This document shows, in pieces, positions 1-64,000 of a stretch of DNA of 64,000 nucleotides. The stretch is from assembly GCA_902788555.1 (NCBI GenBank), contig CADAKQ010000007.1:1-64000 (forward strand), in the 5' to 3' direction. The DNA is from an uncultured Lachnospiraceae bacterium. GTDB taxonomy: Bacteria; Bacillota; Clostridia; Lachnospirales; Lachnospiraceae. A program made the position numbers and the translations under genes. Position 1 is the first letter of the stretch, and each line of letters begins with the position of its first letter. The notes under the pieces were generated by a model. It made no database searches. It was not told the origin of the DNA and saw nothing but the letters and a program-made list of their open reading frames with translations.

Positions 1-46
1 GGCAACATTAAAGGAAACTGTCTCTCAAATACATAATTTATGACAT

Positions 47-101
47 AAAAAGGGGCCTCGCATAGATAAATTTAATTATCTAAAGCGACAGCCCCTTTTT
101 T
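47..101. terminator. Bidirectional intrinsic terminator
   Basis: AAAAAGGGGC (47-56) pairs perfectly with GCCCCTTTTT (91-100). The loop region contains a second pairing, TAGATAA/TTATCTA. The A-run before and T-run after the stem let it work in either direction. It separates an upstream gene outside the window from the ABC operon. Confidence 0.8.
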
Positions 102-144
102 AATGCGGGTCGACCTTGAACCCAAAACCCTTATGTTAGTTTAT

Positions 145-164
145 AATATGACTTAAGTCATATT
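145..164. promoter_or_regulatory. Perfect 20-bp palindrome, candidate operator
   Basis: AATATGACTTAAGTCATATT is identical to its reverse complement. It lies in the leader about 110 nt before the ABC ATPase start, next to a TATAAT-like hexamer (142-147). The size and perfect dyad suit a dimeric regulator. The nearby NarL-type response regulator is an obvious but unproven candidate to bind it. Confidence 0.45.
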
Positions 165-271
165 GAAATACTATCTTTTTTCACTACAAATCTTTTTTTC
201 AAACTGATAAGATAATACCATAGGAAAAGATAACAGGATATGGAATACATTTAATGAATGGAGAGGATGTT

Positions 272-1024
272 ATGGATACAATTCTTAAAACAGTTGACCT
301 GACCAAGAAGTATGATGGCAGAACCGTGGTGGATAATCTAAATATCGAGATAAAAAAGGGAGAGATTTTCGGACTTTTAGGACCGAACGGTGCAGGTAAG
401 AGTACCACCATGAATATGATATGCAATATCGTTAAGCCGGATTACGGAACGGTGGAATTTATGGGTAAGGATTTTCGGAAGAATAAGAAGGAGCTTAGCA
501 AAAGGCTTGGATATATACCTCAGAATCTTGCCATACACGGAAGTCTTAAGGCGTGGGAAAATGTAGAGCTTTTCACCTCTCTTTACGGGATTAAGGGCGA
601 GGAGTTAAAGGATAGAATTGATGAGTCTTTGGAGTATGTGGGTCTTTCTGAAAGAAGAAATGATTACGCGAAAAATTTTTCCGGAGGTATGAAGCGAAGA
701 CTGAACATAGCTTGTGCCATAGGACATCATCCGGATTTGCTCATCTTTGATGAACCGACAGTTGGTATTGATCCGCAGTCAAGAAACTTTATCCTGGAGA
801 AAATAAAGGAATCCAATAAAAACGGAGCAACTGTTATATATACAAGTCATTATATGGAAGAGGTTGAGGCTATATGCAGCCGCATAGCGATTATGGATAA
901 CGGAAGAGTGATTGCAAGCGGAACAAGCGAGGAGTTAAAGAAGCTTGTGGTTGATGATGTGGAGTCCATAACACTTGAGGAAGTGTTCCTTACCATTACA
1001 GGAAAGAAATTGAGGGATTATTGA
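272..1024 (+). CDS. ABC transporter ATP-binding protein (ABC-2 exporter)
   Basis: Nucleotide-binding subunit that should power the two membrane proteins encoded directly downstream. It has Walker A GPNGAGKS, the Q-loop region (YIPQN), the signature SGGMKRR, Walker B LLIFDEP and an H-loop (TSHYMEE). An upstream ATG at 254 is in frame, but GGAGAGG at 260-266 sits five bases before the ATG at 272, so 272 is preferred (250 aa). The C-terminal tail (ESITLEEVFLTITG) is typical of the drug/antibiotic-export (CcmA/DrrA-like) group. The stop is immediately followed by the next ATG, indicating translational coupling. The substrate is unknown; export of a lipid, drug or peptide is inferred from the subfamily and from the two-component system downstream. 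Confidence 0.9.
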   Translation: MDTILKTVDLTKKYDGRTVVDNLNIEIKKGEIFGLLGPNGAGKSTTMNMICNIVKPDYGTVEFMGKDFRKNKKELSKRLGYIPQNLAIHGSLKAWENVELFTSLYGIKGEELKDRIDESLEYVGLSERRNDYAKNFSGGMKRRLNIACAIGHHPDLLIFDEPTVGIDPQSRNFILEKIKESNKNGATVIYTSHYMEEVEAICSRIAIMDNGRVIASGTSEELKKLVVDDVESITLEEVFLTITGKKLRDY

Positions 1025-1921
1025 ATGATACGATATCTTATTAAAAATAATTTCAAAATAATGATACGAAGCGGTGTAAATATTCTTCTTTATATCGTGT
1101 GTCCGGTGCTTGTATCGGCAGTGCTTATAAGTGCTTTTTCATCGCTTATGGAAAACTACAAGCCGGACGAGGACTTTATGGTTAAGTACAGTGCTATCGA
1201 AACCAACTTCGCAGACCAAACCAACGCAGAGCAATCCGAAGATTCCGACCAAACAAACGGTATGACCAACTCATTTAATATATCCGCAATTAACATCGAA
1301 CACCCATACTTTGTTCCTGCGATTGATTCAACGGATTACTACGGGATAATCGAGGTAGTGTACTTCGGATGGTGTGCCATAGTATGTATATCCGGCCTTT
1401 TATCCAGCGAAAAAAAGAACAGGATAAATGACAAGCTTTACGTTTCCAATCTGTCGGTAATGCAAATCTATCTTGCCAGACTCATACCGCTTTCAATTAC
1501 CTGTGCACTCGGCGTATCTATTGCGGCGGTTATAGGCATGGTATTTATGGGAGTTCATTGGGGCAATCTGTTTTTGTCTGCTATCGTGGTAGTTCTTATG
1601 ATATTTGCGGCATCAGCATTTGAAATGATGTTATATGAGATAACAAACAGTATGCTGGTTACAATTATTGTTTCCTTTGCCATAGTCTGGATTTGGGGAT
1701 TTTTTGGAGGAAGCTTCGAGACCTATATGTTTTCACCGCATTCCATGACACTTAAAAATATTGATCCCATATATCACGGAAACCGGGCACTCGTGGAGCT
1801 TTCATGTATGGGACACAGCGACTATGTGTTAAGCTCGGTTATTTATTCGCTGATTATGATAGTTGTCTGTTCGCTGGTGGCAGTGCTTGCGGGAAATGTC
1901 AGAAGGAGGAAGGGCGCATGA
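1025..1921 (+). CDS. ABC-2 type permease (first)
   Basis: Integral membrane subunit of 298 aa. One membrane helix lies near residues 15-40, then a mostly soluble, Asp/Asn/Gln-rich external stretch of about 65 residues, then five more hydrophobic segments. This is the usual ABC-2 permease plan. The start codon abuts the ATPase stop, and the last four bases overlap the start of the next permease (ATGA), so the three are one operon. No residue pattern identifies a substrate. A heterodimer with the following permease is inferred from the pairing. Confidence 0.8.
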   Translation: MIRYLIKNNFKIMIRSGVNILLYIVCPVLVSAVLISAFSSLMENYKPDEDFMVKYSAIETNFADQTNAEQSEDSDQTNGMTNSFNISAINIEHPYFVPAIDSTDYYGIIEVVYFGWCAIVCISGLLSSEKKNRINDKLYVSNLSVMQIYLARLIPLSITCALGVSIAAVIGMVFMGVHWGNLFLSAIVVVLMIFAASAFEMMLYEITNSMLVTIIVSFAIVWIWGFFGGSFETYMFSPHSMTLKNIDPIYHGNRALVELSCMGHSDYVLSSVIYSLIMIVVCSLVAVLAGNVRRRKGA

Positions 1922-3204
1922 GTACGATTATTAAGTCAACACTAAAGCTTACACTTAGAAATAAGGGCTTCTGGTTTTTCCTTATAATAACACCTTTGTT
2001 ATCGGTACTTATTTTAAATATTAATCAGGATAATAATCTTGCATATTATTCCAAGGATGATGCTCCTAATATAAGCGAGCTTTCAAATACAGATGACAAG
2101 GTCGCCTACTATCGGGGCGGAGGAGAGTATGTTATAAAGGTCTATGATGCGTGCCAGAGCGAGCTTTCGGAATATCTGCTTAATAAGCTTGCTGAAAATA
2201 ATATGTTTAAGGTATGCAGAGTAAAGGCGGATGGTCTTACCAAGGAAGAGGTTGATTTGTGCGTGGAAAATGACGGCATAAATGACCGAATGGGTGCCGC
2301 CATATATCTCGATGAGAGCTTTAACCAAAAGTCAATTAATAACGAGGATAATGCTCTTACTGTTTACATTTTATCCGATGATGAAAGAGAAAAGCTTTTA
2401 ATATACGAGGTTGGACAGTGCCTGGGAAGGATACAGGCTGCCGCAACTATGGTTGGAGCCACAACTATGGATGCCGACACAACTATGGGCGTAGAGGGAA
2501 ATATCATAGAAACCCTTAGGGAGATGGATGCCGCACTTCCAAAGGAAGAAGCGTCTTTGCCAAAGGATGAATCCGATAACGGACTTACCGCACATCAGAT
2601 TAGTCAAAAAACTTTGATGGGATATGCCTTTGCATTTATGACACTCGGGTTTGTATTTTGCGGAATTATAGTTGCACATACCGCGATTAAGGAGCAAAAG
2701 GATATGGTTCTAACAAGAATCAAGCTCTCCGGTATCGGAAGCTATGAGTACTTTGCCGCCAAGCTTATAGTAAGCATAATCGTATCTATGATGCTTACGG
2801 CAATTCTCGGTATATGCTCATTTTTGGTAGATACCGATGCAATGGGTATGAACCGTTTGGAGTTTATCGGTATGATTTTCCTGCTTGGAATTATCTTTTG
2901 TTCAATCAGTCTTTTGCTGGGCAGTCTTATGGGAAATGTAATGAGTGCGAATGTTGCGGCATTTACCCTTTGGAGCTTATCGTCTATGCTGGCAGGACTT
3001 TACTTCCCGCTTGATTATACGACCAAGGCGATTAAGACATTATCCTATATTATGCCGCAGAAGTGGTTCGTTGACGGCACGGAAATGATATTAACCGATG
3101 ACAACAAAGCATTCTTTATGTTATTATGTGTTACAGTAGCATATCTTGTAATTATCATAAGCCTTGGAAGCGTAGGCATAAAATTTAAGAGCAGTGAAGA
3201 GTAA
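1918..3204 (+). CDS. ABC-2 type permease (second) with large ectodomain
   Basis: Membrane protein of 428 aa. I start it at the ATG at 1918, which overlaps the previous stop and follows AGAAGGAGGA. A longer in-frame ORF from 1804 would lie inside the preceding gene. Helix 1 is near residues 18-33, followed by a roughly 200-residue hydrophilic domain, then about five helices in the C-terminal half. This matches the YhaP/ABC2_membrane_3 style. It should pair with the shorter permease and the ATPase. The ectodomain is rich in acidic residues and has no recognised enzyme motif. Confidence 0.8.
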   Translation: MSTIIKSTLKLTLRNKGFWFFLIITPLLSVLILNINQDNNLAYYSKDDAPNISELSNTDDKVAYYRGGGEYVIKVYDACQSELSEYLLNKLAENNMFKVCRVKADGLTKEEVDLCVENDGINDRMGAAIYLDESFNQKSINNEDNALTVYILSDDEREKLLIYEVGQCLGRIQAAATMVGATTMDADTTMGVEGNIIETLREMDAALPKEEASLPKDESDNGLTAHQISQKTLMGYAFAFMTLGFVFCGIIVAHTAIKEQKDMVLTRIKLSGIGSYEYFAAKLIVSIIVSMMLTAILGICSFLVDTDAMGMNRLEFIGMIFLLGIIFCSISLLLGSLMGNVMSANVAAFTLWSLSSMLAGLYFPLDYTTKAIKTLSYIMPQKWFVDGTEMILTDDNKAFFMLLCVTVAYLVIIISLGSVGIKFKSSEE

Positions 3205-3321
3205 AATGCAGCGCAAGGATTAAAGACAGTGATGAGCCCAAGGTAGCTTAAATATTTAAGATAGTGAAGCGTTAAGCATAGTGTAAAGATTAAGAATAGT
3301 TATAAGCGAAGTGTCGGGTAG

Positions 3322-4461
3322 ATGAACGAAAGATTAAAGGATAATTATTTTGTATTTGTAAGAATATTATTAATGCTGATTCTTTGTGTGTACGGAATCA
3401 TGAATATGATACAGACAACAGGAGTATCTGTGTGGATACTCCTGCTTGTTTCGTTTTATATCGGGGCTATGACCGTAAAGGAAATCTTTGACGGCAGGGG
3501 TAGGATATATCTACTGCTCGTAGCAATATTATTTCTGTGCCTTATAATTTACTTCGGAAAATCCACCTTTCTTATGCTGGTGTTTTTTACTGTACTTGAA
3601 GTGTTTTCATTATTTCCGAAGATTGATTTTAAGTGGTATTTTCTGCCGATTCTTGGTGCATTTATCGAAAGTCCCTTAGGATGGGGTACGCAGCTTGTTT
3701 TAGTAGCGATGATGGTGGTAATATATATTCAGCATAACTTTGTGGTTAAGGATTATAAGAAACGGATGCAGGAGGATGTCAGGGTTGAGCAGAGTCTTAA
3801 AAAGGATATGCAAAGGCAGGAGTATGCATCCAAGGAGGAGCTAAGGAAGGGTATGCTGGTTGCCCAAAATCAGATACTTGAGGAAAGGGCAAATCTTTCC
3901 CAGACCTTGCACGATAAGCTTGGACATAACATTAACGGTTCCGTATATCAGCTTGAGGGAGCGAAGCTTCTTATGGATAAGGATCCCGAAAAGTCGAAGG
4001 GTATGATACAGGCGGTTATTGATCAGCTTAGAACCGGTATGGATGAGATAAGAGGTATATTGAGAAAGGAAAGGCCAAAGAAAAACAAGCTGGCGATGCT
4101 TCAATTATACAAGCTGTGCGAGGATTGTAACGGCAGGGGAGTTGAAGCGGAATTAACGGTGGAAGGAGATACCGCTCTTGTTACGGATGATATCTGGGAA
4201 GTGATTCTTGATAATGCCTTCGAGGCCGTTTCCAATTCAATGAAGTATGCAAGATGTAAGCACATAGATATAAAGCTGGTTGTGATGAATAAGGTAGTTC
4301 GGTGCAGCATAACGGATGATGGTATAGGCTGTGTCAAGATGACTGATGGAATGGGAATATCTGGGATGAGGCAGAGAGTTCGGGCGGTAAACGGCAGTCT
4401 CGGATTCGAAACAGAGGCAGGTTTTACGGTGACGATGCTTCTTCCGATAGGAGAGAGATAA
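3322..4461 (+). CDS. NarL-family sensor histidine kinase
   Basis: Membrane sensor kinase of 379 aa that should phosphorylate the response regulator one base downstream. About five hydrophobic segments fill residues 10-140. A coiled helix leads to the HisKA_3 dimerisation box, where LSQTLHDKLGH gives the phospho-acceptor His197. The HATPase region follows, with the N-box around LDNAFEAVSNSMKYA and G-boxes DDGIGC and GMGISGMRQR. The canonical NALKHA of the family is replaced by NSMKYA. There is almost no extracellular loop, so it may sense through the membrane or through the ABC transporter, as in DesK/LiaS-like systems. The ribosome site is weak. Confidence 0.88.
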   Translation: MNERLKDNYFVFVRILLMLILCVYGIMNMIQTTGVSVWILLLVSFYIGAMTVKEIFDGRGRIYLLLVAILFLCLIIYFGKSTFLMLVFFTVLEVFSLFPKIDFKWYFLPILGAFIESPLGWGTQLVLVAMMVVIYIQHNFVVKDYKKRMQEDVRVEQSLKKDMQRQEYASKEELRKGMLVAQNQILEERANLSQTLHDKLGHNINGSVYQLEGAKLLMDKDPEKSKGMIQAVIDQLRTGMDEIRGILRKERPKKNKLAMLQLYKLCEDCNGRGVEAELTVEGDTALVTDDIWEVILDNAFEAVSNSMKYARCKHIDIKLVVMNKVVRCSITDDGIGCVKMTDGMGISGMRQRVRAVNGSLGFETEAGFTVTMLLPIGER

Positions 4462-4462
4462 C

Positions 4463-5101
4463 ATGGATAAAATAAAAGTTATAATTGCAGACGACAGTGA
4501 TTTTGTTCGTGACGGTATGAAGATAATACTTGATGTGGATGATGATTTCGAGGTGCTTGGTGTGGCTTCAAACGGAAAAGAAGCGATTGAGCTTGCTAAA
4601 AAAGAAGCACCTGATATATTTCTCATGGACATACAAATGCCGGAAATGGATGGAATTGAGGCAACAAAGATTATAGTTGAGGAAGGGCTTGGAAAGGTTC
4701 TTATCCTAACTACCTTTGACGATGATGAGTTGGTAAAGCAGGCATTGAAAAACGGTGCGAAGGGTTATCTTATAAAAAATCATACACCGGAGCATCTAAA
4801 GCAGATGATAAAGTCTGTTTACTTCGGTACAGGCGTTATGGAAGCAAGCGTAATGGAGTCGCTTACCGCCGGTAATACTGCGACGTCAGGGCTTTCCGAA
4901 GGCTTTGATGCATCGCCTTATTCGCCGAGGGAGCTTGAGATTATTAAGGCGGTGGCAGAGGGGCTTTCCAATAAAGAAATAGCAGGCAAGCTGTTTATCT
5001 CCGAAGGAACTGTAAAGAATTATATAACGGGAATTCTTTCGAAGGAGGGCTTGTCACACAGAACGGCACTAGCTGTATATTATCTTACAGGAAAAAAATG
5101 A
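4463..5101 (+). CDS. NarL/LuxR-type response regulator
   Basis: Cytoplasmic DNA-binding regulator of 212 aa. The receiver domain spans residues 1-125, with the acidic pair at 10-11, phospho-acceptor Asp56 (FLMDIQMPEMDG) and the conserved Lys in GAKGYLIK. The C-terminal LuxR helix-turn-helix runs from YSPRELEII to the end, with recognition helix SEGTVKNYI. The spacing to the kinase gene (one base) shows they are co-translated. Targets are not visible; autoregulation of the ABC operon through the palindrome at 145-164 is a guess. Confidence 0.92.
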   Translation: MDKIKVIIADDSDFVRDGMKIILDVDDDFEVLGVASNGKEAIELAKKEAPDIFLMDIQMPEMDGIEATKIIVEEGLGKVLILTTFDDDELVKQALKNGAKGYLIKNHTPEHLKQMIKSVYFGTGVMEASVMESLTAGNTATSGLSEGFDASPYSPRELEIIKAVAEGLSNKEIAGKLFISEGTVKNYITGILSKEGLSHRTALAVYYLTGKK

Positions 5102-5169
5102 GTATTATATTCTTTTACAAAAATACTGATCAATCATCCAAAGAATAAAGTGTTGAAGGTACATTTTTG

Positions 5170-5198
5170 TTGAAGTTTTTAATTTACTGCTGTATAAT
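5170..5198 (+). promoter_or_regulatory. Sigma-A-type promoter
   Basis: TTGAAG (5170-5175), a 17-nt spacer, and TATAAT (5193-5198). It is placed 35 nt before the start of the membrane protein gene at 5233. Confidence 0.65.
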
Positions 5199-5232
5199 AG
5201 CTTGATCGGCACAGACTTAATGAGGGAGCGTT

Positions 5233-6897
5233 ATGAAGCAGTATAATACATGGTTTAAGGATTTTAATAAAAAATATATCGGACGGTATATCATAAATAG
5301 TATCAATTATATATATTTGTTTTTATTACTTTGTGTATTTCCTTTAGTATTTCATAATTATTATTTTGATATTACAAGGACAAGAAGCAATTTTTTTCTA
5401 AGAATTACAATAGGTTATATTATCCTGATTGCGATTGCTTATGCTTTTGAGATATATTGGACTAATTTATATAAATCAAAAAGTCTTTTTGTGGTTGAAA
5501 AGAAAGCTAATCCATGGCTTTATCCGGAGCTTTGGATGACTTTCTTTTTAATGTCTAATTTTTTTGCATATCTTATAACTCTCACAGATGATGGTATGAT
5601 TAATGCTAATTCTGCTTTTACAGGTTCTAATGGCAGACTTATGGGTTTTTCAATGTATATGGTTATAGGATTTATGTTTCTTTTGCTTTCAAGATATGCG
5701 GATATAAAGCTTCCCCTTTATGTTTTGTTTGGACTCGTGACAATTTTTTCATATTTTGTTTCAATTGTTCAACATATTGACCCGGATACAAAGCGTTTTT
5801 CGAAAATCGGCTTTGAACCAAAAGGGATGTGGGAAGGCTTTTTATTTTATGTTTTTAAGTTAAAGGATGGAATAAGTAAAAAACAGTATAATATATTTAT
5901 CTCTACTTTTGGAAATATAAATATATATGCATGCTTTATAGTGATAAGCCTGGCAGTTTTTGTATGCATGTTTATATTTTCCCAAAAGCTTTTTTATAGA
6001 ATTTTTGCCGGTATAATAGTAGCAATAGGCGGAATTGTCATTATGATAGCAAACAGCGACAGTGCATATATCGGTGTCGGTGCTGTGATGATATTAATGT
6101 TTATACTTGCCTTTAGGGATGATGTACTGATTAAATTCTTTCAAACACTTATTCTGCTCGGGCTTGGTAATCTTGGCATAGTTCTTATCAATAAATATAT
6201 GTCGGAAGTACTTAATAAAAAATATGATAAGCGCGGAGGCTTTGCCGAGCATCTTGACAGGCTTGATTATGCAGTTTTTATCTTGATTATGCTTGTGGTT
6301 ATGTATCTGATAGTATTTTTAATAAATCGAAAATTTAAGGATAAGCTTGAAGGGATGAATAAAAATAAGGCGATAATTATATTTATTTCAATTATTTTTG
6401 TTGTCGGTACCGCTATAGTTTATATAGGCAATAAAAAGCATATAGGTGCCTTTACCTTTAACTACAGATGGGGAACCTTTAGAGGCTATATATGGACAAA
6501 GAGTGTACAGCTTTTTAAAGCTGCACCTTTTATGAACAAGCTTTTCGGATATGGAAACGAATCTGTAAAAACGCTTATGACTACTTACTATTATGATGAG
6601 ATGGTTACGGTAACAAAGAAAATTTATGATAATGCACACAATGAGCTCTTGCAATATCTTGTAACAACGGGAATTTGTGGCTTGATATCTTATGTGGGAC
6701 TTTTTATAACAAGCTTTATTTATATACTTAAGAATTCTGAAAAAGATGTTGTGGCTTACATTTCGCTTGCAGTTATGCTTGGTTATTTTATACAGGGACT
6801 TATTAATCTCAATCAGCCTATTACGACACCGTTTTATTTTGTGTTCATGGCAGTCGGAGTAGGATATGTAAGAGGGCTTATGAGGAAGGATACGTAA
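5233..6897 (+). CDS. O-antigen ligase/Wzy-like polytopic membrane protein
   Basis: Membrane protein of 554 aa with about 12-13 hydrophobic segments. A long loop in the C-terminal third holds the pattern YDNAHNELLQYLVTTG (near residues 464-479) followed by Gly-rich helices. This is the hallmark of the O-antigen ligase/Wzy_C family, which transfers or polymerises undecaprenyl-linked glycans on the outer face of the membrane. GAGGGAG precedes the ATG, and a good promoter lies upstream. There are no glycosyltransferase neighbours, so its glycan partner is encoded elsewhere. Ligase versus polymerase cannot be decided from sequence. Confidence 0.7.
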   Translation: MKQYNTWFKDFNKKYIGRYIINSINYIYLFLLLCVFPLVFHNYYFDITRTRSNFFLRITIGYIILIAIAYAFEIYWTNLYKSKSLFVVEKKANPWLYPELWMTFFLMSNFFAYLITLTDDGMINANSAFTGSNGRLMGFSMYMVIGFMFLLLSRYADIKLPLYVLFGLVTIFSYFVSIVQHIDPDTKRFSKIGFEPKGMWEGFLFYVFKLKDGISKKQYNIFISTFGNINIYACFIVISLAVFVCMFIFSQKLFYRIFAGIIVAIGGIVIMIANSDSAYIGVGAVMILMFILAFRDDVLIKFFQTLILLGLGNLGIVLINKYMSEVLNKKYDKRGGFAEHLDRLDYAVFILIMLVVMYLIVFLINRKFKDKLEGMNKNKAIIIFISIIFVVGTAIVYIGNKKHIGAFTFNYRWGTFRGYIWTKSVQLFKAAPFMNKLFGYGNESVKTLMTTYYYDEMVTVTKKIYDNAHNELLQYLVTTGICGLISYVGLFITSFIYILKNSEKDVVAYISLAVMLGYFIQGLINLNQPITTPFYFVFMAVGVGYVRGLMRKDT

Positions 6898-7017
6898 AAT
6901 GATAAGTACTATGATAATTAAGGATATAAATGGATATATTATTTTGATAGATAAATCTTAGTATTGTTAAAATAATTAGAAAATATGCGATATTTGATAG
7001 AATTAAAGCGATAATTG

Positions 7018-7026
7018 TGATATAAT
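7018..7026 (+). promoter_or_regulatory. Extended -10 promoter element for tyrS
   Basis: TGATATAAT gives an extended -10 (TGnTATAAT) with only a weak -35 (TAGAAT at 6998-7003). It is about 56 nt before the tyrS start. The leader is too short for a T-box. Confidence 0.45.
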
Positions 7027-7081
7027 TCAAAAGATATGCAAATTTAAAAAGATTTTATTTGTTATGGAGGATATAAATAAA

Positions 7082-8302
7082 ATGGAACTTTATGATGAAT
7101 TAGTTGAAAGAGGACTTATTGCGCAGATAACCAATGAAGAAGAGGTTAGCAAACTTATAAATGAAGGAAAAGCTACCTTTTATATAGGCTTTGACCCTAC
7201 GGCAGACAGCCTGCATGTAGGACATTTTATGGCTCTTTGTCTTATGAAGAGACTTCAGATGGGAGGTAATAAGCCTATAGCACTTATAGGCGGTGGTACG
7301 GGTATGATTGGTGATCCGTCAGGAAGAACCGATATGCGTCAGATGATGACTCCTGAAACCATACAGCATAACTGTGACTGTTTTAAAAAGCAGATGAGTC
7401 GTTTTATTGATTTTTCAGATGGCAAGGCTCTTATGGTAAATAATGCTGACTGGCTTTTGAATCTTAATTATATAGACGTGCTTCGTGAAGTGGGTGCACA
7501 TTTTTCGGTTAACCGTATGCTTACTGCGGAGTGCTACAAACAGAGGATGGAAAAGGGCTTAAGCTTCTTAGAGTTTAACTATATGATAATGCAGGCATAT
7601 GATTTTTATATGTTATATCAAAATTACGGATGTAATCTTGAGTTTGGTGGTGATGATCAGTGGTCCAATATGCTTGCCGGAACTGAGCTTATAAGACGTA
7701 AGCTCGGTAAGGATGCACATGCCATGACTATAACACTTTTACTTAATTCAGAGGGCAAGAAGATGGGCAAAACCCAGAAGGGTGCAGTGTGGCTTGATCC
7801 AAATAAAACATCACCATTTGAGTTCTTCCAGTATTGGAGAAATGTCGATGATTCAGATGTTATAAAATGTCTTAAATTACTTACCTTCCTTCCGCTCGAG
7901 CAGATTAAAGAGATGGAAAAGTATGAGGGAAGCGAATTAAATAAGGCTAAAGAGGTTCTTGCTTACGAGCTTACAACACTTGTTCACGGAGAGGAAGAGG
8001 CTAAGAAGGCTCTTGATACCGCAAAGGGATTATTTGGTGGCGGTAATGCAGATAATATACCTACTGCCGGGCTTTCGGAGGATAATTTCAAAGAGGATAA
8101 GATTGACCTTATATCACTCCTTGTTGCTTCAGGTCTTGTTGCTTCAAGAAGCGAAGGAAGACGTGCCATAGAGCAGGGTGGAGTTACAGTAAATAATGAA
8201 AAGGTAACAGATGTAGTTGCTGCTTATGAGAAGAGTGCTTTTAATGATGAATTTATATTAAAGCGCGGTAAGAAGAATTTCAGAAAGATTGTGATTGAAT
8301 AA
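7082..8302 (+). CDS. tyrS: Tyrosyl-tRNA synthetase
   Basis: Class I aminoacyl-tRNA synthetase of 406 aa that charges tRNA-Tyr. The HIGH-type motif is DSLHVGHF, followed by the tyrosine-pocket region ([16 protein letters not shown]). The second signature is KKMGKTQKG in place of KFGKS. A C-terminal S4 RNA-binding domain ([17 protein letters not shown]) completes the usual plan. An in-frame ATG at 7064 overlaps the ribosome site GGAGG (7066-7070), so I start at 7082, which gives the normal family N-terminus [11 protein letters not shown]. It appears to be transcribed alone or with the following dehydrogenase gene. Confidence 0.96.
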
Positions 8303-8367
8303 AAATACGGATTAAAGACACAGATGATAAATAATAATAAGCTTAATAATTTATCGGGAGGAGCATC

Positions 8368-9423
8368 ATGGCAGGAAGTCATATAGCCATACCTACCATT
8401 CTTAAGGTAGGTAAGGGAACTATGGAAAATTTGGGCACATATCTTAAGGATAACGAATTCCAAAATGCTGTTATATATTTTGGTAACGGACTTATAGATA
8501 TGTTTGGAAAGGATATAATAAAAAATCTGGAAAAATCAGGCATAAACATACTTGATTATATGGAGCTTGATACGGTAGATATAAATGACATTATTAATCT
8601 TGCTTTTGACATAGACTCAAAGGCACAGGTAATTCTTGGTATAGGCGGCGGCAAGGTTATAGATACTGCAAAGTATGCTGCTTATCTTCGTAAGCTTCCT
8701 TTTATAAGCATACCGACATCGGCATCCAGTGACGGCTTTTCCTCAGCCAGTGCCTCACTTATCGTAAATGGAAGAAGAACCTCTGTGCCGGCTAGGATGG
8801 CTTACGGAATAGTTGTTGACACAGATATAATCAAGAGCGCACCTGAGAAGTTTTTATACTCAGGTATAGGTGATATGGTTGCTAAGATTACCTCTTTGTA
8901 CGATTGGCTTTTTGAGTCGGAAAAAGGATATTCTGATATGAATGACTTTGCTGTTATGATTGCTAAAAAGGCTGTAAACAGCTTTGTCAGAACCCCTTTT
9001 GAAAGCATAAGGGATGATCTGTTTTTAAGAGAGCTTGTGGATTCGCTTGCCATGAGCGGAATTGCCAATGAGATAGCGGGAGGCAGCACGCCTACCAGCG
9101 GAAGTGAGCACCTTATCTCACATGCTCTTGATAAAATGCTTGAGAGGCCACAGCTTCATGGAGTACAGGTTGGTATCGCAACCTATCTTATGAGCAGGGT
9201 TCAGGATCACAGATATGTCAGAGTAAATGCTATATTTGAAAAGACAGGCTTCTGGGATTATGTAAGTACACTTGATTTAAACAGAGAGGATTATGAGAAG
9301 GCTATAGATATGGCTCCTTCAATTAAGCCTCACAGACATACTTATCTTCACGAAGAAGAGTACAGAGAGCTTGCAAAGAAAATATTGAGAGAGGACGAGG
9401 TACTTAAGAGAGTATTCGGTTAG
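8368..9423 (+). CDS. egsA: sn-glycerol-1-phosphate dehydrogenase (EgsA/AraM family)
   Basis: Predicted to reduce dihydroxyacetone phosphate to sn-glycerol-1-phosphate with NAD(P)H. The protein has 351 aa and the iron/zinc alcohol-dehydrogenase fold: nucleotide-binding GIGGGKVIDTAK, then SIPTSASSDGFSSASAS, then metal-site segments GIGDMVAK (Asp), SGSEHLISHAL (His) and LHGVQVGI (His). The SSDGF signature separates G1P dehydrogenases from glycerol dehydrogenases. The strong site GGGAGGAGC precedes the ATG. A HAD phosphatase gene starts three bases after its stop. Bacterial members (B. subtilis AraM) feed archaeal-type glyceryl ethers; that pathway is not otherwise seen here. Confidence 0.85.
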   Translation: MAGSHIAIPTILKVGKGTMENLGTYLKDNEFQNAVIYFGNGLIDMFGKDIIKNLEKSGINILDYMELDTVDINDIINLAFDIDSKAQVILGIGGGKVIDTAKYAAYLRKLPFISIPTSASSDGFSSASASLIVNGRRTSVPARMAYGIVVDTDIIKSAPEKFLYSGIGDMVAKITSLYDWLFESEKGYSDMNDFAVMIAKKAVNSFVRTPFESIRDDLFLRELVDSLAMSGIANEIAGGSTPTSGSEHLISHALDKMLERPQLHGVQVGIATYLMSRVQDHRYVRVNAIFEKTGFWDYVSTLDLNREDYEKAIDMAPSIKPHRHTYLHEEEYRELAKKILREDEVLKRVFG

Positions 9424-9426
9424 ATT

Positions 9427-10056
9427 ATGAAATACGAAGCAATTATGTTTGACCTTGACGGCACACTATGGGATGCTACAGACAATATTATAAAAGCATG
9501 GGATATGGCTATCAGTGAATTTCATGAGCTAAAGGACAGGCATATAACAAAAAAGGAACTTCAAAGTGTGTTTGGTCTGCCTATGGATACGATTACGGAT
9601 ATTCTCTTTCCTGAGCTTTCCGATGAACGCCAGCGTGAGGTCCTGAAAAGGTGCTGTGAGGTGGAAAATGATTATCTGAATGAGCATGGTGGAGTTTTAT
9701 ATCCGGGACTTTTGGATACCTTAAAAAAGCTTTGTGAGACGCATAAGCTTTTTATAGTAAGTAACGGTCAGGCGGGATATATAGAATCATTTCTTAATTC
9801 ACAGGATTTGTGGGATTATTTTACGGATATAAGAAACTGGGGTGATAATCCTGTTTCCAAGGGCGAAAATATAAAGCTTGTTATGGAAAAGAATAATATT
9901 AAGAGTGCCGCTTATGTCGGTGATACAAGAGGAGATGCTGATTCTGCCGCATATGCCGGTATAGACTTTATATTTGCAAGGTATGGCTTCGGTGAGGTTA
10001 AAGAGTATAAATATGCGATAGACAGTATTACGGAGCTATTGAATCTTGAACTTTAA
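9427..10056 (+). CDS. HAD-superfamily phosphatase (phosphoglycolate phosphatase-like)
   Basis: Haloacid-dehalogenase-type hydrolase of 209 aa. Motif I is MFDLDGTLWD (nucleophile Asp9, acid/base Asp11). Motif II is FIVSNGQ. Motif III/IV are a Lys in VSKGEN and the acidic pair YVGDTRGDAD. An alpha-helical cap lies between motifs I and II, as in the Gph/PGMB group. It follows the dehydrogenase gene by three bases with a poor ribosome site, suggesting coupling. Its substrate cannot be read from sequence. Dephosphorylation of glycerol-1-phosphate or a sugar phosphate is possible given the neighbours. Confidence 0.85.
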   Translation: MKYEAIMFDLDGTLWDATDNIIKAWDMAISEFHELKDRHITKKELQSVFGLPMDTITDILFPELSDERQREVLKRCCEVENDYLNEHGGVLYPGLLDTLKKLCETHKLFIVSNGQAGYIESFLNSQDLWDYFTDIRNWGDNPVSKGENIKLVMEKNNIKSAAYVGDTRGDADSAAYAGIDFIFARYGFGEVKEYKYAIDSITELLNLEL

Positions 10057-10069
10057 AAGGAGGAATATT

Positions 10070-10336
10070 ATGTTTCATTATGAGTATAAGACAAAGGGAA
10101 CCTGTTCACAGCTTATAATGCTTGATTTGGATGGTGATAAGGTTCATAATGTTTCGTTTGTAAGAGGCTGTAACGGTAACTTGAAAGCAATCTCAAAGCT
10201 TGTTGAAGGACAGACTGTTGATTATATCGAGGGTATATTGAGCGGTGTTCAGTGCGGCATGAAGGGAACCTCCTGCGGAGACCAGCTTGCCAAGGCTGTA
10301 AGGGAAGCTTATGAGGCCGAGAAGGCAGCTTCTTAA
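10070..10336 (+). CDS. TSCPD-domain protein (TIGR03905-like)
   Basis: Small protein of 88 aa with four conserved cysteines: GTCSQ, RGCNGN, VQCGMKG and TSCGDQLA. The last block is the TSCPD-type motif, related to a C-terminal zinc-site module of vitamin B12-dependent ribonucleotide reductases. Stand-alone copies are common in Clostridia and have no firmly known function. Metal binding is inferred from the cysteines. The ATG at 10070 follows AAAAGGAGG with ideal spacing; an in-frame ATG at 10046 lies inside the phosphatase gene and is rejected. Confidence 0.82.
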   Translation: MFHYEYKTKGTCSQLIMLDLDGDKVHNVSFVRGCNGNLKAISKLVEGQTVDYIEGILSGVQCGMKGTSCGDQLAKAVREAYEAEKAAS

Positions 10337-10352
10337 TACTATGGAGGAAGTA

Positions 10353-12750
<2,398 letters not shown>

Positions 12751-12783
12751 TTTTACGGTTTTATGATTATTGGGAGATTTTAA

Positions 12784-14751
12784 ATGGAAAGATTGTATCA
12801 ATATGATTTATGTGCATTGATAATATTTATAGCCATTTTATTTTCTGTGTATTTCAGAAGATTAAATGTGGGCAGGGTAAATAATGCTTTTATCAATATA
12901 ATATATATCATGATGTTTGACACAATATTTGAAATACTTCAAAATGCACCCCTCGAATTTCTTGGTGATTTGGGTAGAAATGAGACCTTCAGAACCATTT
13001 GCTATTACGGAGGGTTTATTACCCATGCTATGATAATGCCGTGTTATGTGATATTTATCGGAATGATAAGCGGTACATGGTCAAGATTGATTCATAATAA
13101 GGTATTTTATTGGGCTTTTGCAATACCTTTTATGCTCAACATACTGGTTGTTTTGGCAAATCCAATTAATCATATGCTTTTTATACTCACAAGGGAAAAT
13201 GGTGTATTGGTATATCACAGAAGACCGCTTATATCCGTTTTTTACATAGTTGCAGCTTACTATATGTTTATATCTGTAATATACATAATGAAGACTATGA
13301 ATATGATAGGCAGGGCAAAGACAGTTGCTCTTCTTGCAATATTTCCGTGTAATATAATTGCACTTTTTATTCAGTTTATAGCTCCGGCAAACTCGGTTGA
13401 GATGTTTGCCATGAGTATATCTTCATTTTTGGTTACGGTAACTGTACTTCGAGCTGAGGAGTTGGTGGATCCCGGGATTGGTTCGAGGACCTTCCCGAGT
13501 TTTCACGAGGATATAAAAAGGTATTACAGATCTGACAAGGATGTATCTGTAATAATGATGAAGATTAAAAATGATGAACCTATAGTTACGTTGTTTGGCT
13601 CAACTATTCACAGAGAGATTATTAAAGAGGTCATATCCCGTATAAAAACAAACTATGCCGAGTTGACTACACATACTAAGGTAATAATGAATATATATTA
13701 TCTTTACTATGGTAACTTTGCTGTTGTATTTGATAATTACGAGCATAAGGATGAGAATTTAATAAGACAGAAGACAGAAAATCTTTTAAATGAATTAAAC
13801 GATAATTTTGTTATGAATGATAATCGCATGAATCTTGATATGTGTATGTGCTATATGAAGATTCCGAGTGATATACCTGATATCAATGATTTTGAATCTT
13901 TTATTGATTCCTTTGAGAAGACTATTTCAAGCAAGGAGCTTGTGTTCTTTTCAGATATTGCACCGGAAAGAAAGTTTCAGCTTCAGCTTGATATAGATAA
14001 GATAATAAAAAAAGCAATAGATAAGAGCAGCTTTGAAATGTATTATCAACCGATATATTCGCTTAAGGAAAAACGTTTTACAAGTGCGGAAGCCCTTATA
14101 AGACTTAAGGATGAAGAAGTCGGTTTTGTATCACCGGGATTATTTATACCGGCAGCAGAAAAAAACGGTGCAATTCACAGTATAGGCGATTTTGTAATTG
14201 ATGATGTATTTAAATTTATTTCTGATAACAAAATAGAAAACTACGGACTTAATTATATTGAGATTAATCTTTCGACTATTCAATGCCTCCAGAACAAGCT
14301 TCCGGAGCATATTGATGAAAAAATAAAAGAATATAATATTTCAAAGAATAATATTAATTTTGAAGTAACCGAGACCGGACGTGATTATGTAAGAGATATA
14401 ATTTATGATACAATTTACAGAATACACGATATGAATCTTGCACTTTCATTGGATGATTATGGCACGGGATATTCCAATCTTCAAAAAATAGTAGCACTTC
14501 CATTTAAGATTATAAAGATTGATAAAAGTCTTGTGGATAATATGAATGATGGAAGAATGCGTGATGTTATAAAACAAACGGTCACTATGCTTAAAAAAAT
14601 CGGAGCAGAGATAGTGGTTGAGGGGGTTGAAAGTAAAGAGGCTTCCGATTGGTTTGAAGAGATTGGTTGTGATTTTATACAGGGATATTATTATGCAAAG
14701 CCAATGCCTAAACAGGAATTTTTGAAGTTTATAAGGCAGCATAACGGTTGA
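12784..14751 (+). CDS. Membrane-bound c-di-GMP phosphodiesterase (degenerate GGDEF, intact EAL)
   Basis: Predicted to hydrolyse cyclic di-GMP. Residues 1-225 form about seven or eight membrane helices. Residues roughly 235-390 have the outline of a GGDEF domain without the GGDEF motif. The EAL domain occupies about 415-655 and keeps the catalytic set: EALIRLKD, the Asn of EINLST, the Glu of EVTETG, DDYGTGYSN, the Lys of KIDKSLVD, the Glu of VEGVES and the Gln of IQGYYYAKPMP. All residues needed for metal binding and hydrolysis therefore look present. GGGAG precedes the ATG. The membrane part may sense a signal that sets local c-di-GMP. Confidence 0.88.
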   Translation: MERLYQYDLCALIIFIAILFSVYFRRLNVGRVNNAFINIIYIMMFDTIFEILQNAPLEFLGDLGRNETFRTICYYGGFITHAMIMPCYVIFIGMISGTWSRLIHNKVFYWAFAIPFMLNILVVLANPINHMLFILTRENGVLVYHRRPLISVFYIVAAYYMFISVIYIMKTMNMIGRAKTVALLAIFPCNIIALFIQFIAPANSVEMFAMSISSFLVTVTVLRAEELVDPGIGSRTFPSFHEDIKRYYRSDKDVSVIMMKIKNDEPIVTLFGSTIHREIIKEVISRIKTNYAELTTHTKVIMNIYYLYYGNFAVVFDNYEHKDENLIRQKTENLLNELNDNFVMNDNRMNLDMCMCYMKIPSDIPDINDFESFIDSFEKTISSKELVFFSDIAPERKFQLQLDIDKIIKKAIDKSSFEMYYQPIYSLKEKRFTSAEALIRLKDEEVGFVSPGLFIPAAEKNGAIHSIGDFVIDDVFKFISDNKIENYGLNYIEINLSTIQCLQNKLPEHIDEKIKEYNISKNNINFEVTETGRDYVRDIIYDTIYRIHDMNLALSLDDYGTGYSNLQKIVALPFKIIKIDKSLVDNMNDGRMRDVIKQTVTMLKKIGAEIVVEGVESKEASDWFEEIGCDFIQGYYYAKPMPKQEFLKFIRQHNG

Positions 14752-14814
14752 TATATCAGATTTATTTATAATTCTTGAAGATAAATAAGATAAAGTATAC
14801 TTGGGAGGTAAAAT

Positions 14815-15069
14815 ATGCTTTCAGGTGGTATGGAAGAAATTGATGTACATGGAATGACTGTGGATGAAGCAATAAGAGCCATAATAAAAAAGGTTAATTC
14901 TGCGAGTGGCAGTGTATATAGGATAAAAGTAATTCATGGATATCGTGGCGGTACCAGAATAAAGGATGCCATAGAAGATGAATTTGCATATAACCGGGTG
15001 CCTAAGGTAAAACGGGTTGTCGGGGGAAGCAATCCGGGAATAACGGAGCTTATTTTGAGAGAATTTTGA
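14815..15069 (+). CDS. Small Smr-domain protein
   Basis: An 84-aa stand-alone Smr domain, the module found at the C-terminus of MutS2. The diagnostic features are IDVHGMTVDEA near the N-terminus and the glycine loop VIHGYRGGTRIKDA. Smr domains bind branched or nicked nucleic acids, and some cut RNA or DNA. The stand-alone bacterial form has no settled role. The ATG at 14815 follows TTGGGAGG with good spacing. A second in-frame ATG six codons on (14830) is also possible. Confidence 0.85.
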   Translation: MLSGGMEEIDVHGMTVDEAIRAIIKKVNSASGSVYRIKVIHGYRGGTRIKDAIEDEFAYNRVPKVKRVVGGSNPGITELILREF

Positions 15070-15101
15070 TGTAAAAATAATATTTAAAAGGAGAGATAAA
15101 A

Positions 15102-16484
15102 ATGAGTGAAAAGCGTAGTTCATTTTCCAGTTCTTTGGGATTTGTAATTGCTGCAGCAGGAAGTGCAGTAGGATTGGGTAATATATGGAGGTTTCCGTAT
15201 CTTGCCGCTAAGGATGGGGGAGGAATATTCCTGGTTGTGTATCTGATACTTGCCCTTACATTTGGATTTACGTTGTTAATTACGGAGATAAGTATAGGAC
15301 GAAAGACCAAGCAGAGTCCGCTTACTGCGTATGGGCAGCTTCAGCCTAAATGGAAATGGCTCGGTGTAGTTGCGGTAATAGTTCCGTTTATGATACTTCC
15401 GTATTACTGTATTATAGGTGGCTGGGTACTTAAATACTTTGTGGCTTTTGTTACCGGAAATGGTGTGGCGGCAGCAGAGGATGGATATTTTGGAGGATTT
15501 ATAACGGATATCGGTTCGCCGATTATATATAATATTATATTCCTTGCCGCAACTGTATTTGTAATATATAAGGGTGTAAATAAGGGTATTGAGGCTATGT
15601 CAAAGATACTTATGCCAATACTTCTTGTGCTCGTTATAGGTGTTGCAATTTTTTCACTTACCATAAACAGCAAGGAAACCGGAAGAACCGGACTTGAAGG
15701 CTTTATGATTTATGTTGTTCCGGATGTGTCGGGAATGGGAATTAAGGACTTTTTTGTAGTAGTCATGGATGCCATGGGACAGCTTTTTTACAGTATAAGC
15801 GTTGCTATGGGAATTATGGTTGCTTATGGCTCATATTTTAAGGATGATCATAATCTTGTAAAGTCGGTTAATCAGATAGAAATATTTGATACACTTGTAG
15901 CATTTCTTGCGGGTGTTATGATAATTCCTGCCGTATATGTATTTATGGGTAAGGAAGGAATGACAGGCGGACCCGGACTTATGTTTGTAGCCATACCTAA
16001 GGTATTTGCCGAGATGGGTAAGCTTGGAAATGTACTTGGTGCGGTATTCTTTCTTATGGTGCTTTTTGCAGCACTTACCAGTTCTATATCAGTCCTTGAA
16101 GCAGTTGTATCAAGTCTCATGGATCAGTTTAAGGTAAGCAGACGTAAGGCTACGATTATGGAGGGTATTATAGCTGCTGTATTGGGTGTTATAATTTGCC
16201 TCGGCTACAATAAGCTTTACTTTGATATCAAACTTCCAAACGGGGCAAATGCACAGCTTCTTGATATCTTTGATTACATAAGTAACAACATACTCATGCC
16301 TATCGTTGCCATAGGAACCTGTATACTTATCGGTTGGATAGTAAAGCCAAAGACAGTTATAGATGAAGCTACCAAGAATGGTGAGAAGTTTGGACGTAGA
16401 AAATTATACATTGTTATGATAAAGGTCGTGGCACCAATCCTCCTGTTCATATTACTGTTGGGAGCTTTCGGAGTATTTTCATAG
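15102..16484 (+). CDS. Neurotransmitter:sodium symporter (NSS/SNF family) transporter
   Basis: Sodium-coupled amino-acid (or related) importer of 460 aa with 11-12 helices. TM1 carries the family signature GSAVGLGNIWRFPYLAAKDG, whose unwound Gly-rich part and Asn form Na1 and the substrate site. TM6 (MGQLFYSISVAMGIM) and TM8 are also typical. Bacterial short members are LeuT/MhsT-like. AAAAGGAGAG precedes the ATG. The gene faces the citrate synthase gene across the long inverted repeat. The substrate cannot be set from sequence. Confidence 0.92.
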   Translation: MSEKRSSFSSSLGFVIAAAGSAVGLGNIWRFPYLAAKDGGGIFLVVYLILALTFGFTLLITEISIGRKTKQSPLTAYGQLQPKWKWLGVVAVIVPFMILPYYCIIGGWVLKYFVAFVTGNGVAAAEDGYFGGFITDIGSPIIYNIIFLAATVFVIYKGVNKGIEAMSKILMPILLVLVIGVAIFSLTINSKETGRTGLEGFMIYVVPDVSGMGIKDFFVVVMDAMGQLFYSISVAMGIMVAYGSYFKDDHNLVKSVNQIEIFDTLVAFLAGVMIIPAVYVFMGKEGMTGGPGLMFVAIPKVFAEMGKLGNVLGAVFFLMVLFAALTSSISVLEAVVSSLMDQFKVSRRKATIMEGIIAAVLGVIICLGYNKLYFDIKLPNGANAQLLDIFDYISNNILMPIVAIGTCILIGWIVKPKTVIDEATKNGEKFGRRKLYIVMIKVVAPILLFILLLGAFGVFS

Positions 16485-16490
16485 TATAGC

Positions 16491-16788
16491 AAGTGTGTCA
16501 TGGACGTGAGCCTTGTCACAAAAAATTAATAAACAACTAAAAGAGCAAAAATAAGAAGATGGGTAGAGAATGATTAACCCGATTTGTGATAAATCAAAAG
16601 TGAAAATTCGCAATAGGTGCGTTAAAAGAATCGAACTGTTTGAGCGTAGCGAGTTTTCGATTTTTAGCACCTATAAAGAATTTGAACGCTTTGATTTAGC
16701 AAATCGATGGTTTGTTCTCTATCCATCTTCTTATTATGCTCTTTTGTAGAGCAACAATATGTGACAAGCTCACGCCCCTGACATACTT
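16491..16788. repeat. ~298-nt long imperfect inverted repeat filling a convergent gap
   Basis: The whole region between two convergent genes folds on itself. Outer arms 16491-16500 and 16779-16788 pair with one G-T wobble. CGTGAGC-CTTGTCAC (16505-16519) pairs with 16761-16774. AAAAGAGC (16539-16546) pairs with 16738-16745. A 21-nt block at 16550-16570 pairs with 16715-16735 with one wobble. ATAGGTGC/TCGAA blocks (16613-16635) pair with 16656-16674. Unpaired stretches break it into segments. There is no ORF of note and no U-tract. It could be a MITE-like element, a structured RNA or a double-strand-forming 3' end for both genes. Confidence 0.85.
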
Positions 16789-18151
16789 ATCTGTCCGCAA
16801 TAGGTATATATTCTCTGTCCTCGGATATGGACATGTAAGCCGGACGGATGATTTTGTTTACATTTATGAGCTCTTCGATACGGTGTGCACTCCAGCCGGC
16901 GATTCTTGCAACGGCGAAGAGAGGAGTAAAGAGTTCTTCAGGAATGTTGAGCATACTGTATACGAAGCCACTGTAAAAGTCCACATTTGGGCTTACTCCC
17001 TTATATATTTTACGCTTTTCGGCAATTACTTCCTTGGCTGCCTCAGCAACATTTACATAAAGATTATATTCTTCCTCACGGTTTTTCTCTTTTGCAAGCT
17101 TGCCGACAAATTTACCGAAGATGTTGGCACGCGGATCGGATATAGAGTAAACTGCGTGTCCCATACCGTATATCAGACCTGATTTATCAAATGCATTCTT
17201 ATCAAGTATATTGCAAAGGTAATCACGTATCTGACCTTTATCCTCCCAGTTGGTTACATTTTCCTTTAAATCATCGAACATCTGCTTAACCTTAACATTG
17301 GCACCGCCGTGCTTTGGCCCCTTAAGCGAGCAAAGAGAAGCTGCTACAGATGAGTAGGTGTCTGTTCCCGATGAGGTTACAACGTGCGTTGTAAAGGTTG
17401 AGTTATTACCTCCGCCGTGTTCTGCATGTAAAACAAGAGCAAGGTCAAGTACCTTAGCCTCAAGCTCGGTGTAGTGCTTATTTTTTCTAAGCAGTCGCAA
17501 GAAGTTTTCGGCTGTCGAAAGCTCCGGTTTAGGATTATGTATATAAAGTCCCCTGCCTAATTCATAATGTCTGTATGCAAGATATGAATAAACGGCAAGA
17601 GAAGGGAAATTGGCTATAAGCTCAATGCTTTGTCTTAAAACATTCGGTATACTTACATCTGAAGCATTAAGGTCATACGAGCTTAAATTAAGTATACCCT
17701 TTGCAAGTGAATTCATAATGTCCCGGCTTGGAGTTCTAAGAATAATATCTCTTACAAAATTAGTCGGAAGAGAACGATAGGAGCCAAGTAAAACATTAAA
17801 TTCATTAAGCTTTTCCAAGGTAGGAAGCTCGCCAAATAAAAGTAAGTAAACGGTTTCTTCATATCCAAATCTGTTTTCGTTGGAAAAACCCTTAACCAGA
17901 CTATAAATATTTATACCACGATAGTAAAGCTCGCCATCTATAGGTACAAGCTCACCGTTAATCTTTTTATAGGCATTGATAGTAGAGATGTCTGTAAGTC
18001 CGGTAAGGACACCACGACCATCCAAATCCCTAAGTCCACGTTTTACTTCATATTTGGTATACAATTCCTGATCGATTATATCATTTGTCTGACATTTTTT
18101 TGCTAACTCACGAAAGATAGGAGTCACTGCAGAGTATTCATTTCTGTTCAA
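16787..18151 (-). CDS. gltA: Citrate synthase
   Basis: Condenses oxaloacetate and acetyl-CoA to citrate, probably for glutamate synthesis in an anaerobe. The 454-aa protein has the key blocks LHAEHGGGNNSTFTTHV (His), GPKHGGAN, MGHAVYSISDPRA (His) and VDFYSGFVYSMLNIP with the catalytic Asp, then RIAGWSAHRIEE. I chose the TTG at 18151: AAGGATGTGAT, which matches the full anti-SD complement at 10 of 11 bases, is correctly spaced for it, whereas the GTG at 18160 lies inside that site. The product then begins MNRNEYSAV. The stop codon overlaps the end of the inverted repeat. The gene is monocistronic on the minus strand. Confidence 0.93.
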   Translation of the reverse strand: MNRNEYSAVTPIFRELAKKCQTNDIIDQELYTKYEVKRGLRDLDGRGVLTGLTDISTINAYKKINGELVPIDGELYYRGINIYSLVKGFSNENRFGYEETVYLLLFGELPTLEKLNEFNVLLGSYRSLPTNFVRDIILRTPSRDIMNSLAKGILNLSSYDLNASDVSIPNVLRQSIELIANFPSLAVYSYLAYRHYELGRGLYIHNPKPELSTAENFLRLLRKNKHYTELEAKVLDLALVLHAEHGGGNNSTFTTHVVTSSGTDTYSSVAASLCSLKGPKHGGANVKVKQMFDDLKENVTNWEDKGQIRDYLCNILDKNAFDKSGLIYGMGHAVYSISDPRANIFGKFVGKLAKEKNREEEYNLYVNVAEAAKEVIAEKRKIYKGVSPNVDFYSGFVYSMLNIPEELFTPLFAVARIAGWSAHRIEELINVNKIIRPAYMSISEDREYIPIADR

Positions 18152-18181
18152 TAATATCACATCCTTTTATTTACAAAAAAT

Positions 18182-18211
18182 AATATAACATATAAACGGT
18201 ATATTTGGCAA
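18182..18211 (-). promoter_or_regulatory. Sigma-A-type promoter for citrate synthase
   Basis: On the minus strand TTGCCA (18211-18206), an 18-nt spacer and TATATT (18187-18182). Each hexamer matches consensus at five of six bases. The start codon is about 30 nt further on. Confidence 0.5.
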
Positions 18212-18462
18212 ATTAAATAATGTAAATAAAGTGTAAATAAATTTTTAAAAGTAGAGGCAGATAAATTATAAAATATTAAAAATAGTATTTATTTATTTGA
18301 AAGAAATGGTAAAATATACATTATATTGAGGTTGCATAAATCATAAAATCATAATAAAATGGATATTGGTATAAGAAAGAAAAAGGCTTTGTTGATATAA
18401 GCTTATCCATAATAGGTATAAGATTTGATAAGTAAAATATTATTTTAAGGAGAGACGGATAT
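18212..18462. other. AT-rich divergent intergenic region
   Basis: Together with the promoter above this makes a gap of about 310 nt between the divergent citrate synthase and hydrogenase genes. It is very AT-rich. A weak plus-strand promoter may be TTGAAA (18297-18302) with TATATT (18322-18327), spacer 19. I see no ORF, RNA or clear riboswitch fold here. Confidence 0.4.
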
Positions 18463-19938
18463 ATGATTACCAACGATGAGGGCATAGTACATTTAAAGCA
18501 TAAGATAATCGAAGAGGTTGCAAGGCTTGCGTGGGAGGACAATCTTAACGAGGAGTCCAAGGAGGAGCTTGTTTACAGAATCATTCCGGGACCTAAGGCA
18601 CTTAACCGTTGCTGTGTATATAAGGAAAGAGAGCTTGTAAGACAGCGTATACGTCTTGCGGAGGGACTTTGTCCGACACCGGAGGATAACAGTGACAATG
18701 TTATTCAAATACTCAAGCCGGCGTGTGAAGAGTGTCCGATTTCGGCATATACCGTTACGGATAACTGCCGTTTGTGTGTTGGTAAGCCGTGTCAAAGCTC
18801 TTGTAATTTTGGAGCTATTTCCATAGGACACCATCGTTCACATATAGATGTTTCCAAGTGTAAGGAGTGTGGCAAATGTGCCGCAGCTTGTCCGTATTCA
18901 GCTATAGCACATCTTGAAAGACCTTGTAAAAAGGCATGTCCGACAGGTGCAATTACATATGACGAAAATGGATTATGTATGATTGATGAAAATAAATGTG
19001 TTCAATGTGGACATTGTATTCATGCTTGTCCGTTCGGTGCGATATCCTCTAAGTCATATCTTGTGGATATTATAAATGAGATTAAAGCAGGTAAAGAAGT
19101 TATAGCTATGTGTGCACCGGCAACAGAGGGGCAGTTCGGAAAAGAAATAACTATGGCATCCATCAAGGCAGGACTTAAGGAGATGGGCTTTGCTGATATG
19201 GTTGAGGTAGGACTTGGCGGTGATATGACTGCTGCTTATGAGTCGCTTGAATGGAAGGAAGCTTTAGAGGAGGGAAGGAAGATGACAACCTCCTGCTGTC
19301 CGGCATTCATAAATATGATGAGAAGACAATTTCCGGAGCAGTTTGAGAAAAATATGTCAACAACCGTTTCACCAATGTGTGCCATATCAAGATATTTGAA
19401 GTGTACACATCCGGGCTGCATAACAGTTTTCATCGGACCATGTATTGCAAAGAAGGCGGAATCACAGGATAAGTCCGTAGCTGACAATGCAGATTATGTA
19501 ATGACCTATGGCGAGTTCAGAGCCTTGCTTCGTTCAAAGGATATTGAGCTTAAGCCTGTAGATGAAAGCTATCAGGAGGCTTCGGTCTGGGGCAAGAGAT
19601 TTGCCGCTTCCGGAGGAGTTGCAAATGCTGTTCTTGAATGTATGCAGGAAAGAGGAATTGATACAGAAGGTATATCTCTTAAGAAATGTGCCGGTGGAGA
19701 TGAGTGTAAGAAGACACTTCTTATGCTTAAGTCCGGAAGGCTTGAAGAGGATTTTGTTGAGGGAATGATGTGCCCTGGTGGATGTGTCGGAGGACCTTCA
19801 AAGCATAAAACAGAGGTAGAAATTACAAGAGCAAGAGAAGCACTTCTTTCTACGGCAGATAAAAGAGCGGTTCTTGATAATTTAAAGCAGTATCCTATGG
19901 ATGAATTTTCTATGTACAGAGACGGACATATCTCATAA
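18463..19938 (+). CDS. [FeFe] hydrogenase, group B-type, monomeric
   Basis: Iron-only hydrogenase-like protein of 491 aa. The N-terminal half has a Cys-rich region (CEECP, CRLC, CQSSC), then ferredoxin-type clusters CKECGKCAAACPYS and CVQCGHCIHACPFG. The H-cluster domain follows: L1 TTSCCPAFINM, L2 FIGPCIAKKAES and L3 MMCPGGCVGGPSK. GPCIAKK instead of MPCxxKK and the shortened L3 match the group B (FeFe_hydrog_B1-like) proteins common in Clostridia, whose physiological direction is unclear. The strong AAGGAGAG site precedes the ATG. No HydE, F or G maturases are adjacent. Confidence 0.88.
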   Translation: MITNDEGIVHLKHKIIEEVARLAWEDNLNEESKEELVYRIIPGPKALNRCCVYKERELVRQRIRLAEGLCPTPEDNSDNVIQILKPACEECPISAYTVTDNCRLCVGKPCQSSCNFGAISIGHHRSHIDVSKCKECGKCAAACPYSAIAHLERPCKKACPTGAITYDENGLCMIDENKCVQCGHCIHACPFGAISSKSYLVDIINEIKAGKEVIAMCAPATEGQFGKEITMASIKAGLKEMGFADMVEVGLGGDMTAAYESLEWKEALEEGRKMTTSCCPAFINMMRRQFPEQFEKNMSTTVSPMCAISRYLKCTHPGCITVFIGPCIAKKAESQDKSVADNADYVMTYGEFRALLRSKDIELKPVDESYQEASVWGKRFAASGGVANAVLECMQERGIDTEGISLKKCAGGDECKKTLLMLKSGRLEEDFVEGMMCPGGCVGGPSKHKTEVEITRAREALLSTADKRAVLDNLKQYPMDEFSMYRDGHIS

Positions 19939-19967
19939 AAGAGATAGATGAGAAAGAGGAGACTTTT

Positions 19968-20864
19968 ATGAACACAAAAGACAGAGTGCTTAGAGCGCTG
20001 GAGGAAAATAAAGGAAGCTTTATATCAGGCGAAGAGCTTGCCAAGGTTATCGGTGTTTCGAGAAATTCTGTCTGGAAGGCTGTCCATGAGTTAAAGGAGC
20101 ATGGCTACAGCATTGAATCTGTTACCAACAGAGGCTACAGCTTAAGCAAGTCCTGCGATATAATCTCTGTTCAGGGAATAGCTGCATTTTTGTACAATAA
20201 AGAGGATGCAGCAAATATTGAGGTTTATAATGAGATAACCTCTACAAGTCAGCTTGCAAAGGAAAGGGCTGTTATGGAGGCTCTTGATAAGAGAGTTATA
20301 ATTGCCAAGAAACAGACTGCCGGAAAGGGACACGGAAGAAAGAGGTTTGAATCACCTGAGGGAGGAATATATTTTAGTATTTTTCTTTCTCCTGAAAGCT
20401 TAAAGCAGGAAAATCTTCCTTTATATGCAGCAGTTGCAGTTGCGGATTCGCTTGAAAAAACAAAAGCACCTATCCGCATAAAGTGGATTAATGATATATA
20501 TTTGGAAGATAAGAAAATATGCGGTATTCTTACTGAGATAATATCGGATTTGGAAACCGGAGAGATAAGCTCCTATATCATCGGAATAGGTATAAATTGT
20601 GAAACAGACAATAAAAATGAGCTTATAGCAGACATTTTAAACAGATTATTCTATCCGGAAATATATTATAAGGATAAAGAAATAACGAAATTATATCAAA
20701 ACAAGCTGATGTATATGAATAAAAAAGTCAGATTTGTGATAAATGGCGAAGAGTCGGATGATTTTTCAGCCGTTATAAAGGGAATGGATGATAGCGGAAA
20801 TCTTATTGTAGAAAAATCAGATGGAACAAAAGTGCATATGAAAAAGGGATATATAATTATATGA
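19968..20864 (+). CDS. birA: Bifunctional biotin-protein ligase/repressor BirA
   Basis: Attaches biotin to biotin-dependent carboxylases through biotinyl-AMP; the N-terminal helix-turn-helix can repress biotin genes. Residues 1-60 form the winged helix (ISGEELAKVIGVSRNSVWKA). The ligase core follows, with TSTSQLAKERA, the biotin/ATP loop KGHGRKRFESPEGGIY, IKWINDIY and a conserved ILTEI segment. The C-terminal SH3-like domain includes FSAVIKGMDDSGNLIVE. The 298 aa length is typical of class II BirA. It overlaps the next gene by four bases (ATGA). Confidence 0.93.
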   Translation: MNTKDRVLRALEENKGSFISGEELAKVIGVSRNSVWKAVHELKEHGYSIESVTNRGYSLSKSCDIISVQGIAAFLYNKEDAANIEVYNEITSTSQLAKERAVMEALDKRVIIAKKQTAGKGHGRKRFESPEGGIYFSIFLSPESLKQENLPLYAAVAVADSLEKTKAPIRIKWINDIYLEDKKICGILTEIISDLETGEISSYIIGIGINCETDNKNELIADILNRLFYPEIYYKDKEITKLYQNKLMYMNKKVRFVINGEESDDFSAVIKGMDDSGNLIVEKSDGTKVHMKKGYIII

Positions 20865-22009
20865 AAGAAAAGATAACACCGTATAAGCGTATCATTATAA
20901 TTATTTCAGTTCTTATTATGATATTTAATGCTATATCTTTTATAAGACCGTTTAGTGATTTTTATGCTGACAATATATATGGGGTTATTGCAGACTTTTT
21001 AGGGAAAATAATGGATATATTTCCATTTGCTGTCGGAGAGATACTCATGTATCTTTTCGCATTTCTTTTTGTTCTGACAATTTTTTTGTCGGCTTTGCTC
21101 CTTTTATTACATAGGAGGGAAAGCTATAAAAGGTTTTTAAAAAAATATATAAAGGCAATGCTTTTAATATTTTTATCTGTCCTTCTTATATATACATTAA
21201 ATTGGGTTATTCCGTTCAGAGCGAGTATTTTAAGTGATAAAAGACTTGGTAGAAATGCATATGTAAGGGCATATAGTATAGAAGAGCTTGAGACGTTGAG
21301 AAGCTATATTGTTGATAAGCTCAATGAAACCTCCGAAGCAGTTGAACGTGATGAAAACGGAAGGCTGATATACAGAGATGATGAAACAGTAAGAAAAGAA
21401 CTGGCACTGTCCATGAAGGCTTTAGGAGATGAATATCCGAGACTAAAGGGATATTATCCTGATATAAAAAAAGCTTTTTGCTCCTCTGTTCTTGAATGGA
21501 TGAATATAGGAGGCTATAATTATCCGTATACTATGGAGGCAACCTATAATGAATATGTTACAAGGCTATATTTTCCTTCGTTATACGCACATGAAATAAG
21601 TCATCATCATGGCTATTATCAGGAAAATGAAGCAAATTTCTTAAGCTATCTTGGTTGTATAAACAGTGATGATGCATTTATAAGATATTCCGGATATATA
21701 GATGCTTTTTTCTATGTTGATGATGCATATATTACATCGCTTATAGAAGCTATAGGAAAGGAAAAAGCACTCGAAATATACAAAAATCAGCCAATGCCTA
21801 AAAAACAGATTTACACGGATGAGGCGGAGGCCTCCATAGAAGCAAGCAGCAGATATGAGGAAAATTCACATCCTATGGAAAAGCTAAAGGATAAAGCCGA
21901 GAAGGCTGCTGATAAGGGTTGGGAGATGCAGGAGAAAATGGTGTACGGAAATTATTATGAGGATGTGGTAGGTCTTTTGCTTTATTATTATGATGGTAAA
22001 CTTTACTAA
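20861..22009 (+). CDS. DUF3810-type membrane protein with zinc-metallopeptidase-like motif
   Basis: Membrane protein of 382 aa with about three N-terminal helices (residues 12-28, 48-85, 98-118) and a large outer domain. The outer domain contains AHEISHHHGYYQENEANF, an HExxH-type motif with a downstream ExxA glutamate, resembling gluzincin peptidase sites. This matches the DUF3810 family, which has no proven substrate. A charged C-terminal stretch (MEKLKDKAEKAADKGW) ends in a short hydrophobic tail. Its start overlaps the birA stop, so it is co-expressed with birA, but no functional link is visible. Confidence 0.75.
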   Translation: MKEKITPYKRIIIIISVLIMIFNAISFIRPFSDFYADNIYGVIADFLGKIMDIFPFAVGEILMYLFAFLFVLTIFLSALLLLLHRRESYKRFLKKYIKAMLLIFLSVLLIYTLNWVIPFRASILSDKRLGRNAYVRAYSIEELETLRSYIVDKLNETSEAVERDENGRLIYRDDETVRKELALSMKALGDEYPRLKGYYPDIKKAFCSSVLEWMNIGGYNYPYTMEATYNEYVTRLYFPSLYAHEISHHHGYYQENEANFLSYLGCINSDDAFIRYSGYIDAFFYVDDAYITSLIEAIGKEKALEIYKNQPMPKKQIYTDEAEASIEASSRYEENSHPMEKLKDKAEKAADKGWEMQEKMVYGNYYEDVVGLLLYYYDGKLY

Positions 22010-22064
22010 TAAGAAAAAAAATGATACTATTATAAAGTTGAATAGAATTTGAGAGGTGGATAAA

Positions 22065-23585
22065 ATGAAATACGTTGCAAGCGGCGACGAAATGGCACGA
22101 ATAGACGATTATACAATCAATACCATAGGTATTCCGCAGATGGTTCTTATGGAGAGGGCAGCTCTTAAGGTTTTTGAGTTTGTCAAGGAAAGATTTGACA
22201 GAAAGAAAAAGGTTCTTGTGGTTGTTGAAAGCGGAAATAACGGCGGAGACGGAATTGCTGTGGCCCGTATGCTTCATGAGGACGGATACAAGGTTGATAT
22301 ATACTGGATAAATGAAATAGAAAAACAGAGTGAGGGCTTTAAACAGCAATACAGTATTGCAAAGAAGCTTAATCTTAATTTTATTGATGAGATTATAGAT
22401 TATGGCTATGATGTTGTTATTGACGGAATATTTGGAGTAGGACTTAATCGTTCCGTACATGGAAGACATGCTGAAGCTATACATATAATGAATGATCTGG
22501 ATGCCTATAAGATAGCCATAGACATTCCTTCCGGAATAGATTCTTATACAGGCTTTATTCTTGATACAGCTTTTAAGGCGGATACAACCATAACCTTTGA
22601 ACTTATGAAGCTTGGTATGATTACAGGAGCAGGTTTTGAATTAAGCGGTAATGTAATAGTTGCTCCAATTGGTATCCCTGCTCATGTTATAGACAGGATT
22701 TCCCCAAGATTATATACTTATGATGAAAAGGATGTTGAGGAAAAGCTTCCTACACGTAAGGTGGACTCTCATAAGGGAAGCTATGGAAAGATAGGCGTGA
22801 TAGCCGGAAGCAAAAATATGGCAGGAGCATGTATGTTTGCAGCAGAAGCGGCTTACAGGATGGGCTGCGGACTCGTAAAGGTTTGTACGACAGAGGAAAA
22901 CAGGGAAATTCTCCAACAGAGACTTCCGGAGGCAATGCTAAAGACCTATGATACAAATGATATGTCGTCAGTTGACGAGGCGGTTGATGATATACTCGGA
23001 TGGTCGGATGTTATAGTTATCGGACCGGGACTTGGAATGAGCGATTATGCCAAGAGAATTGTTAAAAGAACTTTTGATAACTTTGATAAGACCATAATCG
23101 CCGATGCTGATGCATTAAATATATTATCTGAAAACAGAGAGTGGCTTAAGAATACTGATGCAGATATAATCATAACTCCGCATATTAAGGAAATGTCCCG
23201 ACTGACAGATAAAAAGACGGGAGAGATAAAAGAGAGAAAATATGATATAGCAAGGGATTTTGCACAGGAATATAATACAGTAGTAGTGCTTAAGGATTCA
23301 CGAACAATAGTCGCTGACAGTGATGTTCATGCTTATGTCAATATGACCGGAAATAACGGTATGGCAACAGGAGGCTCAGGAGATGTACTTTCAGGTATAC
23401 TTGCAGGGCTTGTCGGACAGGGAATGGATATATACGAAGCAGCGAAGCTTGGTGTCTGTATGCATGGACTTGCAGGTAAGTATGCAGCCGTGGAAAAGGG
23501 AAGATACAGTATGATAGCAACAGATATAGTAAGAAGCATAACCAAGGTCCTTGAAGGCTATGAGAGCTATGAAAGTATAGAATAA
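22065..23585 (+). CDS. nnr: Bifunctional NAD(P)H-hydrate epimerase/dehydratase
   Basis: Repairs hydrated NAD(P)H. The N-terminal epimerase (YjeF_N, residues about 1-210) has VVESGNNGGDGIAVARML and GIFGVGLNR. The C-terminal ADP-dependent dehydratase (about 215-506) has SHKGSYGKIGVIAGSKNMAGA, the IITPH segment and the nucleotide loop GNNGMATGGSGDVLSGILAGL. A GTG at 22056 lies within the ribosome site GAGAGGTGG, so I start at the ATG at 22065 (506 aa). The gene precedes alr, an arrangement also common in other Firmicutes. Confidence 0.93.
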   Translation: MKYVASGDEMARIDDYTINTIGIPQMVLMERAALKVFEFVKERFDRKKKVLVVVESGNNGGDGIAVARMLHEDGYKVDIYWINEIEKQSEGFKQQYSIAKKLNLNFIDEIIDYGYDVVIDGIFGVGLNRSVHGRHAEAIHIMNDLDAYKIAIDIPSGIDSYTGFILDTAFKADTTITFELMKLGMITGAGFELSGNVIVAPIGIPAHVIDRISPRLYTYDEKDVEEKLPTRKVDSHKGSYGKIGVIAGSKNMAGACMFAAEAAYRMGCGLVKVCTTEENREILQQRLPEAMLKTYDTNDMSSVDEAVDDILGWSDVIVIGPGLGMSDYAKRIVKRTFDNFDKTIIADADALNILSENREWLKNTDADIIITPHIKEMSRLTDKKTGEIKERKYDIARDFAQEYNTVVVLKDSRTIVADSDVHAYVNMTGNNGMATGGSGDVLSGILAGLVGQGMDIYEAAKLGVCMHGLAGKYAAVEKGRYSMIATDIVRSITKVLEGYESYESIE

Positions 23586-23628
23586 AGGTCGTAATAATAT
23601 TTTCGATTTATATATCAGGAGGAATAAA

Positions 23629-24798
23629 ATGTCAAGAGGTAAAGAGGGCTATAACAGAATATATGCGGGAATTAATATTGATAATTTAAGATACAATGTT
23701 AAAACCATGAAATCACTGGTTAAGCCTGATATGAAGGTACTGCTTGTAATTAAGGCGGATGCGTATGGTCATGGTTCGGTTGAAGTAGCAAAGAGGACTC
23801 TTGATTTGGCGGATTATTTCGGTGTTGCGACGATAGATGAGGCAGTTGAGCTTAGAAATGCAGGTATCAAGACACCTATTTTAATAATCGGATATACAGA
23901 TAGAGATAATTATGACAAGCTGATTGCATATAATATAACACAGGCTGTTTATGATGTTTGTGAATGTAAGGTATTATCCGAGCTTGCATGTTCTATGGGA
24001 AAGAAGGCAAAAGTACATATTAAGGTTGATACCGGTATGTCACGTATCGGATTTATAACAGATGAAAACGGTATAAATGAGGCAGCAAAGCTTGCTGATT
24101 TGGAAGGGCTTGATATAGAAGGAATATTTACACATTATGCGAAAGCAGATGAGTTTGACAAAACAGCAGCAAAAATGCAAAAGGAAAAATTCAAATGGTT
24201 TATCGGGGAACTTGAAAAAAGGGGTATGAGTTTTTCAATAAAGCACATAGATAACAGTGCAGGCACAATGGAGCTTAAGGACAATGAGTTTGATATGATA
24301 AGACTTGGAATCGTGACATATGGACTTTATCCTTCTGAGGAGGTTGACAAGTCTGTTATAATAAAACCTGTGATGTCACTTGTTGCTCATATAGCACATA
24401 TAAAAACTGTTCCTGCCGGAGTAGGAGTAAGCTATGGATGGACCTTTGTTACGGATAAGGATACAAAAATTGCCACAGTAACTGTTGGCTATGCCGACGG
24501 ATATCCGAGAGCTTTATCCAATAAGGGAAAAGTTATAATACACGGAAAATATGCTCCTATTCTTGGAAGAGTGTGTATGGATCAGATTATGGTTGATGTA
24601 ACGGATATTCCTGAGGCAAAGCTTCGTGATGAGGTTATACTTATAGGAAATGAAGGAAGCAGTGAGATTACGGTTGAAGAGGTTGCTCTACCTGCTGCAA
24701 GCTTTAATTATGAGCTTGTCTGTAATATATCAAGGCGTGTGCCGAGAGTTTATTACGAGGAAGGAAAGGATAATATTTGTGTAAATTATCTTATATAA
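23629..24798 (+). CDS. alr: Alanine racemase
   Basis: PLP enzyme of 389 aa that supplies D-alanine for peptidoglycan. The PLP lysine lies in LLVIKADAYGHGSVEVA. Other conserved blocks are HIKVDTGMSRIG, the YG-containing VGVSYGWTF with the second catalytic Tyr, TVTVGYADGYPRA, and GRVCMDQIMVDVT. AGGAGGAAT precedes the ATG. It lies between nnr and mazF. In Bacillus the antitoxin gene ndoAI sits between alr and ndoA; here it is absent. Confidence 0.95.
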   Translation: MSRGKEGYNRIYAGINIDNLRYNVKTMKSLVKPDMKVLLVIKADAYGHGSVEVAKRTLDLADYFGVATIDEAVELRNAGIKTPILIIGYTDRDNYDKLIAYNITQAVYDVCECKVLSELACSMGKKAKVHIKVDTGMSRIGFITDENGINEAAKLADLEGLDIEGIFTHYAKADEFDKTAAKMQKEKFKWFIGELEKRGMSFSIKHIDNSAGTMELKDNEFDMIRLGIVTYGLYPSEEVDKSVIIKPVMSLVAHIAHIKTVPAGVGVSYGWTFVTDKDTKIATVTVGYADGYPRALSNKGKVIIHGKYAPILGRVCMDQIMVDVTDIPEAKLRDEVILIGNEGSSEITVEEVALPAASFNYELVCNISRRVPRVYYEEGKDNICVNYLI

Positions 24799-24941
24799 TT
24801 ATATACATAAATAGTCAGTATGATGAAATAAATATACAGCCTGATTATGTAAGGACAGTAAAGATAAAATAATTGAATATACCGGTTGATTATTGGAAAT
24901 ACTTTGATTAGTTAATTAGTGACTATAGGAGTGTGAAGAAA

Positions 24942-25283
24942 TTGATAATCAGAAGGGGCGATATTTACTACGCAGACCTAAGACCGGTAATAGGTTCGGA
25001 ACAGGGCGGAATAAGACCGGTACTTATAATACAAAATGAAGCAGGCAATAAACATAGCTCAACGGTTATTATAGCAGCTATTACCTCTCAGCTACATAAG
25101 GCAAAGCTGCCAACGCATGTTGAACTTGATTCAAGGTATTGCGATATAGCAAAGGATTCTGTTATACTGTTGGAACAGCTTAGAACAGTTGATAAACAAA
25201 GATTAAAGGAAAAGGTTTGTCATCTTGACAATAATATTATACGAAGAGTAAACGAAGCATTAAAAATAAGCCTTGAGCTGTAA
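24942..25283 (+). CDS. mazF: MazF/EndoA-type mRNA interferase
   Basis: Predicted sequence-specific endoribonuclease of 113 aa. The sequence [20 protein letters not shown] and [17 protein letters not shown], then [17 protein letters not shown], closely resembles B. subtilis EndoA throughout. The conserved Arg and Thr/Ser catalytic positions (GGIRPVL and [11 protein letters not shown]) are kept. A GTG at 24933 is one base from the AGGAG site, whereas TTG at 24942 is ten bases away and reproduces the family N-terminus, so I start there. No antitoxin ORF is found in the 143 nt between alr and this start. Confidence 0.92.
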
Positions 25284-25323
25284 AAACGAGGCTTTAGGAT
25301 AATATAATATAAGGAGAAATACT

Positions 25324-26172
25324 ATGGCTGGCGGGCCCGGTGGCTTAAAAAAGTTTTTTTCAAAAAAGGTAAATGAGGAAAAGGTAGAAGAGGATATACT
25401 CTCCATGGTTGAGGAAGGTCATGAGCAGGGGGTTATAGAGGAAAATGAAGTTGAGATGATATCCAATATCTTTGAGTTTTCGGATAAGAATGCCAGAGAT
25501 ATCATGACCAGCAGGCAGAAGATAATTGCACTTGAAGATACCGTAAATGTGGAAGAAGCATTAAATTTTGCATTGGAAAACAGTTTTTCCAGATATCCTG
25601 TTTACGAAGAGGATATAGATAACATAATAGGAGTTATTCATCTGAAGGATTTGATAGCTGCATATCTTGAAGATCCAAAACAAAATATTAAAGAAATTCT
25701 TGAAGAACCGATATTCATACATCCGACATTTAATATATCCAAGCTTCTTCAGAAGATGCAAAATGAAAAGATACATATGGCAATCGTACTTGACGAATAT
25801 GGACAGACGGAAGGTCTTGTTGCAATGGAGGATATAATCGAAGAGATAGTAGGAAATATCTTTGATGAGCATGATGAGGAAGAGGTTGAAAACATAAAGA
25901 GTATATCAAGGGATGCTTATCTTATGAATGGAGAAGCATTTTTAAGTGATATCGCTGATGAATTATCCATAGAATTTCCGGATGAAGACTTTGAAACCTT
26001 AAATGGATTCCTGCTTTATAAGCTCGAAAGAATTCCGGAAGAAAATGAAAAAATTGAAATTATTTATCAGGGCTACAAATTTATCCCTGTTAAAATAGCT
26101 GACAAGATGATACGTCTTGTAAGAGTTGAAAAAACAGATGAAGAAGATGATAAAAAAACAATAAAGGAGTAA
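25324..26172 (+). CDS. CBS-pair protein with CorC/HlyC C-terminal domain
   Basis: Cytoplasmic protein of 282 aa made of two CBS domains (about residues 58-185, including ARDIMTSRQ and [15 protein letters not shown] with [11 protein letters not shown]) and a C-terminal transporter-associated CorC_HlyC domain ([15 protein letters not shown]). The N-terminal DUF21 membrane domain of the hemolysin-C/CorB family is missing, so it resembles the short CorC/TlyC form. Adenosine nucleotide binding and a link to Mg/Co transport are family inferences. AAGGAG precedes the ATG. Confidence 0.85.
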
Positions 26173-26177
26173 TCAAG

Positions 26178-26906
26178 ATGTCAGGACATTCAAAATTTGC
26201 AAACATTAAGCACAAGAAGGAAAAAAATGATGCGGCAAAGGGTAAGATTTTTACTATAATAGGTAGAGAAATTGCAGTTGCGGTAAAAGAGGGAGGTGCT
26301 GATCCTGCCAATAACAGTAAGCTTAGAGATGTTATAGCAAAAGCAAAGGCAAACAACATGCCTAACGATACAATAGAAAGAGGTATCAAAAAGGCGGCAG
26401 GAGATGCAAACTCGGTAAACTATGTATCCATTACATATGAAGGCTATGGACCAAGCGGAACAGCTATAATTGTAAACGCACTTACTGATAACAAAAACAG
26501 AACAGCTTCAAATGTTCGTAATGCATTTACAAAGGGCGGCGGAAATGTCGGAACTACAGGCTGTGTATCCTTTATGTTTGATGAAAAGGGACAGATTATC
26601 ATAGATAAGGAAGAATGTGATAAGGATGCAGACGACCTTATGATGATAGCTTTAGATGCAGGTGCAGAGGATTTTTCAGACGAAGAGGACAGCTACGAAA
26701 TCATAACCACACCGGATGATTTCACGACTGTTAGAGAAGCACTTGAAAAAGAAAATATACCGATGGCATCAGCCGAGGTAACCATGATACCTCAGAACTA
26801 CGTTGAGCTTTCCGATGAAGATGATATCAAAAAGATGAATCGTATCCTCGATATGCTTGACGAGGACGACGACGTCCAAAGTGTTTATCACAACTGGGAC
26901 GAGTAA
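26178..26906 (+). CDS. yebC: YebC/PmpR-family protein
   Basis: Conserved 242-aa protein of the YebC/TACO1 family, long annotated as a transcription regulator and now also linked to translation of difficult (for example proline-rich) stretches. Family blocks are [56 protein letters not shown] and [12 protein letters not shown]. The C-terminus is strongly acidic ([14 protein letters not shown]). It is five bases from the CBS gene and is followed at once by an intrinsic terminator. Confidence 0.94.
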
Positions 26907-26933
26907 AAAATCACAGCTTGCTAGTGATTTTTT
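26905..26933 (+). terminator. Intrinsic terminator after yebC
   Basis: AAAAAATCAC (26905-26914) and GTGATTTTTT (26924-26933) form a perfect 10-bp stem with a 9-nt loop, ending in a T-run. It starts inside the stop codon of yebC. Confidence 0.85.
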
Positions 26934-27087
26934 ACGAGGACCTACTTGACGACGGAGTCGGCAAGGGGGACGAAAAAGGCAGATGAAGATACGAGGACCT
27001 ACTTGACGACGGAGTCGGCAAGGGGGACGAAAAAGGCAGATGAAGATACGAGGACCTACTTGACGACGAAGTCGGCAAGGGGGACGA
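26933..27087. repeat. Tandem 57-bp GC-rich hairpin repeats (2.7 copies)
   Basis: Units start at 26933, 26990 and 27047 with exactly 57-bp spacing. The third is shortened and has one substitution (GGAGTC to GAAGTC). Each unit holds a stem CTTGaCGAC-gga-GTCGgCAAG that can be extended outwards through CCt/GGG. The GC content is far above the surrounding sequence. The period is a multiple of three, so long repeat ORFs open on both strands, but none has a ribosome site or family match. The array lies between two terminators. Confidence 0.85.
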
Positions 27088-27097
27088 CACAAAATAT

Positions 27098-27127
27098 AAA
27101 GAGGGCGACAGCAGCCGTCCTCTTTTT
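27098..27127. terminator. Terminator shared with the end of the spoVA operon
   Basis: AAAGAGG (27098-27104) pairs with CCTCTTT (27119-27125), flanked by A- and T-rich runs on both sides. It can end minus-strand spoVA transcripts about 80 nt beyond the spoVAE stop, and plus-strand read-through from the repeats. Confidence 0.6.
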
Positions 27128-27207
27128 GCGTGGACGGACTGCTATGCAGTTCGAATCACGCATCTATATAAAAAGCATATGCTTGTTTACCTATTAAAAA
27201 ATTTTGT

Positions 27208-27567
27208 TTAATTTTCAGGCATCTTTGGTTGAAATATAAGCGAAGCTATATAGGAAAATATAAGTGCTGCCGAGGTTCCGACGGCGGCCATTTTAAAACC
27301 GCCTCTGAAAAGACCAAGGAATCCGTCAGAATCTATACTTTCTTTAACACCTTTCCAAAGATTATAACCAAAGCCCGAAAGCGGAACCGAAGCTCCTGCA
27401 CCGGCATAATTTAAAAATGGTTCATATAAACCTACTGCCCCCAGTATCACACCTGTGCAAACAAGTATGACCATAACACGTCCGGGCATAAGCTTAGTGT
27501 TATCCATCAAAATTTGGGCAAGTAAACATATTATACCGCCAATTAAAAAAGCTTTTACATAATCCAT
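27208..27567 (-). CDS. spoVAE: Stage V sporulation protein AE
   Basis: Membrane protein of 119 aa with about four hydrophobic segments, including AFLIGGIICLLAQILMDNT and a Gly-rich stretch YAGAGASVPLSGFG shared with SpoVAC. It belongs to the SpoVAC/SpoVAEB family, which forms the channel moving Ca-dipicolinate across the inner spore membrane. GGAGAAAT precedes the ATG. It is the last gene of the operon; the B. subtilis genes spoVAEA and spoVAF do not follow. Confidence 0.92.
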   Translation of the reverse strand: MDYVKAFLIGGIICLLAQILMDNTKLMPGRVMVILVCTGVILGAVGLYEPFLNYAGAGASVPLSGFGYNLWKGVKESIDSDGFLGLFRGGFKMAAVGTSAALIFSYIASLIFQPKMPEN

Positions 27568-27593
27568 AATTCAATTTCTCCAATTAATATATT

Positions 27594-28637
27594 TTAATTT
27601 TGTTCAATTATAAGAGCGTGAGCAATACCGGGAATTGTTTCACCTTCGTTGTAGCTCACGGTTGAAAGAAGTGCACCTGTCGGAACAAATAAAACTCTTT
27701 TCCATTCGTGTTCATCAAGCTTTTTCAAAATATAACCGGCAAGTGTTACAGCTGAGCATCCGCAACCGCTTCCTCCACTATGAGTATCCTGTTCACTGTT
27801 ATCAAAGATTTCTACACCGCAATCCATATGATTTTTTTCTATATTTATGCCGTTATCAAGAAGAAGCTTGATAAGTATTTCGCTTCCGACCTTACCTAAA
27901 TCTCCGGTGATTATCTTATCAAAGTCTGTCGGCTTCATAGATAAATCATATAGTGACTGATATATAACATCTGCGGCAGCAGGAGCCATACAGGCACCCA
28001 TATTCATACTGTCCCGTACCCCGTAATCAATAATTTTTCCGGTGGTTATGGCAGATATATGTGGATAACCGGACATAGGCTGGTTGGAAGACGAAGATGC
28101 AACCACAAAAGCTCCGCTGCCTGTTACCGTCCATGTGGCAGAAAGCGGTCGTTGATTTCCGTATTCCAAAGGAAATCTAAATTGTTTTTCCGCTCCTGCA
28201 AAATGGCTGCTTGTTGCTGCAAGTGCATAGTCTGCATATCCAGCAGCTACCGTCATGGCGGCAAGTGAAAGAGACTCGCCACAGGTAGAACAGGCACCGT
28301 AAAGACCAAATACAGGAATTTCAAAATCCTTTAAGCCAAAGGTTGTACCTATGAGCTGACCCAGCAAATCGCCACCAAAGATATATCTTATTTTTTCTTT
28401 ATCTATGCCTGATTTAGCTATTGCAAGAGAAACAGCCCGTCTTACCATTTCCGATTCCCCTTTTTCCCATGATTCCTGACCAAATGTAGGATCGGCTTCG
28501 ATTTCATCAAAATAAGTTGCTAAAGGTCCTTTCCCTTCCATTTCTCCAACGATAGATGCCCGGCTTATAATGACGGGAGGGTTGGAAAATCTTATTGATT
28601 GTTTTCCGCATTGTTCATTAGTTTTCTCATGATTCAT
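27594..28637 (-). CDS. spoVAD: Stage V sporulation protein AD
   Basis: Thiolase-fold protein of 347 aa that binds dipicolinic acid during spore formation and germination. Conserved segments are RFSNPPVIISRASIVG, GGDLLGQL, the pseudo-active-site VFGLYGACSTCGESL and a C-terminal Gly/Cys cluster HSGGSGCGCSAVTLAGY. It is cytoplasmic/peripheral, associated with the SpoVAC/AE channel. GGAGGTATAATT precedes the ATG. Order and spacing match other Clostridia. Confidence 0.95.
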   Translation of the reverse strand: MNHEKTNEQCGKQSIRFSNPPVIISRASIVGEMEGKGPLATYFDEIEADPTFGQESWEKGESEMVRRAVSLAIAKSGIDKEKIRYIFGGDLLGQLIGTTFGLKDFEIPVFGLYGACSTCGESLSLAAMTVAAGYADYALAATSSHFAGAEKQFRFPLEYGNQRPLSATWTVTGSGAFVVASSSSNQPMSGYPHISAITTGKIIDYGVRDSMNMGACMAPAAADVIYQSLYDLSMKPTDFDKIITGDLGKVGSEILIKLLLDNGINIEKNHMDCGVEIFDNSEQDTHSGGSGCGCSAVTLAGYILKKLDEHEWKRVLFVPTGALLSTVSYNEGETIPGIAHALIIEQN

Positions 28638-28656
28638 ATAATTATACCTCCGGAGT

Positions 28657-29127
28657 TTAAATTAATTCAGCAAATGAAAGAATATAATATATCAAGCCTG
28701 CACACCAACTTGTTACAATACCAAAAAGAATAACCGGTCCGGCAATGGTAAATATTTTTACACCCTTGCCAAATACTTCACCTTCTTTTTTATATTCTAT
28801 GGTTGGAGCAGCAACCGAATTGGCAAATCCGGTAATCGGAACAAGTGCGCCCGCGCCTGCAAACTTTGCAATTTTCTTATAGAGATTAAAACTCGTAAGA
28901 ATTACACTTATTAAAACCAGTATAATTGAGGTAAAGCTTGCGGCATCATCCTTGGAATATCCAAATTCATTCATAAATATTGCCATAATTCCCTGACCTG
29001 TTACACATATAAGTCCGCCTACCCAGAAAGCATTTAGACAATTTATAAATGTATTGTGTTTTGGAGTTACGGCTTCAACATATTTATTATATTCTTCATC
29101 GTTTTGTCTAACCTTCATATAATTCAT
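28657..29127 (-). CDS. spoVAC: Stage V sporulation protein AC
   Basis: Membrane protein of 156 aa, with a polar N-terminus (about 25 residues) and four hydrophobic segments. CLNAFWVGGLICVTGQGIM and KFAGAGALVPITGFANS are the family signatures. In Bacillus SpoVAC acts as a mechanosensitive channel for dipicolinate release. It is homologous to SpoVAE downstream. AAAGGATG precedes the ATG. Part of the five-gene minus-strand operon. Confidence 0.95.
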   Translation of the reverse strand: MNYMKVRQNDEEYNKYVEAVTPKHNTFINCLNAFWVGGLICVTGQGIMAIFMNEFGYSKDDAASFTSIILVLISVILTSFNLYKKIAKFAGAGALVPITGFANSVAAPTIEYKKEGEVFGKGVKIFTIAGPVILFGIVTSWCAGLIYYILSFAELI

Positions 29128-29136
29128 CCTTTCTTT

Positions 29137-29550
29137 TTAAAAAAACAATAATTGTATAATGCTTGCACAGGCTTTGCCTAAAGCTGCTGCAATTAGCACA
29201 TATGGAAGCCGCTTTCTTATCTTAAAGCGGCGTGAGAGTATAGGAAATATATTTAGGGTTTCTGCCAAAGCTCCGGCAAGACAGCCTACAAATATTCCTC
29301 CAAAAAGGTTTAATACTGAAAACCCCCAAATTCCAAAAGGAAGAGAAAGATTAAATAAAAAAACCAGATTAAAAAATGATACGCCTGAAATTATAGCCAG
29401 TTCAATTACTTTTATATACTTTGCCGTTTTATATTTCTCAATTAGCTTTTGAAATACACCAAGAAGTGTTATAAAAGCAACAAATCCGGCTGATATTGCA
29501 CTTCCTGCTATGAAACAAAATCCAAGAAATAAAGCGTTCTCAATCAACAT
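29137..29550 (-). CDS. spoVAB: Stage V sporulation protein AB
   Basis: Membrane protein of 137 aa with about four helices and the SpoVAB pattern FCFIAGSAISAGFVAFITLLG near the N-terminus and a Gly-rich central segment FGGIFVGCLAGALAETLN. The start overlaps the end of spoVAA by 11 bases, indicating coupled translation. Its exact role within the SpoVA channel is not known; it is assigned by family resemblance and position. Confidence 0.9.
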   Translation of the reverse strand: MLIENALFLGFCFIAGSAISAGFVAFITLLGVFQKLIEKYKTAKYIKVIELAIISGVSFFNLVFLFNLSLPFGIWGFSVLNLFGGIFVGCLAGALAETLNIFPILSRRFKIRKRLPYVLIAAALGKACASIIQLLFF

Positions 29551-30181
29551 CTATAGTTTCCTTATTCCTTTCACTGTCTATTATTATACTTTGATTTACA
29601 TTTTGTTCATAAAGCCTCATTTGAACCTGAAGAGGAGTAGGATCGTCAGTATCTTTTTGGTTAATGCCGTGATTAAAGAAGGTTATCATACCTATACAAA
29701 GTCCGATACAGTACATAATTATCCCTAGTGTAAGACCTCTTGGATTTCCGGAGGCATCATTTCCGGTAAATAATGTGTAAAGCTGTTCAAGAAGCTCCCT
29801 TGAGCCTACGTCACCATTGTAGGACATTATAGAATATCCGGTTCCTAAAAAGGCAAAAATAATTAACATAATAGTTTTTAGCCTTGCAACCATTCGTTCC
29901 TCTGACGGAATATTCTTATAGTAAACAATAGTTTCAGCATCGCCTATATTTTCTATATGAATATCCTTTATATTAATGGATATTTCTTCTATTATTTTAA
30001 GTGCTGTAATTACCTGCTGAGCTTTCTTTGAGTTATTAAATGTAAAAAGCTTTATATTGGCAGCTTCTTTTGCTATGTCAACATTTCTGCAAAAAAGCTT
30101 GGCTATATCTCCTACGCACACTTTTCTGGAATTAACAGCAGTACTTTGTTCCAATGATATATATAGCGTTACATCATTCAT
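29540..30181 (-). CDS. spoVAA: Stage V sporulation protein AA
   Basis: First gene of the operon, 213 aa. The N-terminal half is a soluble domain (about residues 1-120: LYISLEQSTAV, VGDIAKLFC), followed by two membrane helices around KTIMLIIFAFLGTGYSIMSY and GIIMYCIGLCIGMITFF. This is the SpoVAA plan. AGGAAGG lies correctly before the ATG. A sigma-G-type promoter lies about 45-75 nt upstream. Confidence 0.9.
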   Translation of the reverse strand: MNDVTLYISLEQSTAVNSRKVCVGDIAKLFCRNVDIAKEAANIKLFTFNNSKKAQQVITALKIIEEISINIKDIHIENIGDAETIVYYKNIPSEERMVARLKTIMLIIFAFLGTGYSIMSYNGDVGSRELLEQLYTLFTGNDASGNPRGLTLGIIMYCIGLCIGMITFFNHGINQKDTDDPTPLQVQMRLYEQNVNQSIIIDSERNKETIDVD

Positions 30182-30226
30182 TTGATATCCTTCCTTATAA
30201 ATAAATCCAAATATTAATTTTGGTCT

Positions 30227-30256
30227 TAGTATTTCAAAATAATCATAAAATATGTA
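30227..30256 (-). promoter_or_regulatory. Sigma-G-like promoter for spoVA
   Basis: On the minus strand TACATA (30256-30251), a 17-nt spacer and AATACTA (30233-30227). Against the Bacillus forespore sigma-G consensus TGAATA-n17/18-CATACTA this is four of six and six of seven matches. Forespore control is expected for spoVA. Confidence 0.55.
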
Positions 30257-30395
30257 TATTAATTAGAAAAAGTATAATAATTTTAATAAAAAATTCAAAA
30301 AAAATAAATTTTGGACTAATAGTACAATGACAAATTTATAAATTTAGTGTATTATATATATAAGGATTATTTTTATAAGGGGTATGAGAGAAAAT

Positions 30396-31013
30396 ATGAT
30401 AAATAAAAGTATAATTGCAAAACGTCAGCCGGATGGAAAAATATGGTATATGTCCAGTGATATAGTAGATTCTGAACATGATATATTTTTCAATAATGAA
30501 GAAACAGAATATGTAAGCTTTATGGATACGGATAATATATGGTATTGTGTTCATATGGGAATTTTTATTGTCAAGTTACCGCTTGATTTTGTAAAGGACA
30601 AAATTTGCAGCGTAGAGTCATATGAGTTTATTGATAAACAAAATAATAGAATAGATGAATTTAAAAGCTGTGAATCAAACTTTAAGAATATCAGTGAAGA
30701 TGTTATTGATGAAATTGATTTTTGGGAAAGCATAGATAGAGCGATTATAACATATATTTTGAAGGATTATTATGCTGAGTCAGAGGATTTCAGAAAATAT
30801 ATGGAAGAAAACAGCTTTAGAAGAGATGAGATTATCGGAATTATAGAAGATAAAAAAGACGGAATAAAATATTTTTGTGAAAAATATTATGATGTGATAA
30901 ACTATTTTGATAATTGGGTTTTGATTAAAACCGATGATACAAATAGCAGTATTAACAAAATAGTTTTAAAGAAAAAGGGCGATAAACATATTGAAACATC
31001 AAATTGGATTTAA
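30396..31013 (+). CDS. Hypothetical protein, acidic, soluble
   Basis: I do not recognise this 205-aa protein. It is highly charged, has no membrane segment, and is rich in Asp, Glu, Tyr, Ile and Phe. An N-terminal beta-rich part (KIWYMSSDIVDSEHDIFF) is followed by a helical middle (YYAESEDFRKYMEENSFRRD). The ATG at 30384 is only one base after AAGGGG, so the ATG at 30396, after GAGAG, is my choice; both are weak. It is divergent from spoVA and flanked by a strong terminator, so it is a single-gene unit. Confidence 0.55.
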   Translation: MINKSIIAKRQPDGKIWYMSSDIVDSEHDIFFNNEETEYVSFMDTDNIWYCVHMGIFIVKLPLDFVKDKICSVESYEFIDKQNNRIDEFKSCESNFKNISEDVIDEIDFWESIDRAIITYILKDYYAESEDFRKYMEENSFRRDEIIGIIEDKKDGIKYFCEKYYDVINYFDNWVLIKTDDTNSSINKIVLKKKGDKHIETSNWI

Positions 31014-31015
31014 TT

Positions 31016-31069
31016 AAAAAGATACTGTCGCAATAGATAATTAATTCATCAATGCGGCAGTATCTTTTT
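31016..31069 (+). terminator. Intrinsic terminator
   Basis: AAAAAGATACTGTCGCA (31016-31032) pairs over 17 bp, with one U-G, with TGCGGCAGTATCTTTTT (31053-31069). It ends the hypothetical gene at 30396. The A/T flanks allow two-way action. Confidence 0.85.
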
Positions 31070-31084
31070 GTATATACCTGACAT

Positions 31085-31113
31085 TTGCCTGACCTCTCAG
31101 TTTGTGGTATGAT
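31085..31113 (+). promoter_or_regulatory. Sigma-A-type promoter for the Y-family polymerase
   Basis: TTGCCT (31085-31090), 17-nt spacer, TATGAT (31108-31113), about 40 nt before the start. No LexA-type box (CGAAC-n4-GTTCG) is seen near it. Confidence 0.55.
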
Positions 31114-31153
31114 ACTTTATGTGAAATGTAAATATATTTTACAGGAGTTTTAT

Positions 31154-32524
31154 ATGGGTGAGAGAACTTATATAGCAATTGATTTGAAATCCTTCTATGC
31201 ATCTGTCGAATGTGTGGAAAGGGGACTTGATCCGCTTACTACAAGGCTTGTTGTGGCGGATGAATCACGTACGGAAAAAACCATATGTCTGGCCGTTACA
31301 CCTGCTCTTAAGGCATACGGGTTATCCGGAAGGTCGAGACTTTTTGAGGTATATCAAAAGTGTGATGAGGTAAAAAGGTCAACAGGCAGGGAGCTTGATT
31401 TCATAGCTGCTGTACCGCGTATGTCTCTTTATATCGAATATTCCACGAAAATTTATGAAATATATTTAAAATATATCAGTAAGGATGATATTCAGGTTTA
31501 CAGTATAGATGAAGTTTTTATGGATGTAACCCATTATCTGTCCCTTTATAAGATGACGGCAGAGGAGCTTGCTCGAACGATTATAATGGATGTATTAAAT
31601 GAAACCGGTATAACTGCAACAGCCGGCATAGCGCCCAATCTGTATCTTTGTAAGGTTGCTATGGATATAGGTGCCAAGCATATAGAGGCTGATAAGTATG
31701 GGGTAAGAATTGCGAGTCTTGACGAGCGAAGCTACAGAGAGAAGCTGTGGGGACATAAGCCGATTACGGATTTTTGGAGAACCGGTCCGGGTACTGCTAA
31801 AAGACTTGAAAAATACGGGATTCATACTATGGGTGATATAGCAAGGATGTCTCTTTCGGATGAGGATACATTGTTTAAAGTATTTGGTATAGATGCGGAG
31901 ATTCTTATTGACCATGCATGGGGGTATGAACCTTGTACTATTGAGGATATAAAAAGGTACAAGCCTAAAACTAACAGCTTTTCTTCCGGACAAGTGCTGC
32001 AGGAGCCATATAACTTTGATAAGGCGAGAATAGTAGTGCGTGAGATGACCGAGGAGCTTGTCCTGGAGCTTGTAGATAAGGGACTTACTTCGCCTTCATT
32101 TACTTTAGAAATAGGTTATGATAGAATAAATGTTGATAGCGGCGGATTTAAGGGAGAAACCAAGATTGACAGATATGGGAGAACCGTACCAAAGTCTGCA
32201 CACGGAACCGCAAATTTCGGAACCTACACATCCTCCACAAAGAAGATTACTGATGAGGTGATTAGGCTTTTTGATGAGATAGTAGATAAAAAGCTTATGG
32301 TTAGAAGGATAACCATAGGTGCCAATAATGTTGTGGCTGAGAGCTATGAACAGTTTGATATATTTACTGATTCAAAGGATCTTGAAAAAGAAAAAAAGAT
32401 GCAGCAGGCTATGATTAGCATAAAGAAACGTTTTGGTAAAAATGCAATCTTGAAGGGAACCAATCTTGAAGAAGGCGCAACCATGAGAGACAGGCACAGA
32501 CAAATCGGAGGGCATAAGGCATAG
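31154..32524 (+). CDS. Y-family DNA polymerase (UmuC/DinB-like)
   Basis: Translesion polymerase of 456 aa. The palm motif is YIAIDLKSFYASVECVERG with the first catalytic Asp, and the second acidic pair lies in YSIDEVFMDVT. TATAGIAPNLYLCKVA, the helix-hairpin-helix thumb region (TGPGTAKRLEKYGIHTMGDI) and the little-finger domain follow. It resembles the Firmicute UvrX/UmuC-like group, often mislabelled DNA methylase. I start at the ATG at 31154 after AGGAG; the longer frame from 31085 covers the promoter. The YolD-like gene follows with a one-base gap, the standard pairing for this group. Confidence 0.9.
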   Translation: MGERTYIAIDLKSFYASVECVERGLDPLTTRLVVADESRTEKTICLAVTPALKAYGLSGRSRLFEVYQKCDEVKRSTGRELDFIAAVPRMSLYIEYSTKIYEIYLKYISKDDIQVYSIDEVFMDVTHYLSLYKMTAEELARTIIMDVLNETGITATAGIAPNLYLCKVAMDIGAKHIEADKYGVRIASLDERSYREKLWGHKPITDFWRTGPGTAKRLEKYGIHTMGDIARMSLSDEDTLFKVFGIDAEILIDHAWGYEPCTIEDIKRYKPKTNSFSSGQVLQEPYNFDKARIVVREMTEELVLELVDKGLTSPSFTLEIGYDRINVDSGGFKGETKIDRYGRTVPKSAHGTANFGTYTSSTKKITDEVIRLFDEIVDKKLMVRRITIGANNVVAESYEQFDIFTDSKDLEKEKKMQQAMISIKKRFGKNAILKGTNLEEGATMRDRHRQIGGHKA

Positions 32525-32525
32525 A

Positions 32526-32933
32526 ATGACAGGATATCAGGATATTATAGATAAGGACAGACCGGTTTCAAAAAGAGCGAGGATGAGTGTTGCTGACAGA
32601 GCAAAAATATTTTCACCATTTTCGGCTTTAAAGGGCTTTGAAGAAGCTATTGAAAAAAAGAATATAATTATTAAGCCGAGAACAGAACTTTCCGAGGAGG
32701 AAAAGGAAGAACTGGATGTACGTTTTAAGAAGCTTGAAGAACTGCTTAACAAGGGTGAGCATCCTATTGTTACAGTTATATATTTTATAAAGGCAAGGGA
32801 CACAGAGGAAGATATATGTTTTCAAAAGACGGGCATTGTTGCAAAGGTCAATATTGAAGCAAGATATATACAGATTGTGGATGAGAAAATAAGCTTTGAG
32901 GACTTGTACAGCGTGACAGGTGAGATGTTGTAG
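32526..32933 (+). CDS. YolD-like protein
   Basis: Small protein of 135 aa that accompanies the polymerase. Its N-terminal RARMSVADRAKIFSPF and SALKGFEEAIEKKN match the YolD-like family, which co-occurs with UmuC-type polymerases in Firmicutes and is a suggested UmuD-like partner. It lies one base after the polymerase stop and 12 bases before the chorismate mutase-like gene. No catalytic serine-lysine dyad of UmuD is visible. Confidence 0.8.
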   Translation: MTGYQDIIDKDRPVSKRARMSVADRAKIFSPFSALKGFEEAIEKKNIIIKPRTELSEEEKEELDVRFKKLEELLNKGEHPIVTVIYFIKARDTEEDICFQKTGIVAKVNIEARYIQIVDEKISFEDLYSVTGEML

Positions 32934-32945
32934 AAGGAGGGAAAT

Positions 32946-33464
32946 ATGAGCTTAGAAGATATTAGAAAAGAAATAAACGAAATAGATGACAAAATGAGGA
33001 CTTTATTTGATGCACGTATGGAGTGTGCAACGGAGGTTGCAAAGGTAAAGCTTGAAACAGGTGACAGTATATATAAGCCTGAGCGTGAAAAGGAAATGTA
33101 TGAAAGATTCATAGATAATCCGGATTATATTTCTTTTTTAAAAAAGGTTGTTCAGCTAAGCAGAAGAAGGCAGTATGAGTTGTTTTTGGATAATGAGGAA
33201 GACGGTGAATTGCTTGACAAGTTTTTATCAAAGGATTTAAAGGATGGAAAACTTTCTTTGAAACTTAAGACGGATAAAAGCTGTGAGGAAGGTCTCAATG
33301 TAAAAGCTGTTTTATCAATAATAGCAGATTCCACACTTGAAATAGGAAAGCTTGAAGCAGACAATACGAATATGGTATTTATTGTTTTAAATGTACCGGA
33401 GAATGAGATATCGCAGAAAGAGGCATATTTGATTAAGTTTATGTTAGAGTCGGAAACCGTATAG
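32946..33464 (+). CDS. AroQ-type chorismate mutase with unknown C-terminal domain
   Basis: Residues 1-80 form the three-helix AroQ domain that converts chorismate to prephenate. LEDIRKEINEIDDKMRTLFDAR gives the first active-site Arg pattern, VAKVKLE the Lys, and YKPEREKEM the Arg-Glu pair. The remaining 90 residues (from about 85) are charged, with a predicted beta-rich end (MVFIVLNVPENE), and match no prephenate dehydratase, dehydrogenase or clear ACT domain that I recognise. GAAGGAGGG precedes the ATG. Other aromatic biosynthesis genes are not adjacent. Confidence 0.7.
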   Translation: MSLEDIRKEINEIDDKMRTLFDARMECATEVAKVKLETGDSIYKPEREKEMYERFIDNPDYISFLKKVVQLSRRRQYELFLDNEEDGELLDKFLSKDLKDGKLSLKLKTDKSCEEGLNVKAVLSIIADSTLEIGKLEADNTNMVFIVLNVPENEISQKEAYLIKFMLESETV

Positions 33465-33528
33465 CTTTCTTATACAAATGCAATATCGTGTGATTAGAAA
33501 GATTTGGGTATAATGAGGAGATAAAAAC

Positions 33529-34011
33529 TTGAAATACATAGAAATAAAGAAAATTCTCTTTACCGGAAAACAGAATATCTCTTGGTGTGACGTAGAAAAG
33601 TATCTTAGAAAATATGACGGAATGGAGATTAGAAATAATGAATATGGTGATATAATAAAAATAAATGCCATTTTTTCTGATGAATATGTTCATTCACAGT
33701 ACACAAGAAGATTAAGAGGTGGATTGGCAAAAGCAAAAGCAAATCTGGTGCAGATTATACCAGAGATTATTGCAGAGGCTACAAATAGAAGGTGGGTAGA
33801 AAATAAAGATAAAAAGCACTCGGAGGATGCGATACGGGGATGGTATAGATATGATATTAGATTTTCAATGAATGTATGTAATTCGCAAAACGGTGAGTAT
33901 AGTACTAATTATTATAATGCAACAGCGGTAGCAAGAATTAATGATATAGGTGTATTTTTATATGACATAGTAAACATAAAAAAAGAAGCGAGTAAGCCGA
34001 CGGATTGCTAA
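33529..34011 (+). CDS. Hypothetical protein with TTG start
   Basis: A 160-aa protein that I do not recognise firmly. It starts at TTG, eight bases after GAGGAG. Its C-terminal half (IRGWYRYDIRFSMNV, then FLYDIVNIKKEA) recalls the ending of small nuclease-like domains carried by mobile-element polyproteins, where a 'YDI-NIK' strand ends the fold. That resemblance is weak and by eye. The N-terminal half has WCDVEKYLRKYDG and a helical KAKANLVQIIPEIIAEAT. A CTACC-TTC-GGTAG hairpin follows the stop, within a larger AGAAGCG/CGCTTCT pairing (33984-34039). Confidence 0.5.
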   Translation: MKYIEIKKILFTGKQNISWCDVEKYLRKYDGMEIRNNEYGDIIKINAIFSDEYVHSQYTRRLRGGLAKAKANLVQIIPEIIAEATNRRWVENKDKKHSEDAIRGWYRYDIRFSMNVCNSQNGEYSTNYYNATAVARINDIGVFLYDIVNIKKEASKPTDC

Positions 34012-34072
34012 AAGCTACCTTCGGTAGAAAACCGCTTCTCTTTGGATGATATTCTATAGCATAAATAATAAT

Positions 34073-34102
34073 TTGTCAAGAAAGATTTACACAAGATAAA
34101 AT
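34073..34102 (+). promoter_or_regulatory. Sigma-A-type promoter for pyrC
   Basis: TTGTCA (34073-34078), 18-nt spacer, TAAAAT (34097-34102), ending about 20 nt before the pyrC start. The leader is too short for a PyrR-type attenuator. Confidence 0.45.
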
Positions 34103-34122
34103 AAATCAAATAGGAGGAAGAT

Positions 34123-35412
34123 ATGGTAATTTTAAACGGACACGTGGTTGACCCTGAGACAGGGCTTAACGAGGCAGCAGATGTAGAAGTAAGTGGAGAC
34201 ACTATAAAGAAAATATATGTAAGAAGCAAGGGTGAGGCTTACGAGGGTGATGACAGTGAGATTATAGATGCGAAGGGTAAGTATGTTATGCCGGGATTTA
34301 TAGATTTGCATGTGCATTTCAGGGATCCGGGACAGACTTACAAGGAAGATATAGTTACCGGTGCTAAGGCAGCAGCACACGGCGGGGTGACGACTGTATG
34401 TGCGATGCCGAATACAAGCCCTGTTGTTGACAGCGTCGAAACTCTTAGATACATATTGGACAAGGCGGATAAGGAAGCGGTAGTCCATGTAAAGCAGCTT
34501 TCCTGTATAACGAAAGGTATGGAAGGCAAAGAGCTTGTGGATATGAAGGCTATGAAAGAAGCCGGTGCGGTAGCATTTTCTGAGGACGGAAAGAGTGTTA
34601 TGGATGTAAGACTTTATCGTGAGTCGATGAAGGAGGCGGCCTCGCTTGGTGCGGTAGTTATGGCACATTGCGAGGATAAGGATTTAGTAGGCAAGGGTGT
34701 ACTTAATGAGGGCATTGCATCAGAAAAGTATGGTGTACCCGGTATCCCTAATTCTGTCGAGGATATCATAACTGCAAGAGATATACTCCTTGCTGCAGAG
34801 ACGGGTGCAAAACTTCATATATGCCACTGCTCAACTAAGGGCACGGTTGAGCTTATGCGTATGGCGAAAAGACTTGGTGCTGATGTTACGGCTGAGGTCT
34901 GTCCGCATCATTTTACACTTACGGATGCTGATATAACGGAAGCCAACAGCAACTATAAGATGAATCCGCCGCTTAGGAAAGAGGAGGATGTAAAGGCACT
35001 TATAGAGGGCTTGATTGATGGGACTATGCCTTGTATATCTACAGACCATGCACCTCACTCAGACGAGGAAAAGGAAAGATATTTCGACAAGGCACCTTTT
35101 GGAATTGTCGGACTTGAGACATCGGCAGCACTTACATATACGGCACTCGTATCTACGGGGCTTATGGATATTATGGAGATGGCAAGAAAGATGAGCTATA
35201 ATCCGGCACATGTAATAGGTATAGATAAGGACTACGGCAAGCTTACCGAGGGTGCAAAGGCTGATATAGCGATATTTGATCCGAATATAGAGTGGGAGGT
35301 TATGGCTTCGGGGTTTTTCTCAAAAGGACACAACACCCCGTATGAAGGTAAGGTGCTTAAGGGTAAGGTTACCAATACAATAGTTGATGGTAGGGTTGTA
35401 TATAGTGAATAA
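34123..35412 (+). CDS. pyrC: Dihydroorotase
   Basis: Third step of UMP synthesis: cyclises carbamoyl-aspartate to dihydroorotate. The 429-aa protein is the class I type. Metal-binding motif FIDLHVHFRDPGQ is followed by the Asp/Lys-region DIVTGAKAAAHGGVTTV, His segments VMAHCEDKDL and HICHCSTKG, and the catalytic Asp of CISTDHAPHSDEEK. GGAGGAAG precedes the ATG. It is separated by about 8 kb from the pyrF-K-D genes by an accessory block. Confidence 0.95.
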   Translation: MVILNGHVVDPETGLNEAADVEVSGDTIKKIYVRSKGEAYEGDDSEIIDAKGKYVMPGFIDLHVHFRDPGQTYKEDIVTGAKAAAHGGVTTVCAMPNTSPVVDSVETLRYILDKADKEAVVHVKQLSCITKGMEGKELVDMKAMKEAGAVAFSEDGKSVMDVRLYRESMKEAASLGAVVMAHCEDKDLVGKGVLNEGIASEKYGVPGIPNSVEDIITARDILLAAETGAKLHICHCSTKGTVELMRMAKRLGADVTAEVCPHHFTLTDADITEANSNYKMNPPLRKEEDVKALIEGLIDGTMPCISTDHAPHSDEEKERYFDKAPFGIVGLETSAALTYTALVSTGLMDIMEMARKMSYNPAHVIGIDKDYGKLTEGAKADIAIFDPNIEWEVMASGFFSKGHNTPYEGKVLKGKVTNTIVDGRVVYSE

Positions 35413-35417
35413 CTGAT

Positions 35418-35466
35418 TTATAATTCACCAAAAGTTGATAAAAAATTAGGTTTTGGCGAATTATAA
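35418..35466. repeat. 49-nt palindromic unit A upstream of the AAA ATPase
   Basis: Left arm TTATAATTCACCAAAA (35418-35433) and right arm TTTTGGCGAATTATAA (35451-35466) pair except for one base, around a 17-nt loop. It lies just after the pyrC stop and before the -35 of the next promoter. The same arms and loop length recur in unit B. Confidence 0.8.
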
Positions 35467-35479
35467 TTATTATTTAACA

Positions 35480-35508
35480 TTGCAATTCTTTTGAAAATAG
35501 TATATAAT
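35480..35508 (+). promoter_or_regulatory. Promoter for the AAA ATPase gene
   Basis: TTGCAA (35480-35485), 17-nt spacer, TATAAT (35503-35508). The -10 lies in the left arm of palindromic unit B. Confidence 0.65.
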
Positions 35509-35550
35509 TTTCCAAAAGTAATAAAATTTTTGATATTTGGCGAATTATAA
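35502..35550. repeat. 49-nt palindromic unit B, overlapping the -10
   Basis: Left arm ATATAATTTTCCAAAA (35502-35517) and right arm ATTTGGCGAATTATAA (35535-35550) surround a 17-nt loop, with a few mismatches. It spans the -10 and transcript start and ends at the ribosome site. The start-to-start distance from unit A is 84 nt, eight helical turns. It looks like an operator pair. Confidence 0.75.
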
Positions 35551-35560
35551 GGTGGTAAAA

Positions 35561-36991
35561 ATGATTATAGGTAGAGATAGGGAATTATCATTATTAAAAA
35601 AAATAATTAATGATGATAGTTCACATTTTTTAGCTGTATATGGAAGAAGAAGGATAGGAAAGACGTACCTTATCAGAGAGGCTTATGAAGGAAGATTTAC
35701 ATTTCAACACGCAGGATTGTTTGAAGGAATGTTAAGGGAACAGCTTTTTGCTTTTGAAAACTCAGTCAGGGATGCAGGAGGTGAATCTTCAAAAAATCCT
35801 AAAAATTGGTTAGAGGCTTTTGAAGATTTAAAGGAGTTGATAAGAAACTCTACAGAAAAAAAGAAAATAATATTTATTGATGAATTATCATGGATGGATA
35901 CACCTAAAAGCAATCTGATTACAGCTCTTGAACATTTTTGGAATAGCTGGGCATCGGCGAGGAAGGATATAGTTCTTATAGTATGTGCATCTGCAACATC
36001 GTGGATGTTATCTAAAGTAGTTCATAATAAGGGAGGACTTTATAACAGACTTACGGAGCAGATTAATCTACAGCCGTTTTCATTATTTGAATGTGAGGAG
36101 TATACGCGTGTAAACGGACTGTCATTTAACAGAGAACAGATTTTACAATATTATATGGTCTTTGGGGGAGTACCGTATTACTGGAGCTTTTTGAAAAAGG
36201 GCTTAAGCTTAGCACAAAATATAGATAGAATACTATTTAAAAAAGACGCTCCATTAAGGGAAGAATTTAAATATTTATATGTATCAATATTTAAAAAACC
36301 TGATATGCATCTTAAAATAATTAATGTTTTAAGCTTAAAAAAGGTTGGAATGACAAGAGAAGAGATAACTAAAAATGCAAATTTTGATAGTTCAGGCGAA
36401 TTGACTAAAAAATTAGAAGAGCTTGAAAGCTGTGGATTTATCAGGAAATATTATGCATATGGTATGAAAAAGAAAAATGCTGTTTTTCAGCTGATAGATT
36501 GCTTTACCTTGTTTTATTACAGATTTTTAGTGAATGAGCCAACGGATGAGCATTTTTGGAGCAATCAGATAAATACCCCTGCTGTTAATACATGGATGGG
36601 ATATGCCTTTGAAAGAGTTTGTCTGATGCATATAGAACAAATAAAGCAAAAATTAGGGATATCAGGCGTATATACCGATGTGAATTCGTGGTATTGCAGG
36701 GCTGATAGGGATAACGGTATAGCAGGCTCTCAAATTGATTTGCTTATTGTGAGAAAAGATAAAGTGATAAATCTTTGCGAAATGAAATATTCAAATACAG
36801 AATATACGATAACACAAAAAGTAGATAAAAATATAAAAAATAAAATAAATGATTTAATTGTTTCAACAGGAACCAAATATGCTATTTATCCTACACTTGT
36901 TACAACTTATGGAATGGTTGACAATTCGTATTCAGGTAATATTCAGTCGGTTGTAACTATGGATGATTTATTTAAGTATAAAGATAATTAG
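35561..36991 (+). CDS. AAA-family ATPase with DUF234 nuclease-like C-terminus
   Basis: Archaeal-ATPase-like protein of 476 aa. Residues 1-230 are the AAA domain: Walker A VYGRRRIGKTYLI, Walker B IIFIDELSW and a sensor region LIVCASATSWM. A winged-helix part follows (MTREEITKNANFDSSGELTK). The C-terminal DUF234 region includes GSQIDLLIV and LCEMKYS, a D...ExK pattern like PD-(D/E)XK nucleases. Members are patchily spread, often multi-copy and of unknown role; defence or mobile-element functions have been guessed. The ATG at 35561 follows AAGGTGGT. Confidence 0.85.
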   Translation: MIIGRDRELSLLKKIINDDSSHFLAVYGRRRIGKTYLIREAYEGRFTFQHAGLFEGMLREQLFAFENSVRDAGGESSKNPKNWLEAFEDLKELIRNSTEKKKIIFIDELSWMDTPKSNLITALEHFWNSWASARKDIVLIVCASATSWMLSKVVHNKGGLYNRLTEQINLQPFSLFECEEYTRVNGLSFNREQILQYYMVFGGVPYYWSFLKKGLSLAQNIDRILFKKDAPLREEFKYLYVSIFKKPDMHLKIINVLSLKKVGMTREEITKNANFDSSGELTKKLEELESCGFIRKYYAYGMKKKNAVFQLIDCFTLFYYRFLVNEPTDEHFWSNQINTPAVNTWMGYAFERVCLMHIEQIKQKLGISGVYTDVNSWYCRADRDNGIAGSQIDLLIVRKDKVINLCEMKYSNTEYTITQKVDKNIKNKINDLIVSTGTKYAIYPTLVTTYGMVDNSYSGNIQSVVTMDDLFKYKDN

Positions 36992-37000
36992 AGGTCAGAT

Positions 37001-37450
37001 ATGAAATTCGTAATTCAACGTGTAACAAAAGCAAGTGTTACCATAGACGGAAGTGTAAGCGGTAAAATTGATAAAGGATTTATGGTCTTAATCGGCGTCT
37101 GTGAGGAAGACACAAAGGAGATAGCGGATAAGCTTGTAAAAAAACTAATAGGATTAAGAATATTTGCAGATTCGGAGGGTAAAACCAATCTATCCATAAA
37201 GGATGTGGATGGACAGCTTCTTCTGGTATCACAGTTTACCTTATATGCAGACTGCAAAAAGGGTAACCGCCCATCATTTATAAAAGCCGGAAGCCCTGAA
37301 CATGCAGAAAAACTTTATGATTATATAGTAGAATTATGTAAAAATGAAATCGAAGTGGTTGAGACTGGAGAATTTGGAGCGGATATGCAGGTCGAGCTTA
37401 TTAACGACGGACCATTTACCATAATTCTTGATAGCTCGGAGTTGTGTTAG
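37001..37450 (+). CDS. dtd: D-aminoacyl-tRNA deacylase
   Basis: Removes D-amino acids (and glycine) mischarged on tRNA. The 149-aa protein has the standard N-terminus [17 protein letters not shown], the catalytic [17 protein letters not shown] segment and the GlyPro-type motif region [11 protein letters not shown] near the end. It lies nine bases after the ATPase stop with a weak ribosome site (GAGG), so it may be partly coupled to that gene. Confidence 0.95.
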
Positions 37451-37473
37451 GATGGAAAAAGGAGGTATATATT

Positions 37474-38094
37474 ATGGACAATAAGGCATTATACAAGCTT
37501 TCATACGGAGTATTTATGCTTGGTACGAAAAGCGGGGACAGGATGAACGCATGTATAACCAATACGTGTATGCAGGTGGCAAATGATCCTGTGCGTGTGG
37601 CAATATCAGTAATTAACAAAAATTACACTTGTGAACTTATTAAGGAAAGCAGGCAGTTTGCGCTTACCATGCTTGACAAGACGGTGAGCTTCGACACTAT
37701 AAAAAGATTTGGCTTTCAGTCAGGTCGCGATGTAGACAAGTTTGCGGAATTTGTTCCACAGCTTGATGCTCTGGGCAATCCGTATATAGCATGGCAGTCC
37801 TGTGCAGTTATATCCTGTAAGGTGCTTTCTGAAACCGACCTCGGCTCACATACATTATTCGTAGCTGAGATAGTGGATGCGAAGGTGCTTAGCGACAATC
37901 CTCCGCTTACTTATGCGGATTATCAAAGTGATGTGAAGCCAAAGCCTGAAAAAGTAGATAAGGAAAAGAAGATAGTAGGCTGGAAATGTAAAATATGCGG
38001 ATATGTATATGATGGCGAGACATTACCTGCGGATTATATATGTCCGTTGTGCGGACATGACGCAAGTGATTTTGAACCTATATATGAGTCATAA
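37474..38094 (+). CDS. Flavin reductase-rubredoxin fusion (Hrb-like)
   Basis: Two-domain redox protein of 206 aa. Residues 1-150 form a flavin reductase-type FMN-binding split barrel (GVFMLGTKSGDRMNACITNT). Residues 165-206 are a rubredoxin: WKCKICGYVYDGE then CPLCGHDASDFEP, four Cys for one iron. This layout is the high-molecular-weight rubredoxin type of acetogens and clostridia, which passes electrons to oxygen- or NO-reducing flavodiiron proteins. Start 37474 follows AAGGAGGT; the frame from 37444 overlaps dtd. Its 3' end lies 14 bases from a convergent gene. Confidence 0.9.
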   Translation: MDNKALYKLSYGVFMLGTKSGDRMNACITNTCMQVANDPVRVAISVINKNYTCELIKESRQFALTMLDKTVSFDTIKRFGFQSGRDVDKFAEFVPQLDALGNPYIAWQSCAVISCKVLSETDLGSHTLFVAEIVDAKVLSDNPPLTYADYQSDVKPKPEKVDKEKKIVGWKCKICGYVYDGETLPADYICPLCGHDASDFEPIYES

Positions 38095-38108
38095 CGGCTT
38101 TGTCAAAA

Positions 38109-39962
38109 CTATTGCTGTGAATAAAACAGGTTGTTTAGCTCAACAAGAGATTTGGCATCGGTTTTTATTCTTATATTGGAAAGATGACGCTGGACGGTAC
38201 GCAGGGTTATTCCCTGCATATCCGCCAGCTCTTTTTGTGTCTTTTCAGGATTTTCAAGAAAAACTCTTAAGGTCTCGGATTCTTTTTCCGACAGTGTATA
38301 CTCCTTTGCAAATTGTTTAACTTTATCGGAAAGCGAAGTGCTGTCTGTCTCGGCGGTGGCTTTTTTGCTCTCGACCGTGGCTACAGCTTCTTTAGCGGAA
38401 ATATCATCCTTTTCAATGGTTATATCAGCATTGTTAGCGGAAATATCAGCCTTTTTAATGGTTATATCAGCATTTTTATCTATAATATCAGTATCATTAA
38501 CCTCAATATCAGCATCATTTTCAAAAGAGGCATTTGCTGTGTCAGCATCTCCTTCCTCTTCAGGCATCTCATAATAAAGATGCTTAACCGCCTGAAAAGA
38601 ACTGCAACCGGTTTTATCACAGATATTTCCGAGATTTCGATACAGAACACTTCGTGACATATAAAGACTTTTAGCAAGCTCCGACATAGTACCGTCAAAG
38701 GAAAGAGCAGCAGTAAAAACATCCGTTTCCTTATCAGTCATACCAAAACGTCTGGAAAAATCCGAAGGAGATATGCGCCGTGATGAACTTGGCCTGTTAT
38801 TGCCAAAATCAAACATTCCCATAAATGCAAATAACATCATAATTATAATAATCGCCACAAGCTCAATTCCGATAATAATAATTAAAGAAAAATCTGATAT
38901 CGCGTGAGAAGTAAATATAAAAGAGAAAATACTGTCTATAATTCGACCGCTTACAGCTATAAAGGGCGCAAAGCGATGTCCGCGTGCCAGCTTGAACATC
39001 ATTAGTACAAAAAAGCTGTTGATAACACCGGCGACAATGTAGTAAATACAGGTATTTGCATATATTGATGAATCCTCACTCATCAAAACCGGATTCAATA
39101 TACCAAAAAGAACTATAGCACTTGTAACTACAGGGATATACTTCATATCCTTTATATCAGAGATAATTCCCATGATAATATAAGAAAAAATAATAAAAAG
39201 ACGAGGGGACTCGTAAACAAGCGCTTCGCCGTTATACATAAGTATAAGAAGCGGATAGGAGAGAAAATTACCTATAAATTCAAATGCAATAATTACGATA
39301 AGCATACCTATATATATAAACTTGAAATTCGTGCTTTTAGGCGGCCTGGAATTGATGACTTCTTCAGGCTCCGTATCTGACAGATAATTCACTATGCCTG
39401 ATAAATTCAAAAAGGCAGCGACAAATGCCATAAGAAGAATACTATACAATATAAGATTATCGTTTTTTATATAAGATTGCAGGTAATATTGCAATAATAT
39501 TGTGCAAGACATACTGACAATATATACACAGCCTGTATGTGACATATAGGAAAAGGCTCTGTACATAAGCTTATAATAATATACACATAAAGCGCCTATG
39601 ATAAATAACAGAATATACGAAGATGCAAGGAAAATATGTGCGTTGCCGGTCTTGAATAAAAACAGCATAAATAAAGGCATGATGAGCGTAATTACGCCCA
39701 TAAGACGGCTTAATCTATAAGGCGAAATATCCATGAGACTTAATAATAAACCAAATATTATAAGAGATGCAGCAAAGAAAAGCAGCAAAAGATTATTATA
39801 AAATATACTGTCCTTTTCATTGAAAAATTTGTTTATCAAGAAATAAAAGCTACTGCTTACTGAGGAATAGGTAAAATTATATATGAAAAATAAAACGGCA
39901 AGCAAAATATGTCTGCCAAATCTAATATTATTTATGGAAAATCGTTTGTAAGCTTTGTCCAT
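38109..39962 (-). CDS. 12-TM membrane regulator with two LuxR-like HTH domains
   Basis: A 617-aa protein. Residues 1-390 hold about 12 hydrophobic segments, like an MFS transporter. Residues 399-466 look like a weak LuxR-type helix-turn-helix (MTDKETDVFTAALSF, TMSELAKSLYMSRSVLYRNL). Residues 467-552 are an acidic linker with repeats of about 10 residues (NADITIKKAD, NADITIEKDD). Residues 553-617 are a second HTH (LSEKESETLRVFLEN, KTQKELADMQGITLRTVQRHL). Membrane-anchored LuxR regulators with an MFS-like N-terminus are known; the doubled HTH is unusual. It is divergent from the secreted protein gene. Confidence 0.75.
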   Translation of the reverse strand: MDKAYKRFSINNIRFGRHILLAVLFFIYNFTYSSVSSSFYFLINKFFNEKDSIFYNNLLLLFFAASLIIFGLLLSLMDISPYRLSRLMGVITLIMPLFMLFLFKTGNAHIFLASSYILLFIIGALCVYYYKLMYRAFSYMSHTGCVYIVSMSCTILLQYYLQSYIKNDNLILYSILLMAFVAAFLNLSGIVNYLSDTEPEEVINSRPPKSTNFKFIYIGMLIVIIAFEFIGNFLSYPLLILMYNGEALVYESPRLFIIFSYIIMGIISDIKDMKYIPVVTSAIVLFGILNPVLMSEDSSIYANTCIYYIVAGVINSFFVLMMFKLARGHRFAPFIAVSGRIIDSIFSFIFTSHAISDFSLIIIIGIELVAIIIIMMLFAFMGMFDFGNNRPSSSRRISPSDFSRRFGMTDKETDVFTAALSFDGTMSELAKSLYMSRSVLYRNLGNICDKTGCSSFQAVKHLYYEMPEEEGDADTANASFENDADIEVNDTDIIDKNADITIKKADISANNADITIEKDDISAKEAVATVESKKATAETDSTSLSDKVKQFAKEYTLSEKESETLRVFLENPEKTQKELADMQGITLRTVQRHLSNIRIKTDAKSLVELNNLFYSQQ

Positions 39963-40267
39963 AATACGACACCCTTCCTAATACCGTGCTTTAATCAGAT
40001 TTTTGCTGACTGATATGGATATTATAAAGCATTTTTTTATATTTGAAAAGATGCATTATAAAACAGATGTCGTAAATACGACAGCCAAATTATTCGAAAG
40101 AAACATATGTCAGCTTTAATATATTTCCATAATTTAATAAAATATCATCGTTATATATTGTGTGCGACACGGAATATTAAAGAGGGGGGTGTAGGTATAA
40201 ATTGATGTCGCTACACAGCAAAAGGTTAAATAATAAGAAGAATAATTAATAGGAAGGGAGACTATTT
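39963..40267. other. Divergent intergenic region between the regulator and the secreted protein
   Basis: This 305-nt AT-rich gap holds a minus-strand TATAAT (near 40055-40060), the palindrome at 40068-40083, and several further TGTCG/CGACA half-sites (near 39967, 40164 and 40206). It ends with the ribosome site AGGAAGGGAG before the ATG at 40268. I see no gene or RNA. Confidence 0.5.
40068..40083. promoter_or_regulatory. Inverted repeat TGTCGTA-AA-TACGACA, candidate operator
   Basis: Perfect 7-bp arms with a two-base centre, located where the -35 of the minus-strand regulator promoter would be. The position suggests autoregulation by the dual-HTH protein. Confidence 0.45.
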
Positions 40268-42265
40268 ATGAAGTTAAGAAAAAAGAAATCATTATTAAGC
40301 TTCGCATTGGCATTGGTGATGGCTTTAACATTTGTGCCGGGTGGAGCTATAAAGAGTTTGGCGGCGGATGTTATTGAATTAACCCAGGCTGATTTTGAAG
40401 AAGCTTATGAGGCAAATGGCACTCAAACATCAAAGTATATATCATATGAGTCAGGTGCAGAATATACAGGCTATATATTGAATGAAGGAAGAACATATAA
40501 ATTAATGGATGATGTTTTACTTGTAGATGTAGAAGAAGAATATCCTGAAAATGTGCAAATTTCTACGGCTGAGGATGCTACAATTGATTTGAATGGTCAT
40601 ACTTTGGCAGCAGAAATTGATTTTGGAGGTTCATCAAAGTCTGTAATTACAGGAAATGGTAAATTGACAAATGGGGGATTTTACACATCATTAACAATAT
40701 CTGATAATGCTGATGTAACTGTTGATAATACTACTATTGTATGTGGAATATCGGTTGGAACAGGAGAAGAAGGAAAAAAATCAAAGCTAACCTTTAATGA
40801 TGTTACATTTAAAGGAAGTATGTCAGTAAGCTCAGGAACTGTAATTATTGATAAAAGTATTCTTGATGGAGAAAATTCAAGAGGATCTGCAAATATATAT
40901 GTATTCGGAAATTCAAGTATTGAAGTAAATGATGGAACATTTACATCTCCAGACACAGGTATAGAGTCTCTTGGAACAGGCAATACTATAACAATTAATA
41001 AAGGAAAGTTTACTGGTTATGATGGAATACGACTTAATAGTGATGACAAAGTTGTAATTGTATCAGGAACATTTATTAGTTCTAATGATAGTGAGACAGA
41101 AGGATTTGGAATTTCTATTACTGGAACTGAAGATACTAGTTTATTTGGTGGATTATTGGCAGATGGTTCTTCATATTCTCCTGAGTTAACGGCTTCTGTC
41201 CTTCCAAATGAAAATCTACCTTCTGTTCATTCTCAGAAAGAAATATCGGTGGTTAATGCCTCGGATGAACCTGCTGAATATACTGTAACATATGAGACAA
41301 ATGGCGGTAGTACTGTTAAAGCTGAGACTGTTGAAGAAGGTAAAACAGCTACAAAGCCGGCTGATCCTACAAAAGAAGGCTATAAATTTGATGGTTGGTA
41401 TGCAGATAAGGATTTAAAGACTGCATTTGATTTTACAACAGCAATAAATGAAGATACTACTGTTTATGCTAAGTGGACAGAAGATAAGAAGGAAGACACC
41501 AAGGAAGATGACAAGAAGGAAGACACCAAGGAAGATGACAAGAAGGAAGACACCAAGGAAGATGACAAGAAGGATGATACCAAGGTAGACGACAAGAAGG
41601 ATGATACCAAGGTAGATGACAAGAAGGATGATACCAAGGTAGATGACAAGAAGGACGATACCAAGGTAGACGACAAGAAGGAAGTTATACCTGATGTACC
41701 GGAGGATGCTGAGGAGTTTGCAACCTATGACGGACGTACCTTCTATGAGACAGAAGATGGTGATATAATTGTTACAAAGGCAAACGGCGAACGTGAGCAG
41801 GATGAATTTGTATGTGATGGTACTTATACATATTTTGTTCAGTTCGACGGAACTGTTATGAAGGACAGACTTTCATATCATCCGGATGGAGAACACGTAA
41901 TCTACTTTGATGAAGACGGACATGAGGTATTCAATGACTTTGCACATGTTAAGCGTTCAATAGCAGGAGAAGAGGTTGACGATTACTGCTTCTTCGATGT
42001 ATTCGGACATATGTATGTCGATGTAATCACATGGGATAAGACCGGTACGGTTCTTTACTATGCTAATCCATATGGAGTTATGGAGATGAATAAATGGTTC
42101 CAGTTCTCAGACACAGTAGTTTGGGGCGACGGAACACCTACAGAGGGTATCGCAGGCGGCTACGGATATGCTACGGAGAACGGTACACTTATGAGAGACC
42201 AGGCAACCTATGACTGGGAAGGAAAGCCTTGTTATATGCAGGGTAATGGTGTAGCGCTTTACTAA
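40268..42265 (+). CDS. Secreted surface protein: beta-helix-like, InlB repeat, charged repeats, wall-binding-like C-terminus
   Basis: Exported protein of 665 aa. A signal peptide (residues 1-35, cleavage near SLAA-D) leads to a beta-rich region (about 35-325) with many short turns (NGKLTNGG, ADVTVDNTTI, GTFTS), suggesting a right-handed parallel beta-helix. Residues 335-403 are an InlB/Flg_new repeat (VTYETNGGSTVKAETVEEG, GYKFDGWYADKDLKT, TTVYAKW). A Lys/Asp/Glu/Thr repeat linker follows (405-472). The C-terminal 190 residues carry YF/YDG patterns (YFVQFDGTVMKDRL, VIYFDEDGHEVF) like glucan/choline-binding repeats. A ligand is unknown. Confidence 0.8.
   Translation: MKLRKKKSLLSFALALVMALTFVPGGAIKSLAADVIELTQADFEEAYEANGTQTSKYISYESGAEYTGYILNEGRTYKLMDDVLLVDVEEEYPENVQISTAEDATIDLNGHTLAAEIDFGGSSKSVITGNGKLTNGGFYTSLTISDNADVTVDNTTIVCGISVGTGEEGKKSKLTFNDVTFKGSMSVSSGTVIIDKSILDGENSRGSANIYVFGNSSIEVNDGTFTSPDTGIESLGTGNTITINKGKFTGYDGIRLNSDDKVVIVSGTFISSNDSETEGFGISITGTEDTSLFGGLLADGSSYSPELTASVLPNENLPSVHSQKEISVVNASDEPAEYTVTYETNGGSTVKAETVEEGKTATKPADPTKEGYKFDGWYADKDLKTAFDFTTAINEDTTVYAKWTEDKKEDTKEDDKKEDTKEDDKKEDTKEDDKKDDTKVDDKKDDTKVDDKKDDTKVDDKKDDTKVDDKKEVIPDVPEDAEEFATYDGRTFYETEDGDIIVTKANGEREQDEFVCDGTYTYFVQFDGTVMKDRLSYHPDGEHVIYFDEDGHEVFNDFAHVKRSIAGEEVDDYCFFDVFGHMYVDVITWDKTGTVLYYANPYGVMEMNKWFQFSDTVVWGDGTPTEGIAGGYGYATENGTLMRDQATYDWEGKPCYMQGNGVALY
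41480..41683 (+). repeat. 27-bp tandem repeats coding a charged linker
   Basis: Seven 27-bp units plus a partial one encode [D/E]DKK[E/D]DTK[E/V]. The first three are ED/E versions and the next four DD/V versions, so two unit types expanded separately. The repeats are inside the secreted protein gene and keep its frame. Confidence 0.9.
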
Positions 42266-42313
42266 GCTTATATAGTCGGTTATATAGCTGGATATATAAT
42301 GCCTTAACAGGTA

Positions 42314-42357
42314 AAAAGTCCAAATTTTCGGACCGCAGTCCGAAAATTTGGACTTTT
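42314..42357 (+). terminator. Very strong intrinsic terminator
   Basis: A perfect 20-bp stem (42314-42333 with 42338-42357) around the loop CGCA, ending TTTTCTTTTT. It closes the secreted protein gene. Confidence 0.95.
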
Positions 42358-42456
42358 CTTTTTGTATTTCCATTAATTTTTGCGCAAAGATTACATTGGT
42401 TTTTTTGATTTAATTATGAATTGTAATGATGTTTTAATAATGGAGGTGATAAAATT

Positions 42457-42987
42457 ATGCCGGTTTATACCATTGTCATATTTGAAGATAGTCCAAAGGA
42501 ATTGAAAAATCATAAAGTGCATTATATACATAAATCGAAAACAGTATTTGATACGGGTGTTAAAATCAACCTACTCCAAAAATTTATATTTATATCCCTT
42601 GACAATTTCAAGTATATTTTGCAAAATAGGATTGAAACAGGAAAAGAAAATATGTCTGGAGATGATATTTTAAAGAACAGACTTGAAGAGTGGCTGATGT
42701 TTTTGAGTGTTGATGAACCGGAACTGATAGAGCTGCTTATAAGTCACAGACCTTATTTTGAAAAATTGTATGCGGATATATATAATATGTGTATAAACAC
42801 GGAAAGGCTGATGAATATGTATTCAAAGGAATTGGCACAGTTAGATTATAATACGGTTGTATATATGGTAGACGAGTTAAAGGCGGAGATAGATAACCAA
42901 AAGGCGGAGATAGATAACCAAAAGGCGGAGATAGAGAAAAAGAATGCCGAGATAGAACGATTAAAAAAGCTTCTTGACGAAAAATAA
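42457..42987 (+). CDS. C-terminal fragment of an Rpn/PD-(D/E)XK transposase-family protein, with its own ribosome site
   Basis: A 176-aa protein matching the C-terminal half of the Rpn-type 'PD-(D/E)XK nuclease family transposase' proteins: VYTIVIFEDSPKEL, VDEPELIELLI, YADIYNMCINTERLMNMYSK and LDYNTVVYMVDELKAEID. The N-terminal nuclease half is absent. No coding trace of it exists in the 99 nt back to the terminator. It nevertheless has a near-perfect ribosome site, GGAGGTGAT, before the ATG. A coiled-coil tail with heptads (KAEIDNQ twice, KAEIEKK, NAEIERL) ends it. It may be a relic, or a free antitoxin-like short Rpn form. Confidence 0.75.
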   Translation: MPVYTIVIFEDSPKELKNHKVHYIHKSKTVFDTGVKINLLQKFIFISLDNFKYILQNRIETGKENMSGDDILKNRLEEWLMFLSVDEPELIELLISHRPYFEKLYADIYNMCINTERLMNMYSKELAQLDYNTVVYMVDELKAEIDNQKAEIDNQKAEIEKKNAEIERLKKLLDEK

Positions 42988-43035
42988 AAATATGGCTTAG
43001 CAATAATTATGTGTTTTTATATTTTTCAAAATGAA

Positions 43036-43077
43036 AGCAGAAGGTATTTAGAATATATACCTTCTGTTTTTTCTTTT
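43036..43077 (+). terminator. Intrinsic terminator after the Rpn-type fragment
   Basis: CAGAAGGTAT (43038-43047) and ATACCTTCTG (43057-43066) form a perfect 10-bp stem followed by TTTTTTCTTTT. Confidence 0.85.
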
Positions 43078-43200
43078 AACATTCCTTTTTTTTATATGGA
43101 ATTTATATATAAAGTCTGTTAAAATAAGAATATCTGTTGTGAATAGAATTTATGGTCAAGAATTCTTTTGCGGATAGAATTAATAATAAGGAGAATTGTT

Positions 43201-44124
43201 ATGATAAATACACTTATAAAAAATATTCAGAAAAAAAATGCACCCATAGTTGTAGGTCTTGATCCGATGATGAATTATATTCCGGAGTATATTCAAAGGA
43301 ATGCCTTTGAGGAGTATGGAGAGACTTTAAAGGGAGCAGCTGAAGCTATATGGATTTATAATAAGGGGATAATAGACGCAACCTATGATTTGATTCCGGC
43401 GGTTAAGCCGCAGATTGCTATGTATGAGCAGTTTGGTATTGAGGGACTTGTGGCATTTCATAAGACCTGTGCTTATGCGAAGGAAAAGGGCTTGGTTGTA
43501 ATAGGTGATATAAAGCGTGGTGATATAGGTTCGACTTCGACGGCATATGCAGTTGGTCATCTGGGAAAGGTAAAGGTTGGTTCAAAGGCATATGCGGGCT
43601 TTGATGAAGATTTTGTAACGGTAAATCCTTATCTTGGTACGGATGGTGTAAAGCCTTTTGTAGATATATGTAAGGAAGAAAACAAGGGTATATTTGTTCT
43701 GGTTAAGACTTCGAACCCTTCGTCGGGAGAGTTTCAGGACAAGCTTGTCGATGGAAGACCTCTTTATGAGCTTGTTGCCGAAAAGGTTGTAGAGTGGGGC
43801 AATGAGTGTATGGGTGATAGATACAGCAATGTTGGCTGTGTTGTGGGAGCAACCTATCCGGAAATGGGAAAGGTGCTTCGTAAGCTTATGCCTAAGTCCT
43901 ATATTCTTGTTCCGGGCTATGGTGCTCAGGGTGGAAAGGCAGAGGATTTGGTTCATTACTTTAATGAAGACGGACTTGGAGCAATCGTTAATTCTTCAAG
44001 GGGAATTATAGCTGCCTATAAGCAGGATAAATATTCCTCCTTCGGAGAAGCAAATTATGCGGATGCAAGCCGTCAGGCAGTGGTTGATATGATAGCGGAT
44101 ATAAACGGAGCACTTGGAAGATAG
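43201..44124 (+). CDS. pyrF: Orotidine 5'-phosphate decarboxylase
   Basis: Last step of UMP synthesis. A 307-aa protein of the longer (type 2) bacterial family. PIVVGLDPMMNYIP is at the N-terminus, the catalytic Lys/Asp tetrad lies in VIGDIKRGDIGSTSTAYA, and the phosphate-binding end includes LVPGYGAQGG and IVNSSRGI. I start at the ATG at 43201 after AAGGAG; the longer frame from 43168 has no site. It heads the pyrF-pyrK-pyrD group. Confidence 0.94.
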   Translation: MINTLIKNIQKKNAPIVVGLDPMMNYIPEYIQRNAFEEYGETLKGAAEAIWIYNKGIIDATYDLIPAVKPQIAMYEQFGIEGLVAFHKTCAYAKEKGLVVIGDIKRGDIGSTSTAYAVGHLGKVKVGSKAYAGFDEDFVTVNPYLGTDGVKPFVDICKEENKGIFVLVKTSNPSSGEFQDKLVDGRPLYELVAEKVVEWGNECMGDRYSNVGCVVGATYPEMGKVLRKLMPKSYILVPGYGAQGGKAEDLVHYFNEDGLGAIVNSSRGIIAAYKQDKYSSFGEANYADASRQAVVDMIADINGALGR

Positions 44125-44207
44125 ACAGGTAAATGTGGAAGTCATATATTTACAATATGTATATATGAAGCTTTGTGACAAATATATAAAAAAGGAGAAG
44201 CGGGGAT

Positions 44208-44972
44208 ATGGATAAAATAAAGTTGACTGCAAAGGTTATAAGGCAGGATGAGATTGCTTATGAAATTTATTCGCTTTTGCTTTCGGCAAAGGAAATTGCA
44301 GATATAGCGAAGCCGGGACAGTTTGTCAATCTTTATTCGGCGGATAAAAGCAGACTTTTACCAAGACCGATAAGCATATGTGAGATAGACAAAAATGCAG
44401 GTACAATAAGACTTGTATATAGAGTTGTAGGAGATGGAACAAAAGAGTTTTCAGGTCTTACCTCAGATCATACTATCGAGGTTCTCGGACCTTTGGGAAA
44501 TGGGTTTAAGCCGGAAGGAAAAAGAGCAATAATCATAGGAGGCGGTATCGGAATTCCACCTATGCTTGAACTTTCAAAGCAGCTTGAATGTGAGAAGTCC
44601 ATAGTATTAGGCTTTAGAGATGAGGAATTTTTATCAGAAGAATTTACACCTTACGGAAAGGTTTATAAATCAAGCGATGCAGGAAATATAGGTGTTAAGG
44701 GCACTGTTATGGATGCCATAAAAGAATACGGAATAACAGGAGATATCATATATGCCTGTGGACCTATTCCTATGCTTCGTGCGATATCTGATTATGCACT
44801 TGCAAATAACATCACGGCACAGATTTCAATGGAAGAAAGGATGGCATGTGGAATAGGTGCATGTCTTGCATGTGTTTGCAAATCAAGTGCTGTAGATGAA
44901 CATTCAAAGGTTAATAATAAAAGGGTATGTAAGGAAGGTCCTGTATTTTATGCCGGGGAGGTGGAGTTTTAA
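44208..44972 (+). CDS. pyrK: Dihydroorotate dehydrogenase electron-transfer subunit
   Basis: Iron-sulfur flavoprotein of 254 aa that connects PyrD to NAD. FAD-binding RPISICEID with a GTKEFSGL segment is followed by the NAD-binding IIGGGIGIPPMLELSK and YACGPIPMLRA. The [2Fe-2S] cysteines lie in MACGIGACLACVCKS and RVCKEGPVF. AAGGAGAAG precedes the ATG. The stop overlaps the pyrD start by one base (TAATG). Confidence 0.95.
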   Translation: MDKIKLTAKVIRQDEIAYEIYSLLLSAKEIADIAKPGQFVNLYSADKSRLLPRPISICEIDKNAGTIRLVYRVVGDGTKEFSGLTSDHTIEVLGPLGNGFKPEGKRAIIIGGGIGIPPMLELSKQLECEKSIVLGFRDEEFLSEEFTPYGKVYKSSDAGNIGVKGTVMDAIKEYGITGDIIYACGPIPMLRAISDYALANNITAQISMEERMACGIGACLACVCKSSAVDEHSKVNNKRVCKEGPVFYAGEVEF

Positions 44973-45874
44973 TGAATACTAAGGTAAGTATAGCAGGAGT
45001 AGAATTAAAAAATCCGATAACTGTAGCCTCAGGTACCTTTGGCTCCGGTATGGAATACGGAGAATTTATAGATTTATCTAAGCTTGGAGCGGTTACGACA
45101 AAGGGCGTGGCAAATATACCTTGGCCGGGTAATCCTACACCACGTATTGCCGAAACCTATGGCGGTATGATGAATGCGATAGGACTTCAAAATCCCGGCA
45201 TAGATACATTTTGTGAAAGAGATATACCTTTTCTTAAAACAAAGGATACGAAGATTATCGTAAATGTATGTGGAAAAAGTGAAGGAGATTATGTAGAGGT
45301 AGTAGAAAGACTTGGTGATGAACCGGTTGATTTACTTGAGATAAATGTTTCCTGTCCCAATGTTAAAGAGGGTGGAATAGCCTTTGGTCAGAATCCTAAG
45401 GCACTTTTCGATATAACTAAAGCTGTGAAGGCTAAGGCAAAACAGCCGATAATTATGAAACTCAGTCCGAACGTTACGGATATTACCGAGATGGCGAAAG
45501 CGGCTGAGGCTGCAGGCTCGGATGCACTTTCTCTTATCAATACTCTTACAGGTATGAAGATAGATGTTAAAAAGAGGACTTTTGCGGTTGCCAATAAGAC
45601 AGCAGGTGTTTCGGGACCGGCGATTAAACCGATAGCGGTTCGCATGGTATATCAGGTGGCGAATGCAGTAAAGCTTCCCATCATCGGTATGGGTGGAATT
45701 TCCACGGCTGAGGATGCTCTTGAATTTATAATGGCAGGTGCTACGGCGGTAGCTGTTGGAACTGCCAATTTCCGTAATCCTTATGTGACGACGGAAATTA
45801 TAAAGGGAATAGAAGAGTATATGATAGCAGGTAAGATTGAGGATATCAATGAATTAATCGGATGTGTGAAGTAG
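44972..45874 (+). CDS. pyrD: Dihydroorotate dehydrogenase catalytic subunit (class 1B)
   Basis: Oxidises dihydroorotate to orotate; works with PyrK and NAD. The 300-aa TIM barrel has NPITVASGTFGSG, GGMMNAIGLQNPG, the catalytic Cys in INVSCPNVKEGG, IMKLSPNVTD and FMN-phosphate loops IIGMGGIST and VAVGTANF. GGGGAGGTGG lies within the end of pyrK. This type suits anaerobes because it does not need quinones. Confidence 0.95.
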   Translation: MNTKVSIAGVELKNPITVASGTFGSGMEYGEFIDLSKLGAVTTKGVANIPWPGNPTPRIAETYGGMMNAIGLQNPGIDTFCERDIPFLKTKDTKIIVNVCGKSEGDYVEVVERLGDEPVDLLEINVSCPNVKEGGIAFGQNPKALFDITKAVKAKAKQPIIMKLSPNVTDITEMAKAAEAAGSDALSLINTLTGMKIDVKKRTFAVANKTAGVSGPAIKPIAVRMVYQVANAVKLPIIGMGGISTAEDALEFIMAGATAVAVGTANFRNPYVTTEIIKGIEEYMIAGKIEDINELIGCVK

Positions 45875-45933
45875 GCAGACCACATAACGAAGGGATGTTT
45901 AAAAATATATTAATTGCTTAGGGTAGTTAAATT

Positions 45934-46263
45934 ATGTCTATATTTAATAAGAAGAAAAAATATTATTTTTCAGATGACTCCATAGCCTCTGATACCATAA
46001 TTGCATTTATTCTTGGAGGGGTTTCCTTTATAGCTGAGATTATCGGGATAATATCCTCGATAAGAACCAAAGGAAATGTTTCGGAATTTATCGGAGTTTT
46101 ATATGCATGTGCGATTTTGCTTTCCGTCTGTGGCGTGGCATTTGCGTGGTTTGGATTTGGTGCAGAGGAAGGCGGAGTTAAGAGTAAGCGATGGTCGATA
46201 TCTCTCAACATTTTTACATTGCTTGTGCCTTTATTTATGATTGGATTATATTTTTTTGTATAA
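45934..46263 (+). CDS. Small membrane protein (DUF6142-like)
   Basis: A 109-aa protein with a basic N-terminus (NKKKKYYFSDDS) and three hydrophobic segments (about residues 20-42, 53-74, 86-109). Helix 2 ends in FAWFGFGAEEGG, between helices. It resembles short clostridial membrane proteins of the DUF6142 type, of unknown role; that name is from memory. The ribosome site is weak (GGGTAG). It lies between pyrD and the HD hydrolase gene. Confidence 0.6.
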   Translation: MSIFNKKKKYYFSDDSIASDTIIAFILGGVSFIAEIIGIISSIRTKGNVSEFIGVLYACAILLSVCGVAFAWFGFGAEEGGVKSKRWSISLNIFTLLVPLFMIGLYFFV

Positions 46264-46282
46264 TAAAAGGAAAGATTTTCAC

Positions 46283-46873
46283 ATGGATGAACGATTAAAA
46301 AAACAACTTGATTTTTTGCTTGAAATCGACAAATCAAAGGAAGTAGGAAGACAGACCTATCTTGCGGACGGAACCAGAAAGGAAAATGATGCTGAACATA
46401 GTTGGCATCTTGCGCTTATGGCTATACTTCTTTCAGAGTATGCAAACTCTGATATAGATGTTTTAAAAACGGTTACAATGGTACTTATACATGATTTGGT
46501 TGAAATCGATGCAGGTGATACCTATGCTTATGATGTGGAAGGAAATAAGACTAAACGGGAAAGAGAAATAAAGGCTGCGGACAGGATATTTAATCTTTTA
46601 CCTAAGGATCAGGCAGACAAGATGAGAGCCGTTTGGGAGGAATTTGAAAGAGGTGACACACCTGAATCACAGTTTGCGGCAGCTCTTGATAAGACACAGC
46701 CGGTTATATTAACGGACAAGCAAGGCGGAAAATCATGGTTGGAACATGGCGTAAAGAAAAGTCAGATAGCAAAAAGAACGGCGTCGGTCTCCTTAGGTTC
46801 GAAAGTGCTTGGAGATTTTGTTGATGATGCTGTGGAAAGAAATGTCAAAAAGGGGTTACTTAAAGACGAATAA
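46283..46873 (+). CDS. HD-domain hydrolase (YfbR/HDDC2-like)
   Basis: Metal-dependent phosphohydrolase of 196 aa. The metal site is read as His-Trp-His in NDAEHSWHLALMA, the HD pair in VLIHDLVEIDAGDTYAYD and a later Asp in LDKTQPVI. This pattern is that of the YfbR/HDDC2 group, which removes phosphate from deoxynucleoside 5'-monophosphates or related compounds. Start 46283 follows AAAGGAAAG; the longer frame from 46241 lies in the previous gene. Its location next to pyrimidine genes fits nucleotide metabolism. Confidence 0.85.
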   Translation: MDERLKKQLDFLLEIDKSKEVGRQTYLADGTRKENDAEHSWHLALMAILLSEYANSDIDVLKTVTMVLIHDLVEIDAGDTYAYDVEGNKTKREREIKAADRIFNLLPKDQADKMRAVWEEFERGDTPESQFAAALDKTQPVILTDKQGGKSWLEHGVKKSQIAKRTASVSLGSKVLGDFVDDAVERNVKKGLLKDE

Positions 46874-46936
46874 AAAAATGCGTTTTTGCGGTGAAAATAT
46901 ATAGTATATTAAAACAATGCAGGGAGATTTTTAATA

Positions 46937-48985
46937 ATGGATGAGGATTTAAAAGAAAGAATTAAACTAAGCATAGGAAGATTGAGATATATAAAAAAGG
47001 ATGCTTATAGTGCGAGATATAAAGCTTATTTTAAAGAGGTGGCTGATTTTATACTTTATGCCTATGACAATATTCCAAAGGCAAAGCTTACAAACAGACT
47101 AAGCTTCAATGAGCTTTATGAGATTAATCAGGAGCTTTATGATGACATTTTACCGGATAATTATACGACAAGCTTTGCCAATCCTGACTATGCGGTAGAG
47201 TTTTTAGGAGAAGAGTTTGGAAGTATTCTTTCTTTTTTGTATTATGAGATTCGAGGTATAATTCATTATCTTTATGAGGGAAGATATGAGGAATTTGCTG
47301 CTGTTATAGAGCTTTTCCTTGAGGTTTATAATATATTCTTAGATCCGGAAACCGCAAGTCTTATGTATGTTAAGGATGCCGTTTATTATCATATGTACGA
47401 CTATGCAGATGTCATGGTTGAAAGAAGGACTCTTGAGACTATAAGTCCTGACTTTACATTTGCAACGGACATAATTATGAATAGTGACCTGACAGATTTA
47501 AGATATCTTTTTAAGTACGGTGAGTATATAAGTGAAAATGAGACTAAGACAGCGGAATTTTTAAATAAGCTTACGGATAAAGAGGTAAGAGCCATGGCAA
47601 AAACCTATGTAGATGGTTTTATCAATGGCTTTAAAACTATGGGTATTGATATAACACCGAAAAGAACGGTCAACATAAGATATTCGATTGGACAGGAGAG
47701 AATGGTTAAGTATGCCATAGAGTTATTTAAGGAAAAAAATCTTAAACCTATTATATTCAGATATGCAACGAGCAGAATAAACAGGAAGCTTACCATAAGA
47801 ACAGGTTATATATCAACCTTTGCCAATCAGCAGTATGAGTATGACCATAGGATGGATGAGGTGTTATTTTCAGATAAGGCATTACTTGAAAGAAAGCTTG
47901 AGGTTATAGAGGATACTTATAAGAAAAATAAAAAGCTTGCGTCTGAATATGCCGGTCCTGCGGTTATAGAAACCTTTGGCGAAAATCCTTTTGAGCCGGT
48001 TATTTCAAAAAATGCTTTGAGATTTGATGAAAAGCAACAAAAAATAATGCTGGATTATCAATCAAAGGTTGCCAATATAACTAATGCTTTTATACCGAGA
48101 GACAGATACAGCTTTACAATAATTGCGTATCCTATACCTGAGATAGGTAATAATTTTGAGGAGATTTTTGCAGAGGTTGTCAAAGTAAATACTCTTGATA
48201 ATAATGTATATAAGGAAATACAGGAAAATATAATAAATGAGCTTAACAAAGCAACATATGTACATGTATTGGGTGCAAACGGAAATAAAACAGATATAAA
48301 AGTAATGCTTCATAAGCTTGATAATCCCGAAAAGGAAACCAACTTCGAAAACTGCCTTGCAGATGTAAATATTCCGCTTGGAGAGGTGTTTACATCTCCG
48401 GTGCTTACCGGAACGAATGGTGTGCTCAACGTAAGCGAGGTTTATCTCAATGATTTAAAATATATTAATTTAAATATAGAATTTAAAGACGGAAAAATGT
48501 ACAAATACACCTGTGATAATTTTGAAAGACAAGAGGACAACAAAGCATTTATCGAGGAAAATCTTATGTTCAATCATGAAACACTTCCGATAGGTGAATT
48601 TGCGATTGGAACAAATACGGTTGCTTATGTTATGGCGAGAAAATTTGATATACTCCACAGGCTGCCGATTTTGATAGTAGAAAAAATGGGACCACATTTT
48701 GCGGTAGGTGATACCTGCTATAGTTATAGTGAGGATATGAGGCTTTATAATCCTGATGGAAAAGAGATAATAGCTAAGGACAATGAATGCTCGATACTCA
48801 GAAATTCAAAGGATAAAACGGAACAAAAGAAAGCATATTTTAACTGCCATACGGATATAACCATACCTTATGAGGAAATTGGAAGTATAACATCTGTTCA
48901 TTCTGACGGAAGTGAGGTTTTGATTATAGAAAATGGAAGATTTGTTCTTCCGGGTACGGAGAGGCTTAATGAAGCATTTGAATAA
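46937..48985 (+). CDS. M29-type metallo-aminopeptidase with long N-terminal extension
   Basis: A 682-aa protein. The C-terminal 400 residues fit the M29 (AmpS/PepS) family: RYSIGQERMVKYA near the start of the domain, first metal Glu in LGEVFTSPVL, second Glu in PIGEFAIGTN, then EKMGPHFAVGDTC with His and Asp, and CHTDITIP with His. M29 enzymes are about 370-410 aa. The extra N-terminal 270 residues are acidic and helical (YEINQELYDDILPD, FLYYEIRGIIHYLYEG, AVIELFLEVYNIFLD) and resemble nothing I know. GGGAG precedes the ATG. Cytoplasmic, no signal peptide. Confidence 0.8.
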   Translation: MDEDLKERIKLSIGRLRYIKKDAYSARYKAYFKEVADFILYAYDNIPKAKLTNRLSFNELYEINQELYDDILPDNYTTSFANPDYAVEFLGEEFGSILSFLYYEIRGIIHYLYEGRYEEFAAVIELFLEVYNIFLDPETASLMYVKDAVYYHMYDYADVMVERRTLETISPDFTFATDIIMNSDLTDLRYLFKYGEYISENETKTAEFLNKLTDKEVRAMAKTYVDGFINGFKTMGIDITPKRTVNIRYSIGQERMVKYAIELFKEKNLKPIIFRYATSRINRKLTIRTGYISTFANQQYEYDHRMDEVLFSDKALLERKLEVIEDTYKKNKKLASEYAGPAVIETFGENPFEPVISKNALRFDEKQQKIMLDYQSKVANITNAFIPRDRYSFTIIAYPIPEIGNNFEEIFAEVVKVNTLDNNVYKEIQENIINELNKATYVHVLGANGNKTDIKVMLHKLDNPEKETNFENCLADVNIPLGEVFTSPVLTGTNGVLNVSEVYLNDLKYINLNIEFKDGKMYKYTCDNFERQEDNKAFIEENLMFNHETLPIGEFAIGTNTVAYVMARKFDILHRLPILIVEKMGPHFAVGDTCYSYSEDMRLYNPDGKEIIAKDNECSILRNSKDKTEQKKAYFNCHTDITIPYEEIGSITSVHSDGSEVLIIENGRFVLPGTERLNEAFE

Positions 48986-49015
48986 ATGTATTAGAATTGT
49001 GTGAGGAGAATCGGT

Positions 49016-50335
49016 ATGGATAATAATTTTAACAATGGACAGCAAAGCTATAACAATCAGGGCTACGGACAGACGAACTATGGACCACAGGGATATACGC
49101 AGCAAAACTATAACGGGCAGCAGGGCTATGAACAGCAAAATTATAATGCAGGGCAGGGCTATGGACAGCAAGATTATAATACAGGGCAGGGCTATGGTCA
49201 GCAAGATTATAATGCTGGGCAGGGCTATGGTCAGCAGGGCTATGGACCACAGGGATATACGCAGCAAAACTATAACGGACAGCAGGGCTATGAGCAGCAA
49301 AATTATAATGCAGGGCAAGGCTATGAGCAGCAAGGCTATGGTCAGCAAGGATATGGTGTACAGCAGGATTATACACAGCAGGGATACATAGAGCCAAATT
49401 ATGAACCTTCAAAAAAGAATAAGAAAGAAAAAAATAAAAAATCGGGAAGTAAAACGTCGGTTGGATGGCTTATAGCACTTTGTGTATCAATTATAGTAAT
49501 TATAGTAGGTGTATCAATTATCGGATTTATACTTGTAGGTAAAAAGAATCAGATTAATAAAGTGAAAAATTCAAGTATAAAGCTGTCAAATGCAGGATAT
49601 ACCGTGACCTATGGAGAATTATTTGATAAGTCAATGGATAATGTCAAGTGGGATTATTTTAGGGAAGATGGTGAAAAGCTGGTACAGGCTAAGGGAGATT
49701 ATGCTAATCCTGAGTCCTCATCGAAGGAGGAGATTATCATACAGTTCAACGTTGATAACGGAGTTAAAATTTCATGTGTTGCTGTTAATGATAAGCCGTA
49801 CTCGCTTGCTGATTCCGAAAGATTTATAGAACGTATGTATATCACTAATTTCGGAGGCAATGAAGATTTGATCACGGATGAACTTTTTGGTAAGTCTGAA
49901 ACGGCAACAGAGGAGGCTGTAAGCGAGTCGGCAACAGAGGAGGCTGCTCAAACAACGGTCGAGACTTCTACGGAAGCAACGGAAGCCTTATCCGAAACGA
50001 CAACAGAAACAACAGAAACAACAGAAGCTACTACAGAGGCAACAACAGAGGAGCAAAAAAATGAATATATACTGAAAAACAGCAGTTCAGAATATATATC
50101 TGAGGCAGATATAAAGGGTTTTACCAAGGAACAGTGCCGGATTGCAAGAAATGAGATATATGCAAGGCATGGAAGACTTTTTGATGATGAATCGCTACAG
50201 GAATATTTTAATTCCTGCAGTTGGTACAGCGGGTATATATCCCCGTCGGATTTTTCAGAGAATTCACTCAATGCATATGAGAAGGCAAATCTTCAGACCA
50301 TCATAGAATACGAGAAAGAGATGGGATACAGATGA
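49016..50335 (+). CDS. Membrane protein: Gln/Gly/Tyr/Asn-rich tail, one TM helix, YARHG domain
   Basis: A 439-aa protein in four parts. Residues 1-128 are nearly pure G, Q, Y, N with repeats such as QGYGQQ and QQNYNAGQ. A lysine-rich patch ([13 protein letters not shown]) precedes the single helix (about 148-176). An external domain of about 115 residues follows, then a Thr/Glu-rich linker ([16 protein letters not shown]). The C-terminus is a YARHG domain ([30 protein letters not shown]). The positive patch places the low-complexity tail in the cytoplasm. Start 49016 follows GAGGAGA. The next gene (amidase) overlaps by four bases. Confidence 0.85.
49025..49398 (+). repeat. Tandem repeats coding the Q/G/Y/N-rich tail
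   Basis: Irregular repeats of about 33-45 bp built from GGCTATGGTCAGCAA-like and AATTATAATGCAGGGCAG-like pieces. A larger block ([20 protein letters not shown]) occurs twice, near 49080 and 49246, showing a segmental duplication. Confidence 0.85.
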
Positions 50336-51249
50336 AAAACAAACATAGACTTGCAATACTTTTTATGACTTTGATTTTTTTAACCGGCTGTGGAAGTGAC
50401 AGGAAAAATAAAAAAATAATGCCTGATGAAACGACTGCGGAGCCGGTTGAAACCGAGGAGAATACAGTGACGGAGGAATTGGAGGATATAGCTACGGATT
50501 CAGATACGTATTATCTCGGTGAGCTTGAAGAAACGGATATAAGTAAATATGGGGAAGCATCAAAAAGTGATGCAGACAAAGCTGATGAAAACGACAAAGC
50601 TGATAACGTTGAAAAAAACGGATACCTTGTTGTGATAGATGCAGGACATCAGGCTCATGGTAACTCTGAAAAAGAACCTATCGGTCCCGGAGCTTCGGAG
50701 ATGAAGGCTAAGGTTTCAAGCGGTACCAGCGGATGTGTTTCGGGACTTTATGAATACGAGCTTAATCTTATGGTAGCCTTAAAGCTTCGTGATGAGCTTC
50801 TTGATAGAGGATATGAGGTTATCATGGTAAGAGAAACCAATGATGTTGATATAAGTAATAGTGAGAGAGCGGCTGTTGCGAACGAAGCAAATGCAGATGC
50901 ATTTATCAGAATCCATGCAAACGGATCCGAAAATTCTTCTGTAAACGGTGCCATGACAATATGCCAGACTGCATATAATCCGTATAATAGTGAATATTAT
51001 GAAAAGAGTAAAGCACTTTCGGAAAGTGTTTTGGACAGCCTTGTTGCTTCAACAGGCGCAAGAAAGGAATATGTTTGGGAAACTGATACCATGAGTGGCA
51101 TAAACTGGTGCATGGTACCTGTAACAATAGTTGAAATGGGGTATATGACAAATCCTGATGAGGATTCTCTTATGGCAACGGATGAGTATCAGAATAAGAT
51201 AGCCTGCGGAATTGCAAATGGAATAGATGAGTTTTTAGGTATTTATTAA
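50332..51249 (+). CDS. Lipoprotein N-acetylmuramoyl-L-alanine amidase
   Basis: Zinc amidase (Amidase_3) of 305 aa that cuts the peptide stem from peptidoglycan. A lipobox (FLTGC, lipid-modified Cys about residue 21) anchors it outside the membrane. A disordered acidic stretch (residues 25-100) leads to the catalytic domain: [11 protein letters not shown] (His), [11 protein letters not shown] (Glu), [10 protein letters not shown] (His) and [10 protein letters not shown] (catalytic Glu). The order matches CwlD/AmiC-type amidases. It overlaps the YARHG protein gene by ATGA, so both likely act at the cell wall together. Confidence 0.92.
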
Positions 51250-51260
51250 GGGGGCTTAAT

Positions 51261-52466
51261 ATGGGAAGACGTGTTATATGGATAGTTCTTGACAGTGCAG
51301 GTGCAGGCGAGATGCCTGATGCAGATAATTATGGTGATAAGGGTGCAGATACCTTTGGACACATTTTAAAGACTTATCCTGATTCAGAGTTTGATAATAT
51401 GGCAAGGCTTGGTCTATTCGATATAGACGAAACAAGCTTTAAAGGTATGAATCATGGCTGCAAAAAAACTGACAGAATAATAGGCTGCTATGGTAAGGCA
51501 AGGGAGATTTCAAACGGCAAGGATACCACAACCGGACATTGGGAGATGATAGGTCTATATACTAAGATACCATTTCCTACATATCCAAATGGTTTTCCGA
51601 AAGAGATAATAGATGAATTTATAGAAAAAACCGGATGTGGCGGAGTATATGGAAATAAAGTTGCTTCCGGAACAGTGATTATTCAAGAATACGGCGATGC
51701 GCATATGGAAACGGGTTATCCGATTGTTTACACTTCAGCGGATTCCGTGTTTCAAATAGCTGCGTCAGAGGAAAAGGTGGGACTTGATAATCTATATGCT
51801 ATGTGTGAAACCGCAAGGAAGATACTTCAGGGAAAGAACAATGTAGGTCGTGTTATAGCAAGACCGTTTACAGCTACGGAAAACGGCTATGAAAGAACAA
51901 CAAACAGACATGATTATGCACTTCCTCCAAATAAGGACAATGTATTGGTTCATCTTCAGAAAAAAAATATTAAGACCTGCGGAGTGGGAAAAATAGGAGA
52001 TATATTTGATAATGTAGGTATATCCGAGGGGATTCATACCAATGGTAATACAGATGGCATGAATAAGACTCTGGAATATATGGAAAGGATTGACGAAGGG
52101 CTTATATTTACAAATCTTGTTGATTTCGATTCAAAGTACGGACACAGAAGGGATGTACTTGGATATAAAAATGCTCTGGAGGAATTTGATACATGGCTTG
52201 GCGAAAGGCTTATGCCGGCTATGAAGGATGAGGATATAGCTATTATAAATGCAGATCATGGCTGTGACCCGACCTTTAAGGGAACAGACCATACAAGAGA
52301 GTATATACCTGTGCTTATTTACGGAAAGAAATTAAAGAAGGGAACCAATCTTGGAGTGATTAATTCCTTTGCCGATATAGGTAAGACCGTAGAAGAGTAT
52401 TTGCTTGGAAATGTGATTGAGGATACAGCTTCAATCGGAGAAAGCTTCTTGGATAAAATCATATAA
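51261..52466 (+). CDS. deoB: Phosphopentomutase
   Basis: Interconverts (deoxy)ribose 1- and 5-phosphates in nucleoside breakdown. The 401-aa protein is of the alkaline-phosphatase superfamily with two manganese ions: WIVLDSAGAGEMPDA (Asp), GKDTTTGHWEMIG (nucleophile Thr), DFDSKYGHRRDV and INADHGCDPTFKGTDHTRE. GGGGGC precedes the ATG weakly. It is followed by the nucleoside phosphorylase gene, forming a catabolic pair. Confidence 0.96.
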   Translation: MGRRVIWIVLDSAGAGEMPDADNYGDKGADTFGHILKTYPDSEFDNMARLGLFDIDETSFKGMNHGCKKTDRIIGCYGKAREISNGKDTTTGHWEMIGLYTKIPFPTYPNGFPKEIIDEFIEKTGCGGVYGNKVASGTVIIQEYGDAHMETGYPIVYTSADSVFQIAASEEKVGLDNLYAMCETARKILQGKNNVGRVIARPFTATENGYERTTNRHDYALPPNKDNVLVHLQKKNIKTCGVGKIGDIFDNVGISEGIHTNGNTDGMNKTLEYMERIDEGLIFTNLVDFDSKYGHRRDVLGYKNALEEFDTWLGERLMPAMKDEDIAIINADHGCDPTFKGTDHTREYIPVLIYGKKLKKGTNLGVINSFADIGKTVEEYLLGNVIEDTASIGESFLDKII

Positions 52467-52544
52467 GCTGCTAATAGTTATAATTTTGAAAAAATAAATG
52501 TATTTTATAATACTATAAAAATACTGCCGTGGGGGTGAAGATAT

Positions 52545-53912
52545 ATGAGAATGTACGACCTTATTATGAAAAAGCGTAACGGCTATGAACACAGTAAGGA
52601 AGAGATAAGATATATAATTGAAGGATTTACGAAAGGGGAGATACCTGATTACCAGATGTCAGCATGGCTTATGAGTGTTTATTATAAGGGTATGACCGGT
52701 GAAGAAACCCTTGAGCTTACCAATGCCATGGCAGACAGCGGTGACAGGCTTGATTTGTCGCGCATAAAAGGAATAAAGGTAGATAAGCACAGTACAGGCG
52801 GGGTTGGTGACAAGACAACATTTATTGTTGCACCGATACTCGCTTCTTTAGGTGTACCTATGGCAAAGATGAGCGGAAGAGGACTTGGACATACAGGCGG
52901 AACCATAGATAAGCTTGAGGCGATAAAGGGCTTTAATGTAGCCATATCAGAAGATTTATTTATAAATAATGTCAACAATATCAAGCTTTCTTTGGTTGGA
53001 CAAACGGGAAATCTTGCACCGGCGGATAAAAAGATATATGCACTTAGAGATGTTACTGCAACAGTTGACAGTATACCTCTTATAGCATCAAGCATAATGA
53101 GCAAAAAGCTTGCAGCGGGAGCAGATGTAATAGTTTTGGATGTAAAATGCGGTTCCGGTGCATTTATGCAGGATGAAGTATCCGCAAAGGAGCTTGCACG
53201 TACCATGGTTGATATAGGCAACGGTGCAGGCAGAAAAACCTATGGAATAATAACTGATATGAATGAACCTCTCGGATGTAAGGTTGGAAATGCACTTGAA
53301 GTATATGAGGCTTGTGAGGTTCTTAAATTAAAAAATTTGGAAAAAATTGATTACGGTATAAAAAGGCTGCTTGAGGTTTCGCTTACATTGGCTGCTTATA
53401 TGCTGATGGGTGCAAAGAATCAAAGCATAAAAACAGATGATTTTAATGATAAAGATAATAAAGCTCTTACCTACGAGGAAGCTCGAAGACTTTGTGAGGA
53501 GGCTTTGACAAGCGGAAAGGCGCTTGATAAGTTTGCGGAGTTTGTAGCTGCTCAGGGCGGTGATGCGGATATGATTTACAATCCGGATTTGCTTCCTAAG
53601 GCTAAATATATCGTTCCTGTTTATATGGAGAAGGAAGGATATGTAGCTTCCTGTAAAACCAGCGAGGTTGGTATGGTAAATCTTATACTGGGAGGCGGCA
53701 GAGAAACCAAGGAAAGTAAGATTGATCTTGCTGTCGGAATTGATATAAGAAAGCATATCGGAGACTTTGTTAAGGGCGACGAGGTTTTCGCTTACATACA
53801 TGCGGATGATGAAGGTGTGATAGAGGAGGCAAAGAAGAGACTTGTCGCTGCTTATAAGTTAAGTGACGAGAGAACTTTTCCTGAAAAAATTATTAAAGGG
53901 ATAATTGAATAA
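52545..53912 (+). CDS. pdp: Pyrimidine-nucleoside phosphorylase
   Basis: Splits thymidine, deoxyuridine or uridine to base and pentose-1-phosphate, which DeoB then converts. The 455-aa protein has the helical N-terminal domain (MYDLIMKKRNGYEHSKEE), the phosphate-binding KHSTGGVGDKTT, KMSGRGLGHTGGTIDKLE, KIYALRDVTATV and a C-terminal PYNP domain. Firmicute Pdp and proteobacterial DeoA are homologous; Pdp is more likely here. GTGGGGGTGA precedes the ATG. Confidence 0.94.
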   Translation: MRMYDLIMKKRNGYEHSKEEIRYIIEGFTKGEIPDYQMSAWLMSVYYKGMTGEETLELTNAMADSGDRLDLSRIKGIKVDKHSTGGVGDKTTFIVAPILASLGVPMAKMSGRGLGHTGGTIDKLEAIKGFNVAISEDLFINNVNNIKLSLVGQTGNLAPADKKIYALRDVTATVDSIPLIASSIMSKKLAAGADVIVLDVKCGSGAFMQDEVSAKELARTMVDIGNGAGRKTYGIITDMNEPLGCKVGNALEVYEACEVLKLKNLEKIDYGIKRLLEVSLTLAAYMLMGAKNQSIKTDDFNDKDNKALTYEEARRLCEEALTSGKALDKFAEFVAAQGGDADMIYNPDLLPKAKYIVPVYMEKEGYVASCKTSEVGMVNLILGGGRETKESKIDLAVGIDIRKHIGDFVKGDEVFAYIHADDEGVIEEAKKRLVAAYKLSDERTFPEKIIKGIIE

Positions 53913-53996
53913 AAAATGTTCATTAATGATTGATAAAAAATTAATACATCACAAGAAAAATGATTTAATTATTAATTGTTTTATTGTCTTAATTAT

Positions 53997-54025
53997 TTGA
54001 CTTAATTATCATAAAGATCTATAAT
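53997..54025 (+). promoter_or_regulatory. Near-consensus promoter for the ATP synthase operon
   Basis: TTGACT (53997-54002), 17-nt spacer, TATAAT (54020-54025). It is the best sigma-A-type promoter in the window and lies about 50 nt before atpB, whose leader contains AAGGAG. Confidence 0.8.
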
Positions 54026-54073
54026 AGCATTTGATATAAAAATACAATTTTACAGTAGAAAGGAGTCTTTAGT

Positions 54074-54952
54074 TTGAGTAAAAAGAAAAGGACTACTGCC
54101 ATCATTTTACTCATCATAATCGAGCTTTTACTTGCAGCCGGAATTGCATTTACAAACGGGGCGGCGGAAAAGCACGAAACGATTAAGGAAATGATGAGAG
54201 ATGCGGTGCTCCACGAGGAAAACAAGATAAGTCTTTTCGGACTTTCGGTTAATCCTTCGCTTATAGCAGGATATACCGTGACCGGAATCATACTTATCTT
54301 TGCACTGATTGTGAGGATATTTGTTATACCGAGATTCAAAAATGTGCCGGGTAAATTTCAATTGGTATTGGAAACCTGGGTTGGATTTTTTGATAATCTG
54401 GCAAAGACAAACAGTCCGCACAGCAACGGATTTTTGGGAGCATATATATTTGCAACGGGAACCTATGTATTTACGGGTACTTGCTTTGAACTGTTCGGAA
54501 TTCAGGCAATAACTACCGAGGGACATTCCATTTCACTTCCGGCACCTCTTGCCGATATAAACGGAGCGATTATGATGGGATGCTTATCATATCTTATTAT
54601 AATGTCCGGCGGTATTATGAATAACAAGCTAAGAGGCGTGGGACTTACATTGAAGGAATTTTCACTTCCTCTATCTATGAGCTTCCGTCTTTTCGGAGCG
54701 CTCCTTTCGGGTATGCTTGTTACAGAGCTTATATACTTTACCTTGGGACTTTCGATATTGCTTCCGGTAGTGGTAGGCGTGGTTTTCACATTACTGCATG
54801 CACTTATACAGGCATACGTGCTTACACTGCTTACGGCGATATTCTACGGAGAGGTTTCAGAACCGCCGAAGCCTAAGGAAAAGAAGCAAAAGAAAGATAA
54901 GAATAAGAATAAAAATGATGCCGAGCCGGATGTGAAGGTTCAGGAAGCATAA
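54074..54952 (+). CDS. atpB: ATP synthase subunit a
   Basis: Stator proton-channel subunit of the Fo sector, 292 aa with a TTG start after AGGAGTC. An N-terminal helix (about 8-25) precedes a soluble loop, then the usual four or five helices. The essential Arg is in LSMSFRLFGALLSGML. A C-terminal helix (LLHALIQAYVLTLLTAIFYGE) is typical. The tail (EPPKPKEKKQKKDKNKNKND) is an unusual, highly charged extension of about 35 residues. Heads the operon. Confidence 0.93.
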   Translation: MSKKKRTTAIILLIIIELLLAAGIAFTNGAAEKHETIKEMMRDAVLHEENKISLFGLSVNPSLIAGYTVTGIILIFALIVRIFVIPRFKNVPGKFQLVLETWVGFFDNLAKTNSPHSNGFLGAYIFATGTYVFTGTCFELFGIQAITTEGHSISLPAPLADINGAIMMGCLSYLIIMSGGIMNNKLRGVGLTLKEFSLPLSMSFRLFGALLSGMLVTELIYFTLGLSILLPVVVGVVFTLLHALIQAYVLTLLTAIFYGEVSEPPKPKEKKQKKDKNKNKNDAEPDVKVQEA

Positions 54953-55003
54953 TAAAGAAGATAAATCGATTAAATATGATTATTAATCCAATAAAAAAGA
55001 TAA

Positions 55004-55486
<483 letters not shown>

Positions 55487-55504
55487 CAAAGCGAGGTGTC
55501 TAAT

Positions 55505-56011
55505 ATGGTACTAACAGGATTACCGCTTAATATTGATTTTCAACAGATATTACTTCATCTTGCTAACTTTGCCATACTTTTCTTTGGTTTATATATTCTT
55601 CTTTATAAACCTGTTAAAGATTTTATGGATAAAAGACAGGCACATTATAAGAGTCTTGATGATGAGGCAAATGACAAGCTTGCCGGTGCAAAGGAAAAAG
55701 AAGAAGAATATCAAAATAAACTTAACAGTGTTGATGAAGAAATAGATAAAAAGAAGAAGGAAGCTGCGGCAGAGCTTGATACCATGCGTGTTGAAAAAGA
55801 AAAGGAAGCTAAGGAAAAGGCAGATAAGATTGTCGAGGATGCACGTAAGGAAGCAGAGAGTGTCCGTGCCAATATCATCAACAGTGCAAGTAAAGATATA
55901 ACTGATATGGTAAGTCAGGCGGCTGAAAAGATATTTATGAGTGATGACATAGAAAAGGCTTATGATGTTTTCTTGGAGGATGCTGAAAGGAGCGTAAAGG
56001 ATGGAGAATAA
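55505..56011 (+). CDS. atpF: ATP synthase subunit b
   Basis: Peripheral-stalk subunit of 168 aa. One membrane helix (about residues 15-35, HLANFAILFFGLYILLYKPV) is followed by a long charged coiled coil (KLAGAKEKEEEYQNKLNSV and on). The C-terminal part (ITDMVSQAAEKIF) normally contacts delta. A GTG at 55496 overlaps the ribosome site GCGAGG, so I start at the ATG at 55505. It overlaps the start of atpA by 11 bases, where atpH would usually be. Confidence 0.92.
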   Translation: MVLTGLPLNIDFQQILLHLANFAILFFGLYILLYKPVKDFMDKRQAHYKSLDDEANDKLAGAKEKEEEYQNKLNSVDEEIDKKKKEAAAELDTMRVEKEKEAKEKADKIVEDARKEAESVRANIINSASKDITDMVSQAAEKIFMSDDIEKAYDVFLEDAERSVKDGE

Positions 56012-57785
56012 AATGCCCGAAAAGCGTAATGCATATCTCTATGCCAAGGCAGCACCCACACAGGAACAAAAGGCAAGATTTGAGAGCTTTCTTAAGCAGA
56101 AATATAATGAGGATATAAGCCTGGAATGGGTAGAAGATAATGAAATAAGAGGCTTTAAACTCATTTATGATACGGAAATATTTAACTGGACTCCGGAGGG
56201 AAGATTTGCTCAGTTTAAGGATAAGTTAGATGAAATTTCCATGAGATATGCCAGCAAGTCACAGCCTGATCAGATGATTACCCTGCTTAAAAAGTCCATT
56301 GAAGACTTTGAACTTGAAGCGGTTGCCGAGGAAGAGGGTAAGGTCAAAACCGTAGGTGACGGTATCGTCGTTGTGGAAGGCCTTGATTCGGTTAGGTATG
56401 GCGAGATAGTAGTCTTTGAATCCGGTGTAAAGGGTATGGTTCAGGATTTAAGACGTGGTGAGATAGGTGTCATTCTCTTTGGTGAGGATGATGAGATAAC
56501 AGACGGAAGTCTGGTAAGAAGAACTAAAAAGACTGCCGGTATTGCCGTTGGTGAAGGCTTTGTAGGCAGAGTTGTAGATGCACTTGGAAACCCGATTGAC
56601 AATAAGGGGGACATAGCAGCATCTGATTATCGTGCTTTGGAGACACCGGCGCCAAGTATAATTGACAGACAGCCGGTAAATGAACCGATGGATACCGGAC
56701 TTTTATCCATTGATTCCATGTTCCCTATAGGACGAGGACAAAGAGAGTTAATTATAGGTGACAGACAGACGGGAAAAACTACGGTTGCCCTTGATACAAT
56801 ACTTAATCAAAAGGGTAATGGCGTTATATGTATATATGTTGCGATAGGACAAAAGGCGAGCAGTGTTGCACAGCTTGTCGGAACATTAAATAAGCATGAT
56901 GCTATGAGCTATACAATAGTCGTAAATGCATCTGCTTCCGACACGGCTCCGCTTCAGTATATAGCTCCTTATGCGGGTACCGCTTTGGGAGAATATTTTA
57001 TGGAGCAGGGCAAGGATGTGCTTATTGTATATGATGATTTATCAAAGCATGCGATAGCCTATAGAGCCTTAAGTCTTTTGCTTGAGCGTTCTCCGGGACG
57101 TGAGGCATATCCTGGAGATGTATTTTATCTTCATTCAAGACTTTTGGAGCGTTCTGCACATCTTTCTGCTGAAAAAGGCGGCGGTTCACTTACTGCGCTT
57201 CCTATAGTAGAAACTCAGGCAGGAGATGTTTCGGCATATATTCCGACCAATATTATATCCATAACTGATGGTCAGATATTCCTTGAGAGCGAGCTTTTCT
57301 TCTCGGGACAAAGACCTGCGGTAAATGTCGGACTTTCCGTATCCCGTGTAGGCGGAGCCGCACAGACCAAGGCTATGAAAAAAGCTGCCGGCGGTGTAAG
57401 ACTCGACCTTGCACAGTACAGAGAGATGGAGGTTTTTACCCAGTTTTCAAGTGACTTGGATGATGCGACCAAAAGACAACTGGTTTACGGTCAGGGACTT
57501 ATGAGACTTTTAAGACAGCCGCAGAGTCATCCGATGAAGCTGCATGAGCAGGTTATAACTCTTGTTTCGGCTACTGCTCATGTTATGCAGGATATACCGC
57601 TTGAGAGCATGCTGGATTTTAGAAATAAGCTTTTTGATTATTTCCATGCAAATGCCATGACACTTTGTAATACCATAGACGATACAGGTCTGTTATCCGA
57701 TGACGATAAGCAGACTATTATAGATGAGGCAAAGAAGTTCTGTGACGAATACCTTGAGGGTATGGTAAATGAGGACGGTGAGTAG
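56001..57785 (+). CDS. atpA: ATP synthase subunit alpha fused to a delta-like C-terminal domain
   Basis: A 594-aa protein; normal alpha is 500-510. From about residue 95 it is ordinary alpha: VVVEGLDSVRYGEIV, Walker A GDRQTGKTTVALD (253-260), VYDDLSKHA and ILLERSPGREAYPGD-type segments. Residues 1-85 are extra and look like the C-terminal domain of delta/OSCP: APTQEQKARFESFLKQKY, then ISLEWVEDNEIRGFKLI and FNWTPEGRFAQFKDKLDEI, matching the delta pattern of a short helix, GGxxL strand and D-x-S/T-x-xGRLxxL helix. The alpha N-terminal helix that normally binds delta seems replaced. ATG 56013 is an alternative start after GGAG. No atpH exists nearby. Confidence 0.9.
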   Translation: MENKMPEKRNAYLYAKAAPTQEQKARFESFLKQKYNEDISLEWVEDNEIRGFKLIYDTEIFNWTPEGRFAQFKDKLDEISMRYASKSQPDQMITLLKKSIEDFELEAVAEEEGKVKTVGDGIVVVEGLDSVRYGEIVVFESGVKGMVQDLRRGEIGVILFGEDDEITDGSLVRRTKKTAGIAVGEGFVGRVVDALGNPIDNKGDIAASDYRALETPAPSIIDRQPVNEPMDTGLLSIDSMFPIGRGQRELIIGDRQTGKTTVALDTILNQKGNGVICIYVAIGQKASSVAQLVGTLNKHDAMSYTIVVNASASDTAPLQYIAPYAGTALGEYFMEQGKDVLIVYDDLSKHAIAYRALSLLLERSPGREAYPGDVFYLHSRLLERSAHLSAEKGGGSLTALPIVETQAGDVSAYIPTNIISITDGQIFLESELFFSGQRPAVNVGLSVSRVGGAAQTKAMKKAAGGVRLDLAQYREMEVFTQFSSDLDDATKRQLVYGQGLMRLLRQPQSHPMKLHEQVITLVSATAHVMQDIPLESMLDFRNKLFDYFHANAMTLCNTIDDTGLLSDDDKQTIIDEAKKFCDEYLEGMVNEDGE

Positions 57786-57787
57786 GG

Positions 57788-60102
<2,315 letters not shown>

Positions 60103-60135
60103 TTGTTAAAAAGGCTGTAAAGAGGTGATGTTTTA

Positions 60136-60549
60136 GTGGAACATACATTTAAAGCAAGAATATATGAGGCAGACAGTCCGTTTTTTGAAGGGGAGCTTAC
60201 TTCGGTAGTTGTACCTGCGATAGACGGAGAGTATGGTGTATTGGCTAACCACAGAAATGTCGTTATAGCTATAGTTCCGGGAAATATGCACTTTACTTTG
60301 CCGGATGGCACAGTAGAATATGTTATCGTTTCCGAGGGTATGATGAGGGTTGAAAATAACGATGTATTAATCCTCATTAATCATGCCGAAAGACCGGATG
60401 AGGTAGAGGCAAACCGTGCCAGGGAAAAGGAAGAGGAGCTTATCGAAGCAAAACTTCAAAAGAAAAGTGTAGAAGAATATCTCGAGGCTGAGCTTATGAT
60501 GCAAAGAGCCATGGCGGGACTAAGAGATAAGGGACGTAAGATGGATTGA
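60136..60549 (+). CDS. atpC: ATP synthase subunit epsilon
   Basis: Small F1 rotor subunit of 137 aa that can inhibit ATP hydrolysis. Residues 1-85 are the beta-sandwich (FFEGELTSVVVPAIDGEYG, NHRNVVIAIVPG), followed by a two-helix C-terminal domain (EANRAREKEEELIEAKLQKK). It starts at GTG, eight bases after AGAGGTG. Last gene of the ATP synthase operon. Confidence 0.93.
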   Translation: MEHTFKARIYEADSPFFEGELTSVVVPAIDGEYGVLANHRNVVIAIVPGNMHFTLPDGTVEYVIVSEGMMRVENNDVLILINHAERPDEVEANRAREKEEELIEAKLQKKSVEEYLEAELMMQRAMAGLRDKGRKMD

Positions 60550-60604
60550 TTTAGTTTGTTAATTTAATATTAAATATATTTAAAGATAATCAATGGAGGA
60601 CAAA

Positions 60605-61591
60605 ATGGACGATTTTAATCAAACAAATGATAGTAGTGAAGAAAGTACCACAGTTTTGACGGCGGATATGTTAGGGGAGTCATTTAGTGACAATACTGAG
60701 AAGCTTACTTCAGATATGAAGAAGGATTTTCAGGACTCTAAGGAAAGAGCAACAAAGCAGATTCAGCAAAATAAGGCTCAGCTTATGAATCAGCTTCCGC
60801 CACAGGGACAGATGCCGCCTCAGATGTCACCACAGACAAAGGGCATAAAGCCACAGGGACAGATACCACCACAGAATCAGCTTCCGCCACAGATGGCACC
60901 GCAGACAAATGGTATGCCACCACAGCAGATGCCACCTTTGCAAAATAATAAGCAAGCCAAAAATCAGAAGGTTAAAAATACTGAAAAAAAATCAGGCGGA
61001 GGTTCACATGCATATACTATAATTTCTCTTATTTTGATTGCAGGTCTTATAGGAACCGGAGTTTGGGGATTTTTACATTTTAATGGTAAGATTAACAGCC
61101 TTGAGGACGAGAAAAAACAATTATCGGATGAATTGGAAGTATACAGAGGAAATGCTGCTGATTTGGAAGATGAAAAGGCTGATTTTGAAACTCAGTTAGC
61201 AGATAAGGATTCTGAGATTGCCGGTCTGGATGAGCAGCTTAGCTATTATCAGACACAGACAGAAGAGTTGACCAATATTTTTAATTATATAAATACATAC
61301 TGTGCACCTTTGGGATATCAGGATTTTATTGTCAGTGACAATAGCTTTAATCTTAAGGTTGGAGATGAGGTTGAGTTTACAATATATGTTAAAAATCCGG
61401 ATGACGGTTTATATTTTGAGCAGGATAATTCAGATATTGCATGGGCAGAAGGAATATCGGATGCGTATGACGGAAACAGCAGTATAAAGGCTTATAAGCT
61501 TCATGCAGTCCAAGCGGGTTCGACTTCTATGACAATATACACAACTACTTCAAATCAGGCAATAACGATTAATATAAATGTTTCTGAATAA
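60605..61591 (+). CDS. Hypothetical membrane protein with Pro/Gln/Met-rich region
   Basis: A 328-aa protein I do not recognise by name. Residues 1-55 are polar. Residues 60-110 are low complexity (LPPQGQMPPQMSPQTKG, QLPPQMAPQTNGMPPQQ). One helix lies near 140-160 (AYTIISLILIAGLIGTGVWG). A coiled coil follows (INSLEDEKKQLSDELEV, DLEDEKADFETQLADKDSE). The C-terminal 95 residues look like a beta-sandwich of Ig/BIG type (LKVGDEVEFTIYVKNPDDG, STSMTIYTTTSNQAITI). Start 60605 follows GGAGGA. It may sit at the cell wall like the 49016 protein. Confidence 0.65.
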   Translation: MDDFNQTNDSSEESTTVLTADMLGESFSDNTEKLTSDMKKDFQDSKERATKQIQQNKAQLMNQLPPQGQMPPQMSPQTKGIKPQGQIPPQNQLPPQMAPQTNGMPPQQMPPLQNNKQAKNQKVKNTEKKSGGGSHAYTIISLILIAGLIGTGVWGFLHFNGKINSLEDEKKQLSDELEVYRGNAADLEDEKADFETQLADKDSEIAGLDEQLSYYQTQTEELTNIFNYINTYCAPLGYQDFIVSDNSFNLKVGDEVEFTIYVKNPDDGLYFEQDNSDIAWAEGISDAYDGNSSIKAYKLHAVQAGSTSMTIYTTTSNQAITININVSE

Positions 61592-61621
61592 ATCTATAAT
61601 ATATAAGGTGAGGAGAAAACA

Positions 61622-62173
61622 ATGATAGATTTGTCAAATTATCCTAATTTAACTAATCTTGCCAACAGTCTTGGTGGAGTAAGAAAAGCTGCACTCAATA
61701 AAAAGCTTTTGGAAAGATCTGAGGAAAGCTGGAGAACTATAACTCAGGAGGAGGTTGTAAGTCTCGAGCAGCAGGTACCTTATGCAAGAAAAATTATGAA
61801 TGCGTATGTTACACCAACCGCAATTCTTTATATGAGCAACCATGCATTATTTGTTATACCTACAAGAAATCTTATCTGGGTATACGGAAGCGTAACAACC
61901 ATGCGTATGAATTTCATACCATACAGCAAGCAGCATAACCTTTTGGCAGTTACAAGAGATGGCGATTCTCATAATCTGGGTCTGGCAACAACGGGAGGAT
62001 TTTCAAAAAAACGTCCATGTGATGCCGCTATTATGGAGCTTCAGCAGATACTTGCTCCTTCAAAGCCGGGAATTATTTTTGGTTATTCTGACCAGGTTGC
62101 CAATGCGGTTAAAAGTAACTTTGCAGGCGTTGTTCAATCGGTGGATGCAAGAAATAACGGACAGATGATGTAA
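61622..62173 (+). CDS. Hypothetical protein
   Basis: A soluble 183-aa protein that I do not recognise. It has a basic N-terminus (GGVRKAALNKKLLERSEES), then a beta-rich core (PTAILYMSNHALFVIPTRNLIWVYGS has the only hydrophobic stretch, too polar for a helix across the membrane). RDGDSHNLGLATTGGFSKK follows, and a helical CDAAIMELQQIL before the end. The core resembles PH-like domains by eye only. AGGTGAGGAG precedes the ATG. It follows the Pro/Gln-rich membrane protein gene by 30 bases, so the two are probably co-expressed. Confidence 0.55.
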   Translation: MIDLSNYPNLTNLANSLGGVRKAALNKKLLERSEESWRTITQEEVVSLEQQVPYARKIMNAYVTPTAILYMSNHALFVIPTRNLIWVYGSVTTMRMNFIPYSKQHNLLAVTRDGDSHNLGLATTGGFSKKRPCDAAIMELQQILAPSKPGIIFGYSDQVANAVKSNFAGVVQSVDARNNGQMM

Positions 62174-62273
62174 CAATGAACAATATTTGATCATAAGTGA
62201 GTGGAGAATTAAGATTACCGAAGCTTTCTTATGTAAAAATGAAGTAGAATAAAAATAAGTTAGGAGTAGTATT

Positions 62274-62762
62274 ATGAGAGTAGCAGTTATTATGGGCTCG
62301 ACTAGTGATATGGGTAAGATTGAGCCTGCGGTTGATATATTGAAGAAATACGGAGTAACCGTGGATGTAAGATGTCTTTCGGCACACAGGGCGCATGCCG
62401 GACTTTCGGCATTTATTGAGGAAGCAAATTCAAACGGAACCGAGGTAATAATAGCTGCAGCAGGTATGGCAGCGGCACTTCCGGGAGTGGTAGCAAGCAT
62501 GACAGTACTTCCTGTAATCGGAGTACCTCTTTCCGGCTCGGTGCTTGATGGTACAGATGCACTATATTCCATAGTTCAGATGCCTTCGGGAATTCCTGTT
62601 GCAACTGTTGCGATTAACGGAGGTAAAAATGCGGCTTATCTTGCACTTGAGATAATGGCTGTTAAGCATGATGAGTTAAAGACAAAGCTTATTGACTATC
62701 GCAAGAAGATGGAAGAGGATGCAATGAAATCAAATGAAGAAATAATTGCAAAATATTCATAG
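62274..62762 (+). CDS. purE: N5-carboxyaminoimidazole ribonucleotide mutase
   Basis: Purine biosynthesis, class I PurE, 162 aa. The N-terminus VIMGSTSDMGKIEPAVDIL binds the nucleotide phosphate; the catalytic His is in CLSAHRAHAG; the flexible loop AAAGMAAALPGVVAS and VIGVPLSGSVLDGTDALYS follow. TTAGGAGTAG precedes the ATG. No other pur gene is adjacent in the window; a terminator follows. Confidence 0.95.
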   Translation: MRVAVIMGSTSDMGKIEPAVDILKKYGVTVDVRCLSAHRAHAGLSAFIEEANSNGTEVIIAAAGMAAALPGVVASMTVLPVIGVPLSGSVLDGTDALYSIVQMPSGIPVATVAINGGKNAAYLALEIMAVKHDELKTKLIDYRKKMEEDAMKSNEEIIAKYS

Positions 62763-62782
62763 AAAAGTTAGTGAATCATAAG

Positions 62783-62813
62783 TCGGGTTAGTGATTTACC
62801 AACCCGATTTTTT
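62783..62813 (+). terminator. Intrinsic terminator after purE
   Basis: TCGGGTT (62783-62789) pairs with AACCCGA (62801-62807), followed by TTTTTT. Confidence 0.8.
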
Positions 62814-62837
62814 CGTTATGAAAACAGGAGGAAAAGG

Positions 62838-64000
62838 TTGAAGGGATTAAATGACAAGCAGTTGGAAGCCTGCTGCTATACCGATGGTCCGCTTCTTATA
62901 CTTGCAGGAGCGGGAAGCGGAAAAACACGAGTTATAACACACAGAATAGCTTATCTTATAGATGAGAAGGGAGTAAATCCATATAATATTCTTGCTATAA
63001 CCTTTACCAATAAGGCAGCCAATGAGATGCGAGAAAGAGTGGATAATCTTGTTGGTTTTGGATCGGAAAGTATATGGGTTAGCACCTTTCATTCAATGTG
63101 TGTAAGGATACTGAGAAAGCATATTGATAAAATCGGAGGAACGAGAGATTTTACAATTTATGATACGGATGAACAAAAGGTTGTTATGAAAGAGGTTATA
63201 AAACACCTTAATCTTGACCCAAAGCTATATCCTGAAAGAGCCATGCTTGCAGTCGTTTCAAAGGCCAAAGAGGATTACATGTCTCCGGATGATTATGAAA
63301 AGGCTCATGCGGCAAGCTTTCGTGACCAGCAGATTGCCGGAATATACAGGGAGTATCAAAAAAGGTTAAAGAGCAATAATGCTCTTGATTTTGATGACCT
63401 GATTTATCAGACTATTTTTTTGTTTGAAACTAATCCTGATGCTCTTGCTGAATATCAGGAGAGATTTAAATATATAATGGTGGATGAGTATCAGGATACA
63501 AATCATTCCCAGTTTGTTTTGGTTAAACAGCTTGCAGCAAAATACAGAAATCTGTGTGTTGTGGGGGATGATGATCAAAGCATATACAAGTTTAGAGGAG
63601 CAAATATATATAATATTCTTAATTTTGAAGATACATATCCTGACGCTAAGGTTGTAAAGCTTGAGCAAAACTATCGTTCAACCTCTAATATTCTTAATGC
63701 AGCCAACGGTGTTATATCCAATAATGAAGGAAGAAAGGACAAGACGCTTTGGACTGCAAATGATGAAGGAGAAAAGGTTACATTTACAAGATATAATAAT
63801 GAGTATGATGAAGCGGAAAAGGTAGCATTGAAAATCCGTTCACTGAACAGACAGGGAGTTTCCTTTGACGATATTGCTATACTTTACAGAACAAATAATC
63901 AGTCACGTGTATTTGAAGAAAAGCTTATATATGAAAATATTCCGTATAAACTTTATGGCGGTACAAACTTTTATTCACGTAAAGAAATTCGTGATATGGT
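62838..64000 (+). CDS. pcrA: UvrD/PcrA-type DNA helicase (5' part, runs off the window)
   Basis: Superfamily 1A 3'-5' helicase for repair and rolling-circle replication; about 387 codons are present. It starts at TTG five bases after CAGGAGGA, giving MKGLNDKQLEACCY. Motifs in order: Walker A LILAGAGSGKTRVI, Ia TFTNKAANEMRER, the NALDFDDLI segment, II VDEYQDTNHSQF, III VVGDDDQSIYKFRGA and IV LEQNYRST. The C-terminal half lies beyond 64000. Confidence 0.94.
   Translation, partial: MKGLNDKQLEACCYTDGPLLILAGAGSGKTRVITHRIAYLIDEKGVNPYNILAITFTNKAANEMRERVDNLVGFGSESIWVSTFHSMCVRILRKHIDKIGGTRDFTIYDTDEQKVVMKEVIKHLNLDPKLYPERAMLAVVSKAKEDYMSPDDYEKAHAASFRDQQIAGIYREYQKRLKSNNALDFDDLIYQTIFLFETNPDALAEYQERFKYIMVDEYQDTNHSQFVLVKQLAAKYRNLCVVGDDDQSIYKFRGANIYNILNFEDTYPDAKVVKLEQNYRSTSNILNAANGVISNNEGRKDKTLWTANDEGEKVTFTRYNNEYDEAEKVALKIRSLNRQGVSFDDIAILYRTNNQSRVFEEKLIYENIPYKLYGGTNFYSRKEIRDM

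Follow-up and report, generated by a model that had tools for sequence, protein, structure and literature searches.

How is the stator of an ATP synthase anchored when its operon carries no delta gene? The question is raised by 64,000 nucleotides of DNA from an uncultured Lachnospiraceae bacterium (contig CADAKQ010000007.1), the whole of which we call the window. In known enzymes the tail of b binds the C-terminal domain (CTD) of delta, and the delta N-terminal domain sits on the alpha3 crown (PMC6131620 and PMC12229609, in the passages at hand). In the window, seven genes at 54074-60549 make up an F-ATPase operon in the order a-c-b-alpha-gamma-beta-epsilon, and all seven subunits lie above their Pfam cut-offs in the Pfam and NCBIfam scans. 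We believe it very probably encodes an F-type ATP synthase in which alpha itself has taken over the stator clamp. Its features are as follows.

54074..54952, plus strand: atpB, subunit a, with a TTG start (Pfam ATP-synt_A, E 2.5e-16)
55019..55486, plus strand: atpE, subunit c (Pfam ATP-synt_C over residues 88-151, E 2.6e-17)
55496..56011, plus strand: atpF, subunit b, 171 aa, GTG start listed (Pfam ATP-synt_B, E 1e-15)
56001..57785, plus strand: atpA, delta-CTD-alpha fusion, 594 aa
56028..56249, plus strand: delta C-terminal domain within AtpA, residues ~10-83 (AF2, Foldseek, and hhalign over 10-78)
56265..56306, plus strand: retained alpha N-terminal helix, AtpA residues 89-102 (AF2, alignment with free alphas)
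57788..58717, plus strand: atpG, gamma (Pfam ATP-synt, E 4.2e-91)
58714..60102, plus strand: atpD, beta (TIGR01039, E 2.5e-242)
60136..60549, plus strand: atpC, epsilon (Pfam ATP-synt_DE_N, E 5e-19)

An earlier sequence-only reading of this DNA put AtpA at 56001-57785, and both the coordinates and the length of 594 aa are correct. It was also right about the gene order without delta and about the overlap: the frame of b, which ends at 56011, shares 11 bases with that of AtpA. Because b and alpha overlap there is no room for a delta gene between them, and none is found as a separate chain anywhere in the operon. The b protein, for which an ATG at 55505 is another possible start, ends in the tail AYDVFLEDAER. 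An AAAGGAG-like ribosome site is seen by eye just 5' of the atpA ATG. The normal alpha model, TIGR00962, begins to match only at residue 88 of 594, so AtpA has about 88 additional N-terminal residues, in line with the roughly 90 claimed. We considered an un-fused alpha made from an internal ATG start and rejected it; by eye no ribosome site is visible ahead of the ATG at residue 81 or the one at residue 92, and they are not conserved in all relatives. The enzyme is not an N-type F-ATPase, since the alt_F1F0 models give alpha 605 bits against a cut-off of 750 and beta 589 against 752. Nor is a delta domain carried on b as in mycobacteria; the window b is separate and the domain is on alpha, so the reading was justified in calling this a different solution.

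Residues ~10-83 of AtpA are the delta C-terminal, b-binding domain. This had been proposed, together with a structural check against OSCP/delta, and it is supported by profile-profile comparison, the AF2 fold, OSCP matches in relatives and the fusion series described below. When a profile of 70 CTD-only sequences (A2) is compared with 17 free deltas by hhalign, window residues 10-78 align with delta 108-178 (E 4.9e-6, probability 86). The AF2 model of the extension has a mean pLDDT of 79.6 and a pTM of 0.62, with 10-residue blocks over 11-70 averaging 89-95. Its topology is that of the delta CTD: a strand, a helix, three strands and a helix, then the alpha N-helix, which in the model and in alignment comes directly after the delta domain. 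Against the PDB, Foldseek ranks 1-38 are all chains from ATP synthase entries (probability 0.95-1.00, best E 5.7e-4, two matches at E <= 0.001), and six of them go under the names delta, b-delta, delta-alpha or OSCP. A ribosome chain follows at rank 39, and the list is mixed from there on. Compared with the delta/OSCP family (PF00213), the extension has the fold and profile of the CTD and lacks the N-terminal domain. This absence had also been claimed, and it is borne out by the ~9 residues that stand ahead of the CTD and by the overlap of b with AtpA.

One could still argue that the extension is an unrelated add-on that merely resembles delta. The direct searches lend this some color. The window AtpA alone has no OSCP match in Pfam at E <= 1, its N-region has only sub-cut-off matches in Pfam and NCBIfam, and phmmer against the PDB returns three chance-level matches. 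The window sequence alone is therefore weak in direct searches, and homology has to be established through profiles, intermediates or fold. All of these concur, however. The Pfam OSCP model is matched above cut-off, by its C-terminal part only, in the CTD-only relatives L026 (5e-9), L024 (2.9e-6) and L008 (9.6e-6), and below cut-off, again by that part, in L010 (0.0039). Nearly the whole profile is matched in the long fusions L015, L018 and L021 (E 7e-17 to 3e-24), which are full-length intermediates. The AF2 model has no match in a viral library at E <= 0.001, which also speaks against an unrelated add-on. We give this explanation next to no credence. The top PDB match of the A2 profile is an engineered three-stalk chain, 9jc1_I (E 5e-7), and it runs through the fusion junction; that chain is favored partly because the A2 profile likewise covers both domains.

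The relatives show how such a protein could be reached. AtpA residues 1-100, searched over 150 family genomes, have matches in 35 of them at 36 places. Window-like fused alphas of 576-638 aa account for 19 of the 36 places, plus L006 at a broken contig end; frames of 669-679 aa and of 172-188 aa are found at eight places each. By alignment the ~670-aa proteins are an entire delta followed by alpha, and the three short frames that were inspected (L027, L032, L034) are free deltas adjoining an ordinary alpha. There is then a ladder among the relatives from free delta through full-length delta-alpha fusion (~670 aa) to CTD-only fusion (~590 aa). The gap between b and alpha, with ORFs counted from the first possible start, is 480-576 bases at free-delta loci (n=15), -29 to 6 at full fusions (n=18) and -167 to 86 at CTD-only loci (n=124, including at least eight repeat samplings of one place). 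Six of ten free-delta sister loci (L182, L185, L191-L193, L195) show a four-base overlap between delta and alpha, which is an easy start for a fusion.

The full-length fusions (L015, L017-L021, L028, L033, L115-L118, L120-L125) retain the delta N-domain, so that F1 would bear three of them though the axis should fit just one. An apparent b-delta-alpha triple fusion in L107, a 787-aa ORF, was rejected, since it reads into atpB out of frame and lacks c and b; this Lawsonibacter MAG, which has no c or b between a and alpha at 6057-8767, probably contains an assembly join. The broken frames of beta in L109 (5024-6428) and alpha in L056 (6923-8768), both in MAG contigs, are probably sequence errors.

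The extension of AtpA is not due to chance. In the order sample at least 33 of the 295 genomes have a fused alpha by a junction profile, counting, among the matches listed, those in which the profile is matched over ~1-151 with no internal stop. By family these are 22 f1, 8 f8 and 3 f17, and by type 10 full and 23 CTD-only. The phylum sample of 398 genomes has five stop-free matches at E <= 1e-28, of which four are from f1 and the fifth, G699, is from a different family of the class, and ten other matches with stops between delta and alpha. In the scan of public genomes each of the 80 loci kept has the extension, with the match starting at query residue 1-11; these are the best 80 of 575 and are therefore biased towards likeness. 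All 80 named loci belong to Clostridia. Most bear the label Lachnospiraceae and come from rumen or gut, and the other labels include Eubacterium, Oscillospiraceae, Mogibacterium and Christensenellaceae. A survey of relatives for the same fusion had been suggested at the outset, and the order sample and these loci both show it to recur.

Whether the fusion happened once is a question for the alpha tree, which we built from 77 chosen alpha cores with the extension removed. A single clade for all fused forms is not rejected by the AU test (p 0.569, lnL 5.6 higher), and a single clade for the CTD-only forms is rejected (p 0.006); these hypotheses were picked after the tree was known. Since the CTD-only forms are not one clade, loss of the N-domain that blocks the axis seems to have occurred repeatedly. 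One fusion followed by several losses of the delta N-domain is the simplest reading. Three CTD-only rows from f17 (L181, L183, L184) sit apart and may represent an independent fusion. It counts against a single clean fusion clade that L190, which has a free delta, is placed within it with support of 83-84; we take this as a weak placement. A parsimony count of fusion origins on a quick tree, with 8 CTD-only changes of which 5 are forced by starred branches, was set aside in favor of the AU test.

The claim that there is no separate atpH holds for the operon but not for the genome. A complete atpH lies at G000:C4:89231-89746 (OSCP E 1.3e-45), just the finding that the sequence-only reading had named as one against it. 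Yet this gene belongs to a second, complete canonical F-ATPase operon (L003 5659-12201) with its own alpha of 500 aa, and some genomes that have a fused alpha lack a free delta altogether. No other delta gene was found in the window genome (88.7% complete); a second weak OSCP match at C35 (E 0.096) has stops inside and was discarded.

The second operon makes it possible to argue for mixed assembly, in which the canonical delta, and its alpha too, is recruited to the window enzyme and the fused domain is not a working clamp. The genome does encode a full canonical delta, and the two betas are 71% identical. But identity falls to 53% between the alphas and to 25-41% for gamma, a, b, c and epsilon, and genomes with a single alpha and no free delta have the same architecture. 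We regard mixed assembly as very improbable.

We checked 32 genomes with fused alphas, all 28 from the 150-genome family search and four from the order sample, counting an F-type alpha at E <= 1e-150 and a free delta by the OSCP cut-off. The window genome is among 23 with two or three F-type alphas, most of which have a free delta. In the other nine the fused alpha is the sole F-type alpha and there is no free delta: G142, G109, G137, G062, G043, G079, G179 and G251 are CTD-only and G082 is full. Seven of them are at least 94% complete, G137 81% and G251 88%. Three of five named non-MAG records of unstated completeness (AC2031, NE2001, LC2019) likewise have a fused alpha only and no free delta, and AB2028 and XPB1003 have both fused and ordinary alphas. 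Altogether 12 of the 37 genomes checked have a fused F-type alpha alone without free delta, so the free delta is dispensable. OSCP matches that start at position 22-31 and run across a stop (G062, G137, G826, G827, G830) were put down to alignment of the profile with the end of b, because b sits there in the operons read. Six single-alpha genomes were read as operons, and each has a-c-b-alpha-gamma-beta-epsilon with no extra gene inside. A V/A-type ATPase A subunit is present in eight of nine single-F-type-alpha genomes (G062, G043, G079, G109, G179, G826, G827, G830), AC2031, NE2001 and LC2019 among them, at 902-955 bits, just below the model cut-off of 972. None was found in G142, a 94% complete draft, or in the window genome.

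The two enzymes of the window genome may also differ in their ion. Subunit c of the partner canonical operons carries Q..ETTGLY, which we take to be a Na+ motif, in 22 of 24 distinct loci. The Gln is absent from c in fused operons (0 of 120 CTD-only, 0 of 18 full), and the window c has Met in place of this Na+ ligand. Since the motif Gln is missing, the fused enzyme probably runs on H+ and its partner on Na+, as judged from c sequences. The window genome itself pairs a canonical F-ATPase with the Na+ motif (C4) and a fused one with the H+ motif. It has an Rnf-type subunit, and the 49-kDa/Ech-type large subunit family has no match in this 88.7% complete draft. Schoelmerich et al. are said to have described two ATP synthases in Pseudobutyrivibrio in 2020. 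For Pseudobutyrivibrio ruminis two are reported, one H+ and one Na+, in the passages at hand of PMC11026938. The window c also has an N-terminal extension of ~73 residues, a signal-peptide-like helix and then an acidic stretch. Extensions of more than 25 residues are found on c in 94 of 120 CTD-only loci and in none of the 18 full-fusion and 16 free-delta loci. If the extension is cleaved, acidic tails would remain on the outer face of the c-ring.

What would the fused domain do? The C-terminal tail of the b dimer would bind the AtpA domain as it binds delta elsewhere, and b would hold alpha directly; judging from the fold and the b tail, such binding is likely. The tail motif [YF][DENGQ]xF[LIV] is found in b at 116 of 124 CTD-only loci, all 18 full-fusion loci and 8 of 15 free-delta loci. 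The seven free-delta loci without it include two near variants (L191, L193), four canonical loci (L003, L187, L196, L197) and the divergent L190. Since the motif is retained, the delta-docking part of b appears unchanged. There are three alphas in F1, so the head would offer three equivalent anchor sites. The enzyme also lacks the delta N-domain, whose usual place on the threefold axis leaves room for a single stalk. One c-ring could then be surrounded by two or three b2-plus-a stators, and we put the chance of this in the window enzyme, by analogy with an engineered one, a little short of even. The sequence-only reading did not go as far as several peripheral stalks.

That engineered enzyme is the Bacillus PS3 deltaDeltaN-alpha FoF1 of Ueno et al. 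(Nat Commun 2025;16:5410, PMC12229609; PDB 9jc1), which we cite from the passages at hand. It has up to three stalks and three a-subunits, two on average, and binds b2 by the canonical contact at all three sites. Its H+/ATP ratio is 5.8 against 3.0, and it synthesizes ATP at about half the pmf. One- or two-stalk forms occur too, triple-stalk particles are rare and pump activity is lower, so three sites need not all be filled.

It is just as easy to believe, and again not quite an even bet, that the window enzyme has a single stalk: the fused CTD binds b, one copy holds the sole b2-a stator and two stand idle. On this reading the use of the fusion would be to spare a gene or to set the stoichiometry. 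Every ATP synthase known so far has one a-subunit, according to the same passages of PMC12229609. The full-length fusions, which retain the stalk-limiting N-domain, indicate that a fusion can exist without multi-stalk assembly, and the three N-domains they hold tell against a simple three-stalk picture. On the other side, the N-domain has apparently been lost more than once (CTD-only clade, AU p 0.006), and the engineered equivalent assembles extra stalks when sites are offered (PMC12229609, passages at hand). A further idea is that one stator splits its two b chains between two different alpha-borne domains. Three equivalent sites, two b chains on hand and a conserved tail motif would allow this, but the engineered b2 pair docks on one delta CTD through the canonical contact (same source and extent), and no sequence feature points to splitting; we consider it improbable.

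With multiple stators each turn would move N_c x N_a protons, and a low proton-motive force would suffice for the enzyme, or else it would expel a large number of protons for each ATP. In its widest form the proposal is that a gut and rumen clade of Clostridia has natural multi-stalk ATP synthases, in which every head would have two or three b2-a stators on a single c-ring and the H+/ATP ratio would be two to three times the usual. They would have arisen by delta-alpha fusion and then repeated N-domain deletion, and be paired with a second rotary ATPase, either a Na+-type F-ATPase or a V/A-type. Taken as a whole we hold this tentatively, as somewhat more doubtful than believable. Of the two F-type ATP synthases that the cell encodes, the one in the window very probably has the stator clamp built into each of its three alphas.

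It is important to realize that the CTD-only fusion is not unprecedented. It was engineered, and noted in Acidaminococcus fermentans, in 2025 (PMC12229609, passages at hand); before the engineered enzyme, the rule was that an ATP synthase has a single stator and a single a-subunit. The same passages name natural delta-alpha fusions (A. fermentans, UniProt G4Q3K6, A0A1I2C5T3) and suggest a multi-stalk structure. The Discussion of that paper mentions neither Lachnospiraceae nor full-length fusions, and the passages at hand of PMC6131620, PMC6377231, PMC4478896 and PMC11026938 do not describe a delta-alpha fusion. In the literature within our search, beyond which subscription papers, preprints and supplements mostly lay, we found no record of the Clostridia clade, of a full-length delta-alpha intermediate, of repeated N-domain loss, of genomes with a fused F-type alpha only or of a fused H+ enzyme paired with a canonical Na+ one. 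What the clade adds is a large set of natural enzymes of the engineered design, along with the stages of its evolution, from free delta through full fusion to CTD-only, and with genomes showing no other F-type alpha. Natural multi-stalk, variable-gear ATP synthases therefore become a directly testable question.

Canonical F1Fo enzymes (E. coli, PS3, chloroplast, the C4 operon) have the same CTD fold and all the other subunits, and the same b tail contact is expected in the window enzyme; they differ in having a free delta with its N-domain on the alpha3 crown. The mycobacterial b-delta is present in one copy per enzyme, whereas a domain joined to alpha, as in the window, would come in three. 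Both carry a delta domain covalently on another subunit, and Foldseek matches chains of the mycobacterial structures (PDB 7jg5, 7njk), but there the domain is joined to b (7jg5_d, "subunit b-delta") and in the window it is on alpha and is the CTD only. Acidaminococcus fermentans, from the short description in PMC12229609, has a delta without its N-domain joined to alpha; it is reported there by sequence only. The engineered enzyme is artificial, being built on that of PS3 and lacking the epsilon C-domain, and stalk number and H+/ATP were measured there (passages at hand), while the window enzyme is known from its sequence and a predicted fold. In design the two agree: the delta CTD (105-178) was placed on the alpha N-terminus and the N-domain and free delta were deleted (same passages), the window likewise has the CTD ahead of the alpha N-helix and no delta gene with the enzyme, and the A2 profile aligns over the engineered junction with two one-residue gaps.
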